NCBI RefSeq assembly: GCF_001955695.1
Contig: NZ_CP019236.1
Span: 4,898,001-4,962,000 of the forward strand
Direction of reading: 5' to 3'
Source: Rhodoferax koreense
GTDB taxonomy: Bacteria > Pseudomonadota > Gammaproteobacteria > Burkholderiales > Burkholderiaceae_C
Length of the DNA: 64,000 nt
Positions within the stretch are counted from its first letter, which is position 1; every line of letters begins with the position of its first letter. Below are positions 1-64,000 of the stretch, piece by piece. The notes below the pieces were generated by a model. That model worked only from the letters and a program-made list of their open reading frames with translations. It did no database searches and was not told the DNA's origin. A program made the translations under genes and the position numbers.

Positions 1-589
1 AGTCGAGTCCCGCGCCGAGCGCCCGGCCCGAGGTGACCGTGGCGTTTTCACCGAACCCGATCATGGCGGTGCCCATCACCCCAGCGATCCGGGGCGACGT
101 GTACCGCACCGAATTGTTGGTGCGATCGGTATAGGTGCGATCGAGTCCGTGGATGGTCGAGACCTGCGACCCAAAATCCAAGGTCGATGACAAAGCGCCC
201 ATGTCGTCCAGGAAGTCCGGCTGCCGGCCGGCCAGCACCGTTCCGGAGCCGCCCTGCATGCCCACCACCGAGCGCCGACCGAACAGCAGGCCGCCCTGCG
301 CTGCGGTGCCGGTGTCCAGGTTGATGCCGGACTCGATGACGAACAGCGTCTTCAGCCCGCAGCCGAGATCCTCCGTTCCGCGAAAGCCCAGCCGCGAGGC
401 TTGCATCGCCCCGGGGTGAACCGACAGCCGGTGCCCCACCGATTGTCCGGACGCATCGACGTTGCGGTTGGTGTAGGTGATGCCCGTGTCCAGCAGCCCG
501 TACAGCGACACCGACGATTGGCCGTAGGCGGTCCCCGACACCAACGCACAACCGCCCACCAACGCGATGGCGCTCCATTGCTTTCCCAT
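1..589 (-). CDS. Gram-negative porin, OmpC type (3' part outside window)
   Basis: The frame opens at ATG 589 and runs off the left edge, so about 196 N-terminal residues are visible. It begins with a signal peptide (MGKQWSAIALVGGCALVSG, cleaved near AYG/Q) followed directly by SSVSLYGLLDTGITYTNRN, the typical first beta strand of Burkholderiales trimeric porins. Further family features are ASRLGFRGTEDLGCGLKTLF and GRRSVVGMQGGSGTVLAGRQ, with the usual alternating strand pattern. The product should be an outer-membrane diffusion channel; substrate choice cannot be read from the sequence. It is transcribed leftwards and faces the 3' end of the M20 peptidase gene across about 130 bp. Family assignment is secure; nothing can be said about the missing C-terminal half. 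Confidence 0.9.
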   Translation of the reverse strand, partial: MGKQWSAIALVGGCALVSGTAYGQSSVSLYGLLDTGITYTNRNVDASGQSVGHRLSVHPGAMQASRLGFRGTEDLGCGLKTLFVIESGINLDTGTAAQGGLLFGRRSVVGMQGGSGTVLAGRQPDFLDDMGALSSTLDFGSQVSTIHGLDRTYTDRTNNSVRYTSPRIAGVMGTAMIGFGENATVTSGRALGAGLD

Positions 590-717
590 GTGAATTCTCC
601 GATTTGGAAGTTAAAGAATCTTTGGCGGCTTCAAAGGCCGAGGTCTGTCGACAAAAATCGGACACAGCGATCCAACCGAACCCGATCCGCGGGCTCGTTC
701 AGGTGGGTTGTGCCGAT

Positions 718-2220
718 CTATGGGCTCGCCGGAACCGTGCTGCGCCTGGAAGGCGTGTCGGCCTCGCCCAGGTCCCAGAACACGCCAGCCATGATCTGCA
801 AGGCCTGCCGCGTCACGCTGGCGAGCACGTGCTCGTTGGGTGCGTGCTGCGCACAGCCCGGATAAGAGTGAGGAATCCACAATGTCGGCAGGCCAAGGAT
901 GTCGGCAAACGCGTCGTTCGGCAGCGATCCGCCAAGGTTGGGGAGCAGCCGGGGTGGCCGCCCTACCGTGCGGTCGATCGACGCCATGCACCAGTGCACC
1001 CAGGGCGAGTCCGGGTCCAGCCGCGTGGCCATGGCCTCGGTTCCGTTCTGGCTCACCGCCACGTCATCGAAGCCGTGGTCGTCGAGATGGCGCCGGATGT
1101 GGGCAATGAAGTTCGTGTTGTCGCTGCCCACCACGTACCGGATCTGGCACATCGCGTAGGCACTTGCCGGGATGGCATTGACAGGCGCTTCCGGGTTGCC
1201 GGTCTTGAAGGTGATGACTTCGAAGGAGTTCCAGCCGAACACACGCTCGGAAGGCGTCAACCCGGGTTCGCCCCAGTTCGGCGCGATGGCCGGCGCGTCG
1301 GCATCGGTGCCGACTTCGATGGTCCGCAACGCCTGGCGAACGTTGTCCGGCAGGCAGTTAGGCAACAACGCGGGCACGAGGATGCGGCCACGCTCGTCCA
1401 CCATGCTCGCAATCGCATGGGCCAGCCGCACGCCCGGGTTGCTGAGCAGGCCACCCCAATTGCCGGAGTGGTGTGCGCCCTCCCGCAACTGGATGCGCAG
1501 ATCGAAATTCAACCCACCGCGCGCGCCGAGGAAGACCGTTGGCTCGTCGGCGGCCAGGCGGGGGCCGTCCGATGAGATGAACACGTCGGCCTTCAGGAAA
1601 TCCCGGTACTGCCTGCACACCTCATGCAGGCCGTGCGAGCCTGCTTCCTCGCCCATCTCGAGCAGGATCTTCATGTTGAAGCCGAGCTTGCCGCCGCGGG
1701 CCTGTCGCACCTGCGCCAGCGCCGCCAGGTTGATGGAGTGCTGAACCTTGTTGTCGGCCGTGCCGCGGCCGTACCAGCGGTCGCCTTCGACGGTCAGCGT
1801 CCAGGGACTGAGCCCTTCGCGCCACTGTGCGTCGTAACCGTTGACGACATCGCCGTGGCCGTAGCTCAGCACTGTCGGCACATCGTCGCCCTCGATGCGT
1901 TCGGCCAACAGGAAGGGGCTGCGTCCGGGCTCGGGGTTGTCGATGATCCGGTACGAGAAACCCATGGCCTCAAGCTCGGGCACGATCAGTTCGGTCAGGT
2001 AGCGATGCAGCAACGGCAGGCTTTCGGGACGCTGGCTCTCGGTCCGCATGGCCACACGCGCCGCCAGGACCCGCTGGAACGCCATCGAATCGAAATGGGC
2101 CTCCACCCGGCGGATCGCATCGCGGCGGCCTTGCGCGCGGCTGGCCTGCTGCGGATGGCGCGGGTCTTCGCCCTGCGCGGGGGACGTTTCGCCTGGGGTT
2201 TCTTGCAGAATGTTTTTCAT
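718..2220 (-). CDS. M20 family metallopeptidase / amidohydrolase
   Basis: About 500 residues, a cytosolic di-zinc hydrolase of the M20 (ArgE/DapE/carboxypeptidase) family. The first metal motif YGHGDVV lies near residue 120, the bridging aspartate in GRGTADNK near 156, and the catalytic glutamate in EMGEEAGSHG near 191. A dimerisation-like region (GARGGLNFDLRIQLREGAHH) follows, and the late histidine is in IPHSYPG near the C-terminus. I chose ATG 2220 (MKNILQETPGE); an upstream in-frame start at 2331 would run through the divergent regulatory region. The substrate is probably a peptide or N-acyl amino acid but is not determined. It is divergent from the LysR gene at 2356, its likely regulator. 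Confidence 0.85.
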   Translation of the reverse strand: MKNILQETPGETSPAQGEDPRHPQQASRAQGRRDAIRRVEAHFDSMAFQRVLAARVAMRTESQRPESLPLLHRYLTELIVPELEAMGFSYRIIDNPEPGRSPFLLAERIEGDDVPTVLSYGHGDVVNGYDAQWREGLSPWTLTVEGDRWYGRGTADNKVQHSINLAALAQVRQARGGKLGFNMKILLEMGEEAGSHGLHEVCRQYRDFLKADVFISSDGPRLAADEPTVFLGARGGLNFDLRIQLREGAHHSGNWGGLLSNPGVRLAHAIASMVDERGRILVPALLPNCLPDNVRQALRTIEVGTDADAPAIAPNWGEPGLTPSERVFGWNSFEVITFKTGNPEAPVNAIPASAYAMCQIRYVVGSDNTNFIAHIRRHLDDHGFDDVAVSQNGTEAMATRLDPDSPWVHWCMASIDRTVGRPPRLLPNLGGSLPNDAFADILGLPTLWIPHSYPGCAQHAPNEHVLASVTRQALQIMAGVFWDLGEADTPSRRSTVPASP

Positions 2221-2283
2221 GGGTTTGCGGTGCGTGGGGCCGTTGGCGGTGATCGCCGTTGGGGAAATAATAGGCCGCTTGCA

Positions 2284-2333
2284 AGTTGCCGTCGTTAGAT
2301 AATTGGCATTCAATGATTGCCGAAACGGCAACT
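2284..2333. promoter_or_regulatory. Inverted repeat in the M20/LysR divergent promoter region
   Basis: A perfect 9-bp inverted repeat, AGTTGCCGT at 2284-2292 and ACGGCAACT at 2325-2333, is separated by 32 bp. It sits between the divergent M20 gene (start 2220) and LysR gene (start 2356). The spacer also holds an imperfect GGCAT-N7-TTGCC element. This is the expected place for a LysR-type binding site. The repeat is seen directly; its function is inferred. Confidence 0.5.
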
Positions 2334-2355
2334 CGAAAATCCCCCTCCTGTTGCC

Positions 2356-3270
2356 ATGAAGTCAGACCATCTCAAAGAAACCTCACTGCGCTACTTCCTC
2401 GAGGTGGCCCGCTGCGGCTCCATCAACGGGGCTTCGGAACGCCTCTGCGTGGCGACCTCGGCGATCAGCCGGCAGATCAGCGGCCTGGAGAATGCGCTGG
2501 ACGTACAACTGTTCGAACGCAGGCCGCGCGGCATGGTGCTGAGTGCCGCGGGTGAAATGCTGGCCACCCATGCGCGGCGCGCGGCGCTGGAGGCGGACCG
2601 GGTGGTGCTGGACATCCTTGCCCTGCAGGGCTTTCACAAGGGTCATGTGAGCCTGGCCTGCACCGAAGGCTTCGCGATCAACTTCCTGCCGGGCCTGGTC
2701 ATCGATTTCCAGGAAAAATACCCGGGCATCCACTTCACCCTGCAGGTCTCGGGGCCGGCCCACGTGTCGGAGATGGTGCGCACCGGAGACGCCGACATCG
2801 GCATGACCTTCAATCGGCTGGCCCAGAAGGACATCAAAGTCGAGCACCGACAGCCGGCACCGGTCATGGTCATCATGCGGCCGGACCATGCCCTGGCGAA
2901 ATCGAAGAGCATCCGGCTCAGCCAGCTCGCGGCCCACGCGCTCGCGCTGCCGACACCAGAGAGCAGCCTGCGCCAATTGTTCGACGTTGCCTGCAGCCGC
3001 TCCGGCCTGCTCATCGAGCCAAGGGTCACCAGCAACTGCGCCACGGCACTGCACCGATTCGTTCTCTCCGGCGGCATCCTGTCACTGGCCGGCGAGGTGT
3101 CGGTCAGAAACTACGTGGCCGAGGGGACGATGGTCGCCGTTCCTCTGCAAGACAAGATGCTGGAGGGTCGCAACATCGAGCTCCAGACCCTGGTGGGCCG
3201 CACGCTGCCAGGCGTCGTCAAGACGTTTCTGAGCTATGTGAAAGGCCGCCTCGGCGAAGCCGAAATCTAG
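2356..3270 (+). CDS. LysR family transcriptional regulator
   Basis: 304 residues, the usual length for the family. The N-terminal winged helix-turn-helix covers about residues 8-65 (LRYFLEVARCGSINGASERL, then SAISRQISGLENAL and LFERRPRGMVLS), followed by a periplasmic-binding-protein-like effector domain from about 90 to 295. ATG 2356 is preferred over an upstream start at 2317 because it places the helix-turn-helix at the normal distance from the N-terminus. It is divergent from the M20 hydrolase and is probably its activator. The inducer is unknown. It converges on the Crp/Fnr gene with only 15 bp between stop codons and no visible terminator. Confidence 0.88.
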   Translation: MKSDHLKETSLRYFLEVARCGSINGASERLCVATSAISRQISGLENALDVQLFERRPRGMVLSAAGEMLATHARRAALEADRVVLDILALQGFHKGHVSLACTEGFAINFLPGLVIDFQEKYPGIHFTLQVSGPAHVSEMVRTGDADIGMTFNRLAQKDIKVEHRQPAPVMVIMRPDHALAKSKSIRLSQLAAHALALPTPESSLRQLFDVACSRSGLLIEPRVTSNCATALHRFVLSGGILSLAGEVSVRNYVAEGTMVAVPLQDKMLEGRNIELQTLVGRTLPGVVKTFLSYVKGRLGEAEI

Positions 3271-3285
3271 CCGCGGTGGACGTGT

Positions 3286-4002
3286 TCATCGATCGGGAGA
3301 GCCGATCAGCGCATCGATCTTTCCGGGTTCTGCGATTACCAGCCAGCGCCCGTCACGCAGCAGCAGTCCGCGGGAAAACAGGTCCTTCAGCACGGTCGAC
3401 ACACTCATGCGCGACAGGCTGCAGATGCTGGCCATCTCCGCTTGCGTGAATCGGACCTGAAGGCGCACGCCGCGTGGGTGGGGCACACCATGGGCATGCG
3501 CCAGCCCGGTCAGCGCCAGCGCGACACGCTTGACGGCGGGTCCGGCACTCAGCAAATCATGGTGCTGGAGCAGCGCCTGGATCCGCTGCTCGGCAAACGC
3601 CATGGCCTGCGCCAACAGCTCCGGCTCGGCCTGGAGCGCACGGAGAAACCCGGCAGCAGGTACTTCGTACACGGTCGTATCGACCGACGCGACCGCGGCG
3701 GTCAGATGACTTCCCCGATCGGCGACGCCCCAGTCGCCCACCAGCCCCCCGGGGCCGATCACCATCAGGTGCCTTTCCTTGCCTTCGTCCGAATAGGTCG
3801 CCAGCCGGACGCGGCCGCGCGAGATGACGAAGATCGACCGGACGGGATCGCCCTGCTCGAAGAGTGTCGAACCCTGACTCAGGGTTCGCGCCTGGCGACC
3901 GTTCGTGAGCGCCGTCCAGTCGAACGCCGGCGCCTCGATCCAGAAGGTACGACGGGGACGGTTCGCGCCCTCCAGCGTCGATCGGGCATCACCCGTGCGC
4001 AT
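3286..4002 (-). CDS. Crp/Fnr family transcriptional regulator
   Basis: 238 residues. A cyclic-nucleotide-binding-like beta-roll occupies about residues 30-145 (TLSQGSTLFEQGDPVRSIFV, ISRGRVRLATYSDEGKER), and a Crp-type winged helix lies at about 185-225 (FTQAEMASICSLSRMSVSTV, LKDLFSRGLL). The N-terminal cysteine cluster of oxygen-sensing Fnr is absent, so an iron-sulfur sensor is unlikely. The gene is divergent from the PLP enzyme at 4119, separated by 116 bp in which I could not identify a convincing Crp or Fnr palindrome. It may control that neighbour; this is inference from position only. Confidence 0.85.
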   Translation of the reverse strand: MRTGDARSTLEGANRPRRTFWIEAPAFDWTALTNGRQARTLSQGSTLFEQGDPVRSIFVISRGRVRLATYSDEGKERHLMVIGPGGLVGDWGVADRGSHLTAAVASVDTTVYEVPAAGFLRALQAEPELLAQAMAFAEQRIQALLQHHDLLSAGPAVKRVALALTGLAHAHGVPHPRGVRLQVRFTQAEMASICSLSRMSVSTVLKDLFSRGLLLRDGRWLVIAEPGKIDALIGSPDR

Positions 4003-4118
4003 CGGGCCTCTCTTGCATCCGGCAACCGGCAGGCCACCCCGTTGTGGTGTAAAGCATTTGGCAGACGCCCGCGTCGATGCATCCTAGGCTTGCGGCTTTG
4101 CGGCCATCACGATCCATC

Positions 4119-5258
4119 ATGCAACATCCCTTCAGCGAAACCCGTACTCTATTCCCCATTCTCACCCGCAAGGCCCAACTCTCCAGTTGCTCCCAAAGCG
4201 CGCTCGCGCTGCCCGTCAGGGCAGCAATTCAGGATTACCTGGCGAGCTGGCAGGAAGACGGCATGGACTGGATGGGCTGGATGGAGGCCGTCAACGATGC
4301 CAAATCCGAGTTTGCCAAACTCATCCATGCCCATCCTGACGAAATTGCCGTCATGTCCTCGGTTTCCGACATCGCTTCGTCCCTGGGCAGCGCACTGACA
4401 TTCGAACCCGCGCAAAACGGCATCGTGGTGGGCGACATCGATTTCCCTTCGATCGGCCATGTGTGGCTCGCGCACGAGCGCAAGGGGGCCAAGGTCCGCT
4501 TCGTCCAGCCAGACGCCGAACACTGCATCAGCCTGGCGGCGTACGCCGAAACCATCGACCGCCATACCGCCCTGGTCAGTGTCTCCCACGTTTCCTACTA
4601 CAACGGTTTTCTGCAGGACATCGCCGGTGTGGCACGCCTGGCGCATGCGCATGGCGCGCTGGTGTTCGTGGATGCCTACCAGTCGGCCGGCGCCATCGAC
4701 ATCGACGTGGAACGCGACCAGATCGATGTACTGGCCAGCGGTGCGCAGAAGTTCATGCTGGGCTGCCCAGGCATCGCCTTCGCCTACGTGCGCCGCGCCG
4801 TGGCGCAACGCCTCTTCCCCAGCAACACCGGCTGGTTCGGCCGGGTCAACCCTTTCGCATTCGACATCCATGGTCTGGATTTCGCAAAGGGCGCCGCGCG
4901 TTTCAATACCGGCACCCCGCCCATGGTGAATGCGTTCGCAGCCCGGGCCGCACTGAAGCTGTTGAACTCCCTGGACATACCGACGGTTGAGACCTACCTC
5001 CGGCATCTTTCGGGTGTGGCGCTCGAGGAGGCCAGGCGTCTCGGCCTCGAACTCGCGAGTCCGGCCGATCCACACCGCAAAGGCGCCACCACCGCGGTCA
5101 AGGTGAAGGACGCCGCGCGGATCGAGCGTCTCATGGCGGAGAAGGGCTTCATCGTCTCCGCCCGCAACGACGTCATCCGCATCGCGCCCCATTTTTACAA
5201 CACCGAGCAAGAAGTGATCGGCGCGCTGAGAACGCTTTCCGGCATGCTGGCCGGCTGA
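4119..5258 (+). CDS. Aminotransferase class V-fold PLP enzyme
   Basis: 379 residues from ATG 4119 (MQHPFSETRTLFP); an in-frame ATG at 4077 is possible but gives an unconserved-looking leader. The fold-type I PLP features of class V enzymes (cysteine desulfurase, kynureninase, isopenicillin-N epimerase group) are present. These are the cofactor-ring aspartate and glutamine in VFVDAYQSAGA (D185, Q188) and the Schiff-base lysine in ASGAQKFMLG (K211). SVSHVSYYNGF and RFNTGTPPMVNAFAA also fit the group. The partner substrate cannot be deduced. It is a single gene between the divergent Crp/Fnr regulator and a convergent GntR gene. Confidence 0.8.
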   Translation: MQHPFSETRTLFPILTRKAQLSSCSQSALALPVRAAIQDYLASWQEDGMDWMGWMEAVNDAKSEFAKLIHAHPDEIAVMSSVSDIASSLGSALTFEPAQNGIVVGDIDFPSIGHVWLAHERKGAKVRFVQPDAEHCISLAAYAETIDRHTALVSVSHVSYYNGFLQDIAGVARLAHAHGALVFVDAYQSAGAIDIDVERDQIDVLASGAQKFMLGCPGIAFAYVRRAVAQRLFPSNTGWFGRVNPFAFDIHGLDFAKGAARFNTGTPPMVNAFAARAALKLLNSLDIPTVETYLRHLSGVALEEARRLGLELASPADPHRKGATTAVKVKDAARIERLMAEKGFIVSARNDVIRIAPHFYNTEQEVIGALRTLSGMLAG

Positions 5259-5297
5259 ACCTGCCGGCGCATCACGGCGACCGACACCCGCCGCAGG

Positions 5298-6047
5298 TCA
5301 TCGGCGCAGGCGCATCGAGATGGAGAACCGCTCCGCGGGATGCACCGACACCGACACCTCGAAGGCAACACTGTCGGCATCCAGGTAGCGCCGGACGATC
5401 TTCAAGACGGAAGCCCCGACCTCCAGCCCCAGGGCCTTGGCGATGTCGGCGTCATCCAGCGCGGACGCGCGGACGTCCTGCTGGATCTCCTCGATCCGCC
5501 GGCCGAATCGCTCCTCGATCAATGCACTGATCAGCGTGTCCGGCGAGGCCCGCACCACATCGGCAATCTCGTGGTAGGCCGGATCGACGTAGACATCGGT
5601 CCAGCCGATCGGCAGGCTGCCCTTTTCCGTCTCCATGCGCAAGCTCGAGAAGCGCAGCCAGACAGCGCCCTCGGCGCAGCCGAGTTCGCCGGCCAGCGCG
5701 CCGCCGGCCTCGACCCGTTCGATCGATTGCACCACGCGCACGTGCTCGGTGCCGAAGTGGACCAGATCGTCGACCGAGGCCAGCGACGGCCTGAATGACA
5801 GCTTCGGCTTCGCCGAGACCACCCGGGTTCCGACGTTCTTGCGCCGCGACACCAACCCCAGCGCCTGCAGTTCCGCCAGCGCGGCCCGGATGGTGTGCCG
5901 GCTCGTCCCGTAATGCTTGCACAACTCGAGTTCGGTGGGCAGCAGGGTACCCACCTCGAAATGCGCGGACGTGATGGCCTCGGTGAGATGACGGGCGATG
6001 TTGACGGAATTGGCCTTCGACGCGACCGGCTCAAGCTGTGTGTTCAT
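5298..6047 (-). CDS. GntR family regulator, HutC/UTRA type
   Basis: 249 residues. A winged helix-turn-helix lies at about residues 17-82 (NIARHLTEAITSAHFEVGTL, LPTELELCKHYGTSRHTIRA), followed by a UTRA effector domain from about 100 to 245. It is divergent from the lyase-receptor-fumarase operon beginning at 6152. The 104-bp gap contains a perfect 15-bp inverted repeat at 6074-6111, the likely operator. The most probable role is a repressor relieved by the substrate or an intermediate of that operon. Confidence 0.88.
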   Translation of the reverse strand: MNTQLEPVASKANSVNIARHLTEAITSAHFEVGTLLPTELELCKHYGTSRHTIRAALAELQALGLVSRRKNVGTRVVSAKPKLSFRPSLASVDDLVHFGTEHVRVVQSIERVEAGGALAGELGCAEGAVWLRFSSLRMETEKGSLPIGWTDVYVDPAYHEIADVVRASPDTLISALIEERFGRRIEEIQQDVRASALDDADIAKALGLEVGASVLKIVRRYLDADSVAFEVSVSVHPAERFSISMRLRR

Positions 6048-6073
6048 GGTTAAGGGTAAACCCGATATTTAAT

Positions 6074-6123
6074 TATGTCCGAACATATTAAGCTTCATAT
6101 GTTCGGACATATTGGACATGTCC
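6074..6123. promoter_or_regulatory. Candidate GntR operator array
   Basis: A perfect 15-bp inverted repeat, TATGTCCGAACATAT at 6074-6088 and ATATGTTCGGACATA at 6097-6111, is separated by 8 bp. Each arm is itself almost palindromic (ATGT-YCGR-ACAT), as expected for two adjacent dimer sites. A further perfect palindrome GGACATGTCC lies at 6114-6123. The array stands between the GntR gene and the lyase gene, so one regulator could control both directions. The repeats are seen directly; assignment to this GntR protein is inference. Confidence 0.75.
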
Positions 6124-6151
6124 TGGTCATTCAACTTTTCCGAGGTCAATT

Positions 6152-7528
6152 ATGTCGACTCCCCCGCTTCCGATGGCCAGCACGGTCGTCGACTCCATCC
6201 TGTTTCGCGACGCCTTCGGCACGGCGGGGATGCGCGCCATCTTTTCCGACCGCGCATTGATCCAACGCTACATCGATGCCGAGGTCGCCCTGGCCAAGGC
6301 CGAAGCGCGCTGCGGCGTGATCCCGGCCGAAGCCGCCGAGGTGATCGCGCGAGAATCGAGGATCGAGCGCATCGACTTCGACCACATGCGCGAAGAAACC
6401 GACATCGTCGGCTACCCGATCCTGCCACTGGTGCACCAGCTCGTCGCCATGTGTGGCGAAGCCGGCCGCTACGTGCACTGGGGTGCCACCACGCAGGACA
6501 TCATGGACACGGCGGTGGCACTGCAGGTGCGCGATGCGCTGGACAGCATCGACGCCGACATTCGCGAACTGCGCGGCATCCTGGCCGCGCTGGCGAAGAA
6601 ACACCGCAACACGCCGATGGCCGGCCGCACGCACCTGCAGCAGGCGCTGCCGGTGACCTTCGGCTACAAGGTGGCAATCTGGCTGGCGATGTTCGACCGG
6701 CACCAGGAACGCCTGGCGCAACTCCGTCCGCGCGTGGCGCTGGTCGAATTCGCCGGTGCCGCCGGCACGCTGGCCTCGCTCGGCGACAAGGGCTTCGCCG
6801 TGCAGCGCGCCATGGCAGAAGAACTCGGCCTGGGTGTGCCGGCCACCACCTGGCACGTGGCGCGCGACGGCTTTGCCGAAGCCGTGAACCTGCTGGCGCT
6901 GGTCACCGGTTCGCTCGGCAAGATCGCGCTCGACATCATGATCATGGCCTCGACCGAGTTCGCCGAGGTCTACGAGCCTTTCGTCAAGGGCCGCGGTGCG
7001 AGCAGCACCATGCCGCAAAAGCGCAACCCGATCTCCAGCGAGCTGATGCTGGCCGCGAGCAAGGCCGTGCGCCAGCACGCCGGCCTGATGGTGGATGCGA
7101 TGGTGCAGGATTTCGAACGCGCCACCGGCCCCTGGCACGCGGAGTGGATCGCCATTCCCGAAAGCTTCATCCTCAGTGCGGGCGCGCTGCACCAGGCCAA
7201 GTTCGCGCTCGGCGGCCTGATCGTGGACGAAGCCCGCATGGCGCACAACCTGGGTATCACCAAGGGCCTGATCGTGGCCGAGGCCGTGATGATGGGCATG
7301 GCGCCGCACATCGGACGGCAGCGGGCGCACGACGTGGTCTACGACGCGTGCCGCACCGTCAACGAACACGGCGGCACCCTCGCCGACGCACTGGCCGCGC
7401 TGCCCGCCGTCACCGAGGTGTTCGACCGCGCCGACATCGACCGCCTCACCGACCCCGCGAACTACCTTGGCCTGGCACCGCAGATGGTGGACCGCGCGCT
7501 GACCCTGTCGGCCGAAATCGCGGCCTGA
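6152..7528 (+). CDS. Lyase of the fumarase/aspartase superfamily, PcaB/adenylosuccinate-lyase-like
   Basis: 458 residues. The three conserved superfamily regions are visible: VHWGATTQDIMDT (about 108-120), GRTHLQQALPVTFGYK (about 158-173) and the signature GASSTMPQKRNPISSE in the second half. The wording of these motifs is closest to 3-carboxy-cis,cis-muconate cycloisomerase and adenylosuccinate lyase. Because the gene sits in a catabolic operon with a Bug receptor and a second superfamily member, I expect a catabolic lyase or cycloisomerase acting on a substituted succinate or muconate, not purine synthesis. The ATG at 6152 follows CCGAGGTCAATT. It is the first gene downstream of the GntR operator. 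Confidence 0.8.
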   Translation: MSTPPLPMASTVVDSILFRDAFGTAGMRAIFSDRALIQRYIDAEVALAKAEARCGVIPAEAAEVIARESRIERIDFDHMREETDIVGYPILPLVHQLVAMCGEAGRYVHWGATTQDIMDTAVALQVRDALDSIDADIRELRGILAALAKKHRNTPMAGRTHLQQALPVTFGYKVAIWLAMFDRHQERLAQLRPRVALVEFAGAAGTLASLGDKGFAVQRAMAEELGLGVPATTWHVARDGFAEAVNLLALVTGSLGKIALDIMIMASTEFAEVYEPFVKGRGASSTMPQKRNPISSELMLAASKAVRQHAGLMVDAMVQDFERATGPWHAEWIAIPESFILSAGALHQAKFALGGLIVDEARMAHNLGITKGLIVAEAVMMGMAPHIGRQRAHDVVYDACRTVNEHGGTLADALAALPAVTEVFDRADIDRLTDPANYLGLAPQMVDRALTLSAEIAA

Positions 7529-7597
7529 GCACGCGTCACGCGAACGAGACCCGCACCGACCTGAACCCGATCCATTTACAAATCCCTGGAGAGAGAC

Positions 7598-8572
7598 ATG
7601 AAGAACCTGATCCGCACTGCCATCTTCGCCGGCCTGGCGAGCACCTCGCTCGCCTTCGCGCAGACCTATCCGAACAAGCCGATCAGCTGGATCGTGCCGT
7701 TTGCCGCCGGCGGCCCGACGGATGCGCTCGCACGCGGCATCGCCGAGCGCGTGTCCCGCGAACTGGGCCAGCCCATCATCATCGACAACGCCCCAGGTGC
7801 CGGTGGCACGGTGGGCGCGGCGAAGGCGGCACGCGCCACGGCCGATGGCTACACCATGCTCGTCGGCCACATGGGCTACATGGGCGCGGCCCCCGCGCTG
7901 TACAAGAAACTGGCTTATGACCCGGTGAAGGATTTCGAGCCCGTGTTCCGCTTCCCGGACACGCCGCTGGTGCTCATGGTCCGCCGCGAACATCCGGCCA
8001 AGGACATCCAAGGCCTGATCGACTTCGGCAGGAAGAACCCCGACAAGCTGTTCATCAGCAACGCCGGCGTGGGGTCCAGCTCGCACCTCATCGCCGCGCT
8101 GGTGGCGAATTCCGCCGGCATGAAGGTCACGCTGGTGCCCTACAAGGGCGCAGGCCCGGCTTTGGTGGACGTGATCGGTGGCCAAGTCGATGGCATCTTC
8201 GACCAGACCAACACCGCGCTGCCACAGATCACGGAGGAGAAAGTGCGCGCACTGGCCGTGACGTCCAAGGTGCGCCTGCCACAGCTCAAGAACGTGCCGA
8301 CGCTCAACGAAACCGTGCTGCCGGGGTTCGAGGCCTCGACCTGGTACGGCATCTACGCGCCCAAGGGCACGCCCAAACCCGTGCTCGACAAGGTGCAGCA
8401 GGCCTATCTGAAAGTGATGACCGACAAGTCCTTCACCGACAAGATGGCGGCCCAGGCCATTCAGATGCTACCGGCGCAAGAGTACACGGGTTCGGCGCTT
8501 GGCAAACACACGGAGGCCGAGGTGGCGCGCTGGCGAGCCGTCGCGGCCAAGGCGAACATCTCGCTGGACTGA
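7598..8572 (+). CDS. Bug/TctC-type tripartite tricarboxylate transporter substrate-binding protein
   Basis: 324 residues with a Sec signal peptide (MKNLIRTAIFAGLASTSLAF, then AQTYPNKP). Typical Bug features follow: ISWIVPFAAGGPTDALAR, IIIDNAPGAGGTVGAAKAAR, ADGYTML and VPYKGAGPALVDVIGGQVD. These proteins bind carboxylates in the periplasm. A strong ribosome site (GGAGAGAG) precedes ATG 7598. It lies between two lyase genes and probably captures the substrate of the operon. No TctA or TctB membrane genes are found in the window. Confidence 0.9.
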   Translation: MKNLIRTAIFAGLASTSLAFAQTYPNKPISWIVPFAAGGPTDALARGIAERVSRELGQPIIIDNAPGAGGTVGAAKAARATADGYTMLVGHMGYMGAAPALYKKLAYDPVKDFEPVFRFPDTPLVLMVRREHPAKDIQGLIDFGRKNPDKLFISNAGVGSSSHLIAALVANSAGMKVTLVPYKGAGPALVDVIGGQVDGIFDQTNTALPQITEEKVRALAVTSKVRLPQLKNVPTLNETVLPGFEASTWYGIYAPKGTPKPVLDKVQQAYLKVMTDKSFTDKMAAQAIQMLPAQEYTGSALGKHTEAEVARWRAVAAKANISLD

Positions 8573-8574
8573 AG

Positions 8575-10029
8575 ATGGCCACGCGCATCGAGCATGACGC
8601 CTTCGGCCCGGTCGAGATTCCGGCCGACCGCTACTGGGGGGCGCAGACCCAGCGCGCACTCGGCGTCTTCGACATCGGCCACGAGCGTTTCCCGGTCGGC
8701 CTGGTGCGCACCCTCGGCCTGCAGAAGATGGCCGCCGCGCGGGCCAACCTTCGCTGCGGGGTCTTGCCGGCGGAACTGGCCACGTCCATCGTCTCGGCGG
8801 CCTCGGAGTTGAGCCGCGGGCTGTTCGACCAGCACTTTCCGTTGACGGTCTGGCAGACGGGCTCGGGTACTCAGACCAACATGAACGCCAACGAGGTCAT
8901 CGCCAACCGGGCCAACGGCCTTCTCGGGCAACCCCTGGGCACCAAGTCGCCGGTGCATCCCAACGACCATGTGAACGCCTCGCAGTCGTCGAACGACAGC
9001 TTCCCGACGGTCATGCATGTGGTGACAGCGCTGGAACTGGAACGCCGCTTGAAACCGGCGCTCGCGTTCCTGCGCGACGCCTGGGCGGAACGCGCGGTAG
9101 CCTTCGCCGACGTGCTGAAGATCGCCCGCACACACCTGATGGACGCGGTGCCGATGACGTTGGGCCAGGCCTTCGACGCGTTCGCGCGGCAGGTCGGGCA
9201 CGGCGTCGACCGCATCGACGCCACGATGCCCCGGTTGCTGTCGCTGCCGCAGGGCGGCACCGCGGCTGGCACGGGCCTGAACGCGCCGCCGGGATTCGAC
9301 ACTTTCTTCTGCGAAGAGATCAGCGCACTGACTGGCCTCGCCTTCACGCCGAACCCCAGCAAGTTCGAAGGCATGGGCGCCCACGATGCGCTGGTCGAAG
9401 TATCGGGGGCCCTCAATGTCATTGCCACGTCGCTGGTGAAAATGGCCAACGACCTGCGGCTCCTGGGCTCGGGCCCGCGGTGCGGCCTCGGCGAACTGGC
9501 ACTGCCCGATGACGGCCTGACGAGTTCGATCATGCCCGGCAAGCGCAACCCGACCATTGCCGAGGTCCTGGTCCAGGCAAGCCTGCAGGTGATGGGCAAC
9601 CATTTCACCGTGACCATGGCCAACGCTTCGAGCAACTTCGAGCTCAACGTGGCCAAGCCGCTGCTGATCCACAACCTGCTGCAGTCGATCGAACTCCTGA
9701 GCGACGGCTGCAGCGTCTTCGCCGAGCGCATGGTACGGGGCATCGGCATCCACGAGCGCCAGCTTGCCGCCAATGTGGACAACAGCCTCATGCTGGCCAC
9801 CGCGCTCAACACCGAGATCGGCTACGAGAAGGTGGCGCAGATCACCCGGACCGCGTTGGCGCAGGGCATTGGCACCCGCGCGGCCTGCATTCAGCTGGGC
9901 CACCTGAGCGGCGAAGACTACGACCGGCTCGCCGATCCCTGGCGCATGGCCGTCGGGCCATCGCCCACCCGGGCGCGCCCGCATCCTGACGCCGCAGCGC
10001 CCTCACTCCCGGTGGACGGCCCCCGCTGA
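8575..10029 (+). CDS. Class II fumarate hydratase-like lyase
   Basis: 484 residues, close to FumC in length. Conserved regions are QTGSGTQTNMNANEVIANRA (about 94-113), NASQSSNDSFPT (134-145), RTHLMDAVPMTLGQ (185-198), GGTAAGTGLN (227-236), LGSGPRCGLGELALP and the signature SSIMPGKRNP (317-326). Most fumarases have GKVNP in the signature, so the arginine is unusual. The C-terminal ~25 residues (after WRMAVG) are proline/alanine-rich and not part of the fold. It starts 3 bp after the preceding receptor gene. Activity on fumarate/malate or on a substituted analogue are both possible. Its 3' end overlaps the convergent dehydrogenase gene by 27 bp. Confidence 0.82.
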   Translation: MATRIEHDAFGPVEIPADRYWGAQTQRALGVFDIGHERFPVGLVRTLGLQKMAAARANLRCGVLPAELATSIVSAASELSRGLFDQHFPLTVWQTGSGTQTNMNANEVIANRANGLLGQPLGTKSPVHPNDHVNASQSSNDSFPTVMHVVTALELERRLKPALAFLRDAWAERAVAFADVLKIARTHLMDAVPMTLGQAFDAFARQVGHGVDRIDATMPRLLSLPQGGTAAGTGLNAPPGFDTFFCEEISALTGLAFTPNPSKFEGMGAHDALVEVSGALNVIATSLVKMANDLRLLGSGPRCGLGELALPDDGLTSSIMPGKRNPTIAEVLVQASLQVMGNHFTVTMANASSNFELNVAKPLLIHNLLQSIELLSDGCSVFAERMVRGIGIHERQLAANVDNSLMLATALNTEIGYEKVAQITRTALAQGIGTRAACIQLGHLSGEDYDRLADPWRMAVGPSPTRARPHPDAAAPSLPVDGPR

Positions 10030-11238
10030 AGCCGTTCCATGCGCGGCCTCCCCTGTGTGGCGCGCACCGAAGATGGCCTCCGGCTCGTACAACGCATCCG
10101 CCGTGACGCGCGCCACGGCCGGCAGCCCGCACAGTCGCAGCGTGCGCACCAGCTCGTCGCGCAGGATGTCGATCGAGCGCGTGGCGCCGGCTTCGCCCTG
10201 CGCACACACGCCGTAGAGGGCGGGCCTGCCGATCAGTACCGCCTTGGCGCCCAGGGCCAGGGCCTTGACGATGTCGCTGCCGCGACGGATGCCGCCGTCC
10301 ACCATCACGTCGGCGCGGTGGCCCACCTCTGCCACGATGGCGGGCAGCGCGGTGAGGCTGTCCACCGCCGCATCCAGCTGGCGCCCGCCATGGTTCGAGA
10401 CGATCACGCCGTCACAGCCGATATCAACCGCGCGGCGTGCATCGGCGGCACGCAGGATGCCCTTGACGATGAGCTTGCCCCGCCACGCGTCGCGCAAGGC
10501 GTCGAGATCGTGCCAGCCGAACGCGGGGTCGAATTCACGGCCGACCGAAGAAGCCATCTGCGATGCATCGGCCGCGGTATCGGCCAGCCCGGCCATGTTC
10601 TCCAGGACCGGCACGCCGTGCCAAAGCATGTCGAGGGCCCAGGCGGGCCTCGACGCGAAGTCGAGCACGTTGCGCGGCGTGTACCGGAAAGGCATGGCGA
10701 AGTCGTTGCGCAGGTCCCGTTCGCGCTTGCCGCCGACCGGCACATCCACCGTGAGGACCAGTGCCTCGAATCCCGCGGCGCGCGCCCGTTCGACGAGACG
10801 CACGGCCGCGTCCCGCCGCTTCAAGGGGTAGAGCTGGAACCAGAGGCGGCCGCCCACGTCGCCGATGCGCTCGATGGATGCCGTGCCCGTGGTCGAAAGC
10901 ACGTAGGGAATGCCGGCTTTCGCCGCCGCCCTGGCGAGATCGACGTCACCCCCGCGTCGGCCGAATCCGACAGCTCCCATGGGCGCAATGCCCAGCGGCA
11001 GGGCCACTGTTGCGCCGAGGAGGCTCGCCGCCGTGTCCACCGTGCCGACGTCCACCAGCGCCCTGGGCAGCAGCCGCACGCCGCCGAACGCTTCCCTGTT
11101 CGCGCGCAGGCTCGTCTCGTCTTCCGCACCGCCCTCATAGAAGTCGTAGACGGCGCGTGGCAGACGGCGCCTGGCCAAGGCGGCGAGATCGTCGATCGAA
11201 AACGCGCGGTCCAGGCCGCCCCGCATGCGCGACGGCAT
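10003..11238 (-). CDS. FMN-dependent alpha-hydroxy-acid dehydrogenase (LldD-like)
   Basis: 411 residues from ATG 11238, which overlaps the stop of the upstream receptor gene as ATGA. It is a TIM-barrel FMN enzyme of the L-lactate dehydrogenase / glycolate oxidase / mandelate dehydrogenase family. Seen are YDFYEGGAEDETSLRANREA near the N-terminus, LPLGIAPMGAVG, LSTTGTASIE, the active-site block VSNHGGRQLD with the catalytic histidine, and the FMN-phosphate loop VMVDGGIRRGSDIVKALALG. It oxidises a 2-hydroxy acid to the 2-oxo acid. It is the last gene of the long leftward operon that begins at 20197. The exact substrate is not determined. Confidence 0.88.
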   Translation of the reverse strand: MPSRMRGGLDRAFSIDDLAALARRRLPRAVYDFYEGGAEDETSLRANREAFGGVRLLPRALVDVGTVDTAASLLGATVALPLGIAPMGAVGFGRRGGDVDLARAAAKAGIPYVLSTTGTASIERIGDVGGRLWFQLYPLKRRDAAVRLVERARAAGFEALVLTVDVPVGGKRERDLRNDFAMPFRYTPRNVLDFASRPAWALDMLWHGVPVLENMAGLADTAADASQMASSVGREFDPAFGWHDLDALRDAWRGKLIVKGILRAADARRAVDIGCDGVIVSNHGGRQLDAAVDSLTALPAIVAEVGHRADVMVDGGIRRGSDIVKALALGAKAVLIGRPALYGVCAQGEAGATRSIDILRDELVRTLRLCGLPAVARVTADALYEPEAIFGARHTGEAAHGTASAGAVHRE

Positions 11239-12215
11239 CAGCGCTTCACGCCCTTGGCCATGCGCACCAGGGCGCCTGCGGCCTCCCGGTCCTGCTTGAG
11301 GAAATCGGCGAATTCGCCGGGCGAGTCGACGGCGGGCTCGACATAGCGTGCATCCATGAACTCGATCATCTTGGGGTCGGAAAACACCGCGTTGAACTCG
11401 GCATTGAGCCTGGCCACGATGGCGGCCGGTGTGGCCGCCGGCGCAGCGATGCCCCACCAAGGCCGCGAGGGGAAGCCGCCCAGGCCGGCCTCGCCGATCG
11501 TCTGCACGTTCGGCAGCTGCCTGGACCGCTGGGCCGTCGAAACCGTCAGGGCCCGCAATTGCCCGGCCTGGACCAGGCCGATGAAGTTGCCCAGGCCCAT
11601 TTGCCCGACCTGGATCTCACCGGCCGTGACGGCATTGGCGATCGGCGCGCCGCCCTTGTACGGGACGCCGATGATCTGCGTCTTCCACTCGCTGTTGAGC
11701 CAGGCAACGAACAGTTCCTGCAGCGACCCCTCGCCGAGCGTGCCCAGGTTCACGCCGTTCGGATGCTTGAGCGCATAAGCCTTGAGGTCGGCGACGCTCT
11801 GCACCGGCAGCGCGGTGGGCACGACGATGGCCTCGGTCACGAAGAACAGCCGCCCCACGGGCGCGAAATCGGTCGCGGGGTCGTAGGGGAGCTTGTCGAA
11901 CATGAAGGGGTTGAACGACATGGTCGAGTGGTAGACCGCGCAGATGGTGTAGCCATCCGCGGGCGCCTTCGTACAGGCTTCCGCGCCGACGATACCGCTC
12001 GCGCCGGGGCGGTTGTCGATGATGAGCGGCTGCCCCAGCCGCTGCTGCAGGGCGGGCACGGCCGCGCGCAGCACCACATCGGTCACGCTGCCCGCCGCGA
12101 TCGGCACGACCAGCTTGATGGGTTTGGACGGATAGGTCTGCGCGTGGCCTGCGGACGCCAGCCATGCGGCGCCGACGAGGGCGAGCGCCCGAAGAGAAAG
12201 CCTGATGGATCGCAT
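11238..12215 (-). CDS. Bug/TctC-type substrate-binding protein
   Basis: 325 residues with a signal peptide (MRSIRLSLRALALVGAAWLA, cleaved after GHA before QTYPSKPI). The hallmarks are IKLVVPIAAGSVTDVVLRAA, IIDNRPGASGIVGAEA, ADGYTIC and VPYKGGAPIANAVTAGEIQ. It should bind a carboxylate in the periplasm. A good ribosome site (GAAGGAGAC) precedes the start. It overlaps the following dehydrogenase gene by 4 bp, so the two are translationally coupled; the ligand may be related to that enzyme's hydroxy-acid substrate. This is inference from position. Confidence 0.9.
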   Translation of the reverse strand: MRSIRLSLRALALVGAAWLASAGHAQTYPSKPIKLVVPIAAGSVTDVVLRAAVPALQQRLGQPLIIDNRPGASGIVGAEACTKAPADGYTICAVYHSTMSFNPFMFDKLPYDPATDFAPVGRLFFVTEAIVVPTALPVQSVADLKAYALKHPNGVNLGTLGEGSLQELFVAWLNSEWKTQIIGVPYKGGAPIANAVTAGEIQVGQMGLGNFIGLVQAGQLRALTVSTAQRSRQLPNVQTIGEAGLGGFPSRPWWGIAAPAATPAAIVARLNAEFNAVFSDPKMIEFMDARYVEPAVDSPGEFADFLKQDREAAGALVRMAKGVKR

Positions 12216-12248
12216 GTTTGTCTCCTTCGTTGTTTGATCGATGACGAT

Positions 12249-13160
12249 TCAGTACAGCCCGGTGGCACTGCCGGCCGTCGTGCCCAGCAGCCGGATGATT
12301 TCGCCGAAGCGGGCATCGTCCTCGGCCATGTAGGCCGCGAACGCGTCGCCGTCGCGCCAGCGCACCGTGAACGAACTGGCGGCGGCCTCGCGAACAAAGT
12401 CGGGGTCGGCCGCCACCTTGCGCAATGCGTCGATGAACTGGCCCGTGAAGTCCGGCGACAGGCCACGCGGCGCAACCACCCCGCGCCAGTGGGCGACCGA
12501 CCAGGAAAGGCCCGAGGCTTCGTGCACAGTGGGCACCTCGGGGAAGGCCGCATGCCGTGTGTCTTCCATCGTGGCCAGCGCACGGGCCTGGCCGGCGCGC
12601 AGGGGGCCGCGTGCATCGGTCATGGTGATCGGTGCCACCAGCGCCTGGCCTTCCAGCACCTTTTGCAGGCCCTGTTCGCCGCTGTAGGTTTCGATGTAGC
12701 GCACATGGCTGGTGGGGATGCCGGCCGCGTGCAGCAGGCCGACCAGCGCGAACTTCCAGACGCTGAAGTCCGGCCCGCCGGAGCCGACGATGGGCCCCTG
12801 CCGGCCATGCGCCAGGAACTCCGCCAGGTTGCGAAAAGGCGCATCGGCCTTGACGATGACCGCGGCCGACTCCACGAAGGGCACAGCCAGCGGTGTGTAG
12901 TCCGCCGGCGTCAGTTCCGTGACGCCCTCGTGCCAGTGCATCATGCCGATCTCGCCGGTGATCATGCCGATCGTCGCGCCGTCCGGCACAGCTGACGCGA
13001 TGGCGGTGTGGCCCTTCACCGCGCCGGTGAGGTTTTCCACGGTGACTTCGCGCTCGAGGTGGCGCGCCAGATACCTGGCGGTCAGGCGCGCGCGCTGGTC
13101 GCTGCCGCCGCCGGCCACGTAGGGCAGCACCATCCGGATCTTCGGGGGTAGTTTTTCCAT
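12249..13160 (-). CDS. Bug/TctC-family protein without a signal peptide
   Basis: 303 residues from ATG 13160 (MEKLPPKIRMVLPYVAGGGS). The mature Bug fold is recognisable: VLPYVAGGGSDQRARLTARY, VENLTGAVKGHTAIASAVPD, RYIETYSGEQGLQKVLEGQA and LATMEDTRHAAFPEVPTVHE. Sequence divergence from the neighbouring receptors is marked. The protein starts directly at the first beta strand and has no hydrophobic leader. Extending the frame upstream gives only arginine/proline-rich residues and no credible signal. It may therefore be cytoplasmic, or its start or 5' end may be misread. It lies in the operon between the GlcG/HbpS gene and another receptor. Confidence 0.75.
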   Translation of the reverse strand: MEKLPPKIRMVLPYVAGGGSDQRARLTARYLARHLEREVTVENLTGAVKGHTAIASAVPDGATIGMITGEIGMMHWHEGVTELTPADYTPLAVPFVESAAVIVKADAPFRNLAEFLAHGRQGPIVGSGGPDFSVWKFALVGLLHAAGIPTSHVRYIETYSGEQGLQKVLEGQALVAPITMTDARGPLRAGQARALATMEDTRHAAFPEVPTVHEASGLSWSVAHWRGVVAPRGLSPDFTGQFIDALRKVAADPDFVREAAASSFTVRWRDGDAFAAYMAEDDARFGEIIRLLGTTAGSATGLY

Positions 13161-13212
13161 GCTTTTGTCTCTCTGGGTTGAAGGTCTGGTGGACGCGGAG
13201 GGCTGTGGTGGA

Positions 13213-13638
13213 TCAACCCGTCGACAGCCCCGCGGCCCGAACGCCTGCGGTGCAGATTTCCTCGTCCTCGTCACCGCTGCCGCCACTGGCACCGACGGCT
13301 CCGAGCAGGGCGCCCGCCGCGTCGACGATGAGAACGGCGCCCGGCTGTGCCAGGAACTTGCCTTCGGCCGTCGCCGCCAGCGACACGAAGAAGTTGGGGT
13401 TGCCCTTGGCGCGCTCCGCGAGCACACGACTGGAGGCGCCCATGCCGACCGCGCCCCAGGCCTTGGCCCGGGCCACGTCGAAGCGGAACATGCTGGCGCC
13501 GTCCTCTCGCTGGAAAGCCTTCAACTGGCCGGCGTCGTCGAGCACGGCGACCGCCATGGGCTTGTAGCCGGCCTCCCTGGCGCGGGCCAGTGCGGCCTGG
13601 ATGATTTGATTCGCCTGATCGAGCGTCAGATGGGGCAC
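13213..13638 (-). CDS. GlcG/HbpS family heme-binding-like protein
   Basis: 141 residues of the HbpS/GlcG (formerly DUF336) family. Features are LTLDQANQIIQAALARAREA, MAVAVLDDAGQLKAFQREDG, SMFRFDVARAKAWGAVGMGA and GAVLIVDAAGALLGAVGASG, ending in the typical DEEICTAGVRA-like tail. Members are small alpha/beta proteins often found beside 2-hydroxy-acid oxidase and Bug receptor genes, as here. Some bind heme or a degradation intermediate. No signal peptide is seen. The biochemical role in this operon is unknown. Confidence 0.85.
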   Translation of the reverse strand: MPHLTLDQANQIIQAALARAREAGYKPMAVAVLDDAGQLKAFQREDGASMFRFDVARAKAWGAVGMGASSRVLAERAKGNPNFFVSLAATAEGKFLAQPGAVLIVDAAGALLGAVGASGGSGDEDEEICTAGVRAAGLSTG

Positions 13639-13689
13639 GGGGTGGTCCTCGGGTGAAGTGGTTGGAAAGCGTCTTGCCGCGCCGCGCGG

Positions 13690-14712
13690 CTATTCGGGCT
13701 TGATGCCTGCGGACTGGATCGCCTTGCGGTTGATCTCGATGTCGCGCACCAGGTGGCTGCGGAATTCCTGTGGCGTGCTGGGTGCGGGCACGGCGCCGTT
13801 GGCTTCGAAGGCTTCTCGCACTGCGGGCTGCTGCAGGGCCGTGGCGAGCGCGGTACGAAGGCTTTCCACGATGGAGGCCGGCAGTCCCTTCGGCCCCATC
13901 AGCCCGATCCAGCTGGCGAATTCGAAACCCGGCAGCGTTTCTGCGATGGAAGGCACGTTCGGCAGTGGATGCGCATCGCGTCCCATGCTGTGCCCCAGGA
14001 GCCTGAGCCTGCCGGCCCCGACCAGCCCGAGCGCCGCGGGCGCCGGCGTCAGCACCCAATCCGTCTCGCCGGAGACCACCGAGGCCACGCCCTGGCTGCC
14101 GCCCTTGTAGGGCACGTGCAGCGATTCGAATCCCCCCGCGTTCTGCAGCGCGACGCCGGCCAGATGGCTGACCGAACCGATCCCGGCCGAGGCCATGTGC
14201 GTCCGGCCGCCGCGGGCCTTGGCAAAGCTGATCAGCTCGGCCGGCGTGTGCACCGGCAAAGCCGGATGGCAGACGAGGACGTTCGGCAGCACCGCCATCA
14301 GCGAAATGAACTCGAAATCCCTCAACGGGTCGTAGCTCACCGCCTTCTGCAGCAGTGGCGCCACGCTGATGGCGCTGCTGGAGGCGATCATCAGGGTGTA
14401 GCCGTCCGCCGGCGCCGCGCGCGTCACATCGACACCGATGGCGCCGGCGGCGCCCGCGCGGTTGTCGACCACCACGGGCTGTTGCAGAGCCACCGCGAGC
14501 TGGTTGGCGGTGATGCGGCCGATGGTGTCCACGGAGCTGCCCGCGGCGTTGGGCACGATCAGCCTGACCGGCCGCGCAGGGTAAGGCGTCTGGGCCAGGG
14601 CCATGCCGGCGCGCTGGCCCAGCGTCACCAATGCGGCCATCGAGGCGGCGATGCGCAGCCACTGCCGGCGGCCCGGCGAAGGCTGCGCGCTGTGGATCGT
14701 GCGTGTCCTCAT
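13690..14712 (-). CDS. Bug/TctC-type substrate-binding protein
   Basis: 340 residues from ATG 14712. A long twin-arginine-like leader (PSPGRRQWLRIAASMAALVT) ends near ALAQ, and the mature part begins TPYPARPVRLIVPNAAGSSV. Other family features are VVDNRAGAAGAIGVD, ADGYTLMIASSS and VPYKGGSQGVASVVSGETD. The GRRQWLRIAA segment makes Tat export plausible, which is not rare among Bug proteins. It stands between the signal-less receptor and another receptor in the same operon. The ligand is unknown. Confidence 0.88.
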   Translation of the reverse strand: MRTRTIHSAQPSPGRRQWLRIAASMAALVTLGQRAGMALAQTPYPARPVRLIVPNAAGSSVDTIGRITANQLAVALQQPVVVDNRAGAAGAIGVDVTRAAPADGYTLMIASSSAISVAPLLQKAVSYDPLRDFEFISLMAVLPNVLVCHPALPVHTPAELISFAKARGGRTHMASAGIGSVSHLAGVALQNAGGFESLHVPYKGGSQGVASVVSGETDWVLTPAPAALGLVGAGRLRLLGHSMGRDAHPLPNVPSIAETLPGFEFASWIGLMGPKGLPASIVESLRTALATALQQPAVREAFEANGAVPAPSTPQEFRSHLVRDIEINRKAIQSAGIKPE

Positions 14713-14725
14713 GAGAGATCGCTCC

Positions 14726-15700
14726 TCATTCCGGCAGCAGGCCGATTTCGCCGACGATCTGCGCCAGCCGCTTGTGCTCTTCCAGCAGGAAGGCCTCGAA
14801 ATCCTTCGGCGAGCCACCGGGCGACGGAATGGGGCCGACGGCCAGGATCTTTTCGGCGTTGGCCGGCAGCGCCAGCAGCCTGTTGATCTCCGCGTTCAAC
14901 CGCGTCACGGTGGTGGCCGCGGTGCCGGTCGGTGCGACCACGGCCATCCAGCCCGTCATCTCCACGCCCGGCAGGTATTCGGCCGCCGTGGGCACCTGCT
15001 CCCAGCCCGGCACGCGTTTGGACGAGGTGACGGCCAGCACGCGGAGCCGTCCCTGTTTGGCCAACTGGGAACTCGAGGCCAGATCGGCCACCACCGCCTG
15101 CGCGTGGCCACCGATGATGTCCTGCAGCGCCACCCCCACCGAGCTGTAGGACACCAGGTTCGCCTGGGCCTTGGCGCGGGCATTGATGAGGCGCGCGATC
15201 ATGCCGCCGAAGGTGCGCGGGCCTTCGTTGGCGATGGAGAGCTTGCCCGGATCGCGCTGACTCTGCGCCACCAGATCGGGCAGCGAGGCGATGTTGGAAT
15301 CGGCCCGCACCAGGACGGCGAACGGACTGTTGGCGACGAAGGCGACGGGCACGAAATCCTTGAGAGGGTCGTACGGCAGCGTCTTGAACAGATAGCTGTT
15401 CGTCACCAGGGCGGCGGTGGTTGCGAAATACAGGGTGTAGCCATCCGCCGGTGCACGCGCGGCCGACTGCGCGCCGATCAGGTTCTGGCCACCGGGCTTG
15501 TTGTCGATGACCAGCGGCTGCCCGAGCGCATGGCCCAGGCCATCGCCCAGCAGGCGGGCCACGTTGTCCGGCCCCGAGCCCGCGGGCTGGGACAGGATCA
15601 TCTTGATCGGCTTGCTCGGCCAGGCGTCCTGCGCGGCGGCGAGTCTGGCTTGCAGCAACGCCGCGCCGGCCAGGCCGAGTTGGAAGGTTCTTCTTTGCAT
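14726..15700 (-). CDS. Bug/TctC-type substrate-binding protein
   Basis: 324 residues from ATG 15700, with a signal peptide MQRRTFQLGLAGAALLQARL cleaved near AAAQ. Mature motifs are IKMILSQPAGSGPDNVARLL, VIDNKPGGQNLIGAQSAARA, ADGYTLYFATT and VSYSSVGVALQDIIGGHAQA. The usual PYKG motif is replaced here by SYSSVG, suggesting altered ligand contact. The gene follows the FAD monooxygenase by 23 bp and is 13 bp from the next receptor. It is the most likely importer receptor for the aromatic substrate of the upstream enzymes; this is inference. Confidence 0.88.
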   Translation of the reverse strand: MQRRTFQLGLAGAALLQARLAAAQDAWPSKPIKMILSQPAGSGPDNVARLLGDGLGHALGQPLVIDNKPGGQNLIGAQSAARAPADGYTLYFATTAALVTNSYLFKTLPYDPLKDFVPVAFVANSPFAVLVRADSNIASLPDLVAQSQRDPGKLSIANEGPRTFGGMIARLINARAKAQANLVSYSSVGVALQDIIGGHAQAVVADLASSSQLAKQGRLRVLAVTSSKRVPGWEQVPTAAEYLPGVEMTGWMAVVAPTGTAATTVTRLNAEINRLLALPANAEKILAVGPIPSPGGSPKDFEAFLLEEHKRLAQIVGEIGLLPE

Positions 15701-15723
15701 GTCTGTCTCCGTTGGTTGTTTTT

Positions 15724-17280
15724 CTAGTTCAGCAGCGCACCGAGCGCGGTCAGCAGGGCCTGCAGCTCGGCGGCATTGGCGGCCACGCCGTAGACGTAGC
15801 GGTCGGGCCGGACCACTGCGGCCACGCAGCCATGCTGCTGGAACCACGCAGCGACGACCCCGTCCGCCTCGCGCAGATCGGGCCCCATCTGCAGCGTCTT
15901 CAGCCAGGCGGGCGATGCGGCCCGTGCCACAGCATCGGCGCCGGGCGCCTCCTCGGCCAGGACCAGCCACCAGCCGTTGCCGGCCAGGGCATCGAAGCGC
16001 ACGCGGTCTCCACCGATGGCGATCCACGGCTGCGGAAAGATGCGGCCATTGGCCGCGTGGGCGGAAGGCGAAAGCAGCCCGGCCTCCAGGCCCGGGATGA
16101 CGTCCTGGCGCGGCATGTCGCGCACGACACCGCCGCATTCGGCCAGCATGCGCGCATCGCGCTCCCGGGCCCTGTGTTCGTCGCGCTCACCGATCACCGC
16201 GCCGATGCCCTTGATGCGGCTGGTGAGCTGGCACACGTGGGCCCTACGTTCCTCCGCATACGAATCGAGCAGCATTTCGGCCGCTGCGCCATGCACTTCT
16301 CCATGGATGACCGAAGCGAGCTTCCAGCTCAGATTGGCCACGTCCCGCACGCCCTGGCACATGCCCTGCCCCAGAAAGGGCGGCTGCTGGTGCGCGGCGT
16401 CGCCGGCGATGAAGACCCGGCCGTGCCGCCACCGCTCGGCGACCAGCGCATGGAAGCGGTAGCTGGCCTGCCGCCACAACACGCCGTCTTCCGGCGTGAG
16501 CCAGCGCGCCAGCAGCTTCCAGATTTCCGCGGGCTCGGCGAACTTCTTCGGGTCTTCCCCGGCCTTGAGCGAGATCTCCCAACGGCGGTGGTTGCCGGGG
16601 CCGATGACCAGCGTACAGGGCCGCCCGGGCTCGCAGTACTGGACGCTGGTCTTCGGCAGCTTGGCCAGGCCTTGCGCATTCGCCAGCACGTCGACCACCA
16701 GCCACGGCTCGTCGAATTCGAGGTCTTCCAGCTTCAGGCCGACCAGGTCCCGAACAGTGCTGGAGGCACCGTCGCAGGCCACCACGTAGCGCGCGCGGAC
16801 CTGGCCTTCCTCCCCGTCTTCCCCGCGCACCTTCAGGGTCACCGCGTCCGCGTCCTGGAACAGGTCGATCACATGGACGCCGAGTTCGACCCGCGCCGTT
16901 TCCGCCTTGCGCACGTGCTCGCGCAGGATGGCCTCGACCGGTGGCTGGGTGAAAACGTTCGACGGCGTGTAGCCGAGCGGGTAAGGCGGCTCGACCATGG
17001 TCAGCCGCTTGATCAACTGGCCGTCCACGCCGTAGTACTCGGACGGCGTGAAAGGCTCCACGTACCCGGCCACCGCATCCACCACGCCCAACTGCTGGAA
17101 GACGCGCAGGACTTCGTGGTCGATGGCGATCGCGCGCGGCTTGTCGTAGACGTCCTTGAGCCGGTCGCAGACATACACCGTCAGGCCCATGCCGGAGAGC
17201 AGGCCGGCCGCCACCGCGCCCGACGGGCCGAAGCCGACCACCGCGACGTCGTAGAGGCCGCGTTCTGTGCTGGAAACCAT
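15724..17280 (-). CDS. FAD-dependent aromatic-ring hydroxylase, MhpA-like
   Basis: 518 residues of the class A flavoprotein monooxygenase family. The N-terminal dinucleotide motif is VAVVGFGPSGAVAAGLLSGM (about 12-31). The second motif YVVACDGASSTVRDLVG and the flavin-ribityl motif VFIAGDAAHQQPPFLGQGMC are followed by VRDVANLSWKLASV. This wording is closest to MhpA (3-(3-hydroxyphenyl)propionate hydroxylase). It should add a hydroxyl group to a phenolic ring using NAD(P)H and oxygen, preparing it for ring cleavage by the dioxygenase encoded two genes upstream. It starts 4 bp after the FAH-family gene. Confidence 0.85.
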   Translation of the reverse strand: MVSSTERGLYDVAVVGFGPSGAVAAGLLSGMGLTVYVCDRLKDVYDKPRAIAIDHEVLRVFQQLGVVDAVAGYVEPFTPSEYYGVDGQLIKRLTMVEPPYPLGYTPSNVFTQPPVEAILREHVRKAETARVELGVHVIDLFQDADAVTLKVRGEDGEEGQVRARYVVACDGASSTVRDLVGLKLEDLEFDEPWLVVDVLANAQGLAKLPKTSVQYCEPGRPCTLVIGPGNHRRWEISLKAGEDPKKFAEPAEIWKLLARWLTPEDGVLWRQASYRFHALVAERWRHGRVFIAGDAAHQQPPFLGQGMCQGVRDVANLSWKLASVIHGEVHGAAAEMLLDSYAEERRAHVCQLTSRIKGIGAVIGERDEHRARERDARMLAECGGVVRDMPRQDVIPGLEAGLLSPSAHAANGRIFPQPWIAIGGDRVRFDALAGNGWWLVLAEEAPGADAVARAASPAWLKTLQMGPDLREADGVVAAWFQQHGCVAAVVRPDRYVYGVAANAAELQALLTALGALLN

Positions 17281-17284
17281 GGTT

Positions 17285-18148
17285 TCAGTCCTCGGCGCGG
17301 ATCGGGTTGACCAGCCGGCCGATGCCTTCGATCTCGACCTCGAAACTGTCGCCCGCCTTCATCCAGACCGGCGGGGTGCGGGCCTGGCCGACGCCGGCCG
17401 GCGTGCCCATGACGATCACGTCGCCGGGCTCCAGCGTGAGCACGTCGCTCAGCAGCGAGATGGTCTCGGCCACGCCCCAGATCATGTCGGCCGTGTTGGC
17501 GCTCTGCATGACCTCGCCGTTCAGGCGTCCTTCGATCTTCAGCCCCACCGCCGCCGGCGGCATAGCGTCGGCCGTGACCAGCACCGGGCCGAAGCCGCCC
17601 GTGCCGTCGAAGTTCTTGCCGATGGTCCATTGCGGCGTGCGCTTCTGGTAGTCGCGCACCGACATGTCGTTGAAGCAGGTGTAGCCGAAGACATAGGCCG
17701 GCGCATCGGCCTGGGCCACGTGGCGTGGCACGCGCCGGCCGATCACCAGGGCGAGTTCCGCCTCGTAGTCGAACTTGGCGGACACCTTGGGCAGGATGCC
17801 GGCTTGCCCATGCGCGATCAACGACGTGGCGCCGCGGTAGAAGAACCACGGGTATTCCGGCTTCTCGCGGCCGCCTTCCTTGGCATGGTCGAAGTAGTTG
17901 AGCCCGAGGCAGATGACCTTGCCGGGCTCAGGCACCAGCGGCGCCAACGTGAGGCCGGCCATGGCCGCGCGTGGGGCGCCGGACGCGATCGCGCGGGCGC
18001 CGGCGGCCTGCAGGTCAACACCCGCACGCAAGGCCTCGCGCAGGCCCGCAGGCACATCCGGTTGCGCCCGGTTCAAATCGATGACGGCATCGCCGTCGAC
18101 CACGCCCAACCGGGCCTGGCCATCTTGGAGGAAAGTCGTGAATTTCAT
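17285..18148 (-). CDS. Fumarylacetoacetate hydrolase (FAH) family protein
   Basis: 287 residues from ATG 18148. The FAH fold is shown by KVICLGLNYFDHAKEGG, the metal-binding glutamates in FDYEAELALVIGR (E129, E131), the aspartate in GYTCFNDMSVRDYQKR, NFDGTGGFGPVLV and VIVMGTPAGVGQAR. Members hydrolyse acylpyruvates or isomerise/decarboxylate ring-cleavage products. Placed between an extradiol dioxygenase and a ring hydroxylase, it probably handles the ring-fission product. The exact reaction is not determined. Confidence 0.85.
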   Translation of the reverse strand: MKFTTFLQDGQARLGVVDGDAVIDLNRAQPDVPAGLREALRAGVDLQAAGARAIASGAPRAAMAGLTLAPLVPEPGKVICLGLNYFDHAKEGGREKPEYPWFFYRGATSLIAHGQAGILPKVSAKFDYEAELALVIGRRVPRHVAQADAPAYVFGYTCFNDMSVRDYQKRTPQWTIGKNFDGTGGFGPVLVTADAMPPAAVGLKIEGRLNGEVMQSANTADMIWGVAETISLLSDVLTLEPGDVIVMGTPAGVGQARTPPVWMKAGDSFEVEIEGIGRLVNPIRAED

Positions 18149-18188
18149 GGTTGTCGAGGGTGAAGGTCGGAAAAAATCGCGACGGCGG

Positions 18189-19103
18189 TCAGCCGGCCGC
18201 GGCGGGTGTCTGCACGAAAAAGACCTGCCTTTGCGCTGCCTTGAGCCGGGGCGAAGGCGGCTGGGAAATGCCCCACTGGTCGACGCGGCCGGGCGGCCAC
18301 TGCCAGTCATCGGGCCCTCCCGCCTTGTAGCTGTCGTCGATCTGCTCCACTTCCGCGGTGTATTCGATGACTTCGCCAAACGGCCCGATGAAGTAGTTGA
18401 AGGCGTTGTCGCCGGGCCCGTGCCGGCCCGGTCCCCATTCGATCTCGTGGCCGGCGTCGCGCATGCGCCCTCCTCCGCGCATGACGGATTCGAGATCGGG
18501 CATCACGAAGGCGATGTGGTTCAACGCGTCGTTGTCGGTGTCGCCCAGGGCGATGCTGTGGTGGTCGCTGGCGCAATTGAGGAAGGCCATGATCCGGGTG
18601 CGATCCGCCAGCGTGAACCCGAGCGCCTGCTCGAAGAAGCGCCGCGTGGCTTCGACGTCGTGGCTGTTGAGCACCGCATGCGCCAGGCGGATCGGCCGGT
18701 CCTTGGCCTCGTGTGCATCGGCATGCTGCGCGTCGCCATGCACGACCTGGATCAGCCGCCCCGCCGCGTCGCGGATGGTCAGGCCGATGCCGCCGGCAGG
18801 CTCTGCCAGCGCAGCCAGCGGCTTTGCCACACGGCCACCGGCTGCAACGGCGGCCAGCGCGATGGCGTCGAGCGCCGCCGGGTTGCGCGCCCTCAGGGTG
18901 ACCTGCCGGATCTCGACGGACGGGCCGCCCTGGTGCAGCGCGAGCAGATGGTGGTCGGCGCCGGTGCCCCGCAGGTAGAGCGCGCCGGCCTCGCGTGCCG
19001 CGACGTCGAGATGCCAGACGCGGGTGTAGAAATCCTCGGCGCGCGCCAGGTCGGGCACATTCAGGGCCACGCTGCGCAGTCCGCCGATCCAGGGCGATGT
19101 CAT
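18189..19103 (-). CDS. VOC-superfamily extradiol-type dioxygenase
   Basis: 304 residues with two vicinal-oxygen-chelate domains, N-terminal about 8-125 and C-terminal about 138-255. The C-terminal domain has the ordered metal ligands of type I extradiol dioxygenases: H142 (RLAHAVLN), H196 (ALNHIAFVMPD) and E247 (GEVIEYTAEVEQ). The N-terminal domain has lost ligands, as usual. It should cleave a catechol-type ring next to the hydroxyls using Fe(II) or Mn(II). Its ATG overlaps the stop of the amidohydrolase gene (ATGA). The preferred catechol is unknown. Confidence 0.82.
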   Translation of the reverse strand: MTSPWIGGLRSVALNVPDLARAEDFYTRVWHLDVAAREAGALYLRGTGADHHLLALHQGGPSVEIRQVTLRARNPAALDAIALAAVAAGGRVAKPLAALAEPAGGIGLTIRDAAGRLIQVVHGDAQHADAHEAKDRPIRLAHAVLNSHDVEATRRFFEQALGFTLADRTRIMAFLNCASDHHSIALGDTDNDALNHIAFVMPDLESVMRGGGRMRDAGHEIEWGPGRHGPGDNAFNYFIGPFGEVIEYTAEVEQIDDSYKAGGPDDWQWPPGRVDQWGISQPPSPRLKAAQRQVFFVQTPAAAG

Positions 19104-20197
19104 GTCGTTTCCTTTTCAAGAGAGGTGAAGGCGCGGGCCAGGAAGCGCCGCGCATTGCCGTGGGCCAGCGCGGCCACCGTGGCCACGTCGTCGAAAGCCG
19201 CCTCGATGTGGGCCAGCGGCGCCGCATCGTGGAAATTGAAGGGGTAGTCGGTGCCCGCCATCAGCTGCGAAGAACCGAACTGCGCGGCGAGATGCCGCAG
19301 CGTCAGCGGATCGAAGACCAGCGTGTCGTAGAACAGCTGGCGGGCCTGCTCGATGGGGTCGCGCTGCAACTGGTCGCGCACCGCGGGGAATACGCCCCAT
19401 CCCTTGTGCAGCCGCGGCAGCAGCGAGGCCAGCGTGCCGCCGCCGTGGCTGAACGCGATGCGCAGCCGCGGCCGATGGACCAGGAGATTGCCGGTGATCA
19501 CCGAGGCGGCGGCCAGGCCCACCTCGGTCGGGTAGGCCAGCACCTGCTGCAGGGGTGCCGGCCCCACCAGTCGGTCCATGCCGGCGGGCTTCAACGCATG
19601 CACGAAGACCGCCGCGTCCAGCGCTTCGCACGCCTCGAAGAAAGGAAGGAATCTCGGGTCGCCGATCGGCGTGCCGTTGACGTTGCTGCCGATCTCCACG
19701 CCCGCGAAGCCCAGGGTCTGTGTCACGTACCTCAGCTCGGCAATGGCCTTGTCGATGTCCTGCAGCGGTACGGCGCCCATGCCGATGAGCCGCCCGCCCG
19801 ATTCGGCCACCATCGCGGCAATCTGTTCGTTCAGGTACCGCAGCAGCGGGCCGGCGTCCTCGGCGCTCATCCAGTAGGACAGCAACTCGGGCATCGGCGA
19901 GATCGCCTGCTGCGACAGGCCCATGCCGGCGAAGTCATCGAGGCGGCGCGTGGCGCTCCAGCATTTCTCCGACACCGTGCGGTAATTCCTGCCCGAAATC
20001 ATCACATGGCGGTGGCAGAGTCCGTTGACGGCCGGCGCCGCTGCAGTGGCGGGCCAGTCCGCCGGCATCTTGCGGCCGAGGTAGGGCGGGAAATGCTCGG
20101 GCACGACATGCGCATGCACGTCGATGCCGCATGCGCAACGGGCACGCAACCGTGCTTCGCCCTGGCGCATCGCGCCGTCGTCCGCCTGACCAGCCAT
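19100..20197 (-). CDS. Amidohydrolase-2 (ACMSD / resorcylate decarboxylase-like)
   Basis: 365 residues. The metal-binding motifs of the amidohydrolase-2 group are IDVHAHVVPEHFP (H28, H30), a histidine in AVFVHALKP, one in IAFSHGGGTLASLLPR and the aspartate in LMAGTDYPF. The group includes aminocarboxymuconate-semialdehyde decarboxylase and gamma-resorcylate decarboxylase, which remove a carboxyl group without cofactors. It is the first gene of the leftward operon and is divergent from a LysR gene. A decarboxylase or hydrolase of an aromatic acid or its cleavage product is likely. ATG 20197 is used; the basic leader before the first motif is somewhat long. Confidence 0.8.
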   Translation of the reverse strand: MAGQADDGAMRQGEARLRARCACGIDVHAHVVPEHFPPYLGRKMPADWPATAAAPAVNGLCHRHVMISGRNYRTVSEKCWSATRRLDDFAGMGLSQQAISPMPELLSYWMSAEDAGPLLRYLNEQIAAMVAESGGRLIGMGAVPLQDIDKAIAELRYVTQTLGFAGVEIGSNVNGTPIGDPRFLPFFEACEALDAAVFVHALKPAGMDRLVGPAPLQQVLAYPTEVGLAAASVITGNLLVHRPRLRIAFSHGGGTLASLLPRLHKGWGVFPAVRDQLQRDPIEQARQLFYDTLVFDPLTLRHLAAQFGSSQLMAGTDYPFNFHDAAPLAHIEAAFDDVATVAALAHGNARRFLARAFTSLEKETT

Positions 20198-20275
20198 CTT
20201 GTCTCCTCGTCGATCCGGGTCGGTGCCCCGGCTCTTGTTGGCGCAGTTTAGGCAGGCCTGATCGATTTATGAAGT

Positions 20276-20299
20276 GGATTTTCGATATACATAGAATCC
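20276..20299. promoter_or_regulatory. Candidate LysR binding site
   Basis: An inverted repeat, GGATT at 20276-20280 and AATCC at 20295-20299, frames an A/T-rich centre (TTCGATATACATAG). It lies just upstream of the LysR start at 20305 and within the divergent gap to the amidohydrolase operon. The inner TTC-N10-GAA also fits the T-N11-A pattern typical of LysR sites. The assignment is inferred from position and symmetry. Confidence 0.45.
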
Positions 20300-20304
20300 A
20301 CGGC

Positions 20305-21213
20305 ATGGATATCAAAGACGTGGATCTGAACCTGCTGGTGGCGTTCGCGGCCATGGCCGAGCAACGCAGCGTCACGCGGGCCGCGGAGTCCGTCGGCCTG
20401 AGCCAGCCGGCGATGAGTGCCGCGGTGGGACGGTTGCGGTTGCTGTTCGACGATCCCCTCTTCGTGAAGACCGCCGCGGGAATGCAGCCCACGCCGCGCG
20501 CCGTGGCGCTGTCCGAGCCGGTGCGGCGCGTCGTGGAGGCCATCAAGGCGGACATCCTGCCGGCCTCGGCGTTCGACCCGGCGACCGCGAAGAAGCGTTT
20601 CGCCATCGTGACCCCGGACATTGCGGAAGTCCATTTCCTGCCGCGGATCCTGGCCCACTTCGCCGAGGCGGCGCCGTCCTGCACGCTGCAGACGCTGTCC
20701 ATGTCGCGCCACGCCGCGGCGGACGCCCTGTCCTCGGGCGCCGCCGAGCTCGCCATCGGTTATCTGCCGGACCTGCAGAAGGCGGGGTTCTTCCTGCAGA
20801 AGCTGTTTCGCAACGACTACGTGTGCATCGTGCGCACCCACCATCCGCAGGTGGGCGAGCGCCTCACGCTCAAGTCCTACCTGGCGGCTTCGCATGCGGT
20901 GGTCAGCCCCGACGGCCGCGAACACCTGCTGGAACAGGCGCTTCAGAAGCGCGGTGTGGAAAGGCGGGTGACGGTGGGGCTGTCGCACTTCATGAGCCTG
21001 CTGCCCATCATCGAGAGCTCCGACCTGATCGCCACCGTGCCGAGGGACCTGGCCAACATCTGCGCGCGGCATGGCGAGATCCGCATCGTGGAGCCGCCGT
21101 TCAAGTCACCCGTGGTCGAGGTGCACCAGTTCTGGCACCGCCGGTTTCAGAAGGACGCGGCCAATGTCTGGCTGCGCGGCCTGGTCCAGCAGCTGTTCCA
21201 CGGCCAGGCCTGA
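20305..21213 (+). CDS. LysR family transcriptional regulator
   Basis: 302 residues from ATG 20305 (MDIKDVDLNLLVAFAAMAEQ). The helix-turn-helix is at about residues 8-66 (SVTRAAESVGLSQPAMSAAV, GRLRLLFDDPLFVKT), in the NodD/PcpR-like style that begins with DLNLL. The effector domain covers about 95-295. An upstream in-frame ATG at 20272 would add 11 residues and run through the candidate operator, so I prefer 20305. It is divergent from the aromatic operon and is its likely regulator. Confidence 0.88.
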   Translation: MDIKDVDLNLLVAFAAMAEQRSVTRAAESVGLSQPAMSAAVGRLRLLFDDPLFVKTAAGMQPTPRAVALSEPVRRVVEAIKADILPASAFDPATAKKRFAIVTPDIAEVHFLPRILAHFAEAAPSCTLQTLSMSRHAAADALSSGAAELAIGYLPDLQKAGFFLQKLFRNDYVCIVRTHHPQVGERLTLKSYLAASHAVVSPDGREHLLEQALQKRGVERRVTVGLSHFMSLLPIIESSDLIATVPRDLANICARHGEIRIVEPPFKSPVVEVHQFWHRRFQKDAANVWLRGLVQQLFHGQA

Positions 21214-21247
21214 TCGCGCCCCTGGGCACAGCAACGCCCACACGCGC

Positions 21248-22495
21248 TCACGGCGTCTGCAGCGTTCCGTCCATCAGCCGGGTCTGGGTCCAGGTCGTGA
21301 CGGTGTTCTCGCAGGGGTATTTGGCGGCCTCGGCTTCGTCGAGGTCCACGCCAAGGCCGGGCTTCCCGTTGGCGTAGACGAAGCCGTTGCGGAATTCGGG
21401 CAGGCCGGGGAACACGTCGAGCAAGGCCTCCTTCGGGCCCTTGAGGTCCTGGATCACAAAGTTCGGCGGCTCGGTGCCCGACCATTCCTGGACGCCGAAA
21501 TTGCGTGCGGCCAGGTCGATGTGGATGTTAGCCGCATGGGCCAGCGGCGACATGTCCCCCGGGCCGTGCCATGCCGTGCGCACGCCGTATTGCTCGGCGA
21601 AGAGCTGCAGCTTGCGCCCGGGCGTGATGCCGCCGATCTGGCTGAGGTGGACCCGGATGTAGTCGATCAGGCGCTCGGCGATCAGCGCCCGCCATTCGAA
21701 CGGATGGTTGAAGAGTTCGCCCTGCGCCAGCGGCGTGGTGGTCTTGGCGCGCATCTGCCGCAGCCAGTCGCCCTCTTCCAGGGGAATCGCATCCTCCAGG
21801 AAGAACAGTTCGTAAGGCTCGAGCTCGCAGGCGAAGCGGATGGCGTCGATGGGTTTGAGCCGCTCGTGCACGTCGTGGCACAGCTCGACGTCGAAGCCCA
21901 GGCGGCTGCGCAGCGCATCGAACATCTTCAGCGTCTCCCGCATGTACTTGCGGCTGTCCAGGTAGATCCCGTCGGACGAGCCCTGGGGTGCCAGCGCGGG
22001 CGCCGCACCGAACTTGCCACCCCCATAGCCGCCGCTCTGGCAGCGAATGTGCGTGATGCCTTGCGCGCGGTACTTGGCGATGTTGTCGCACAGCTCTTCC
22101 ATGTCCCGGCCATCCGCGTGGCGGTAGATGGGCACGCCCTGGCGGCAGGCACCGCCGAAGAGTTGGTACAGCGGCATGTTGGCCTGCTTGCCCTTGATGT
22201 CCCACAGGGCCATGTCGATCCCGGAAATGGCGTTGTTCTCGATCGGGCCGTTGCGCCAGTAGGCGTTCTGGTGCATGAGTTGCCACAGTTCCTCGATGGC
22301 GTCGGCGTCACGGCCGATCAGCAGGGGCCGAAGGTACTCCTCGATCAGGCATTTGACGGCGAGATGCCGGTAGGCGAAGGTCGCGCAGCCAAGGCCGACC
22401 AGGCCAGGCTGGTTGGTGACCACCTTGACCACGAGCAGGTTGATGCCTTCCGGGGCGGTGAGGATGACTTTGACGTCGGTGATGAGGGTGGCCAT
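21248..22495 (-). CDS. Enolase-superfamily sugar-acid dehydratase (ManD/RspA-like)
   Basis: 415 residues of the mandelate racemase / D-mannonate dehydratase group. Visible are AYWRNGPIENNAISGIDMAL, WDIKGKQANMPLYQLFGG, a metal-ligand region DVELCHDVHERLKP, further ligands in LFFLEDAIP and LAQGELFNHPFEW, and the catalytic HGPGDMSPLAHAAN. The CHDVH wording and the long capping domain match the ManD/RspA subgroup. It should dehydrate a C6 aldonic acid to a 2-keto-3-deoxy acid. It ends the leftward sugar-acid operon, 90 bp after the SDR gene. The substrate (mannonate, gluconate or another epimer) is not determined. Confidence 0.83.
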   Translation of the reverse strand: MATLITDVKVILTAPEGINLLVVKVVTNQPGLVGLGCATFAYRHLAVKCLIEEYLRPLLIGRDADAIEELWQLMHQNAYWRNGPIENNAISGIDMALWDIKGKQANMPLYQLFGGACRQGVPIYRHADGRDMEELCDNIAKYRAQGITHIRCQSGGYGGGKFGAAPALAPQGSSDGIYLDSRKYMRETLKMFDALRSRLGFDVELCHDVHERLKPIDAIRFACELEPYELFFLEDAIPLEEGDWLRQMRAKTTTPLAQGELFNHPFEWRALIAERLIDYIRVHLSQIGGITPGRKLQLFAEQYGVRTAWHGPGDMSPLAHAANIHIDLAARNFGVQEWSGTEPPNFVIQDLKGPKEALLDVFPGLPEFRNGFVYANGKPGLGVDLDEAEAAKYPCENTVTTWTQTRLMDGTLQTP

Positions 22496-22585
22496 GGGAA
22501 CGCTGCCTGTGAATTGGGGTGGAATCGGGTGGAATGGATCGATCGAGGAATGCCGGCACCGGAGGTAGCGGCGCGCTGGGCCGGC

Positions 22586-23353
22586 CTACAGCACCGACAG
22601 CCAGCCACCGTCCACGTAGATGATCTGGCCGTTGACGTAGTCCGAAGCACGCGATGAAAGGAAGACGGCCGTGCCGATCAGTTCCTCGGGCTTGCCCCAG
22701 CGCTTGGCGGGGTTGCTGGCCCGGACCCAGGCGTCGAACTCCGGGTTGTTGATCAGCGCGGTGTTCATGTCGGTTTCGATGTAACCCGGGCCGATGGTGT
22801 TCACCTGGATGCCGTGGGCCGCCCACTCCGCCGCCATGGCGCGCGACAGCATCTTGATGCCGCCCTTGGCCGCCGTGTAGGGCGCGACGGTGGCGCGCGC
22901 GGCCTCGCTGGTGAGCGAGCCGATGTTGATGATCTTGCCCCCGCCGCCGCGCGCGATCATGCGCTTGGCCGCCTGCTTGCCGACGATGAAGGCACTCGTC
23001 AGGTTGGTGTCGATGACACGCTGCCAGTCCGCCAGCGCCAGATCGACCATGGGCATGCGGTGCTGGATACCGGCATTGTTGATCAGGATGTCGACGCCGA
23101 CGCCTTGCGCGTCCAGGGCGTCGAACCCGGCGTCGACCGCCGCTTCGTCCGTGACGTCGAATGCCATGCCCTGTGCGTCGTGCCCGGCGGCCCGCAACTG
23201 CTCGACCGCCTTCGCCACCTGTTCGCCGTTGCGGGCGTTGAGGATCACCCTGGCGCCGGCTTCGGCCAGGCCGAGCGCGAATGCAGAACCGAGGCCTCGG
23301 GCGGAGCCGGTGATCAGCGCCGTGCGTCCCGTCAAATCAAATAGTGTGTTCAT
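22586..23353 (-). CDS. SDR family oxidoreductase, gluconate 5-dehydrogenase-like
   Basis: 255 residues from ATG 23353, chosen because GGAAGAG lies six bases upstream. Classical SDR features are the cofactor motif TGSARGLG (15-22), NNAG (92-95), catalytic S146 (NIGSLTSEAA) and Y159/K163 (YTAAKGG), with a PGYIETDMN segment. The sequence resembles IdnO/Gno, which interconvert 5-keto-D-gluconate and D-gluconate. The nearby L-idonate-5-dehydrogenase-like gene supports this. Cytosolic and NAD(P)-dependent. Confidence 0.82.
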   Translation of the reverse strand: MNTLFDLTGRTALITGSARGLGSAFALGLAEAGARVILNARNGEQVAKAVEQLRAAGHDAQGMAFDVTDEAAVDAGFDALDAQGVGVDILINNAGIQHRMPMVDLALADWQRVIDTNLTSAFIVGKQAAKRMIARGGGGKIINIGSLTSEAARATVAPYTAAKGGIKMLSRAMAAEWAAHGIQVNTIGPGYIETDMNTALINNPEFDAWVRASNPAKRWGKPEELIGTAVFLSSRASDYVNGQIIYVDGGWLSVL

Positions 23354-23414
23354 GTCGTTCTCTTCCAAGGATCAAATCGAATCGGGAGCGCCAGCCTGGC
23401 GCGGGTGCGCTTCA

Positions 23415-24251
23415 TCACCGGCGCGCCTGCACCACACCGTCGCGAAGGCCGATCTCGCCCAGCCCGGGGAAGCGGACCTGGACATCGACCACGGAAGGCA
23501 AGCGCCGCATGGGAATGGCACCGACCCAGGAGCCGGTGGTGACCACCGTGCCGGCAGCGACGGTCCGGCCGTCGCGCGTGGCGTGGCGCAGCCAGATGGG
23601 CAGCAACCACGACGGGTCGCCCAGGGAATGCGGTCCCGCGCCGGCCACCACCGGCTGCGCATCCAGGTCGACTTCGCAGACCTGGTTCGCCCAATCGTGG
23701 TCCGACCACGGCAGCCATTCCCCGATCAGCAACGCGCCGTGGGAGCCCTGGTCGGCGAGGCGCAACCAGGCCGGCGCCGACAATCCCTCCACCCACCGCG
23801 AATCCGCGATTTCGATGGCCACCGCCATGGACGCCACCAGTCCGGCCGCGTCCTCGTGCGTCAGTTGCTGCGCCCGGGCGGGCGTCACCGGCTGGCCGAG
23901 ACGCAAGACGATCTCGGCCTCCAGCGCCGGCGTGTGCCAGCGCAGCTCGTCGAGCGACGCTCCTGCATGGCGCACCCCGGCCGCAGGCAAGGCGGCGTGC
24001 GCCAGAGGCGACGCCCGCGACGCCCCGCCGGACTTCCAGTACGCCGCACCTTCGTCGAACCATCCCAGCGCTTGCGCCACGAGCGCCTGCACGGCATAGG
24101 CTTGCTCCTCCTTGTGCAAGGCTTGTTCCAGACCGGACGAGGTAACAGGCTGGCCACTGCGGCGTGCGCCGACCAGGACCTGCGCCACACGTTGGACGGC
24201 CGCATCGTCCTGGCATTCCGAGATCAGGGTGTGCATGTGTTTCTCAGACAT
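23415..24251 (-). CDS. FAH-family hydratase/hydrolase (2-keto-4-pentenoate hydratase-like)
   Basis: About 278 residues from ATG 24251, which overlaps the end of the upstream dehydrogenase gene by 8 bp; ATG 24236 is an alternative. It resembles MhpD-type hydratases: EEQAYAVQALVAQALGWF at the N-terminus, the acidic pair in LRWHTPALEAEIVLRLG, THEDAAGLVASMAVAIEIAD in the middle, and a late TVAAGTVVTTGSWVGAIP segment. In a sugar-acid operon it may act on a 2-keto-3-deoxy sugar acid. No precise reaction can be assigned. Confidence 0.7.
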   Translation of the reverse strand: MSEKHMHTLISECQDDAAVQRVAQVLVGARRSGQPVTSSGLEQALHKEEQAYAVQALVAQALGWFDEGAAYWKSGGASRASPLAHAALPAAGVRHAGASLDELRWHTPALEAEIVLRLGQPVTPARAQQLTHEDAAGLVASMAVAIEIADSRWVEGLSAPAWLRLADQGSHGALLIGEWLPWSDHDWANQVCEVDLDAQPVVAGAGPHSLGDPSWLLPIWLRHATRDGRTVAAGTVVTTGSWVGAIPMRRLPSVVDVQVRFPGLGEIGLRDGVVQARR

Positions 24252-25299
24252 CGCTGCCAAAGTCGATCAGTACCTTCATGGCCCGCTGGCGGTCGCTGGC
24301 CAGCTCGAAGGCCTCGACCGCGTGCTTCATGCCGAAGGCGCGCGTGATGACCGGCGCCAGGTCCACGCGCTTGTCGTTGATCAAACGCACCGCCAGTGCG
24401 AATTCGGCATGGAAGCGGAAGGAGCCCATCATCAGCAGCTCCTTGGCCACGATCACGTTCTGCGGAACGCTGACATCGCCGCCCAGGCCGAGCTGCACCA
24501 CGACGCCGCGCGGGCGCATGGCGTCCAGGCCGCTGCGCAGCGCCCGCTCGTTGCCCGAGCATTCGAACATCACGTCGATCTGGCCCTTGTTGCGCGCATA
24601 GGGCTGCGTCCAGTCCGGTTCGCTGGCGACGTTGTGCGTCTTGTCGGCCCCCATGGCCCGCACCACTTTCAGCGGCGCGTCGACCACGTCCGTGGCGATG
24701 ATCTCGGCCGCACCATGCAGCCGCGCCGCGGCCACCACCATCGCGCCGATGGGACCGCAGCCGGAGACCAGCACGCGTTTGCCCAGCAGCGAGCCCGCAC
24801 GCGACACCGCGTGCAGTCCGACGGCAAACGGTTCGGCCAGCGAAGCCAGCGCCATCGGCGTGTCCGCACCGATGGGCTCGCACTGGATGGCCTCGCAGAC
24901 CAGCAGGTTGCGAAATGCGCCCTGGACGTGCGGCGTGCGCATGGCGCTGCCGAAGTAGCGCATGTCCGTGCACTGGTTGGGCAGGCCTTCCAGGCAATAC
25001 TGGCAACGCCCGCAGGGCAGGCTCGGGTTCACGGCCACCCGGTCGCCCACCTTCAGCGTGGTGACATCCGCGGCCACGGCACTCACCGTGCCGGCCACCT
25101 CGTGCCCGAGCGCCATCGGCTCCTTCACGCGGATGGCGCCGAAGCCGCCGTGGTGGAAGTAGTGCAGGTCGGAGCCGCAGATGCCGCCCATGCCCACGCG
25201 CACCATCACCTGCCCGGGGCCGATGGGGCCGACTTCGCGCTCGTCCAGGCGCAGGTCGGTGGGTGCGTGGAGCACCAAGGCCAGATAACGCTCGCTCAT
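24244..25299 (-). CDS. Zinc-dependent dehydrogenase, L-idonate 5-dehydrogenase-like
   Basis: 351 residues from ATG 25299. A medium-chain dehydrogenase with catalytic-zinc ligands C41 (GGICGSDLHYFHHGG) and H66/E67 (GHEVAG), and four structural-zinc cysteines at 96, 99, 102 and 110 (CGRCQYC and QC). The NAD(P) site is VLVSGCGPIGAMVVAAA. The CGSDLHYFHHGGFG block is characteristic of IdnD, which oxidises L-idonate to 5-keto-D-gluconate. With the downstream gluconate 5-dehydrogenase-like SDR this gives two successive steps of idonate catabolism. Other polyols or sugar acids remain possible. Confidence 0.82.
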   Translation of the reverse strand: MSERYLALVLHAPTDLRLDEREVGPIGPGQVMVRVGMGGICGSDLHYFHHGGFGAIRVKEPMALGHEVAGTVSAVAADVTTLKVGDRVAVNPSLPCGRCQYCLEGLPNQCTDMRYFGSAMRTPHVQGAFRNLLVCEAIQCEPIGADTPMALASLAEPFAVGLHAVSRAGSLLGKRVLVSGCGPIGAMVVAAARLHGAAEIIATDVVDAPLKVVRAMGADKTHNVASEPDWTQPYARNKGQIDVMFECSGNERALRSGLDAMRPRGVVVQLGLGGDVSVPQNVIVAKELLMMGSFRFHAEFALAVRLINDKRVDLAPVITRAFGMKHAVEAFELASDRQRAMKVLIDFGSDV

Positions 25300-25342
25300 G
25301 ACGTTCCTTTTCCTGTGTTCGGTTGATGGCGCGCCGCGCGCC

Positions 25343-26329
25343 TCACTTCGATGCCCCGTGCAGCACATTGACCAGGGCCTGTCCGTCCAGCCAGCGGCGG
25401 ATGTTGTCCGCCATCGTTTCCTGGCGGCGTCGGACGGTGCCCGACGTCCAGCCCGACATGTGCGGCGTCATCAACAGGTTGGGCAAGGAGGCGAAATCCA
25501 GGCGCGAAGGCGGGCATTCCGGCTGTGTCGGGGTCGGGTATTGGTACCAGGTGTCGATGATGGCGCCGCCAATGCGGCGCTGGGCCAGCACGTCGAACAG
25601 CGCCTGCTCGTCGATCACCGGGCCGCGGCCAACATTCAGGAGCACGGCGTCCGAACGCATCGCGGCCAGCGCTTCGGCACCGACGATGCCCTTGGTCTGC
25701 GACGTCAGCGGCAGCGACACCACGATCGCGTCCGCCGAGGCCATGAATTCCGGCAACTGGTCCAGGCCGTACTGCCGGGCGACACGGGCATCGTGCACCG
25801 GGCTGCGGTTGGCCACCGTCACGCGCATGCCGAACGCCTTGGCGCGGGCCAGGATGGCCTGCGAGATGTGGCCGAAGCCGAGCAGGCCCAGCGTCTGCGC
25901 ACCGAGTTCGCTGCGCAATGCGCTCGGGCGGCCGGCCCAGAAAGTCCAGCGCTGCTGGCGCAGGTCCGCATCCGCCTGGGCGAGCGGCACGTGGCGCTGC
26001 AGCAGTGCGGTCATCACGTATTCGGCGATGGCGTCTTCATGCCCGAAGCAATTGCACAGCACCGCGCCGGACGGCAACAGGCTGGTGTCGATGGCGTCCG
26101 TGCCGGCCGACGGCGCGTGGAAGAGCTTGACTTCGGCAGGCTCCGGCAGGCTGCGATTGAGCTGGATGCCCACGATCACGTCGGCCGTGGCGTAGTGGTC
26201 GCTCTCGCCCGGCGCCGTCAACGCGTCGCTCAGGTCGACGATCTGGTGGCGGGCATCGACCAGGTGCTCGAAGCCCTGGCGGAAGTTGGCGGCGTTTTCG
26301 CCGTGGAATGCGATCTTGATGGTTTTCAT
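25343..26329 (-). CDS. D-isomer-specific 2-hydroxyacid dehydrogenase family protein
   Basis: 328 residues. The NAD-binding motif is TLGLLGFGHISQAILARAKA, with an arginine in LLNVGRGPVIDEQALFDVL and a C-terminal histidine in MTPHMSGWTSG that match the catalytic residues of the family. The N-terminal substrate domain (FHGENAANFRQGFEHLVDAR) is divergent. It should reduce a 2-oxo acid, or the reverse. It is placed between the ABC importer and the sugar-acid dehydrogenases, 44 bp before the zinc dehydrogenase, and is presumably in the same pathway. Confidence 0.82.
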   Translation of the reverse strand: MKTIKIAFHGENAANFRQGFEHLVDARHQIVDLSDALTAPGESDHYATADVIVGIQLNRSLPEPAEVKLFHAPSAGTDAIDTSLLPSGAVLCNCFGHEDAIAEYVMTALLQRHVPLAQADADLRQQRWTFWAGRPSALRSELGAQTLGLLGFGHISQAILARAKAFGMRVTVANRSPVHDARVARQYGLDQLPEFMASADAIVVSLPLTSQTKGIVGAEALAAMRSDAVLLNVGRGPVIDEQALFDVLAQRRIGGAIIDTWYQYPTPTQPECPPSRLDFASLPNLLMTPHMSGWTSGTVRRRQETMADNIRRWLDGQALVNVLHGASK

Positions 26330-26375
26330 GTTCTTGGCGGGTTGAAGGATGGCGAAGACCGGGGTGGCCCTTCGT

Positions 26376-27548
26376 TCAGGCGGCCAGCGGCAATGCGGGC
26401 GCGCGCAGGCGCTGTCCGCCGCGCTCGAATAGCACCGCCTCGGCCAGGTCCAAGACGACCTGCACCGGCTGGCCGGTGCGCAGGTCGCTGTAGCCGGGCA
26501 CCACGATCATCACGTCGGAGCCGCTGCCGCCGTCCTCGTTGTGGGCCGTCCTGGCATGCTCGAGCTGCACGCTGACGATCGACTCCGCGCCGACGTGTTC
26601 CACCAGCGCCACCTTGCCGGCCAGCCCGCCCGCGCCGAGCTGCATGGTGTGGGGCCGCACGCCCAGCAGCACATCGCGCGCCTGCCCGCCCAAAGCGGCC
26701 AGGTGCGCCGGCAGCGGCAGCACGGTGTTCCCGAGCACCAGGCCGCGTTGCGGCTCGATGCGCGCCTCGATCAGGTTCATCGGCGGCGTGCCGATGAAGC
26801 GCGCGACGAAGGTGTTGGCCGGGTCCGCGTAGATCTCGCGCGGCGTGCCGAACTGCTGCACCACGCCGTCGCGCATCAACGCGATCCGGGTGCCCATGGT
26901 CATGGCCTCGATCTGGTCGTGGGTCACGTAGACGAAAGTGCCGCCCACCTCGCGGTGCAGCTTGATGATCTCGGCGCGCATCGAGGTGCGCAGCTTGGCG
27001 TCCAGGTTGGACAGCGGCTCGTCCATCAGGAACACGTCGGGCTGGCGCACCATCGCCCGCCCAAGCGCCACCCGCTGCCGCTGGCCGCCCGAGAGCGTGC
27101 GCGGATACTGGTCCAGCATCTCGGTCAGCGCCAGGGTCTTGGCGGTGCGCGCCACCAGGTCCTGCACGGCGGCCGATCTTTCAATGCGCCGCTTGGCCAG
27201 GCCGCCCACCAGCGGCAGGTGGAACCACCAACGATGCTCGCGCATGATCAGCGGAAACGTGATGTTGCGGCGCACCGTCATGTGCGGGTAGAGCGCGTAC
27301 GACTGGAACACGAAGGCCATGTCGCGGTCGCTGGGCGGCAGGGTGTCCACGCGCCGCGGGCCGACATGGATCTCGCCGCTGGTGACTTGCTCCAGGCCCG
27401 CCAGCATGCGCAGCAGCGTGGATTTGCCGCAACCCGAGGGGCCGAGCAGCACGAGGAATTCGCGGTCGGCGACGTCGAAGGAAATCTCGTTGGCGGCCTT
27501 CTTGCCGCCGAAGATCTTGGTCACGCCCTGAAGAGAGATGGATGCCAT
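26376..27548 (-). CDS. ABC sugar importer ATP-binding protein (UgpC/MalK type)
   Basis: 390 residues. Motifs in order: Walker A GPSGCGKST (36-44), Q-loop VFQSYALYPHMTV, signature LSGGQRQRVALGRA, Walker B VFLMDEPLSNLDA and switch VTHDQ. A C-terminal OB-like regulatory domain of the MalK type follows (about 245-380). A hydrophobic/basic insertion (HRWWFHLPLVGGLAKRRIER) lies between the Q-loop and the signature, longer than in UgpC. It energises the two permeases encoded upstream in the operon. Confidence 0.9.
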   Translation of the reverse strand: MASISLQGVTKIFGGKKAANEISFDVADREFLVLLGPSGCGKSTLLRMLAGLEQVTSGEIHVGPRRVDTLPPSDRDMAFVFQSYALYPHMTVRRNITFPLIMREHRWWFHLPLVGGLAKRRIERSAAVQDLVARTAKTLALTEMLDQYPRTLSGGQRQRVALGRAMVRQPDVFLMDEPLSNLDAKLRTSMRAEIIKLHREVGGTFVYVTHDQIEAMTMGTRIALMRDGVVQQFGTPREIYADPANTFVARFIGTPPMNLIEARIEPQRGLVLGNTVLPLPAHLAALGGQARDVLLGVRPHTMQLGAGGLAGKVALVEHVGAESIVSVQLEHARTAHNEDGGSGSDVMIVVPGYSDLRTGQPVQVVLDLAEAVLFERGGQRLRAPALPLAA

Positions 27549-27569
27549 GGTGCAATGCTCGCGAACGGA

Positions 27570-28403
27570 TCAGCCTTTGACGCTGCCGGCGGTCATGCCG
27601 GACACCACGTAGCGCTGAACAAAAAGATAGAAAACGACGGCCGGCAAGGTGTACATGAGGCCAATGGCCATCACCGTATGCATGGGCGTGCTGAGCTCAC
27701 CCACGAAGCCGGCCAGGCCCACGGAGGCGGTCTGCAGGCCCTGGTCGCTGATCAGCGTCTGCGCGAACACGTATTCGTTCCAGCCGTGGAAGAACGCGAT
27801 CACCGCGGCCGCCGCCAGGCTCGGCGCCACCAGGGGCAGCACCACCGTCAGCACGATGCCCAGTCGGGTGCAGCCATCGATGCAGGCGGCCTCTTCGATG
27901 TCGATCGGCACCCCGTCCACCGCGCCCTTGAGGATCAGGGTGATGACAGGCACGGTGAACGCGGTGTTCGCCAGGATCAGGCCCGTCAGGCTGTTGAGCA
28001 GGCCCAGCTCGCCGAAGATCGCGTAGAGCGGAACGACCAGCATGGCCTCGGGCAGCATCTGCGTCACGAACAACGCCACACCCAGGATGGCGACGGCGGG
28101 CAGGCGGTAGCGCGACAGCACGTACGCCGGAAATATCGCCAGGACGATGCTGAGCGCCGCCGTGCCGAAGGCGACGATGGCGCTGTTCTTCAGCCAGGTG
28201 CCCACGGCCGTGGTGCTGAAGGCATGCCCGTAGACCGACCACTGCGCGAAATCCGGCAGCAGATGCGGCTTCGCGGCGAACAGGTCGGGCGACGATGTGA
28301 GCGAAGTCACCAGCATCCAGTAGATCGGGAAGGCCGCCACGCCCAGCAGCGCCAGCACCAGTGCAATGCGCAGGCCGTGGGACCAGGACAAGGTCTGGTT
28401 CAT
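27570..28403 (-). CDS. ABC sugar importer permease, second subunit (MalG/UgpE-like)
   Basis: 277 residues with six predicted membrane helices. The cytoplasmic coupling loop EEAACIDGCTRLGIVLTVVL matches the EAA motif of binding-protein-dependent permeases. Start at ATG 28403 overlaps the stop of the first permease (ATGA), so the pair is coupled. The N-terminal helix LRIALVLALLGVAAFPIYWM and the LTSSPDLFA periplasmic start are typical of MalG-type carbohydrate permeases. Confidence 0.9.
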   Translation of the reverse strand: MNQTLSWSHGLRIALVLALLGVAAFPIYWMLVTSLTSSPDLFAAKPHLLPDFAQWSVYGHAFSTTAVGTWLKNSAIVAFGTAALSIVLAIFPAYVLSRYRLPAVAILGVALFVTQMLPEAMLVVPLYAIFGELGLLNSLTGLILANTAFTVPVITLILKGAVDGVPIDIEEAACIDGCTRLGIVLTVVLPLVAPSLAAAAVIAFFHGWNEYVFAQTLISDQGLQTASVGLAGFVGELSTPMHTVMAIGLMYTLPAVVFYLFVQRYVVSGMTAGSVKG

Positions 28404-29329
28404 CGCTGCCCTTTGGCGCGTTCGGCGCGCTGGTTGTAGCGGAAATAGAAGACGGTGATGACCAAGGCGATCGACAGGCCCACCATGCCCACGGCGGCGC
28501 CCTGCCCCAGGTCCCGGTAGACGAAAGCCCGGCGGTAAAGCTCGATCACCAGGGTGTTCGTGGAGCCGATGGGCCCGCCCTGGGTCATCAACCAGATCAG
28601 GTCGAAGCGCCGCAGCGACCAGATCGTCAGGAACAGCGACAACAAGGCGACCGAGGGCTGGATGGTCGGCCAGACGACCGCGCGGAACACGCTGAGACGG
28701 TCGGCACCATCGATGATGGCGACCTCGCGCAACTCCGACGAGACACCCTGGAGGGCCGCCAGGATCACCACCGAGGCGAAGGGAAAGATCTGCCACACGG
28801 TGGTGAGCAGCACCGCGGGCAGGGCCAGCGCGGGGCTGTCGAGCCAGCTCTCCATGCCACCCTTCCAGCCGAACACCGCCAGCAGGTGGTTGAACACGCC
28901 GTACTGTCCGTTGTAGATCCAGATGAAGATCAGCGCCACCGCCACCGGCGGTGCCGCCCATGGAATGGTCACCAGCGCCCGTGCCAGCCCGCGCCCCCGG
29001 AAAGGCGCATCGAGCAGCAGGGCGGCGCCCAGGCCCAGGCCGATCGCCAGCACCACGCAGACGACGGTGTAGACGGCGGTGATCAGCAGCACATGGCGAA
29101 ACTCATCCTGTGTCACCAGATCGACGTAGTTCTGCAGGCCAACGTAGGTGTGCTGATCGGGCGACAGCAGGGAGGTCGACGTGAAGCTCAGGTAGAGCTC
29201 CTGCGCCAGGGGATAGCCCTGGAACAGCAGCAGGTAGATCGCCACTGGCGCGGCGAACCAGTACGGTGTCCAGTCGCGCCCAGGCTGGCGCGGCGCCAGG
29301 GGGCGCGCCGCTTTGGAGGTGGCTTGCAT
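28400..29329 (-). CDS. ABC sugar importer permease, first subunit (MalF/UgpA-like)
   Basis: 309 residues, six membrane helices. The coupling loop is REVAIIDGADRLSVFRAVVW, matching the EAA motif. The first helix (WFAAPVAIYLLLFQGYPLAQ) and LYLSFTSTSLL-type periplasmic segment fit the UgpA/MalF-like CUT1 group. It starts 20 bp after the binding-protein gene and overlaps the second permease by 4 bp. Confidence 0.9.
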   Translation of the reverse strand: MQATSKAARPLAPRQPGRDWTPYWFAAPVAIYLLLFQGYPLAQELYLSFTSTSLLSPDQHTYVGLQNYVDLVTQDEFRHVLLITAVYTVVCVVLAIGLGLGAALLLDAPFRGRGLARALVTIPWAAPPVAVALIFIWIYNGQYGVFNHLLAVFGWKGGMESWLDSPALALPAVLLTTVWQIFPFASVVILAALQGVSSELREVAIIDGADRLSVFRAVVWPTIQPSVALLSLFLTIWSLRRFDLIWLMTQGGPIGSTNTLVIELYRRAFVYRDLGQGAAVGMVGLSIALVITVFYFRYNQRAERAKGQR

Positions 29330-29349
29330 GCGGGCTCCGAAGGGCTGGT

Positions 29350-30609
29350 TTACTTGCGCAGCACGCGGGAGGAAGCCAGGCGCTGTGCGTCATCCATCGC
29401 CTTCTTCGGCTCCATGCCGCCCTGCAGCACCTTGAGGACCTGCTCCAGCACGATCTGCTGGATCTCCGGCGTCTTGACCTCCAGCCCCTGCACCAGTTGC
29501 GGCACGCTGTTCGCTGCCTGGTCGTCGTAGACCTTCAGCCAGGGGCGCTTGGCCACCAGCTCGGGACTGCGCTCGATCACAGTGGCCACGTTGCTCGCAC
29601 CGAGCAACTCCTGCAGCTCCGCCTGGTTCTCGGGCTGCAACGTCCACTTGAAGAAAGTCTCGGCCGCCGCCTTGTGCTTGGTGTTGGCATTGATCGTCAA
29701 TGGCGCGAGGACCATGCCCTGCGCCCGCGTCGGAAACGGCGACGGGGCCGCCGCGAAAGGCAGATCCGGCGCCTGCTGGGTGAAGATGCCGGCCACGCCG
29801 CCGTTGTCCACCTCGATCGCCACCTTGCGCTCCCAGAACATGCGCCGGTAGGTGGCGGCATCGGCGCCTTTCGGCGTCACGCCGGCGTCGTAGATGCGCT
29901 TGTAGGCGGTCACACCGTCGACCACCTTGGGATCGTTCAGCGTCAGATTGCCGCTGGCATCGCTCCAGCGCCCGCCGAAGCCGTAGACGAAGTTGCACAG
30001 GTCCTGCCAGAACCCATTGCCTTCGGCCATGGTCGCGCGGTAGGCGTAGCCAAAGACGCCGTTGCCCGTTGCAGCCTTGGTGGCTTCGACCAGCTCGTCG
30101 AAGGTCGCGGGCGGCTTGCCCCCCTTGAGCAACGCGGGGTTGTAGAGCATCACGTAGTTGCTGATCTCGAACGGCACCCCGTAGCGCACGCCTTCGACAT
30201 GCATGTACTTGTCCGGGGCCGAGAAGCGGTAGGTGCCACCCTTGAGCAGATCGTCCAGCGGCAGGATGCGCTTGCTTTGCACGGCGGCGTAGTAGTCGAT
30301 CAAGTCCATGCGCACCAGGTCCGGCCCCGCCCCGCCACCCATCTGGGTGAACACGGTCTTGGCGAAGCTCGCGAACGGAATGGCGATCGGCTGCACCTCG
30401 ATCGCGGCCTGGCTCTTGTTGAATTTTTCCACCCAGGCCTTCAGCCGGTCGCCACGCCCGGCCTCGCTGAACGTCACGCCCGCGAACGTGATGACCTCCT
30501 TCGACTGTGCCCGGGCCGGCATCGACTGGCACAGGCCCATCGCGGTCACGGTGGCGGCAACACACCAACTCAGGGCGTGGCGACGGGGCAGGTTGCGAAA
30601 GGCTTGCAT
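29350..30609 (-). CDS. ABC sugar importer periplasmic substrate-binding protein
   Basis: 419 residues from ATG 30609, which has a strong ribosome site (AGGAGACA). Signal peptide: RRHALSWCVAATVTAMGLCQ, cleaved near ARAQ. The mature protein follows the cluster B / CUT1 sugar-binding pattern (ITFAGVTFSEAGRGDRLKAW, FTQMGGGAGPDLVRMDLIDY, GVPFEISNYVMLYNPALLKG). It is the first gene of the sugar-acid operon. Upstream lie a 16-bp palindrome and copies of a TGAYATWTYA motif that probably bind the divergent-side GntR regulator. The ligand is presumably the sugar or sugar acid metabolised by the operon. Confidence 0.9.
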   Translation of the reverse strand: MQAFRNLPRRHALSWCVAATVTAMGLCQSMPARAQSKEVITFAGVTFSEAGRGDRLKAWVEKFNKSQAAIEVQPIAIPFASFAKTVFTQMGGGAGPDLVRMDLIDYYAAVQSKRILPLDDLLKGGTYRFSAPDKYMHVEGVRYGVPFEISNYVMLYNPALLKGGKPPATFDELVEATKAATGNGVFGYAYRATMAEGNGFWQDLCNFVYGFGGRWSDASGNLTLNDPKVVDGVTAYKRIYDAGVTPKGADAATYRRMFWERKVAIEVDNGGVAGIFTQQAPDLPFAAAPSPFPTRAQGMVLAPLTINANTKHKAAAETFFKWTLQPENQAELQELLGASNVATVIERSPELVAKRPWLKVYDDQAANSVPQLVQGLEVKTPEIQQIVLEQVLKVLQGGMEPKKAMDDAQRLASSRVLRK

Positions 30610-30713
30610 GGTTGTCTCCTGGCTTGTGGATGAACTGCGAATGGATGCGCACAGGGCCGCACCCATGCTGGGCACCGCCACGCGATCTGGCACTCGTCAA
30701 AACTAGTATATGG

Positions 30714-30732
30714 TGATATTTCAGCTGAAATA
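30714..30732. promoter_or_regulatory. Palindromic operator upstream of the ABC operon
   Basis: A perfect 16-bp palindrome TATTTCAGCTGAAATA lies at 30717-30732. The overlapping decamer TGATATTTCA begins at 30714. The site is about 105 bp upstream of the binding-protein start. Related decamers are TGACATATCA at 30816-30825 and TGATATTTTA at 31672-31681, the latter in front of the GntR gene. This fits binding by that regulator; binding is inferred. Confidence 0.6.
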
Positions 30733-30812
30733 ACAGGGTTTTCCAGTAGCCAATTCGTCTATGCAAGGCGCCGCTACGAGAGAGTGAAGACGCGGGGCAA
30801 GTGGCCCATCCG

Positions 30813-30828
30813 CCCTGACATATCAGGG
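30813..30828. promoter_or_regulatory. Inverted repeat between gntR stop and the ABC operon
   Basis: CCCTGA (30813-30818) and TCAGGG (30823-30828) flank CATA. The core TGACATATCA matches the motif shared with the other two sites at this locus. It could be a second operator for the ABC operon. It could also be a short transcript-end hairpin for the gntR gene, but no T-run follows on the minus strand. Confidence 0.4.
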
Positions 30829-30849
30829 GATCGCCGAGCACCGAACAAA

Positions 30850-31644
30850 CTACAGCCGGTCGAAATCCTGCAGGGTGCAGTCGAGCAACACGGGATCGAT
30901 TTCCCGCTCCAGCACATCGAACATGCGGTCGACAAAGTCGATCAATTCGTCCGAAGCCTTGATCGCCTGCTCCACATGGCAATTGGCCACGGCATCGAGC
31001 AGGACCAGGTGCACCTCGATCGTCCTGGCCAGGCCGTCGTCGGGCGACACCTTGGTGTGGTACAGCCAGCCGATGCGGCGGAACACGGTGTGCAAAGGGC
31101 GCAGCGTGTTTTCGACAAAGGGCTCGCCCGCCGCGGCCAGGAACAGCCTGTCGAGCCGGCGGTCGATCACGTTGAACGCGTCGATCGTCATGCCGGACTG
31201 GTTCTCGCGCAGCTGCCGCTTGAGGTGGAGCATCTGGTTGCGGTGCGAGGAACTCGACTTCTCGGCGGCCAGGCGGATGACGAAACGCTCCAGGTCACGC
31301 CTCAAGCGCAGCAGCATCCGCTCCCGCGCCAGATCGATCGGAGCCACCTGCAAGCCGCGCCGCGCGTGCACGCGCAGCAAGGTGTCTTCGGCGAGCCGCG
31401 TCACGGCCTGGTGCACAGGCGTGCGCCCCAGTTGCACGATGTCCTGCAACTCCAGCAGCGCCAGGTGGCGCCCGGGGGGCAGCTGGCAAGTCACCAGTCG
31501 CTCCTCGATCGCCTCGTAAGCCTGCTCGTACAAATTCTGCGGATGGCGCCCCCGCCCGAGCCCCTCGTCCTGGGCTTCGGCTTGGGAGACTTTGGAAGCG
31601 GCGACGGCCACGAGTTTGGGGCGGGTCTTGGCAGTGCGGGGCAA
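30850..31644 (-). CDS. GntR family regulator, FadR/FCD type
   Basis: 264 residues. The winged helix lies at about 38-105 (NLYEQAYEAIEERLVTCQLP, ELQDIVQLGRTPVHQAVTRL), preceded by a ~35-residue basic leader. An all-helical FCD-like effector domain follows (about 110-250). FCD members usually bind organic acids or sugar acids, which fits control of the sugar-acid operon immediately downstream. A copy of the decamer found before the ABC operon (31672-31681) stands in its own promoter region, suggesting autoregulation. Confidence 0.83.
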   Translation of the reverse strand: MPRTAKTRPKLVAVAASKVSQAEAQDEGLGRGRHPQNLYEQAYEAIEERLVTCQLPPGRHLALLELQDIVQLGRTPVHQAVTRLAEDTLLRVHARRGLQVAPIDLARERMLLRLRRDLERFVIRLAAEKSSSSHRNQMLHLKRQLRENQSGMTIDAFNVIDRRLDRLFLAAAGEPFVENTLRPLHTVFRRIGWLYHTKVSPDDGLARTIEVHLVLLDAVANCHVEQAIKASDELIDFVDRMFDVLEREIDPVLLDCTLQDFDRL

Positions 31645-31671
31645 GGCTTGTCTCGGGCGATGGATATGCCC

Positions 31672-31681
31672 TGATATTTTA
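31672..31681. promoter_or_regulatory. Candidate autoregulatory GntR half-site
   Basis: TGATATTTTA, 28 bp upstream of the GntR start codon. It shares TGATATTT exactly with the site at 30714 upstream of the ABC operon. The shared sequence in both promoter regions is seen; regulator binding is inferred. Confidence 0.4.
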
Positions 31682-31717
31682 CGCCTCGTGCTGGGCGACC
31701 AGGCCGGGACGCCCCGG

Positions 31718-32992
31718 TCAGAGCGAAACCAGCATGGCCGCCACGGTCGCGGCCATCGCGCCGGTGGCCAGCCAACCCAGCCAACGCAGCCCCGGGCCGA
31801 TCACGTTGGCACCCATGGTGCTGCTGCGCGATGCCAGCAACATCATCACCACCATGATCGGCACGGCGATCACGCCGTTGAGCACCGCCGACCAGAACAA
31901 TTCCTTCACGGGGTCCACGGGGGTGAAGCACAGGATCACCCCGCCCACCGTGGCGGCGGCGATCACGCCGTAGAAGCCGCGACCCTCACCCCGGTCCAGC
32001 CGCGCGTCGAGGCTGCCAGGCCAGCCCGCGGCCTCGGCCACCGCGTAGCCCGCGGATCCGGCGAGCACGGGCACGGCGAGCAGGCCGGTCCCGATGATGC
32101 CCAGGCTGAAGATCAGGAAGGTGAACTCTCCGGCCACCGGGCGCAAGGCTTCCGCGGCCTGCGCGGAGGTCTGGATGTCGGTGACGCCGGCCGCGTGCAG
32201 CGTCGCGCCCGTGCTGAGGATGATGAAGAAGGCGATCAGGTTCGAGAACGTCATGCCGATCAGCGTGTCGATCTTGATGCTTCGCAGGTGACGTCGCACG
32301 TCGCCGGGGGTGGGCGGACCGCGGCCGCCGGTGTCCTCCATCTCCTGCGCGGCCTGCCAGAAGAACAGGTAGGGGCTGATGGTGGTGCCGAAGACCGCCA
32401 CCACCATCAGCAGCATGTCGTGGTTGAACGCGAGTTGCGGCCGGAACACGGCACCGGCGACCGCCCCCCAGTGCAGATGCACGGTGAAGACCACCGCCAC
32501 ATACGACAACAGCGCCAGCGTCAGCCATTTCAGCCAGCGCACATAGGTGTGGTAGGGCAGGAAGACCTGTAGCACCAGCGACAGGAGGCCGAAGGTGACG
32601 GCATACACATGCCTTGATCCGCCCGCCAGCAGGCGCAGCGCTTCGGCCATGGCGGCGATGTCGGCCGCGACGTTGAGCGTGTTGGCCACCAGCAGCATGC
32701 CGACCACGACCAGCAGTACCCAGCGCGGAAAGCTCGACTTGATGTTGGCCGCCAGCCCCTGCCGGGTGACGTAGCCGATGCGGGCGCTGACGATCTGAAT
32801 GGCCACCATCAGCGGCAAGGTGAAGACCACTGTCCACAGCATCGAGAAGCCAAACTGGGCGCCCGCCTGGGAATAGGTGGCGATGCCGCTGGGGTCATCG
32901 TCGGCCGCGCCGGTGATGAGGCCGGGCCCGATCTGGCGCAGCCCCTTGAAAACACGCGTCGTCGCACTCTCCTGCTTGCGCTCGGCTGTCAT
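31718..32992 (-). CDS. Nramp-family metal transporter, divergent type
   Basis: 424 residues from ATG 32992, selected because AGGAG precedes it by five bases. Eleven or so hydrophobic helices with the overall Nramp arrangement. The first-helix metal motif reads DDDPSGIATYSQAGAQFG where classical MntH has DPGN. The sixth-helix region reads TTISPYLFFWQAAQEME instead of the methionine-containing MPH motif. Both metal-binding regions are therefore altered, so the cargo may not be Mn/Fe. It is divergent from the phosphoketolase gene. The family call is secure; specificity is open. Confidence 0.85.
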   Translation of the reverse strand: MTAERKQESATTRVFKGLRQIGPGLITGAADDDPSGIATYSQAGAQFGFSMLWTVVFTLPLMVAIQIVSARIGYVTRQGLAANIKSSFPRWVLLVVVGMLLVANTLNVAADIAAMAEALRLLAGGSRHVYAVTFGLLSLVLQVFLPYHTYVRWLKWLTLALLSYVAVVFTVHLHWGAVAGAVFRPQLAFNHDMLLMVVAVFGTTISPYLFFWQAAQEMEDTGGRGPPTPGDVRRHLRSIKIDTLIGMTFSNLIAFFIILSTGATLHAAGVTDIQTSAQAAEALRPVAGEFTFLIFSLGIIGTGLLAVPVLAGSAGYAVAEAAGWPGSLDARLDRGEGRGFYGVIAAATVGGVILCFTPVDPVKELFWSAVLNGVIAVPIMVVMMLLASRSSTMGANVIGPGLRWLGWLATGAMAATVAAMLVSL

Positions 32993-33148
32993 CGATGCTC
33001 CTTCGGGTGCCATGCGGCAGCTGCATGATAGCGGCAGCCCGTCGCCGCTTCGTTTGCGGAGTCCGGTCGGGACAAGGCATGATCCAACGCAAGTCCACGC
33101 GCGCGCACGGGACTAGACTGCGTCTTTGTACCTCCGAGGATGCCTTTG

Positions 33149-35536
33149 ATGACCGCTTCGCCAGCCCTGTCGGAAACCACCTCGCGCCATGAAGACTTCG
33201 CGCTGCTCGACGCCTGGTGGCGCGCCGCCAACTACCTGTCCGTCGGCCAGATCTACCTGATGGACAACCCGCTGCTGCGCGAGCCGCTGACCCGCGCGCA
33301 CATCAAGCCGCGCCTGCTCGGCCACTGGGGCACGACGCCCGGACTCAACTTCATCTACGCGCACATGAACCGCGCCATCCGGGCGCGCGACCTGGACACG
33401 ATCTTCATCGCGGGACCAGGGCACGGCGGGCCCGGCATCGTGGCCAATACCTACCTGGAAGGTACCTACAGCGAGGTCTACCCCCATGTCACGCCGGATG
33501 CGGAAGGCCTGCGGCGGCTGTTCACGCAGTTCTCGTTTCCCGGCGGCATCCCGAGCCACGTGGCGCCCGAGACGCCGGGCTCGATCCACGAAGGCGGCGA
33601 ACTCGGCTATGCGCTGCTGCACGCCTTCGGCGCGGTGTTCGACAACCCCGACCTGCTGGCGTGCTGCGTGATCGGCGACGGCGAGGCCGAGACCGGCGCG
33701 CTGGCGGCAAGCTGGCATTCCAACAAGTTCCTGAACCCGGCGCGCGACGGTGCGGTGCTGCCCATCCTGCACCTCAACGGCTACAAGATCGCCGGTCCGA
33801 CCGTGCTCGCCCGCATCGGCGAAGAACAGTTGACGCAGCTCATGCGTGGTTATGGCTACGAGCCGCGCTACGTGACCGGCGACGAGCCTTTCGCCATGCA
33901 CGTCGCAATGTCCGAGGCACTCGACGCCGCGCTCGACGAGATCCGTGCGCAGCAGCGTGAGGCGCGGGCCAGCGGCTTTCGACAGCGGCCACTCTGGCCC
34001 ATGATCGTGTTGCGCTCGCCCAAGGGATGGACGGGCCCGAAGGCGGTCGACGGCGTCCCGATCGAAGGCAGCTTCCGCGCGCACCAGGTGCCGCTGACCG
34101 GTTTCGACGAACATCCCGCGCACGTCGCGCTGCTCGAGGCGTGGATGCGCAGCTACCGGCCCGAAGAGCTGTTCGATGCCCAGGGCGCGCTGCGCGCGGA
34201 CATCGCCGCCCAGGCACCGCTCCCGACGCGGCGCATGAGCGCCAATCCCCATGCGAACGGCGGTCTCCTGCTCAAGGACCTGGCGCTGCCCGACTTCCGC
34301 GACCACGCGCTCGCGGTGCCGCTGCCCGGGCAGGTGCGCGGCGAGGCCACACGCACCTGCGGCACCTTCCTGCGCGAGGTGATGCGGCTGAACGCCGCGC
34401 ATGCCAACTTCCGCGTGATGGGCCCGGACGAAACCGCATCGAACCGGCTCGGTGCGCTGTTCGATGTCACCGACCGCATGTCCACGGCCGAGATCCTGCC
34501 CGGCGACGATCACGTCGCGCCCACGGGCCGCGTCATGGAGGTGCTGAGCGAGCACCTCTGCCAGGGTTGGCTCGAGGGGTACCTGCTGACCGGGCGGCAC
34601 GGATTCTTCTCCTGCTACGAGGCCTTCATCCACATCATCGACTCGATGTTCAACCAGCATGCCAAGTGGCTGAAAGTGACGCGCCACATTCCCTGGCGGC
34701 GGCCCATCGCCTCGCTGAACTACCTGCTCACCAGCCACGTCTGGCAGCAGGACCACAACGGCTTCAGCCACCAGGATCCGGGCTTCCTGGACCACGTCGT
34801 CAACAAGAAGGCCGAGGTGGTGCGTGTGTACCTGCCGCCGGACGCCAACACCCTGCTCTGCGTCACCGACCACTGCCTGCGCAGCCGCAACTACGTCAAC
34901 GTGATCGTGGCCGGCAAGGCGCCGGCGCTGCAGTGGCTCGACGTCGAAAGCGCAGCCCGCCATTGCAGCGCCGGACTGGGCATCTGGGACTGGGCCAGCA
35001 ACGACGCGGGCACCACGCCGGACGTGGTGATGGCCTGCGCCGGCGACGTGCCGACGCTCGAGACCCTGGCTGCCGTCGACCTGCTCCGCCACCGGCTGCC
35101 CGAGCTCCGGGTACGGGTGGTGAACGTCGTCGACCTGATGGCGCTGGAGTCGCCGGCATCGCATCCGCACGGCCTGTCCGACGCGGCGTTCGATTCCATC
35201 TTCACGACCGACACACCGGTGATCTTCGCCTTCCACGGCTACCCGTCGCTGGTGCACAGGCTCACCTACAAGCGGGCCAACCACCGCAATTTCCACGTGC
35301 ACGGCTACCGCGAGGAAGGCACGACGACCACGCCGTTCGACATGACGGTACTCAACGAACTCGACCGCTTCCACCTGGCGGCGGCCGCCATCGACCGCGT
35401 CGACCGTGTGCGCAACGTGGCTGGCCACCTGCAACAGCATCTGCGCGACCGGTTGCTGGCGCACCGCGCCTACGTCAATCGCCACGGCGTGGACATGCCC
35501 GACATCTCGGGCTGGACCTGGCCTGCCGGCCGTTGA
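33149..35536 (+). CDS. Phosphoketolase (xylulose-5-P / fructose-6-P)
   Basis: 795 residues from ATG 33149 (GAGG nine bases upstream); an ATG at 33140 is also in frame. It cleaves xylulose 5-phosphate, and possibly fructose 6-phosphate, with phosphate to acetyl phosphate plus an aldose phosphate, using thiamine diphosphate. Family blocks seen are [34 protein letters not shown], the cofactor motif [48 protein letters not shown] and a C-terminal transketolase-like part. The acetate kinase gene follows 10 bp downstream, so acetyl phosphate can be turned into acetate and ATP. Confidence 0.95.
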
Positions 35537-35546
35537 GGGGCCGCCC

Positions 35547-36776
35547 ATGACAATGCCCGCCCGCGCCAAGCATGGCGCGATCGTCGTTCTCAATGCCGGC
35601 TCGTCCAGCGTCAAGTTCGCCGCATTCGCCTGCGAGCCGGACGCGGCGGAGGTCGCCGAAAGGCTGCTGCATGGCGAGATCGACGGTACCGGCGCATCGG
35701 CGAAGCTGGTCGCCTGGAAGGACGATGGAACGCCGCTGTCGGGCGAGGATCTGATGGCGGCGGAGGCGAAGGCCGGGCACGACGCGCACGCGCTCGGCCT
35801 GCTGTTCGGCTGGCTGAAGCGGCAACTGCCGGACCATCGCGTGCGCGGCGTGGCGCACCGCGTCGTGCACGGCGGCGAGCGCTTCACGCGCCCCGTGCGC
35901 GTGACGCCGGAGGTGCTCGCGCAGCTCGAGGCGCTCGTTCCCTTGGCGCCGTTGCACCAGCCGCACAACCTGGCCGCGATCCGGGCCATCGCCCAGATGG
36001 CCCCGGCCTTGCCCCAGATCGCGTGTTTCGACACGGCCTTCCATGCCGGGCAAGACTGGGTGGCCCAGGCGTATGCACTGCCGCGGCATATTCGCGATGC
36101 GGGGGTGCGGCGCTACGGCTTCCACGGCCTGTCGTACGAGTACATCGCAGGCGCATTGCCGGCCCGGCTCGGCCCCCAGGCCGAAGGGCGGATCGTGGTC
36201 GCGCACCTGGGCAACGGCGCCAGCCTGTGCGCGCTACGCGCGCGCCGCAGCGTGGCCACGACGATGGGCTTCACCGCGCTGGACGGCCTCGTCATGGGCA
36301 CGCGCTGCGGCAGCCTCGATCCGGGCGTCGTGCTCTACCTGGCCCGCGAGATGCACCTGAGCCCGGCCGGGATCGAGAAGCTGCTGTACCAGGAGTCGGG
36401 GCTGCTCGGCGTCTCCGAAATTTCCTCGGACATGCGCACGCTGGAGGACAGCGCCGACCCCCGCGCCGCGGCGGCCATCGACCTGTTCGTGCACCGCATC
36501 GGCCGCGAGCTCGGCAGCCTGGCGGCGGCGCTCGGCGGCATCGACGCGCTGGTGTTCACCGCGGGCATCGGCGAACACAGCCGCACCGTGCGCCAGCGCG
36601 TGTGTGAGGGCGCGGCCTGGCTCGGCCTCGAACTGGACGAAGCGGCCAACCAGGCCCATGCGGCGCGCATCAGCACGCCGGGCAGCCGGGTCTCGGCCTG
36701 GGTGATACCCACCAACGAGGAATTGATGTTGGCCAGGCACGCCCAGGCCCTGCTGGCGGCAAAAAACAACCGTTGA
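35547..36776 (+). CDS. ackA: Acetate kinase
   Basis: 409 residues from ATG 35547 with GAGGGG six bases upstream. It transfers phosphate between acetyl phosphate and ADP. Signatures in order: VVLNAGSSSVKFAAF (phosphate/ATP site), AHRVVHGGERF, ACFDTAFHAGQD with the catalytic aspartate, RRYGFHGLSYEYIAG, VVAHLGNGASLCALRARRSV, DGLVMGTRCGSLDPG and FTAGIGEHSRTVRQRVC. Length and order are normal. It forms a two-gene operon with phosphoketolase, an arrangement typical of a bypass that makes ATP from pentose phosphates. Confidence 0.95.
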   Translation: MTMPARAKHGAIVVLNAGSSSVKFAAFACEPDAAEVAERLLHGEIDGTGASAKLVAWKDDGTPLSGEDLMAAEAKAGHDAHALGLLFGWLKRQLPDHRVRGVAHRVVHGGERFTRPVRVTPEVLAQLEALVPLAPLHQPHNLAAIRAIAQMAPALPQIACFDTAFHAGQDWVAQAYALPRHIRDAGVRRYGFHGLSYEYIAGALPARLGPQAEGRIVVAHLGNGASLCALRARRSVATTMGFTALDGLVMGTRCGSLDPGVVLYLAREMHLSPAGIEKLLYQESGLLGVSEISSDMRTLEDSADPRAAAAIDLFVHRIGRELGSLAAALGGIDALVFTAGIGEHSRTVRQRVCEGAAWLGLELDEAANQAHAARISTPGSRVSAWVIPTNEELMLARHAQALLAAKNNR

Positions 36777-36785
36777 CGCTGTTAC

Positions 36786-36867
36786 AAACCTGGTTTTTGG
36801 CGCCTTCCGAGATCGGTTCTAATCTCACCCTGCCATCCGGCCCCTCGAAACCGCCGGTTTTGGCGCC
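36786..36867. repeat. Pair of related AAACC-GGTTT-TTGGCGCC elements
   Basis: AAACCTGGTTTTTGGCGCC at 36786-36804 and AAACCGCCGGTTTTGGCGCC at 36848-36867 share the same layout: an inverted AAACC/GGTTT followed by TTTGGCGCC. They lie in the 225-bp gap between ackA and the DUF3348 gene, upstream of the stator-like operon. They may be operator copies or folded RNA elements. Function unknown. Confidence 0.5.
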
Positions 36868-36978
36868 GCCCGCACCCGCTGCAGGCGCCCGAGGCAGAGG
36901 CCGTGTGCACCCCGGTGCCCGCCCTGCGGATGACGCGAATGGTTCGTCGCCGCGCCCCACCATGAGTGACCGATTGTG

Positions 36979-36998
36979 TTTGCGCCCTTGGGCGCAAA
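36979..36998 (+). promoter_or_regulatory. Hairpin abutting the start of the DUF3348 gene
   Basis: A perfect 9-bp inverted repeat, TTTGCGCCC (36979-36987) and GGGCGCAAA (36990-36998), is separated by two bases. Its 3' arm runs into AAAGGA and the ATG at 37002. In RNA it would fold just before, and partly over, the ribosome site, so it could limit translation of the first gene of the operon. The repeat is seen; the effect is inferred. Confidence 0.5.
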
Positions 36999-37001
36999 GG
37001 A

Positions 37002-37766
37002 ATGTATTTGCGCAGGAATTTCAACAGTTCGAAGCTGGTTCGTTTGCTCGGCGATGCCTCTGCGGTCGACGCCGACACGAGCCGGCAGGACATCGCCGAA
37101 CGGCTGAGCGCCTGGGTCGGCGTGTTCGACTCCGTGACGCTGCACGCGGCGCACCAGTCGATCCGCGCGGTCGTATCCGCCGACCGCGCCGAGCCGCCCT
37201 CCGCCCGCGCGCTGGCGTTGCAAGAGCAGGTGCACCGCGTGCGCTCGGTACTGGAGAAGGCGATCACCACCAACGAGGTGGAAGCCGGCGGCGACCGACG
37301 CAGCCGGCATGCGGCCGGGCCGGTCGAACCGACGCCGGAAGAACAGGCCGACTTCGCGCCGCAGCGCCAGCGCTACCTCGACCAGCAGCGCAACATGGAC
37401 CTGATGATCGGCCCGCTCCGGGCCAATTTGCGCGAAGCACTAGCGGCGGCCTCGCCGCGGCTGCGGCAACTTGCCGCGCTCGACGCGGTGTGGGAGCAGA
37501 TGCTCGAGCCGCACGAAAGAAGGTTGCTGCCCACCATGCCGGGGTTCCTGGAGCGGCGCTTCCAGCAACTGCGCAACGACCACGCGCAGGACGACCCAGC
37601 CGCGTGGCGACGGCCCGGCGGCTGGCTCGACGTGTTCGACCGGACGCTGCAGGAAGTGCTGCTGGCCGAGCTCGACGCCCGGCTGCAACCGGTGATGGGC
37701 CTGATGGAAGCATGGAACAGCGGCGCAAGCCGCCACAGCAATAAAGAGGTTGAGAAGCACCCATGA
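37002..37766 (+). CDS. DUF3348 family protein, first gene of the stator-like operon
   Basis: 254 residues from ATG 37002 (MYLRRNFNSSKLVRLLGDAS); a GTG at 36966 is in frame but lies before the hairpin. Soluble, helical, without signal peptide or membrane segment. Charged helices dominate (ALALQEQVHRVRSVLEKAIT, LRQLAALDAVWEQMLEPHER), ending in a helix rich in L, D and R. I recognise it as the DUF3348 type found beside DUF802 genes in Burkholderiales, from memory. Its stop overlaps the next start (ATGA at 37763). No function is known; coupling to the membrane pair suggests a cytosolic partner. Confidence 0.75.
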   Translation: MYLRRNFNSSKLVRLLGDASAVDADTSRQDIAERLSAWVGVFDSVTLHAAHQSIRAVVSADRAEPPSARALALQEQVHRVRSVLEKAITTNEVEAGGDRRSRHAAGPVEPTPEEQADFAPQRQRYLDQQRNMDLMIGPLRANLREALAAASPRLRQLAALDAVWEQMLEPHERRLLPTMPGFLERRFQQLRNDHAQDDPAAWRRPGGWLDVFDRTLQEVLLAELDARLQPVMGLMEAWNSGASRHSNKEVEKHP

Positions 37767-39934
37767 ACAGGATTGTCTTTGCCGCCGCCTTCGCCATCGG
37801 TCTGTTGACCGTGGCCTGGGTCGGCGTGGGTTTCGCGGGCGTGAATGCACTGGCCCTGCTGATGACGGCGGTGATCGCCGCGGTGTACCTGCTCGGCGCG
37901 TTCGAGCTCAGGCAGTTCCGCGCGGCCACCACGGCGCTGGCCACCGCGCTGGCCGAGGTGCCGCAGCCGCTTGGCGACACCGGCGCCTGGCTGGCCCGTG
38001 TGCCGGCCTCGCTGCAGAACCCGGTGCGCCTGCGAATCGAGGGTGAACGTGTCGCCCTGCCCGGCCCGGCGCTCACGCCCTACCTGGTCGGCCTGCTGGT
38101 GATGCTGGGCATGCTGGGCACCTTCCTCGGCATGATCGTCACCTTCAAGGGTGCGGTGTTCGCGCTCGAAGGCTCGACCGACCTGCAAGCCATGCGCGCG
38201 GCGCTGGCCGCACCGATCAAGGGCCTGGGCCTGTCGTTCGGCACCTCGGTGGCCGGTGTGGCGGCCTCGGCGATGCTCGGCCTGCTCTCGGCGCTGTGCC
38301 GGCGCGAACGGCTGGCCGTCGCGCGCCAGCTCGACAGCCTGGTGGCCACGGTGTTCCGGCCCTTCTCGCTCGGCCATCAGCGCCAGCGGGCCTTCAAGGC
38401 GCTCGAGGTGCAGGCGCAGGCGCTGCCGCAAGTCGTCGACCGGCTGCAGGCCATGATCGAAGGCCTTGAGCGCCGCAGCCAGCAACTCGATGCGCAGCTG
38501 CTCGCGCGGCAGGACCAGTTCCACCGTGACGTGGGCATCGCCTACACCGGCCTGGCCGACAGCGTGGGCGCTTCGCTGAAGGACAGCCTCGCGGCCGGTG
38601 CACGCGCCGCGGGCGAGAGCATCAAGCCGGTGGTCGAGGCCGCGATGGCCGGCGTCGCCGCCGAATCGCAGCGCCTGCACCAGCGGCTGTTCGATGCCAC
38701 CCAGGCGCAGTTGACCGGCCTGTCAGACGCATTCGGCAGCACCGCGCGCGGCGTCTCCGATGGCTGGGCCACGGCGCTGCAGACCCATGCCGACACCAGC
38801 GCGGCGCAGGTGGCGCAACTGGACCGCGCCCTGCTCGCGTTCAACCACGCCTTCGAACAACGCTCGGCCGCACTGCTGGCCCGGGTCGAAGAGACAGCGG
38901 CACGGTCGCAATCCGACCAGGCCGCCGCCGACCAGCAGCGGCTGCAGGGCTGGACGCGCAGCCTCGAAGCCATGGCGGCCACGCTGCGCGACGACTGGCG
39001 CGAGGCCGGCGCCCAGAACCTGGCGCAACAGCATGCCGTGTGGGCCAAGCTGGAGAAGACCATCGGCGACATTACCGAACGCGCCAGCCAGCAGGCCGAA
39101 CGCACGCTCCACGACACGGCCCGGCTGCTCGCGCAGTCCGAGGAACTGATCAGCGCGCGCATCGCCGCCGAAGCCGGCTGGGTGCAACAGCACGGCGAAC
39201 GCATGGAGCAGCTCGCCGGCCTGTGGGGCAGCGAAATCGGCACCCTGCGCAGCGACGAAGCCGCACGCGGCCAGGCTGCCCTGGACCGCCTCGCCGAACT
39301 GCAGGCCGCCCTCGCCGATCACCTGGCCACACTCGGCAATGCGCTCGAGGCGCCGATGACGCGGCTCATGCAGACCGCCGCCGAGGTGCCACAGGCCGCA
39401 GCCGGCGTCATCACCCAGCTGCGCGAGGAGATGGCGCGGCTCGGCGAACGCGACAACCGGGCGGTCGAAGAACATGCGGTGCTGGTCGAGAAGATCGGCG
39501 GCTTGCTGCAGACGCTGAACCAGGCCTCGGGCGAGCAACGCGCCGCCATCGAGTCGCTGGTGGCCTCCGCCACCACGGTGCTCGACCAGGCGGCGAGCCG
39601 CTTCTCGGCCACGCTGCAAGCGCAGGCCGGCGCGGCCTCCGACGTGGCGGCACAGGTCGGCGGCAGCGCGATCGAACTCGCGGCACTGGGCGAGGCCTTC
39701 AACCATGGCGTGACCCTGTTCAGCAGCAGCAACGAGAAGCTCATGGACGGCCTGCAGCGCATGGAAGCCGCACTCGGGCAATCCGCCGCGCGCAGCGACG
39801 AACAGCTGGCCTACTACGTGGCGCAGGCGCGCGAGGTCATCGACCTGAGCATGAGCTCGCAGCAGCAGATCGTGGAAGACCTGCGCCGGCTGCGTGGCGC
39901 CCAGCGCGCGGTGGCCGAGGACAGCGCGGAATGA
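37763..39934 (+). CDS. DUF802 / MotA-TolQ-ExbB-like membrane protein with long coiled tail
   Basis: 723 residues. Four membrane helices are visible: about 3-23, 27-46, 105-128 (TPYLVGLLVMLGMLGTFLGM) and 152-178 (GLGLSFGTSVAGVAASAMLG). The third carries LGMLGTFLGMI, very like the conserved pore helix of MotA/TolQ/ExbB and ZorA proteins. From about 200 to the end the protein is a long alanine/glutamine/glutamate-rich helical tail with coiled-coil character and repeated A-x-x-R/L patterns. It overlaps the OmpA-domain gene by ATGA. I infer an ion-driven stator subunit with a long intracellular tail. Annotated relatives carry the name DUF802. Confidence 0.78.
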   Translation: MNRIVFAAAFAIGLLTVAWVGVGFAGVNALALLMTAVIAAVYLLGAFELRQFRAATTALATALAEVPQPLGDTGAWLARVPASLQNPVRLRIEGERVALPGPALTPYLVGLLVMLGMLGTFLGMIVTFKGAVFALEGSTDLQAMRAALAAPIKGLGLSFGTSVAGVAASAMLGLLSALCRRERLAVARQLDSLVATVFRPFSLGHQRQRAFKALEVQAQALPQVVDRLQAMIEGLERRSQQLDAQLLARQDQFHRDVGIAYTGLADSVGASLKDSLAAGARAAGESIKPVVEAAMAGVAAESQRLHQRLFDATQAQLTGLSDAFGSTARGVSDGWATALQTHADTSAAQVAQLDRALLAFNHAFEQRSAALLARVEETAARSQSDQAAADQQRLQGWTRSLEAMAATLRDDWREAGAQNLAQQHAVWAKLEKTIGDITERASQQAERTLHDTARLLAQSEELISARIAAEAGWVQQHGERMEQLAGLWGSEIGTLRSDEAARGQAALDRLAELQAALADHLATLGNALEAPMTRLMQTAAEVPQAAAGVITQLREEMARLGERDNRAVEEHAVLVEKIGGLLQTLNQASGEQRAAIESLVASATTVLDQAASRFSATLQAQAGAASDVAAQVGGSAIELAALGEAFNHGVTLFSSSNEKLMDGLQRMEAALGQSAARSDEQLAYYVAQAREVIDLSMSSQQQIVEDLRRLRGAQRAVAEDSAE

Positions 39935-40593
39935 CGGGCCTGGACAGCCAGGTGGACGGCCTGGACGATGGCCTGGAGCAGACCGCACCGGTATGGGCCG
40001 TGTTCGGCGACCTGATGTCGGGCCTGCTCGGCGCCTTCGTGCTGATCCTGGTCGGCGTGATGGTGGTGCAGATGGACCTGGTGGCGAATCTGCAGGCCGA
40101 GGTGGGCAAGCGCCAGGTGGAGGAACAGCGCCGCGTGGCCCTGGAGAAGGCGCTGGCCGGTCCGCTGGCAGCGGGCCGCGTCACGCTCAACAACGGCCGC
40201 ATCGGCATCAGCGGCAACGTGCTGTTCCCGCTGAATTCCGACCAGTTGCGGCCCGACGGCCGGCAGTTGCTGAAAAGCCTGGTGCCGCCCCTGCAGGTGT
40301 ATCTGGGCGAACGCGACGACATGCTGATGGTCAGCGGCTTCACCGACGACCGCGCGATCCAGCCGGGCAACCAGCGTTTCGCCGACAACCTCGACCTGTC
40401 GGCCCAGCGCGCCCTCACCGTGACGCGCGCCCTCATCGAGGAAGGCATGCCCTCCTACCGCGTGTTCGCGGCGGCCTTCGGTGCCGAGCAGCCGGTGGCG
40501 GCCAACACCAGCGAGAACGGCCGCGCGCTGAACCGGCGCGTGGAGATGGCGCCGGTGCCGAGGTCGTCGGACGCCAAGCCTGCGAAGCCATGA
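39931..40593 (+). CDS. MotB/ZorB-like OmpA-domain protein
   Basis: 220 residues. A short N-terminal cytosolic part is followed by one membrane helix, VWAVFGDLMSGLLGAFVLIL (about 21-40), with aspartate D27 in the place of the proton-carrying aspartate of MotB/ExbD/ZorB. After a ~40-residue linker comes an OmpA-type peptidoglycan-binding domain (about 92-207): LMVSGFTDDRAI, NLDLSAQRALTVTRALIEEG and GRALNRRVEM. The usual HTD of this motif is FTD here. It is coupled to its neighbours by overlaps at both ends. I infer the peptidoglycan-anchored stator partner of the DUF802 protein. Confidence 0.8.
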   Translation: MTGLDSQVDGLDDGLEQTAPVWAVFGDLMSGLLGAFVLILVGVMVVQMDLVANLQAEVGKRQVEEQRRVALEKALAGPLAAGRVTLNNGRIGISGNVLFPLNSDQLRPDGRQLLKSLVPPLQVYLGERDDMLMVSGFTDDRAIQPGNQRFADNLDLSAQRALTVTRALIEEGMPSYRVFAAAFGAEQPVAANTSENGRALNRRVEMAPVPRSSDAKPAKP

Positions 40594-41243
40594 GCGACCG
40601 GCTTCAGGCGCTGCGGGAGCAAGGCGCGCAGCGTCTCGATCCCACGCGCTTCCATTACCTGGAGGTGCTGGCCAGCCGGCTGCCTGAGGCACCCGAGCGC
40701 GTGAGGCCGACGCTCGAAGACAAACTCCAGGAGGCCGTGGCCGAATACGAAGCGCGCTTCGCCCAGGCGGCCGATGCCGCACGCGGCCAGGTGGCCGAAC
40801 TGTTCGCCGCCCGCCCCGAGCTCGCGCGGGAACTGCGCCGGCTGTTCAAGGCAGGCGACTTCAAGGCGCTGGGCAAGCTGCGCCCGAGCGCACCGCGGCC
40901 GATGGCCGAACTCAACCGCCACATCCGCGGCGTCACCGGCCAGGACGCGGATGCCGAGATGAAAAGCGTGCGCCGCTTCTTCGAGGTGTGGTCCAGAATG
41001 GCGGCCGTCGACCAGGTGGAACAGGCCGTGGGCCGCGGCCCCGAAAAGGCGGGGCCGCTGAACTCGCACATGCTGGTGCTGAATTCGCTGGCGCTGATGC
41101 GAACCCTCTCGCCGAGTTACCTGCGGCGCTTTCTGTCGCATGTGGACACGCTGCTGTGGCTCGACCAGCAGGGCCAGAAGCCGATGCCGGTCGAGGCCAA
41201 GGCCAAGCCCCCGGCAGCGCGCCGCGCCCGCCCGAAAAAATAG
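40590..41243 (+). CDS. DUF2894 family protein, last gene of the stator-like operon
   Basis: 217 residues, soluble, no signal peptide. Helical N-terminus (LQALREQGAQRLDPTRFHYL, EVLASRLPEAPERVRPTLED), a middle region FKALGKLRPSAPRPMAELNR, a conserved-looking PLNSHMLVLNSLALMRTLSP and YLRRFLSHVDTLLWL, and a basic tail ending RRARPKK. I recognise it as the DUF2894 type that accompanies DUF802/OmpA genes. Its start overlaps the OmpA-domain gene (ATGA at 40590). Function unknown; the coupling implies that it works with the membrane pair, probably on the cytosolic side. Confidence 0.72.
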   Translation: MSDRLQALREQGAQRLDPTRFHYLEVLASRLPEAPERVRPTLEDKLQEAVAEYEARFAQAADAARGQVAELFAARPELARELRRLFKAGDFKALGKLRPSAPRPMAELNRHIRGVTGQDADAEMKSVRRFFEVWSRMAAVDQVEQAVGRGPEKAGPLNSHMLVLNSLALMRTLSPSYLRRFLSHVDTLLWLDQQGQKPMPVEAKAKPPAARRARPKK

Positions 41244-41394
41244 CGCAGCGCACCGGCTGTGGGGGACGACCGGAAAAGCGTCGCCATCCCGCTGTCGCCC
41301 ACGGAGGAACAAGGCGGCGTCCGACAATCCGCATGAAGTTCGCTCGCGTACTTTCCCCAGGCACGACTTGATGCCCATTTGAAAAGGAAACGTG

Positions 41395-42447
41395 ATGAGT
41401 GACTCTTTTGAAAAACGCGACGATGAAGACGGCAAGCCGAACCCGGTGATCAATGCCATGTCGAATGCAGTGGCCGCCATCCGCGCCGACGACGACCAGA
41501 TCGCACTGGCCAAGGCCCATGAAAGCCTCGGGCCGAAGGCCATCGAAAAACTCGATGTGGCCACGGCCCGCGCGCAGCCGACGGCGGCCGATGCCGTGCA
41601 GGCCTTACTGCGCGAGCAGGGCCGCAATGGCTCGCCCGAGGCCCTGGTGCCCGGCGTGACGAGCAGGGACACCCTGGTGGACGGCGCCACGGGGCCGCTG
41701 CCGGCCCGCATCTACACGCCGGAAGGCGCAGGGCCGTTCCCCGTGATCCTCTACTTCCACGGCGGCGGATGGGTCATCGCCGACAAGGACGTCTACGACG
41801 GCGGCGCCCGTGGCCTGTCCAAGCAGGCGCATGCGGTGGTGGTGTCGGTCGATTACCGCCAGGCACCGGAGTTCAAGTTTCCCGCCGCATGGGATGACGC
41901 ACTCGCCGCCTACCGTTGGGTTACGACTCAGGTCGCCACGGTGAACGGCGATCCAAACCGCATCGCGCTGGCGGGCGAGAGTGCCGGCGGCAACCTGGCC
42001 GTCGCCACCGCCATCGCCGCACGTGACGCGGGCCTGCCCGCGCCACGGCACGTGCTCAGCGTCTATCCGGTGGCCCAGACCAGCCTGAACACCGAGTCGT
42101 ATCTGGAAAATGCCATCGCCAAGCCGCTGAACCGCGCCATGGTGGCCTGGTTCGTCGACAAGCTGATCCGCAGCGAGGAAGACCTGAAGGATCCCCGCCT
42201 GAGCCTGGTCGACGCCGATCTTGCCGGCCTGCCGCCGGTCACCATCATCAACGCCAGGCTCGACCCGCTGCGCAGCGACGGCGCCAAGCTCGAAGACGCG
42301 CTGCGCGACGCCGGCGTGCCGGTGGAACGCCGGAGCTACGAAGGCGTGGCGCATGAGTTCTTCGGTGCGGCGGCCGTGCTGGAGAAGGCACGCGAAGCCC
42401 AGGCGTATGCAGGCGAGCGGCTGCGCGCCGCGTTCAGCGGTCGCTGA
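41395..42447 (+). CDS. Alpha/beta hydrolase, HSL-type esterase/lipase
   Basis: 350 residues from ATG 41395, preceded by AAAAGGAAA. It is a hormone-sensitive-lipase-group esterase. The oxyanion-hole motif is FHGGGW (121-126), the nucleophile elbow GESAGGN with S196, an acidic residue in ARLDPLRSDG, and the histidine in GVAHEFFG. The first ~85 residues form a family-typical cap. No secretion signal is seen. It converges on the sigma-54 activator gene with 10 bp between them. Substrate unknown, likely a short ester. Confidence 0.88.
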   Translation: MSDSFEKRDDEDGKPNPVINAMSNAVAAIRADDDQIALAKAHESLGPKAIEKLDVATARAQPTAADAVQALLREQGRNGSPEALVPGVTSRDTLVDGATGPLPARIYTPEGAGPFPVILYFHGGGWVIADKDVYDGGARGLSKQAHAVVVSVDYRQAPEFKFPAAWDDALAAYRWVTTQVATVNGDPNRIALAGESAGGNLAVATAIAARDAGLPAPRHVLSVYPVAQTSLNTESYLENAIAKPLNRAMVAWFVDKLIRSEEDLKDPRLSLVDADLAGLPPVTIINARLDPLRSDGAKLEDALRDAGVPVERRSYEGVAHEFFGAAAVLEKAREAQAYAGERLRAAFSGR

Positions 42448-42457
42448 AACGACGATC

Positions 42458-43549
42458 TCAGGGAAGCTGGTCGAAGCCTGAGATGTCCAGCCCGAATTCG
42501 TCGCGCGCAGGCGTGGACGAATATTCCTTGAGCCGGTTGTACAGCGTCTTCAGGCTCAGGCCGAGCGCGGCGGCGGTGCGCTCCTTGTGCCGGCCGTAGT
42601 GTTCGAGCGTGGCCAGGATCAGCTGGCGTTCGACCTCGGCCAGCGGCGTGCCGATGCGGAAGGTGAGCGCCGTTGCGACGCCCCGCCCGGCCCGGGGCGC
42701 TTCCCGCCAAGCCTGGCCGACCGGCAGGCATTCGTCGAACACGATTTCATCCTGGGCCATCACGTAGGCCCGCTGCACGATGTTGCGCAGTTCGCGCACG
42801 TTTCCTGGCCAGCGGTAGTCGGCCAGCCGCTCCAGCGCCACAGGCGCGAAACGTTTTGTCAGCCCTTCGCGGCGCGCGATTTCGGCCAGGAAGTGGGTCG
42901 CCAGCAGCGCAATGTCCTCGGCGCGCTCGCGCAGCGGCGGCATGTGGATCGGAAACACGTTGAGTCGGTACAGCAGGTCTTCACGCAGGCCGCCGGTGGC
43001 CACGGCCTGCAACGGATCACGGTTGGAAGCGGCAATCAGACGCACATCGGCCTGCTGCTGCTGGGTTGCCCCGACGCGCATGAAGCTGCCGGTCTCGAGC
43101 ACGCGCAGCAGCTTGACCTGCAGGTCCAGCGGCATCTCGGTGACCTCATCGAGGAACAGCGTGCCGCCGCTGGCCCGCTCGAAAAAGCCCTGGTGCTGGC
43201 GCTCGGCACCGGTGAAGCTGCCTTTCTCATGCCCGAAGATTTCGCTTTCCATGAGGTGCGGCGAGATCGCACCGCAGTTGACGGCCAGGAAGGGTTGGCC
43301 ACGGCGCCGGCTCAGGTCATGCACGGTGCGCGCCACGAGTTCCTTGCCCGTGCCGCTTTCGCCGGTGACGAACACCGTGACCGCCGTGTCGGACACCCGC
43401 GTGATCTGCTCGTACACCCGGCGCATCGGCGCCGAGCGGCCCCACAGGAGGCCGAAATGGCCGTCGGCCTCCGGCACCGTGCGCGACGCCACCGGCGGCA
43501 GTCCGATGGGACCGCGACGTAGAAGACGATCGTCGGGTGAAATCGCCAA
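42458..43549 (-). CDS. Sigma-54-dependent activator without sensory domain
   Basis: 363 residues. Only about 35 residues precede the AAA+ domain, so no receiver, GAF or PAS sensor is present. Walker A GESGTGKE (63-70), the sigma-54 loop GSFTGA (110-115, a known variant of GAFTGA), Walker B GGTLFLDEVTEM, the arginine-finger region RLNVFPIHMPPLRER and the C-terminal Fis-type helix HYGRHKERTAAALGLSLKTL are visible. A -35-like TTGACC stands upstream on the minus strand. It activates unknown sigma-54 promoters, possibly under a partner protein, as PspF does. Confidence 0.85.
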   Translation of the reverse strand: MAISPDDRLLRRGPIGLPPVASRTVPEADGHFGLLWGRSAPMRRVYEQITRVSDTAVTVFVTGESGTGKELVARTVHDLSRRRGQPFLAVNCGAISPHLMESEIFGHEKGSFTGAERQHQGFFERASGGTLFLDEVTEMPLDLQVKLLRVLETGSFMRVGATQQQQADVRLIAASNRDPLQAVATGGLREDLLYRLNVFPIHMPPLRERAEDIALLATHFLAEIARREGLTKRFAPVALERLADYRWPGNVRELRNIVQRAYVMAQDEIVFDECLPVGQAWREAPRAGRGVATALTFRIGTPLAEVERQLILATLEHYGRHKERTAAALGLSLKTLYNRLKEYSSTPARDEFGLDISGFDQLP

Positions 43550-43795
43550 GATGGTGCTCGCCTGTAGTTGAGTGTCATTGTGAACGTTTTATGTACAGGT
43601 CAAGCAGAGTATTCGCACCTAAGCTGACGTAGGTCGACTCTTACTGTCGAGATATTTCATGATGCGGCATCCCTCGGGTTATCTGCGCAGATTCTGCAAC
43701 CTGTAGCACGGCTGGCAGCCCTGGCTGCGGCATAGGGCCGCCGTCCTATAAAATCGATGCCGACCAGCCTCTGGATCGATACCACGAACCGCTGC

Positions 43796-44224
43796 ATGAA
43801 CACCGCCACCCATTCCCCTTCCTCCTCCCGATGGCGCCCTGCCCTGGCCGCGGCTTGGCTCTGCGCATGGGCGTGGCTGGCCCTGGCGGGCGGGCCGGTC
43901 CAGGCCCAGGAAATCCGCAACTTCCCGCCGGCGGCGATGCGCGGCCGCCTGCTCGTGACCACACCACCGCAGGTGCAGCTCGACGGCAAGGCCGACGTGC
44001 TCGCGCCCGGCGCCCGCATCCGCAACACGCAGAACATGTTGGTGACCTCTGCGGCACTGGTGGGGCAGGAGGTGCGCGTGAACTACACCCGCGAGACCAC
44101 CACCGGCATGCTGCAGGAAGTGTGGGTCCTGACCGATGCCGAAGCCGCGCTGCGCCGACCCGGCAGCGAACGGCCCTGGTACAACTTCTTCTTCGGCGAC
44201 ACGGAAGAAGTCACGCCGAAGTAG
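43796..44224 (+). CDS. Small exported protein of unknown function upstream of miaB
   Basis: 142 residues from ATG 43796; an in-frame ATG at 43757 would add 13 residues before the signal. The N-terminus is a signal peptide (RWRPALAAAWLCAWAWLALA, cleaved near VQAQ). The mature part, EIRNFPPAAMRGRLLVTTPP, QVQLDGKADVLAPGARIRNT, forms probable beta strands and ends with a PWYNFFFGDTEEV tail. No enzymatic motif is seen. The gene is followed by miaB after 105 bp. I do not recognise a named family; it is probably periplasmic. Confidence 0.7.
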   Translation: MNTATHSPSSSRWRPALAAAWLCAWAWLALAGGPVQAQEIRNFPPAAMRGRLLVTTPPQVQLDGKADVLAPGARIRNTQNMLVTSAALVGQEVRVNYTRETTTGMLQEVWVLTDAEAALRRPGSERPWYNFFFGDTEEVTPK

Positions 44225-44329
44225 GCCGCCCGGCCCCAGCCTGTGCGGGCTCGAAACGCATGGACCGACTCCCCAGCATGGCGCCAGGCGCCGGCGGCGA
44301 GCCCCCCTACCGCCCAACCAAGCATCCCC

Positions 44330-45694
44330 ATGAGCAAAAAAGTCTTCATCAAAACCTTCGGCTGCCAGATGAACGAGTACGACTCGGACAAGATGGTCGA
44401 TGTCCTGCATGCCGCCGAAGGCTACGAGGCCACGCAGAACGTGGACGAGGCCGACCTCATCCTGTTCAACACCTGCTCGGTGCGCGAGAAGGCGCAGGAG
44501 AAGGTGTTCTCCGACCTGGGCCGCATCAAGCACCTGAAGAAAAAGGGCGTGCAGATCGGCGTGGGCGGCTGCGTGGCAAGCCAGGAGGGCGCGGCCATCA
44601 TCCAGCGTGCGCCCTACGTGGACGTGGTGTTCGGCCCGCAGACGCTGCACCGCCTGCCCGACATGCTGAAGACCCGCGCGCGGCTCGACCGGCCGCAGGT
44701 CGACATCAGTTTCCCCGAGATCGAGAAGTTCGACCACCTGCCGCCGGCGCGGGTCGAAGGCGCTTCGGCCTTCGTGAGCATCATGGAAGGCTGCTCCAAA
44801 TACTGCAGTTATTGCGTCGTACCGTACACGCGCGGCGAAGAAGTGTCGCGGCCGTTCGACGACGTGCTGGTCGAGGTGGCGGGCCTGGCCGACCAGGGCG
44901 TCAAGGAAGTCACGCTGCTCGGCCAGAACGTGAACGCGTACCGTGGCGCCATGGGAGATACGGCCGAGATCGCCGACTTCGCGATGCTCATCGAATACGT
45001 GGCCGAGATCCCGGGCATCGAGCGCATCCGCTACACCACCAGCCATCCCAACGAATTCACGCAGCGGCTGATCGACGTGTATGCGACGCAGCCCAAGCTC
45101 GTGAGCCACCTGCACCTGCCGGTGCAGCACGGTTCCGACCGGATCCTGATGGCCATGAAGCGCGGCTACACGGCCATGGAATACAAGAGCACGGTGAGGA
45201 AGCTGCGCGCCATCCGGCCCGACATGGCGATGAGCAGCGACTTCATTGTCGGCTTCCCCGGCGAAACACAGGATGACTTCGACAAGATGATGAAGCTGAT
45301 CCATGACGTGGGCTTCGACAACAGCTTCAGCTTCATCTTCAGCCCGCGCCCCGGCACGCCGGCGGCGAACCTGCATGACGACACGCCGCACGAAGTCAAG
45401 CTCGCACGGCTGCAGCACCTGCAGGGCGTGATCGACGCCAACGTGCGCGCGATCGCCTCGCAGCGGCTGGGCACGGTGCAGCGCATCCTGGTCGAAGGCC
45501 CGAGCAAACGCGCCGGCCAGGACCACGCGGACGGTGGCCTGGAACTGATGGGCCGCACGGAATGCAACCGCGTGGTCAACTTCCCCGGTCAGCCGCGGCT
45601 CATCGGCCAGATGATCGACGTGACGATCACCGAAGCCAAGTCGTATTCGCTGCGCGGCGAAGTGGTGACGGCCGGCGCTGCGGTCTCGGCGTGA
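44330..45694 (+). CDS. miaB: tRNA-2-methylthio-N6-dimethylallyladenosine synthase
   Basis: 454 residues from ATG 44330. MiaB adds a methylthio group to isopentenyl-A37 of tRNAs that read UNN codons. The N-terminal UPF0004 domain has the three cysteines binding the auxiliary cluster (C12 in [12 protein letters not shown]49 in [14 protein letters not shown]81 in GGCVASQEG). The radical-SAM motif is [10 protein letters not shown] (C155, C159, C162) followed by [11 protein letters not shown]-terminal TRAM domain ends the protein (EGPSKR...[11 protein letters not shown]). All catalytic cysteines are intact. It is probably a single cistron, followed by a repeat cluster. Confidence 0.96.
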
Positions 45695-45716
45695 ACGGCG
45701 GCCTGCCCACCTCCGA

Positions 45717-45779
45717 TCGGGCCGAGCCGAATACCGCTCGGACCGAGCCGAATACCATTCGGGCTGAGTCGAATACCGT
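45717..45779 (+). repeat. Three tandem 21-bp repeats
   Basis: Three near-identical 21-bp units, TCGGgCcGAGcCGAATACCgc and variants, at 45717-45737, 45738-45758 and 45759-45779. A fourth unit begins the same way (TCGGGCTGAG) but continues into the dispersed repeat at 45780. They look like local expansion from the dispersed element. They lie in the miaB-glrK gap; no gene is seen in 45695-45926. Confidence 0.8.
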
Positions 45780-45884
45780 TCGGGCTGAGCCTGTCGAAGC
45801 CCCGGGCTCCATCACCAAGCCCTTCGACAAGCTCAGGGCGAACGGAATTTCACCCCTCTCCGTTCGGGCTGAGCCTGTCGAAGC
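45776..45884. repeat. Dispersed GGGCTGAGCCTGTCGAAG repeat cluster
   Basis: Two identical 25-bp direct copies (45776-45800 and 45860-45884) containing CGGGCTGAGCCTGTCGAAGC flank an inverted variant (45819-45845, containing TTCGACAAGCTCAGGGCGAA). The direct and inverted copies can pair, giving strong hairpins. This family is scattered in intergenic DNA of many Comamonadaceae and other proteobacteria, as I recall. Here it may also act as a terminator for miaB. Confidence 0.85.
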
Positions 45885-45926
45885 AGTTTTCGCCGCCTCC
45901 AGGCCTGTCCACTACCGGGAGACACC

Positions 45927-47339
45927 ATGAAGCGGCGCCGCGGCTCCTTCCAGCAGTTGCTGCTGGTCGGCTTCCTGCTGATCGCCGCGCTGCTCGGCGG
46001 CATCGCGCTGCGGGCGGTGTTCACCTTCGACCACCTGATGGCGCAGAGCGCGGGTTTCCAGGCGCGCGCGTTACAGCTCACCGCCGCCGTGCAGTCGCTG
46101 GCCGAACGCAGCGCCAACATGGAACGCGCCTCGCGCCAGTCGCTGATCCTGAACGACGCGCCGCTGCGCCAGCGCTTCGAGGAATCGAGCCGCGAGGCAC
46201 GCGCCATCCTCGACGGCCTGCTGCCGGCCGACCTGCCCACACCCGTGGCCGACCGCTGGCGCGCGCAATACAAGGTGCTGCGCGGCCTGATGGACGGCCC
46301 GCCGGAGACCGTGCTCGAGCGTGAACGCACGCTGGCCGCCGAATTCCGCGAACTGGAAGCCATCAACTCCACCGTGGCTCAGCAGGTTCAGCAGGCCATC
46401 GCCAAACGCAACCTGGAACTCACCGCCCAGCTCGAGACCAGCCGCAACAACCTCACGCGCCAAGTGATCGGCACCATCGCGCTGGCCGTGGCACTGGCCA
46501 TCGCCTTCGGCATCTGGCTGGCCCGGCCGTTCAAGCGCCTGGAAAAGGCGATCGTGGGCCTGGGCGAAAACCGGCTCGAGGACGTGATCGACATCCAGGG
46601 TCCGAGCGACGTGCACCGTGTGGGCCAGCAACTCGAATGGCTGCGCCTGCGGCTCACCGAGCTCGACGCGGACAAGGCACGCTTCCTGCGCCACATCTCG
46701 CACGAACTCAAGACACCGCTGGCCGCGCTGCGCGAGGGCGTGTCGCTGCTGGAAGACGGCGTGACGGGCGAGCTCAACAGCAATCAGATGGAGGTCGCGC
46801 GCATCCTGCACCAGAACACGATCTCGCTGCAGAACCAGATCGAGGCGCTGCTGCGCTTCAATGCCGCAGCCTTCGAGGCGCGCCAGTTGCGCCGCGAAAA
46901 GACCGACCTGCTGCAGTTGCTCGAGGAACAGGTGGACGCCCAGCAACTGCAATGGCGCGCGCACAACCTCAAGGTGCGCATCGAGGGCGAGCCGGTCACG
47001 GCGCGCGTGGATGCGGCCAAGATCGGCACGGTGGTGGCCAACCTGTTGTCCAACGCAATACGGTTTTCGCCGGAGGGCGGCAGCATCGTGCTGAAGCTCT
47101 CGGCCGAAGACGGTCTGGTGCGCATCGACATCCGTGACCACGGCCCGGGCATCGCCGGCGCCGACCGCGCGCGCGTGTTCGAACCGTTCTACCGCGGCCA
47201 GCGCCAGCCGAGCGACGCGGTGCGCGGCACCGGCATCGGCCTGTCCATCGTGCAAGAATACATCTCTGCGCATGGCGGCCAGATCAGGCTGCTGTCCGAC
47301 AACCCCGGCGCCCACTTCCAGGTTGAAATACCGGGTTGA
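45927..47339 (+). CDS. glrK: Sensor histidine kinase GlrK (QseE)-like
   Basis: 470 residues. Two membrane helices (about 9-31 and 180-200) enclose a ~150-residue helical periplasmic domain; a HAMP region follows (200-250). The phosphorylated histidine is H259 in FLRHISHELKTPLAALREG. The ATP domain shows NLLSNAIRFSPEGG, DIRDHGPGIAGADR and GTGIGLSIVQEYISAHGG. The order kinase, lipoprotein, sigma-54 response regulator is that of glrK-qseG-glrR of enterobacteria. It senses envelope stress and phosphorylates the regulator encoded two genes downstream. The lipoprotein frame follows directly. Confidence 0.87.
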   Translation: MKRRRGSFQQLLLVGFLLIAALLGGIALRAVFTFDHLMAQSAGFQARALQLTAAVQSLAERSANMERASRQSLILNDAPLRQRFEESSREARAILDGLLPADLPTPVADRWRAQYKVLRGLMDGPPETVLERERTLAAEFRELEAINSTVAQQVQQAIAKRNLELTAQLETSRNNLTRQVIGTIALAVALAIAFGIWLARPFKRLEKAIVGLGENRLEDVIDIQGPSDVHRVGQQLEWLRLRLTELDADKARFLRHISHELKTPLAALREGVSLLEDGVTGELNSNQMEVARILHQNTISLQNQIEALLRFNAAAFEARQLRREKTDLLQLLEEQVDAQQLQWRAHNLKVRIEGEPVTARVDAAKIGTVVANLLSNAIRFSPEGGSIVLKLSAEDGLVRIDIRDHGPGIAGADRARVFEPFYRGQRQPSDAVRGTGIGLSIVQEYISAHGGQIRLLSDNPGAHFQVEIPG

Positions 47340-47350
47340 CCTTCTCGTCC

Positions 47351-48103
47351 ATGTCCATCCGACCGAATCTCCTCACCGATTTCCTCGCTTGCGCGCGCCC
47401 CACTTGGCGGGCCGGTCTGCCAACGCTCGCCGCGTTGTTGCTGTGCGCCTGCGCGGCGACGCAAGACCAGCCGCAGCGCCAGACCACGCCGCTGGGCAAT
47501 CCGCCGGCCGCGCCTTTGCCGAAGCCAGCCGCTTCGGAGGCCACGGAACTGCCGCCGCCGCTCGACACGCACGCCGTGGTGGTGAGCCCGGTCAACGTCG
47601 GCACGGCGCCGGCCACCGACATTCCCCAGCGCCAAACCAATATCACCCTGCTGGCCTATGCCGACAGGCTGCGCAGCCTGTCCACACCTGATCTGATGCA
47701 GGAAATCGCGCGCCTGGGCGACCCGGCGGACGCCTCGCGGCCGCCGGCGGCGGACCTGCAACTGGCCATGGCCCTCGGCCAGACCCGCGTGCCGGCGGAC
47801 CTGGCCAGGGCCCAGACCCTGCTGCAGCGCGTGCTCAGCAATCCACAGGAAGAAATGCGCCAGTTGCAGCCGCTGGCGCGCCTGCTGTCGGCGCGTTATG
47901 CCGAGCAGAAGCGGGTCGAGGACCTGCTGGAAAAGCAGAACCAGCAACTGCGTGACAGCCAGCGCCGCATCGACCAGCTCAACGACCGGCTGGAAGCCAT
48001 GCGCGCCATCGAACGCAGCCTGACCTCGCGCACACCCGGCGCGGCGCACAACGGTGGCGGCACCGGCGGTGCCGCCAATGGCCTGCGCGTGCCGGCGCCA
48101 TGA
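47351..48103 (+). CDS. qseG: QseG-like lipoprotein
   Basis: About 250 residues from ATG 47351; a TTG at 47336, overlapping the kinase stop, is an alternative. A hydrophobic leader ends in LAALLLCACAAT, a lipoprotein signal with the acylated cysteine at LCAC. After a proline-rich linker the protein is helical (ITLLAYADRLRSLSTPDLMQ) and ends with a coiled-coil (EDLLEKQNQQLRDSQRRIDQ, LNDRLEAMRAIERSL). Between a GlrK-type kinase and a GlrR-type regulator it matches QseG, the lipoprotein that activates the kinase in enterobacteria. Assignment rests largely on this context. Confidence 0.75.
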   Translation: MSIRPNLLTDFLACARPTWRAGLPTLAALLLCACAATQDQPQRQTTPLGNPPAAPLPKPAASEATELPPPLDTHAVVVSPVNVGTAPATDIPQRQTNITLLAYADRLRSLSTPDLMQEIARLGDPADASRPPAADLQLAMALGQTRVPADLARAQTLLQRVLSNPQEEMRQLQPLARLLSARYAEQKRVEDLLEKQNQQLRDSQRRIDQLNDRLEAMRAIERSLTSRTPGAAHNGGGTGGAANGLRVPAP

Positions 48104-48110
48104 TCACACG

Positions 48111-49499
<1,389 letters not shown>

Positions 49500-49508
49500 C
49501 GACAGGCC

Positions 49509-49521
49509 TAAGTCCTTGATT
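49509..49521. promoter_or_regulatory. IHF-consensus site 1
   Basis: TAAGTCCTTGATT matches the IHF core YAANNNNTTGATW in every position. It lies between the two GlrR-type sites. A near copy occurs at 49634. Confidence 0.55.
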
Positions 49522-49552
49522 CATATGGAATGGCACCTCTCGCACCGAGGTG

Positions 49553-49572
49553 TTGTCGCCGGATAGCGACAA
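49553..49572. promoter_or_regulatory. GlrR upstream activating site 2
   Basis: TGTC-N10-GACA at 49554-49571, inside a repeat with perfect 7-bp arms TTGTCGC and GCGACAA. It is about 95 bp upstream of the -24 element, a normal distance for a sigma-54 enhancer. Confidence 0.75.
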
Positions 49573-49633
49573 AAACGGCGGGTTTCCTCCGCCTTCGGGC
49601 CAAACCGGCTGGAAAACACCCAAAATTTCACTC

Positions 49634-49646
49634 TAAGTCTTTGATT
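49634..49646. promoter_or_regulatory. IHF-consensus site 2
   Basis: TAAGTCTTTGATT matches YAANNNNTTGATW fully. It sits between the GlrR sites and the sigma-54 promoter, where IHF bending normally brings the activator to the polymerase. Confidence 0.65.
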
Positions 49647-49665
49647 TAAAAAGACATTTCCCATG

Positions 49666-49681
49666 TGGCACAGGGTTTGCA
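49666..49681 (+). promoter_or_regulatory. Sigma-54 (-24/-12) promoter of opgH
   Basis: TGGCACAGGGTTTGCA has the invariant GG and GC separated by exactly 10 bases and the full TGGCAC and TTGCA blocks. Transcription would begin near 49692, just before the opgH ATG at 49695. Confidence 0.8.
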
Positions 49682-49694
49682 CTAGTCAGTGCAT

Positions 49695-51980
49695 ATGAAG
49701 CCCTCGTCGCACTCCTCCTTCCTGCCTCCCACGGGCGCCTCGGCCCCTGTTTCCACCGTGCCTGCACGGCGGCGGCAGGCGCGCGCCACCGACCGGCGCA
49801 CGCTGGCCGATAGCGCCAACGCCGGCCCCTGGGGCCGCGGCGCGAAAACGGCGACAACGGCTTCGCCCGCCTCCATTTCCAGCATCACCGAATCCCGGCA
49901 ACCCAACAGCGAGTCCACCATGCCACAACAGCATTTCGCCCGCATCGGCCGCCAGATCCCGGCCAACCCACCCCGCGCCAACCGCGGCAAGGTGGTCAGC
50001 CTGCGCAGCACCGTGCGCGAAGAACGCCATCCCAACGCCGTCACGGCGCCTCCAGTACACCGCGGCAGCATGACGCCGCTGCCATGGCGCGGTTTCTGGA
50101 ACAGCCTGTTCACCAGCGTGCTGATGAAGGCATCGGGCCGCAAGGCGATCCGTGCCGCCGAAGGCCCGGACGCGCCCGAAGCCTGGCAGCTCGCCGCCAG
50201 CCGTCGCCGGCAGGTCTTCCTTTTGATCACCGTGCTGAGCACGGCCATGGCCACCGCCTTGTTCGCGGGCGTACAGCCCGACTACGACAACGCCTGGCTC
50301 GAATACGGCCAGATGGGCCTGTTTGCGCTGCTGTCGGCCTGGGTCGTCACCGGTTTCGTCACCGCGCTCATGGGCTTCTACGTCACGCTCAAGGGCGACA
50401 AGCACGCCTTGTCCGTCAAGGAAGTCGTGAACGAGGCGATGCCGACATCGGCCGATGCGCGCACCGCGATCATCATGCCGATCTGCAACGAAGACGTCTC
50501 CACCGTGTTCGCCGGCCTGCGCGCCACCTGCGAATCGGTCGCTTCCACCGGCCACAGCAAGGCCTTCGACGTGTTCGTGCTGTCCGACAGCTACGACCCG
50601 GCCACCATCCGCGCCGAACGCGCCGCCTGGGAAGAACTGCGCGCCGCGCTGGCATCGCACACCGACCAGGTACAGGTCGAGGTCTACTACCGCTTGCGCA
50701 CCCGCCGCAGCCACCGCAAGGCCGGCAACGTGGCCGACTTTTGCCGCCGCTGGGGCAAGGACTACCGTTACATGGTCGTGCTCGACGCCGATTCCGTGAT
50801 GAGCGGCGACTGCCTGACCTCCATGGTCAAGCTGATGGAAAAGCATCCTCAAGCCGGTGTGATCCAGACCGCCACGCAAGCCATCGGCCACGTGACCCTG
50901 CACGCCCGCGCCCAGCAATTCGCCTCGCGCATGACCGGCCGTCTGTTCACCCTGGGCATGCAGTTCTGGCAGCTCGGCGAATCGCACTACTGGGGCCACA
51001 ACGCCATCATCCGCGTCAAGCCTTTCATGGACCATTGCGCGCTGGCACCGATCAAGGGCACCGGCGGCATGTCCGGCGGCATCATGTCGCACGACTTCGT
51101 CGAGGCCGCGCTGATGCGCCGTGCCGGCTACCACGTATGGCTGGTGTCCGACCTGGTCGGCAGCTACGAACAACAACCGCCGGACCTCCTGTCCGAACTC
51201 ACGCGTGACCGCCGCTGGTGCCAGGGCAACCTGCAGAACGCCCGCCTGATGGCCGAGCCTGGCATCCACCCCGTGCACCGCGCCATGTTCGTGACCGGCA
51301 CTCTGTCCTACCTGTCGGCCCCGCTGTGGCTGGCCTTCCTGACGCTGGGCACGGCCCTGTGGCTGTCCGGTGCGCAAAGCGCCGCCACGACCCAGTTGCT
51401 CGCTGCTGGCGAGTGGAATGTGCTGCCTGCCGAATTGCTGGGCCTGTGGGCCTGGACCCTCAGCATGCTGTTCCTGCCGCGCATCCTCGGCATCACCGCA
51501 GTGCTGATGAAGGGCGAACAACGCCAATACGGCGGCACGCTCAGCCTCTTGAAGAGCTCGCTGCTGGAAAGCGCGCTGGCCCTGCTGCAGTCCCCTGTGC
51601 GCATGCTGGCCCACTCGCTGTTCGTGCTGGTCGCCATCACCGGCATCAAGCTCGACTGGAAGTCGCCTCCGCGTGAGGCCATTGCCCTGGGCTGGAAGGA
51701 CACGGCACGCAGCCTGGCCCCAATGACCGCCGTCATCGCCGCACTGGCCCTCGGTATCGCGGCCATCGACGCCCGTGCGCTGATCTGGCTGATCCCCGTC
51801 GGTTTGCCGTTGCTGCTGGCCATCCCGATGGCCGTGCTGACCAGCCAGATCGAACTCGGCACCGCCTTCCGCAACCGCCGCTTCCTGCTGATCCCCGAAG
51901 AGAGCTGGTCGCCCGCCGTACTGCGCCGCGCCTGGCTGCATGCACGGCGCCTGTCGCGCCCCGCGCTGGCTGCCGCATAA
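49695..51980 (+). CDS. opgH: Glucans biosynthesis glucosyltransferase H
   Basis: 761 residues from ATG 49695; a shorter 686-residue form from ATG 49920 (MPQQHFARIGRQ) is possible. The enzyme is an inner-membrane family 2 glucosyltransferase that makes the backbone of osmoregulated periplasmic glucans. Seen are membrane helices near RRQVFLLITVLSTAMATALF and GLFALLSAWVVTGFVTALMG, the donor-site aspartates in VFVLSDSYDP and MVVLDADSVMSGD, a catalytic acid in IMSHDFVEAALMRR, DRRWCQGNLQN, and several C-terminal helices. The predicted sigma-54 start site lies only about 3 bases before ATG 49695, so the long form would be nearly leaderless. Codons 1-75 are as G/C-ending as the rest, supporting translation. 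Confidence 0.92.
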   Translation: MKPSSHSSFLPPTGASAPVSTVPARRRQARATDRRTLADSANAGPWGRGAKTATTASPASISSITESRQPNSESTMPQQHFARIGRQIPANPPRANRGKVVSLRSTVREERHPNAVTAPPVHRGSMTPLPWRGFWNSLFTSVLMKASGRKAIRAAEGPDAPEAWQLAASRRRQVFLLITVLSTAMATALFAGVQPDYDNAWLEYGQMGLFALLSAWVVTGFVTALMGFYVTLKGDKHALSVKEVVNEAMPTSADARTAIIMPICNEDVSTVFAGLRATCESVASTGHSKAFDVFVLSDSYDPATIRAERAAWEELRAALASHTDQVQVEVYYRLRTRRSHRKAGNVADFCRRWGKDYRYMVVLDADSVMSGDCLTSMVKLMEKHPQAGVIQTATQAIGHVTLHARAQQFASRMTGRLFTLGMQFWQLGESHYWGHNAIIRVKPFMDHCALAPIKGTGGMSGGIMSHDFVEAALMRRAGYHVWLVSDLVGSYEQQPPDLLSELTRDRRWCQGNLQNARLMAEPGIHPVHRAMFVTGTLSYLSAPLWLAFLTLGTALWLSGAQSAATTQLLAAGEWNVLPAELLGLWAWTLSMLFLPRILGITAVLMKGEQRQYGGTLSLLKSSLLESALALLQSPVRMLAHSLFVLVAITGIKLDWKSPPREAIALGWKDTARSLAPMTAVIAALALGIAAIDARALIWLIPVGLPLLLAIPMAVLTSQIELGTAFRNRRFLLIPEESWSPAVLRRAWLHARRLSRPALAAA

Positions 51981-51999
51981 GGCGAGCCGCCGTCCTCCG

Positions 52000-52025
52000 A
52001 AAAGCCGGCCGTCGCCGGCTTTTTT
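52000..52025. terminator. Bidirectional rho-independent terminator
   Basis: A perfect hairpin AAAAGCCGGC (52000-52009), loop CGTC, GCCGGCTTTT followed by more T. A-run on one side and T-run on the other allow use from both strands. It sits between convergent opgH and the SCO gene. Confidence 0.9.
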
Positions 52026-52049
52026 CATGGCTGAAGCAAGTACGCCGGT

Positions 52050-52739
52050 TCAGGCTTCCTGGACGATCCGGGTCAGCGTGTCCACCAGCGGTTCGACCGC
52101 CGGCATCGTCGCCGTGCGGTAGGACATGGCAGCGCTGCGATTGATCACGAATACCTGGGCGGTATGGACGTCCGCGCTCTGCCGTGGATCTTCGCCGTCA
52201 CCGGCGAGCAACTGCGACAGCCGCGCCACATCCGCCACTTGCGGCGCCACGGCCAGCCAGCCTGGGCCGGCCTCGAACTTGCGGAGCCAGCCGGCCAGGG
52301 CGGCCGGGCTGTCACCCAGCGGGTCGATGCTGAGGGACAACAACTGCACCGGCAGCTTGCGCTGGTTCAGGGCTTGTTGCAACTGGCCGAACAGGGCGCC
52401 CTGGATCGGGCAGATGGCGCTGCAGCCGGTGAACATCAACTGGACCGCGGTGATCTTGCCGGCCAGCAACGTGCGCAGATCGGTGGCCTGCCCCAGGTGC
52501 GTGCTGACCTTGGCCGCCGGTATCGGCCGCGGCGGCTGCACCGCCCCGAAAGGAAAATGCGCCGCTCCGCCCGCGGCCGAAGCCGGCGCTGGCGTCGAGG
52601 GGCCGAGGGCGGCGGAGGACTTGGCGATCGCCGAGGTAGCGACCATCGCCGTCCAGCCGAGTGCGACGCCCATCAGACGACGCCGCGGCATGAAGGGCGC
52701 CTGGATTGAACGCGCAGAGGTTTCAGGAAGTTGTTGCAT
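52050..52739 (-). CDS. SCO1/SenC family copper chaperone
   Basis: 229 residues from ATG 52739. An N-terminal arginine-rich leader with a hydrophobic stretch (RRRLMGVALGWTAMVATSAI) looks like a Tat or Sec signal/anchor. The thioredoxin-like fold has the copper-binding CxxxC in FTGCSAICPIQG and the third ligand histidine in SADVHTAQVFVINRS. SCO proteins deliver copper to oxidase CuA sites. Here the gene follows a cytochrome c gene by 10 bp and is transcribed with a galactose-oxidase-like copper protein, so it may load copper into that protein; this is inference. Confidence 0.87.
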   Translation of the reverse strand: MQQLPETSARSIQAPFMPRRRLMGVALGWTAMVATSAIAKSSAALGPSTPAPASAAGGAAHFPFGAVQPPRPIPAAKVSTHLGQATDLRTLLAGKITAVQLMFTGCSAICPIQGALFGQLQQALNQRKLPVQLLSLSIDPLGDSPAALAGWLRKFEAGPGWLAVAPQVADVARLSQLLAGDGEDPRQSADVHTAQVFVINRSAAMSYRTATMPAVEPLVDTLTRIVQEA

Positions 52740-52749
52740 CGAGGCAGCC

Positions 52750-53232
52750 TCAATTCTGGATCGAGAGGTAAGCCCAGAGCTCTGCGCATTGCGCGTCGCT
52801 GGGTTCATAACGCGGCATCGCGCCCGAGATGACGATCCGTGCGGGATCGACGCCGGTACGCAGCAAGGTGCACAGGGCCCGGGCGTCGTAGGCGGTGGCC
52901 GGGCCGCCGCGCCGGCCTCGCGGCAGCGCCAGATTGGCGTGTCCGAGGATCGGGGCCGAACGTGTCAAGGCGCCAGACCAACCGGTGTTGCCGGCGGCGC
53001 GGGCCGTAGCCGCCTCGTCGATGGATGCGCCATGGCAATTGACGCACCGCGTGGTGCTGGCCGGCAGGGTCCGGACGTGTCCGGCCAGCCGCCCGGGCAG
53101 GCCCGCTTCGCCCAGGAACAGCGCCTGCCCGCGCTTCACCGCGGCCTCGTTGCCTGCCTGGCGCATCGCCAGCCACGCCGCCGCCAGCGCCGCGACGACG
53201 GCCAGCACCACCAGATACCGCCCTCGCCGCAT
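52750..53232 (-). CDS. Membrane-anchored or exported mono-heme cytochrome c
   Basis: 160 residues. N-terminal hydrophobic segment RRGRYLVVLAVVAALAAAWL serves as a signal or anchor. The heme motif is RCVNCHGAS and a likely distal methionine is in ISGAMPRYEPSDAQ. It resembles cytochromes that accept electrons from periplasmic dehydrogenases. Its ATG overlaps the stop of the upstream giant gene (TGATG), so the two are translationally coupled, which points to a direct electron partner. Confidence 0.87.
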   Translation of the reverse strand: MRRGRYLVVLAVVAALAAAWLAMRQAGNEAAVKRGQALFLGEAGLPGRLAGHVRTLPASTTRCVNCHGASIDEAATARAAGNTGWSGALTRSAPILGHANLALPRGRRGGPATAYDARALCTLLRTGVDPARIVISGAMPRYEPSDAQCAELWAYLSIQN

Positions 53233-56200
53233 CACAGCGGGCCGTGCAGCACGCCGACGGCATTCAACCCGTCGCTGCTGCGCCCCACGAAGCCGTAGAC
53301 CTTGCGCCCTGCGGGCACGGTGTAGTCGAAGCTGGTCAGCGTGCCCTGGCCTTGGCCCGTGCCGTAGGGGCCGAAGTTGCGCCCGGTATTCGTCACGAAG
53401 CCGAGTTGGGCCACCGCGCCCCGGGTGCCGGACTTGCCGTAGACGCGAACCAGGTACTCGTCGGCCGGCCATGTGATCGCACGCAAGGTGCCACCGTTGC
53501 CACCATGGAAGGCGAGGTTCGACGGACTGCCCACGCCCTGGATCGCGTCCAGCCACCAGCCCGAGCGCAGGTTCACACCCGTCAGGACGAATCCGGCCGG
53601 CAGCATGTCGGCGAAGACCGTTCCATTGGCCGAGCCGAAGAGCGGCGATGCCATCAGCTTGCCGAGCGCCATCGGTTCCTCGCTGCCGATCTGCTGCAGG
53701 TAGGCGCTCAGATCGGCGAGCTCTCCGGCCGTCAGCGCCGCACCGGGGATGCTGGCGCCGTGGGCCTGCACGGCCACATCCAGCGTGGCGGCGGAGCCGT
53801 CGTGCAGGTAGCTCGATGCGCGCCAGACGTCGCGCAGCGTTGGAATGTCGATGCCCGTCAACGCCCCCCCGAGCCGTGAACCGCTGCTCGGCTTGATGGT
53901 GCCGATGTTCTGCAGCATGGTGCCCGCGAACGTCGTGCCCGCGTGGCAGCTCACGCAATTGCGATCGATGAACAGCGTCTTGCCATTGGCCGCGGCCGCC
54001 GTCAACTCACCGGCGGCGTTCCGGTACGGGCTGGCATCGAACGTGTTGAGCGAGCTCACATAGGCGGCCAGCGCGTCCAGGTCGGCGCTGATGCCAGCCT
54101 TGGGCAGGCCCAACGGCTGCGCGCGGGTGCCGGTGTTGAAGCTGGCATCGTCCATCAGCCCGAGTCCGCCCGACAGGCGCCGGATCTGGCCCTCGAAATC
54201 CTGAACCTCGTCGAAGTTGCCGCTCCAGTGCAGCGGACCATGGCCCATGCCGGCGCGGCCCGCGCAGGATGATCGTGCGGCGCAGGCCCTCGCCGAGGCC
54301 GGTCAAATCCCAGACGCGGCCATCCGCACCGCCATCGTTGTGGCAACTCGCGCAGCTCATGTAGTTGTCGCGGGCCAGCCGAGGATCCCGTGCGTCGTAG
54401 AACAACTGCTTGCCCTTGAGCACGATGGCGGACAGTTTTTCCGTCCCGATGCCGCCCAGGGTCAAGGCGACGGTGGGCGACGCCTGCCCGAGGTTCACCA
54501 GCGGCGCGAGATCGATCACACTGAGCGTGCGCCCGATCGCGTTGTGCACATAGAGTTTCAGGCCGTCGGCCGACAGGGCCAGGCTCTGCGGCGCGATGCC
54601 CACTTCATAGCGCATCAGTTCCCGCCGCCCGGCGACGTCGACCACCGCCACCTGGCGACTGGTCTCGAGCGCTACGAACAGGTACGCACCGGCCGGATGG
54701 AACAGGGCGGCACTGGCGAGGCTGGCGTTGTCATGGTCCACCCGATAGCGCGGGTCTTCCGTGCCGGAGGTCAGGTCGATGCGGGAACTGATGGCCCTCA
54801 CCGTATTGTCGAACGTCAAGTCGAGGCCGTCGCGCAACTTGCCGCGGCGCACGTTGTCCTGCTTGGACGGCACCCAGGCGGAGCGGCCATCCGGTGCGAT
54901 CGCCGCGGCGCCGAGGTAGTTCGGAATGCCACGGCCCTGGTTCTCGCTGTCCGTTCGGTCACTGTGCGCCAGCACGATGGTGCGCTGCAGCGCGAGCGAC
55001 GCCGGATCGATCATCAGCACCTCGCCCCCGACCGGCGCGCCAGCCGCGTTGGTGGTCCTGACCTGGGCCGTCCCCTCGCCGGGCAACGGCGGCGTGATGA
55101 AGCGCGACACCAGCAGCCGGGTGCCATCCGCCGAGATGGCCAGATGGCGCGGGTTGGCGCCGAGCTGCAGGGCGGAGATCTGCGCGCCGGTGCTGCCATT
55201 GAGCTTGAGCAGCGCGCCGCTGGCTTCCAGCGTGACGAAAAGCGAGCCGTCCACCGGCGATGCAACCACGCCATAGGGTTGCGAAGCCCTTGGCATGTTC
55301 ACCGTCTGGACCACGCTCAACGTGGTGGGGTTCAGGACGCTGAGCGTTGCGCTATCGCGGTTGGCCACCCAGATGCGGCCGTCTGCCGCCCGTGTCAGGC
55401 TGCGCGGCGCCGCACCGACGGGGATCTCGGCCACCCGCGCGTTGGTGGCCGTGTCGAACACGCTGACCGTGTTGCCGTCCGGGTTGACGATCCACAGCCT
55501 GGACGACACCCCCGCGCGAGGCTCCACCAGCAAAGCGGACGATGCGCGCGCGCTCGTGCCGGGGCCGCCCGAACCGGGTCCGGTCACGGCCTGGACGAAG
55601 CGGTAGGTCGCGGTCCGGCCATCGAGCGCCTGGATGGTGAGCGTGACCTCGTAGACGCCCGCAGCGGCATAGCGATGTTGAACGTTGGCACTGGAAGACG
55701 GCGCGCTGTCGCCCGTGCCGTCACCGAAGTTCCAGCTGTACTGCGCCGCAGCCCCGGCCGAGATGCTCGGCGCGTACTGCACCATGGCGCCACTGCTCGC
55801 CACCGGCGCGGGCAATGAGGTCACGCTGGGCACTGTCGCCAACACGTCCCACGCGAACTGGATGCTGGCCATCTTGTCGCCCGCGTTGCGCACGGTCAGC
55901 GTCACGCTGTAGCTGCCTGCCGTGGTCGGGGTGCCCGCGATGACGCCGGTGTCGGTGTTCACCGCCAAACCCGGCGGCAGGCCGGTGGCGCCGAATGTCA
56001 AGGCGTTGCCACCCGGATCGCTGGCCACAGGCGTCACGCTCGTGGGCATGCCCACGTTGGTCTTTTGCGCGGCGATGGCCTGCAATGTGGGGGTCGGATA
56101 CGTCGCCGGCCCGCCGAAGACCGAGACCTCCGCAAGAGAAAGAATGCCCGTACCCGCCAGTTGGACCCGCACATGGCGGCCCACGCCGCCGACCGGCACG

Positions 56201-58806
56201 GCGATGACGCGGTCGGCCGCTGTGGCGCCCACGCTGCGCTTGAGCACGGCCGGGTCCGCTTCCAGATTGGCCATGGTGCGGCCGGTCATGTCGGTCGGCG
56301 AGATGAAGACGGTGAAATTGCGCAGGCGGTCCCCGCAGCAATCGGTGCGGTTCCACAACTGGATGAAGTCGATGCGACTCGACTGGCCGAGGTCGACCTG
56401 CCACCAGGGCATGGCCTCCTGCAGCGTATGGGTCACGAACTGCTCGCCGGCGCCGACCGTATTGCCGTCGACGGCCCGGGAGGCGGGTCTTGCCCCGTCT
56501 TGAGACGACTGCGTTGCGGGTTGGCCCAGCGCCAGGTTGACGGTCGAAGGTACCAACGCAGGATAAAGACGCGCGGCGGGCACCGTCGTCCAGTTGGTCG
56601 CGCCGGGCAACTTCCACTCCAGCCTCATCCGGGCGCTGCCACCGACCTCATAGAAGTCCAGCATGACGGGATAGCGCTGGCCCGCCACCATGGACACCGA
56701 GGCGGTGTCGTACGTCGCCCCATGGGCCCGCCAGTTGTCGATGGCAAGCCGGCCTGCGATCCACAGGCGCACTCCGTCATCGCTGTAGGTACGCAACTGC
56801 ACGCCGCCGCTCACCGGGGCTTCGATGGCACCGCTCCAACGCACCGAGAAATTGTCGACCGGCACCCCGGCCGCTGGAGATGCGGCGCCCCAGTCAAAGT
56901 CGGGAACTTCCGTCCGCTGCACCACCGGCTTGCCTTCACCCAGGACGGTGCCGAAGTATTGCGCCAGCAAGCCCGTGCCCGAGCCGAGCGTGGTCACGTC
57001 GATCAGCATGTCGGTGGCGACGGTCTGCGTGCCGTTGGACACGCTGACGGTGACCAGGTAGCTGCCCGCTGCACTGGGCACCCCGCTGATCAAGCCACTG
57101 GCCCGGTCGATGCTCACGCCCGGCGGCAGGCCCGACGCGCTGTAAGCCAGCGTACCGGTGGGCGAGGTGCCCGTGATCTGCTGCGCCAGGTTTTGGCCAG
57201 CCACCACGCTCAGGCTGCCGGGGTTCACGATCGCCGGTGCCTCTTCGGCATTCACCGTCAGCATGGTCGCCACCGAGGGTGTGCCCTGGGCATTCAACGC
57301 GAACAACATCCATTGGCCCGGCAACAGGATGCCTGGGTTTGCAGGAATGGCGAGGCGGTAGCGGTTGGCGCCCATTGACTCGAAGGCGAGCGCCACGCGG
57401 CGCTGGTCGTTGTTGACGGTGTGCGTCACGGCGCCCAGGCGTACCAGCGCGAAGCCGGTGACGGCCGAGTCGGTCTGGACCTCGGCGGTGCCGCCATAGC
57501 CGAGCTTGGTCGGCGCGCTGGAAATCACCGGCCGGGTGGCGGCGCTGCCGTCCGCGTTGAACAGGTACGGCGGCGAAAGAATCTGCAAGTCGGCATGGTC
57601 GGCCGCGCAGGCACACAGGCCGCCGCCGGCGGATACGATGCGGGCGTCCGGCAGCAGCAACGCGATGCTGTGGTAATTGCGCGGCACCGCCATCGCCGGC
57701 AGCACGCTGAAGGTCTCTGTCTTGGGGTCGTACAACTCGGGCGGCAGCACGGCGAAGTCATCGGAGAACTCCTTGGACGTGGTCTGGCCGCCAAGGACCA
57801 TCACCTGCCCGTCGGGCATCACCACGCTGTTGGAAAAGACCCGGGGATAAGCCATCGACGGCAGCTTCGTGACCTGCGCCGTCCCGCTCGTCGTGTCGAT
57901 GCGGTAGGCCTTGGCGTTTGCCGGTGCGTTGTTGTTCCAGGTAGCGCCCCCCACTTTCAGGATCAGGCCAGCGTCGTACATCACCGTGTTGCCAGCGAAG
58001 CTCGGCGTGTCGTCCCCACGTGGACCGGCAGAAACGTAGCTGCCCGCACCACCGGTGTCGAGCCAGCCCATCTCGACCGTGGGCCCGGCCACCAGGACCT
58101 TGCCATTGCCGGTGGACAGCATGTTGAAATGCGCGTCGCTCTGCCAGCCCCCATAGGTGCCGTCGAGCAGAAACGGGGCCGCCGGGATTCCTGTGAGGCG
58201 ACGCCAGCCGCTGGCCGCGGTGAAGATTTCGGCGTCGCGCCCGCCGCTGCCCAAACCCCAGGAGCCGCCCAGCGTCAGCACCGAGCCATCGGCAAGCGGC
58301 GTACTGGCGGTGTAACCGCGCGCGATCTGTGTGGAGGGTGCCGCGCTCCAGGTGCCCTTGGACGGGTCGAAAACGCTGGTTCGCGTGTTGTCGTAGCCGC
58401 CGACCACGAGCAGGCGGCCATCGGGCAACCGCGCCGTGCCAGGGCAGAACATGTCATGCGAAGTCTCGCTCACCCTGCGGCTGGTGACCCCCTGGGTCAG
58501 CGGATCGAACTCCGCCGTCATGGTGGAGCCGCTGACGTTGAAGCTGTAATTGGCGTTGGCGGCCCAGAGCAGCAGCTTGCCGTCGGCCTGCTGCATCCCG
58601 GCGGCGGGTACCAGCGGCAACTTCACCACGGGCGACCAGCGTGCCAGCGAAACCTGTTGGGCTTTTTGTTGCACGATGGCCGCGCGCGCCTGGTCGAACT
58701 CGGACGAGGCGTTCCCCTCGGTCGTGCCTCCGCCGCAGGAGACCAGCCCGAGCAAAATGAAACTGCAGGACAGCGCCTGCAGGGGGCTGAATGAACTCGA
58801 TGACAT
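53232..58806 (-). pseudogene. Giant lipoprotein: galactose oxidase-PA14-discoidin-PKD-propeller-di-heme cytochrome fusion, frameshifted
   Basis: About 1,850 residues if a one-base frameshift near 54260 is corrected; as read, the first frame stops at 54007. ATG 58806 gives a lipoprotein signal (FILLGLVSC, C24). Residues about 50-520 are a Kelch-type copper-radical oxidase with the galactose oxidase active site intact: C121 (HDMFCPG), Y165 (ARGYTAS), W183, Y378/H379 (RNYHSIALLLPD), H462 (VTHTVNNDQRR). Then follow an Ig-like domain (~525-610), PA14 (~615-760), discoidin/F5-8C (~770-910), a second Ig-like domain, PKD (NFGDGTG, ~1010-1090), a YVTN-type beta-propeller and two heme motifs CASCH and CVSCH (the second in the shifted frame). 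It probably oxidises a primary alcohol or sugar and passes electrons to cytochrome c. Confidence 0.85.
54259..54261 (-). other. Frameshift site in a C3/G3 run
   Basis: On the coding strand the sequence encodes LRRTIILRG and then shifts. Removing one G from the GGG (CCC at 54259-54261) restores RGRAGMGHGPLHWSGNFDEV, joining the two frames through a segment conserved in di-heme cytochromes. The overlapping frames (ending at 54007, and running from about 54258 to 53232) have no other break. A sequencing error or a real mutation cannot be told apart here. Confidence 0.85.
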
Positions 58807-59008
58807 GGATCTGGCTTCCTCCGTCTGGATGCGTGTGACATCACGCACCGCTCGACGCGGCGAGCCAGCATGCATCGCATGCCTGAGAAGGCAGTCTCCC
58901 TGCCGGGCCGTTGGCCCGATCACGCCGCGTCGCCTCACGACGCGAGCGGGATTCTAAGTTACATTGTAAACAATTCTAATATTTTTGTGTACACGTGAGA
59001 AATTTTTC
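58807..59008 (-). promoter_or_regulatory. A/T-rich promoter region upstream of the giant lipoprotein gene
   Basis: No gene is seen. The stretch 58955-59010 is far more A/T-rich than its surroundings. It holds TTACA-A-TGTAA and GTGTACAC small palindromes, and a 6-bp stem TGAGAA-ATTT-TTCTCA that overlaps the ffh stop codon. A promoter for the lipoprotein operon is likely; no clear -35/-10 pair can be fixed. Confidence 0.4.
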
Positions 59009-60382
59009 TCAGAAAGGCATTTTTGGCATACCGCCCATGCCTTTCATGCCGCCCATGCGCTTGAGCATCTTCATCATGCCGCCGCCCTTCATCTTTTTCA
59101 TCATGTCCTGCATCTGCCCGAACTCGTTGAGCATGCGGTTGACCTCCTGCACCTGAACGCCGGCACCGGCAGCGATGCGGCGCTTGCGCGTGGCCTTGAT
59201 CAGGTCGGGCTTGCGGCGCTCCAGCGGGGTCATGCTGTGGATGATGCCTTCCTTCCTGCGGATGTCACGTTCGGCCTTGTCCATGTCCATCTGGCCGGCC
59301 TTGGCGGCCATCTGCGTGGGCAGCTTGTCCATCAGGCTGGAGAGGCCGCCCATCTGCTTCATCTGCTGGATCTGGGCCAGGAAGTCGTTCAGGTCGAAGG
59401 TTTCGCCGCTCTTCACCTTGGCGGCGAGCTTCTGCGCTGCGGCCATGTCGACACCGGCCGTGACCTGCTCCACCAGGGCCACGATGTCGCCCATGCCGAG
59501 CACGCGCCCTGCATGCCGTTCGGCGTCGAAGACCTCCAGGCCATCAATTTTTTCGCTGGTGCCGGCGAACTTGATCGGTGCGCCCGTGATGTGCCGCACC
59601 GACAGCGCCGCGCCGCCGCGCGAGTCGCCATCGGTCTTGGTCAGTACGATGCCCGTCAGCGGCAGGGCATCGGAGAACGCCTTGGCGGTGTTCACCGCAT
59701 CCTGGCCCTGCATCGCATCGACCACGAACAGCGTTTCCACGGGGTTCAGGATGGCGTGCAGGTCCTTGATTTCGCGCATCAGCGCTTCATCGATGGCCAG
59801 GCGGCCGGCGGTGTCGACCAGCAACACGTCGAAATAATGTTTGCGCGCGTAGTCGAGGGCGGCGCGGGCGATGTCGGCCGGCTTCTGCTCGGGCGTGCTC
59901 GGGAACCATTCGGCACCAGCCTGTTTGGTCACGGTCTTGAGCTGTTCGATAGCCGCCGGGCGGTACACGTCGCCCGACACGGTGAGAACCTTCTTCTTGC
60001 GCTTCTCGATGAGCAGCTTGGCCAGCTTGGCGGTGGTGGTGGTCTTGCCCGCGCCCTGCAGGCCGGCCATCAGGATCACCGCCGGCGGCTGCGCGGCGAG
60101 GTTGATGTCGCTCACACCCTGGCCCATGGTGGCGGCCAGTTCACGGTTCACGATGCCCACCAGCGCCTGGCCCGGCGACAGCGAGCCCATCACTTCCTGG
60201 CCGAGCGCCTTTTCCTTGACGCGGGCCACGAAGTCGCGCACCACCGGCAGCGCCACGTCGGCCTCGAGCAGGGCCATGCGCACTTCACGCAGCATGTCGG
60301 CGACGTTGCCCTCGGTGATGCGGGCCTGGCCGCGCATTTCTTTGACGAGGCGGGAGAGTTTTTCGGTGAGGGCGGAGGCCAT
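59009..60382 (-). CDS. ffh: Signal recognition particle protein
   Basis: 457 residues. Ffh binds 4.5S RNA and signal peptides and targets ribosomes to the membrane with FtsY. N domain at 1-90 (LREVRMALLEADVALPVVRD); GTPase G domain with the P-loop GLQGAGKTTTTAKLAKLL (about 107-124), DVYRPAAIEQL, DTAGR, TKTDGDSRGG; M domain with methionine-rich helices and a very methionine/glycine-rich C-terminal tail. All motifs are complete. It is divergent from the ccsA-like gene, a common arrangement in beta-proteobacteria. Confidence 0.97.
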   Translation of the reverse strand: MASALTEKLSRLVKEMRGQARITEGNVADMLREVRMALLEADVALPVVRDFVARVKEKALGQEVMGSLSPGQALVGIVNRELAATMGQGVSDINLAAQPPAVILMAGLQGAGKTTTTAKLAKLLIEKRKKKVLTVSGDVYRPAAIEQLKTVTKQAGAEWFPSTPEQKPADIARAALDYARKHYFDVLLVDTAGRLAIDEALMREIKDLHAILNPVETLFVVDAMQGQDAVNTAKAFSDALPLTGIVLTKTDGDSRGGAALSVRHITGAPIKFAGTSEKIDGLEVFDAERHAGRVLGMGDIVALVEQVTAGVDMAAAQKLAAKVKSGETFDLNDFLAQIQQMKQMGGLSSLMDKLPTQMAAKAGQMDMDKAERDIRRKEGIIHSMTPLERRKPDLIKATRKRRIAAGAGVQVQEVNRMLNEFGQMQDMMKKMKGGGMMKMLKRMGGMKGMGGMPKMPF

Positions 60383-60469
60383 GGGGATATTCCGCGGGTG
60401 CGGTGCCAGGGTTGGTGAAAGGGGAATCGGGAGCGATTTGTAGAGCGTACGAACCGCTAAACTGTGCCC

Positions 60470-61270
60470 ATGATTTTAACGAGTGTGCCTGTCGCGAGTG
60501 TGCTGCTGTCCGCCGCCGCCGCCGTGGCCTACGCGGTGCCCGCAGCCGGCGCGGCCCGGCTCAGCATGCCTGCGGCCCGTGCCGCGCTGCTGGTGGCCTG
60601 GCTGCTGCACGGCGTGGTGCTGTGCAGCAGCCTGTTCGACGGCACGCCGCGCTTCGGCTTCGCGCCGGCGCTGTCGGTCACGGCCTGGCTGGTACTCACC
60701 GTCTACGCGGTCGAGAGCCACCTGTTTCCGCAACTCAAGGCGCGCTGGACTTTGGCCGGCCTGGGTGCGGTGGCCGTGTTGTTGGCGCTCTTCTTCCCGG
60801 GCAGCCCGCTGCATGTGAGTGCCTCGCCGTGGCTGCCGCTGCATTCTGCGCTGGGCATCGCTTCCTACGGGCTTTTCGCGGCGGCGGTAGTCCATGCCTG
60901 GCTCATGACGCGCGCCGAGCAGCAGATGCGCCAGGCCGCGGGCTCGTTCAGCGGCATGCCGCTGCTGACGCTGGAACGCATCACCTTCCGGCTCGTCAGT
61001 GCGGGTTTCGTCCTGCTGTCGGCCACGTTGCTCGCGGGCTGGCTGTTCGGCGAACAGCTGTACGGCTCGAGCTGGACTTGGAGCCACAAGACGATCTTCT
61101 CGGTGCTGGCCTGGCTCACGTTCGCGGTGCTGCTGCTCGGCCGCGCGCGCTTCGGCTGGCGCGGCCGCAAGGCGGTGCGGGTGCTCTACATGGGCGCGGG
61201 GCTGCTGCTGCTGGCCTATGTCGGATCGCGCTTCGTGCTCGAAGTGGTGCTTGGCCGGGGGCTGGGTTGA
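60470..61270 (+). CDS. CcsA/YpjD-type cytochrome c assembly-like membrane protein
   Basis: 266 residues from ATG 60470. About eight membrane helices; the family includes CcsA/ResC-type heme handlers and YpjD. Conserved-looking points are LVAWLLHGVVL (histidine in a helix), PLHSALGIASYGLFAAAVVH and SWTWSHKTIFSVLAW, whose histidines resemble those handling heme in CcsA. The tryptophan-rich WWD segment of full CcsA is not obvious. It is the first gene of an operon with the CxxC protein, pilS and pilR. Actual function in this clade is unclear. Confidence 0.8.
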   Translation: MILTSVPVASVLLSAAAAVAYAVPAAGAARLSMPAARAALLVAWLLHGVVLCSSLFDGTPRFGFAPALSVTAWLVLTVYAVESHLFPQLKARWTLAGLGAVAVLLALFFPGSPLHVSASPWLPLHSALGIASYGLFAAAVVHAWLMTRAEQQMRQAAGSFSGMPLLTLERITFRLVSAGFVLLSATLLAGWLFGEQLYGSSWTWSHKTIFSVLAWLTFAVLLLGRARFGWRGRKAVRVLYMGAGLLLLAYVGSRFVLEVVLGRGLG

Positions 61271-61497
61271 AGCTGCTCGTGGTGTTCCTGGTGGTGCTGT
61301 TCGGCGTCTGGCTGTGGCGCCAGGGGCGTTTGGCCGACCGCGCCGACACAAAACCACCAACGCCGCGCAAGCCACCCGCGCTGCCCAACGAAATGGTGCG
61401 CTGCGCCGTGTGTGGCTTGCACCTGCCCGCCACCGAAGCCGTCAGCAATGGCCGCGTCAGCTTCTGCAGCGTCGAGCACCAGCGCCAGGCGGAATGA
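61267..61497 (+). CDS. Small membrane-anchored CxxC protein (PP0621-like)
   Basis: 76 residues using a TTG start (61267) that overlaps the previous stop as TTGA. One N-terminal membrane helix (MKLLVVFLVVLFGVWLWRQG), a short linker, then a small zinc-binding-like domain with MVRCAVCGLHLP and VSFCSVEHQ (Cx2C ... Cx3H). Its stop overlaps the pilS start (ATGA). The protein type is widespread before pilS in beta- and gamma-proteobacteria, from memory. Function unknown. Confidence 0.75.
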   Translation: MKLLVVFLVVLFGVWLWRQGRLADRADTKPPTPRKPPALPNEMVRCAVCGLHLPATEAVSNGRVSFCSVEHQRQAE

Positions 61498-63242
61498 ACG
61501 CTCGCTCGCCTTTTGCGATGGCACCGGACCCGGCATCAGGCACCACCCCGGTCTCCATGACCGGCGCCGACCCCGACCATCTGCCACTGGTGCGGGTCTG
61601 GTACGGCTTCATGACGGCGCGGGTCACCATCGCGCTGGCCATCCTGGCGCTGCAGGGCTCGCTGTTCGCGCTGGGCCAGGCGGTGCCGGTCTGGCTGGTG
61701 CTGGGCTGCGGCGCCTATTTCGCAAGCACGCTCGGCGTACGTTTCCTGGCACGGCCCGAGCAGGCCAGCGAAAGGCTGGCGCCATTCTGGGGCTGGACCA
61801 TCGGCGTCGATGCCGTGGTGTTCTGCACGCTGCAGATCCTGCAGTCGGGCAACATCAACTACGCACCGCTGCTCGGCGTGCCGGTGCTGCTGGCAGCGGT
61901 GCTGGGCTCGCGCGCGATGGCGCTGGGCACGGCCGCCGGCATGACGTTGCTGTTGCTGCTCGAAGCCTGGTGGATGAACACGCAGGGCGCACCCGACGGC
62001 GCCTCGCGCCTGCTGCAGAGCGGCCTGACCGGGCTGGGCTACTTCGTCGCCGCCTTCCTCGTCAACCAGCTCGCCGCGCGCCTGGTGAGGGAGCAGCAGA
62101 TCGCGCTACGCAGCCAGATGACGGCGCGGCTGCAGACGCACGTGAACGAGCTGGTCATCGAGACCCTGGCCGATGGCGTGGTGGTGATCGACGCCGGCGG
62201 CATCACCCGCACGCTCAACCCCGCAGCGCGGCTGCTGCTGGGCTCGGGCGAGTCCGACAGCCGCACGCCATTGGTGCTGGCCAGCCGGCCGGCCTGGCAG
62301 CCGCTACTCAAGCTCGCCCAGCAGACCTTCGAGCAGGAGAGCGCGCAAGCGGCCGACATCACCATCGTGCACCCCGGCAAGAGCCCGCGCCGCGTGCGGG
62401 CGCGCACCCGGCTGACCATCGCCCATGAAGTCCGCGCCGAGAGCCTGTGCGTGATGTTCCTGCACGACCTGCGCGAAATGGAGGCGCGGCTGCGCACCGA
62501 GAAGATGGCCGCCATGGGCCGCATGTCGGCCGCGGTGGCGCACGAAATACGCAATCCGCTGGCGGCCATCTCGCAGGCCAATGCGCTGCTCGAGGAAGAC
62601 CTCACCGACGCAGGCCACAAGCGCCTGACCGGCATGGTGCGGCAAAACGCGCAGCGGCTGTCGAAGATCGTCGACGAGGTGCTCGGCATCGCGCGTGTGC
62701 AGCATCCCGGTGTGAAGCGTTCATCGCCGGTGCAACTGGTGCTCGACGAAACGGTGGACGCGGTGTGCCGGGACTGGTCGGCACAGGATGCGGCCTCGCG
62801 CCATGGGCAACTGGTGCTGACGCTGGGCACGCTGGGCCTGCCGGTGGATTTCGACCCGGACCACCTGCAGCGCGTACTGATCAACCTGCTCGACAATGCC
62901 CTGCGGTATGTCAACAACGAGGCCGGCGCGATCCAGGTGTCGACGCGGCTCGCACCCTCGCGGCAGTCGAGCCTGCAGGTCTGGAGCGATGGGCCGCCGA
63001 TGGAGCAGGCCGTGGAGCAGCACCTGTTCGAACCGTTCTTCTCGTCGGAAAGCCGCTCCAGCGGGCTGGGCCTGTACATCTGCCGCGAATTGTGCGAGCG
63101 GCATCGTGCGGTGATCGGCTACCAGCGCGCCACGCGTGAGCGTGACGGCCGCGTGGTACAAGGCAACGAGTTCTACGTGAATTTCAGGCCGCCCAAACCG
63201 AGCGCCGTGACCGGCGACCTGTTCGGCGCCGCGCAGACCTGA
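61494..63242 (+). CDS. pilS: Sensor histidine kinase PilS
   Basis: 582 residues. Six membrane helices fill the N-terminal ~190 residues (ARVTIALAILALQGSLFALG onwards), followed by a PAS-like domain (about 215-325) and kinase core. Phospho-acceptor H350 is in AVAHEIRNPLAAISQANALL; the ATP-binding part has NLLDNALRYVNNEAG and SSGLGLYICRELCERH. The order with the sigma-54 regulator that follows is that of pilS-pilR, which controls pilin and other pole-associated genes. ATGA overlap with the upstream CxxC gene. Confidence 0.9.
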   Translation: MNARSPFAMAPDPASGTTPVSMTGADPDHLPLVRVWYGFMTARVTIALAILALQGSLFALGQAVPVWLVLGCGAYFASTLGVRFLARPEQASERLAPFWGWTIGVDAVVFCTLQILQSGNINYAPLLGVPVLLAAVLGSRAMALGTAAGMTLLLLLEAWWMNTQGAPDGASRLLQSGLTGLGYFVAAFLVNQLAARLVREQQIALRSQMTARLQTHVNELVIETLADGVVVIDAGGITRTLNPAARLLLGSGESDSRTPLVLASRPAWQPLLKLAQQTFEQESAQAADITIVHPGKSPRRVRARTRLTIAHEVRAESLCVMFLHDLREMEARLRTEKMAAMGRMSAAVAHEIRNPLAAISQANALLEEDLTDAGHKRLTGMVRQNAQRLSKIVDEVLGIARVQHPGVKRSSPVQLVLDETVDAVCRDWSAQDAASRHGQLVLTLGTLGLPVDFDPDHLQRVLINLLDNALRYVNNEAGAIQVSTRLAPSRQSSLQVWSDGPPMEQAVEQHLFEPFFSSESRSSGLGLYICRELCERHRAVIGYQRATRERDGRVVQGNEFYVNFRPPKPSAVTGDLFGAAQT

Positions 63243-63286
63243 TCGCCGACAGACACCGATACACACACAGAGACAGAGAAAAGGGC

Positions 63287-64000
63287 ATGGCCTCCACTTC
63301 CACCGCTGCAGCCATCCTGGTCGTCGACGACGAGCCGGACCTGCGCACGCTCTACGAACTCACGCTACTGCGCGAAGGCTACCGCATCGATACCGCGGCC
63401 GACCTGCACGAGGCGCGCCAGTTGCTGCAGGAAAAGCGCTTCGACGCGGTGATCACCGACATGCGGCTGCCCGACGGCCTGGGCCTGGAACTGCTGCTGA
63501 ACCTGAAGGCGCAGCAGCGGTCCGAGCGCTGCATCGTGATGACGGCCTATGGCTCGGCCGAGAACGCCGTGGAAGCCTTGAAGGCCGGTGCCTTCGATTA
63601 CCTGACGAAACCCGTGGACCTGAAGCAGTTCCGCGCCGTGGTGGCTTCTGCGCTGGTGGGCGCCGCCACCGCGCCCGCGGCCTTGTCCGGCGCATCCACG
63701 CAGGCCCCGCTCGCGCCAGCCGCCCCGGCGCCCAGGCCTGAAGCCGCCACGCCCCGCTCTGCCGCCGGCCACCACGCATTGCAGAAGCTCGTGGGCGACT
63801 CCGACGCGATGCTGGCGGTGAAGCAACGCATCACCAAGGTCGCACGCAGCATGGCGCCGGTGCTGGTGCGCGGCGAGTCCGGCACCGGCAAGGAACTGGT
63901 GGCCCAGGCCCTGCACGCCAACAGCCACCGCGCCATGGGCCCGCTGGTGGCGGTCAACTGCAGCGCCATCCCCGAAGCGCTGCTGGAGGCCGAGTTCTTC
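63287..64000 (+). CDS. pilR: Sigma-54 response regulator PilR (3' part outside window)
   Basis: The first 238 residues are visible, starting at ATG 63287 with AAAAGGG just upstream. Receiver domain about 8-125 with D58 (VITDMRLPDGLG) and K in FDYLTKPVDLKQF. An alanine/proline-rich linker leads to the AAA+ domain, whose Walker A is GESGTGKE, followed by LVAVNCSAIPEALLEAEFF where the window ends. The sigma-54 loop and DNA-binding domain lie beyond the edge. Regulator partner of the preceding PilS. Confidence 0.92.
   Translation, partial: MASTSTAAAILVVDDEPDLRTLYELTLLREGYRIDTAADLHEARQLLQEKRFDAVITDMRLPDGLGLELLLNLKAQQRSERCIVMTAYGSAENAVEALKAGAFDYLTKPVDLKQFRAVVASALVGAATAPAALSGASTQAPLAPAAPAPRPEAATPRSAAGHHALQKLVGDSDAMLAVKQRITKVARSMAPVLVRGESGTGKELVAQALHANSHRAMGPLVAVNCSAIPEALLEAEFF

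Follow-up and report, generated by a model that had tools for sequence, protein, structure and literature searches.

The operon at positions 37002..41243 of the window (the 64,000-nucleotide stretch of Rhodoferax koreense DNA that was analyzed) is very probably a complete and ordinary Zorya type III operon with its ZorAB motor, and by analogy an anti-phage role is predicted for it. The gene set is already known, having been named Zorya type III in print by Payne et al. (2021, PMC8565338), who described it in 6,401 loci, gave DUF3348 and DUF2894 as the defining partners, and showed that the operon of Stenotrophomonas nitritireducens reduced phage plaquing in E. coli. All four genes lie on the forward strand in the order DUF3348 (37002..37766), zorA (37763..39934), zorB (39931..40593) and DUF2894 (40590..41243), and each of the three junctions is an ATGA overlap. 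The coordinates, junction sequences and Pfam matches thus agree with the original prediction of four coupled genes. A promoter scan found none. The DUF3348 protein (254 aa from the ATG at 37002) is 2 residues longer than its 252-residue database copy, so its start is uncertain and a TTG at 37008 is a possible alternative.

Every one of the four proteins matched PADLOC Zorya type III models across most of its length. The motor proteins matched the type III models ZorA3 (E = 7.9e-260, residues 1–718) and ZorB3 (E = 1.9e-108), giving both motor components expected of type III, and weak to moderate matches to the ZorA1 and ZorB1 models were also seen. Adjoining zorAB through the ATGA junctions are the two type III partner genes, whose products matched PDLC00658 (DUF3348; E = 1.5e-70, with Pfam PF11828 at E = 9.9e-67) and PDLC00652 (DUF2894, 217 aa; E = 6.5e-55, with PF11445 at E = 7e-52). 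It had been supposed from the sequence that these partners lay outside Zorya and that an undescribed motor might be present; both suppositions were wrong, as the type III models of PADLOC and the account of Payne et al. (2021) cover the whole gene set. No ZorC, ZorD or ZorE was found in the operon, the two non-motor proteins matching only type III partner models in PADLOC at E ≤ 1. In naming, DUF3348 is ZorF and DUF2894 is ZorG in Payne et al. (2021) and Mariano et al. (2025, PMC11890865), and PADLOC-DB 2.0.0 carries the labels swapped (DUF3348 as ZorG3, DUF2894 as ZorF3).

In ZorA, a MotA-like membrane module (about residues 1–200) is followed by a tail some 500 residues long. Hydrophobic windows were continuous over residues 1–50, with room for two helices, and then occurred at about 103–133 and 157–179; this hydropathy pattern is consistent with the four helices predicted earlier. 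DUF802, which had been treated as part of the motor, proved to be a 53-residue segment of the tail only (residues 320–372, 38720..38878; PF05650, E = 8.2e-12), and is present in 2–5 copies in some relatives. In an alignment profile of 80 of 95 ZorA sequences, residues 101–125 were conserved at 0.95 and residues 151–175 at 0.91. Against solved structures the ZorA profile, built on 12 of 16 sequences, gave a weak match to chain C of 8vvn (E = 0.0013), an entry composed of five A-like and two B-like chains.

Two features of all Zorya types were present in ZorB. The first is a conserved aspartate of the transmembrane helix: Asp27 stands directly ahead of the single strong hydrophobic segment (residues 28–46) and was invariant in 16/16 aligned sequences. 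Counted by motif match, this aspartate was located in 91 of 95 ZorB sequences. A ZorB D24N mutant was tested by Mariano et al. (2025). The second is an OmpA-like domain (PF00691, E = 7.8e-16), for which peptidoglycan binding is predicted. The ZorB profile matched chain B of 8vvn (positions 10–204) and chain F of 8qyd (12–202), matches that are outranked by many general MotB/OmpA proteins. The profile comparison with ZorA/ZorB and MotA/MotB suggested at the outset gave strong PADLOC matches and profile matches to the solved structures 8vvn, 8qyd, MotB and PomB. Together with the NCBIfam match of ZorA, which lies below its cut-off, these matches bear out the expected stator of the ZorA/ZorB kind, in which a long tail extends into the cytoplasm and the partner carries an OmpA domain of the peptidoglycan-binding type.

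Conservation in the ZorA tail peaks close to the C-terminus, at the short motif DEQLAYYVAQARE within residues 676–700 (39788..39862). Mean conservation there was 0.91, against 0.39–0.71 for residues 301–675 when scored in blocks of 25, a contrast that the method enlarges: the 80 aligned sequences were partly picked for a looser form of the tip motif, which favors the tip value, and gaps lower the score to the disadvantage of the variable mid-tail. The strict motif was found in 89/95 ZorA sequences; five of the remaining six C-termini carry single-residue variants and one is broken by masked bases. A further count on 79 sequences was set aside because its regular expression itself selects for DEQLAYY. 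On this pattern of conservation, the tail tip is a candidate docking site.

The two partner proteins were modeled with AlphaFold. Both models are all-helical and free of strands, that of DUF3348 having a mean pLDDT of 82.4 and a pTM of 0.76 with the first 30 residues poor, and that of DUF2894 a mean pLDDT of 80.2 and an only fair pTM of 0.51. The alignments comprised, for DUF3348, 50 of 120 listed homologs (478 found), 11 loci and the window, and, for DUF2894, 39 of 120 listed homologs (555 found), 12 loci and the window. The two families showed no similarity to each other in a profile comparison (probability 0.45%), and among the matches listed for both alignments in Pfam no nuclease or helicase family was convincing.

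Could these proteins nevertheless be a new type of DNA-cutting effector, like ZorE of Zorya II? Asp161 and Glu223 of DUF3348 were invariant in 62/62 selected rows, and in the DUF2894 alignment exonuclease VII (E = 0.37) and a HerA-type helicase domain (E = 0.24) were weakly matched in Pfam by single members, matches that we read as coiled-coil noise. Against this, no lysine or histidine reached 90% conservation in either alignment, and Pfam matches beyond each protein's own DUF were weak and confined to few members, at most 3/62 rows for DUF3348 (25 of 33 families listed) and 4/52 rows for DUF2894 (all 23 families). Nor did either protein match a solved structure at E ≤ 0.001, by sequence or by Foldseek. 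The predicted strand-free fold also speaks against a cutting role, although an unusual enzyme may be helical. Taken together, we consider a DNA-cutting pair unlikely.

The arrangement of the operon is shared by its relatives. Among the best 80 of 566 loci, 73 had the four genes in identical order on one strand, which shows that the arrangement is not due to chance; the other seven lacked the 5' genes, and in six of these the contig ends there. At the three junctions, the downstream gene had a start in frame close to the stop of the gene before it in 67/73, 76/79 and 78/80 loci. A set of 17 relative loci contained all four genes in 15 cases, the exceptions being one locus truncated where its contig stops and one marginal match without any of the genes. 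Of 250 genomes sampled from the order, including that of the window, 11 contained all three DUF families, and the only additional single-family matches in this sample were marginal (one DUF802, two DUF3348 and one DUF2894, at 22.5–26.7 bits). The neighborhood survey proposed with the original prediction thus found that the families co-occur. A conserved fifth gene was not found in the 8 kb flanks of the 80 loci in a search of frames of at least 100 aa (with a similarity threshold of 35% across 60% of the longer frame), which is blind to short, fast-changing or distant genes and in which several contigs stop inside the flank; the largest cluster of flanking frames covered 8/80 loci, all upstream.

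In the window, the operon is surrounded by metabolic and regulatory genes, including those for a phosphoketolase, an acetate kinase and an esterase. A PADLOC scan of ten neighboring genes found no Zorya components, and only two of the ten were matched at all, one by a generic AAA-HTH and the other by a generic kinase part; these ten genes thus do not make up a defence island. Among 11 relatives, G211 (81%) and G178 (68%) alone encode close relatives of the esterase, and the phosphoketolase has one only in G002, on a different contig from that genome's operon. Flank genes that seemed to be shared with G003/G005 were only 29–39% identical and were read as paralogs. A gene adjoining the operon of G004 resembles the gene at 10003–11460 of the window (332 bits), 26 kb from the window operon.

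These surroundings, devoid of recognized defence genes, and the frequency of the operon in its own genus (7/8 genomes, that of the window included) would fit a vertically inherited housekeeping motor linked to the envelope, with a phage effect that is incidental to overexpression. Such a motor is quite improbable, as the distribution is patchy (DUF3348 in 87/299 genomes of the family, and each DUF in 12–13 of the 250 genomes of the order), and flanks vary even within the genus, with several flanking genes common only to G003/G005 and to G002/G007. ZorB relatives also lie on 27 plasmid-collection records (20 predicted to be non-mobilizable and 7 mobilizable), and the reduced plaquing reported by Payne et al. 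(2021) again points to defence. None of 32 pattern-matching stretches on viral contigs encoded a ZorB relative, and in phage records a single partial match to OmpA was seen (39.7% over 57%).

Compared with known systems, the operon has the same four families in one operon, with DUF3348 and DUF2894 flanking ZorA/ZorB, as Zorya type III in the description of Payne et al. (2021), from which we found no difference of substance, names apart. Zorya I and II, for which Mariano et al. (2025) give structures and mutants, also have a ZorA/ZorB motor with a long ZorA tail and a peptidoglycan-binding ZorB; their partners, however, are ZorC together with ZorD, which has a helicase domain, or else ZorE, a nickase, whereas the window operon has two predicted helical proteins without a convincing enzyme domain. 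The MotA/MotB and PomA/PomB stators are alike in general architecture, and the OmpA domain of the ZorB profile matched solved MotB and PomB, but ZorA differs in its long cytoplasmic tail and the operon partners had no meaningful match to flagellar families (a lone FliT match in 1/62 DUF3348 rows, E = 0.026). A new stator system without kinship to Zorya can practically be dismissed: NCBIfam gave ZorA only 29.6 bits (E = 3.5e-7) against a model cut-off of 100 bits and a hypothetical protein as the best model for ZorB, but all four genes had strong Zorya III matches and the gene set bears that name in print (Payne et al., 2021).

For the Zorya III operon, we suggest a mechanism whose motor part is modeled on Zorya I and II. 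An ion-driven motor in the inner membrane would be built from five ZorA and two ZorB, the OmpA domain of ZorB would sense disturbed peptidoglycan, and ion flow past Asp27 would rotate ZorA with its long cytoplasmic tail. DUF3348 and DUF2894 may then act as helical, non-catalytic adaptors that read the motor at the ZorA tail tip, with the defence output coming either from a host factor that is recruited or from ion flux. This read-out is much less certain than the motor, and might as easily prove wrong as right. Somewhat more doubtful, and offered tentatively, is the wider proposal that Zorya III defends without a DNA-cutting subunit of its own, with two all-helical adaptors on the near-invariant tip of a ZorA tail of variable length, and with the motor's torque, its ion flux or a nuclease recruited from the host as the effector.

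The locus itself is one further copy of a known defence system, and its interest lies in the contrast between the DNA-acting partners of Zorya I and II and the lack of any recognizable in Zorya III. If the proposal holds, type III would lack the nuclease-like complex that has been suggested for every Zorya subtype, or would have it supplied by the host. The conserved tip of the ZorA tail offers a defined site at which to study the transfer of the motor signal.

The operon at 37002-41243 on the + strand consists of four genes placed head to tail, with an ATGA overlap at every junction. These encode, all on the + strand, a DUF3348 protein (37002-37766), a long-tailed membrane protein of 723 residues (ZorA), a one-helix OmpA-domain protein (ZorB, 39931-40593) and a DUF2894 protein (40590-41243). 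The gene set and overlaps were as originally predicted, but DUF802, for which the second protein had been named, covers just 53 residues within its tail (320-372, Pfam). For each of the four proteins, a PADLOC model of Zorya type III matched the greater part of the sequence. Zorya type III was named by Payne et al. (2021), whose text describes 6,401 motor gene pairs with DUF3348 and DUF2894 genes flanking (PMC8565338). As both families are Zorya III partners in PADLOC and in print, the original prediction that they are not Zorya components was wrong, and the operon is a complete, ordinary Zorya type III operon.

In the published account, one or more phages formed significantly fewer plaques on E. 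coli carrying a cloned Stenotrophomonas nitritireducens operon (Payne et al., 2021; PMC8565338). In Burkholderia cenocepacia under phage infection, the Zorya I and III operons reportedly changed in their first gene or first two genes only, and Zorya is absent from the systems that the study calls transcriptionally active (PMC12584637). The motor pair is printed as zorBC in Payne et al. (2021), where the discussion says ZorA and ZorB (PMC8565338). The partner names also clash, with ZorF denoting DUF3348 and ZorG DUF2894 in print, and ZorG3 denoting DUF3348 and ZorF3 DUF2894 in PADLOC-DB 2.0.0. ZorB (39931-40593) has a strong match to the NCBIfam equivalog NF006547 (357.8 bits, cut-off 194), a model named "hypothetical protein".

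Profile comparison bore out the proposed likeness to ion-driven stators. The ZorB profile matched MotB/OmpA proteins, and its matches to chains of structures 8vvn (E = 4.4e-9) and 8qyd (E = 3.9e-7) extended from the transmembrane helix into the OmpA domain; many general MotB/OmpA proteins outscored these two (best 3khn, E = 1.1e-17). The ZorA profile matched the five-copy chain of 8vvn weakly (E = 0.0013). From their chain make-up we take 8vvn and 8qyd to be Zorya complexes, their entry labels saying only membrane or MotA/MotB-like proteins. Asp27 of ZorB was invariant in 16/16 aligned proteins, and the pore-lining region was the most conserved part of ZorA (0.95 for residues 101-125).

Counting the genome itself in every distribution figure, DUF802 was found in 7/8 genomes of the genus, and DUF3348 in 87/299 of the family (86 above the family cut-off). 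An even sample of 250 genomes from the order gave DUF802 in 12, DUF3348 in 13 and DUF2894 in 12, with all three present in 11; the single-family extras were marginal (DUF802 in relative G111, 22.5 bits; DUF3348 in G016 and G149, 23.6 and 26.7 bits; DUF2894 in G171, 22.8 bits). The neighborhood survey confirmed co-occurrence of all four families, which lay together in 15/17 loci of relatives, the exceptions being a contig-end cut and the marginal G111 hit. Gene order was kept in 73 of 80 named loci, the best 80 of at least 566 confirmed relatives; the other seven lacked 5' genes, six having a frame that runs off the contig start and L152 having no more than a ZorA fragment. No conserved fifth gene was found across the 80 loci.

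Within the genus, several flanking genes (flanks about 8 kb or less) were shared only within the genome pairs G003/G005 and G002/G007. Around the copy in the window, three genes resemble flanking genes of relatives, but at 29-39% identity they are read as paralogs. ZorB relatives occurred on 27 records of a plasmid collection, with lengths of 0.37-2.6 Mb among the 15 matches listed, and none was found on the viral contigs searched. The patchiness and varied flanks fit a defense module better than a core motor, despite the metabolic and regulatory genes that surround the operon in the window. Immediately upstream lies a phosphoketolase and acetate kinase gene pair (33140-36776); phosphoketolase was present in just 1/11 relatives searched, so this neighborhood looks accessory. 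The gene at 42458-43549 encodes a sigma-54 activator (AAA and HTH domains), which PADLOC matches to RtcR-type CARF proteins over the AAA-HTH part of those models only. The 91-base tRNA-Glu called by ARAGORN at 11487-11577 (- strand) falls within a likely coding frame (11238-12215) and may be a false positive.

The DUF802 segment of the ZorA tail lies at 38720-38878. In relatives the copy number runs from one to five and the spacing between copies differs (e.g. G145, with the highest number, five, G225 and G004), and the distance from pore motif to tail tip ranged over 382-859 residues in the 72/95 ZorA proteins where it was measurable; the tail therefore probably lengthens and shortens partly through gain and loss of DUF802-type segments, perhaps by duplication. 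Conservation was 0.39-0.71 along residues 301-675 and rose to 0.91 at 676-700 (80 aligned of 95), with mid-tail values lowered by gaps and the 80 picked partly for holding a tip motif.

Zorya I and II are described as having a helicase-domain protein or nickase beside the motor (Mariano et al., 2025; PMC11890865), whereas the type III partners here had no convincing enzyme-family match. Beyond their own DUF, Pfam gave weak matches only, in at most 3/62 DUF3348 members (among 25 of the 33 families matched) and 4/52 DUF2894 members, including hits from single DUF2894 members to exonuclease VII (E = 0.37) and to a HerA-type domain (E = 0.24). No Lys or His was conserved in 90% of either alignment, and both models were all-helical (DUF3348, mean pLDDT 82.4, pTM 0.76; DUF2894, mean pLDDT 80.2, pTM 0.51). 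Weighing against a non-enzyme reading are the invariant Asp161 and Glu223 of DUF3348, the only fair quality of the DUF2894 model and a fold comparison that yielded no informative hit. Among the open-licence PubMed Central titles listed, none dealt with the mechanism of Zorya type III. By analogy with Zorya I and II, the motor would sense peptidoglycan disturbance and use ion flow, and we propose the ZorA tail tip (676-700) as a candidate docking site for both partners, acting as adaptors.
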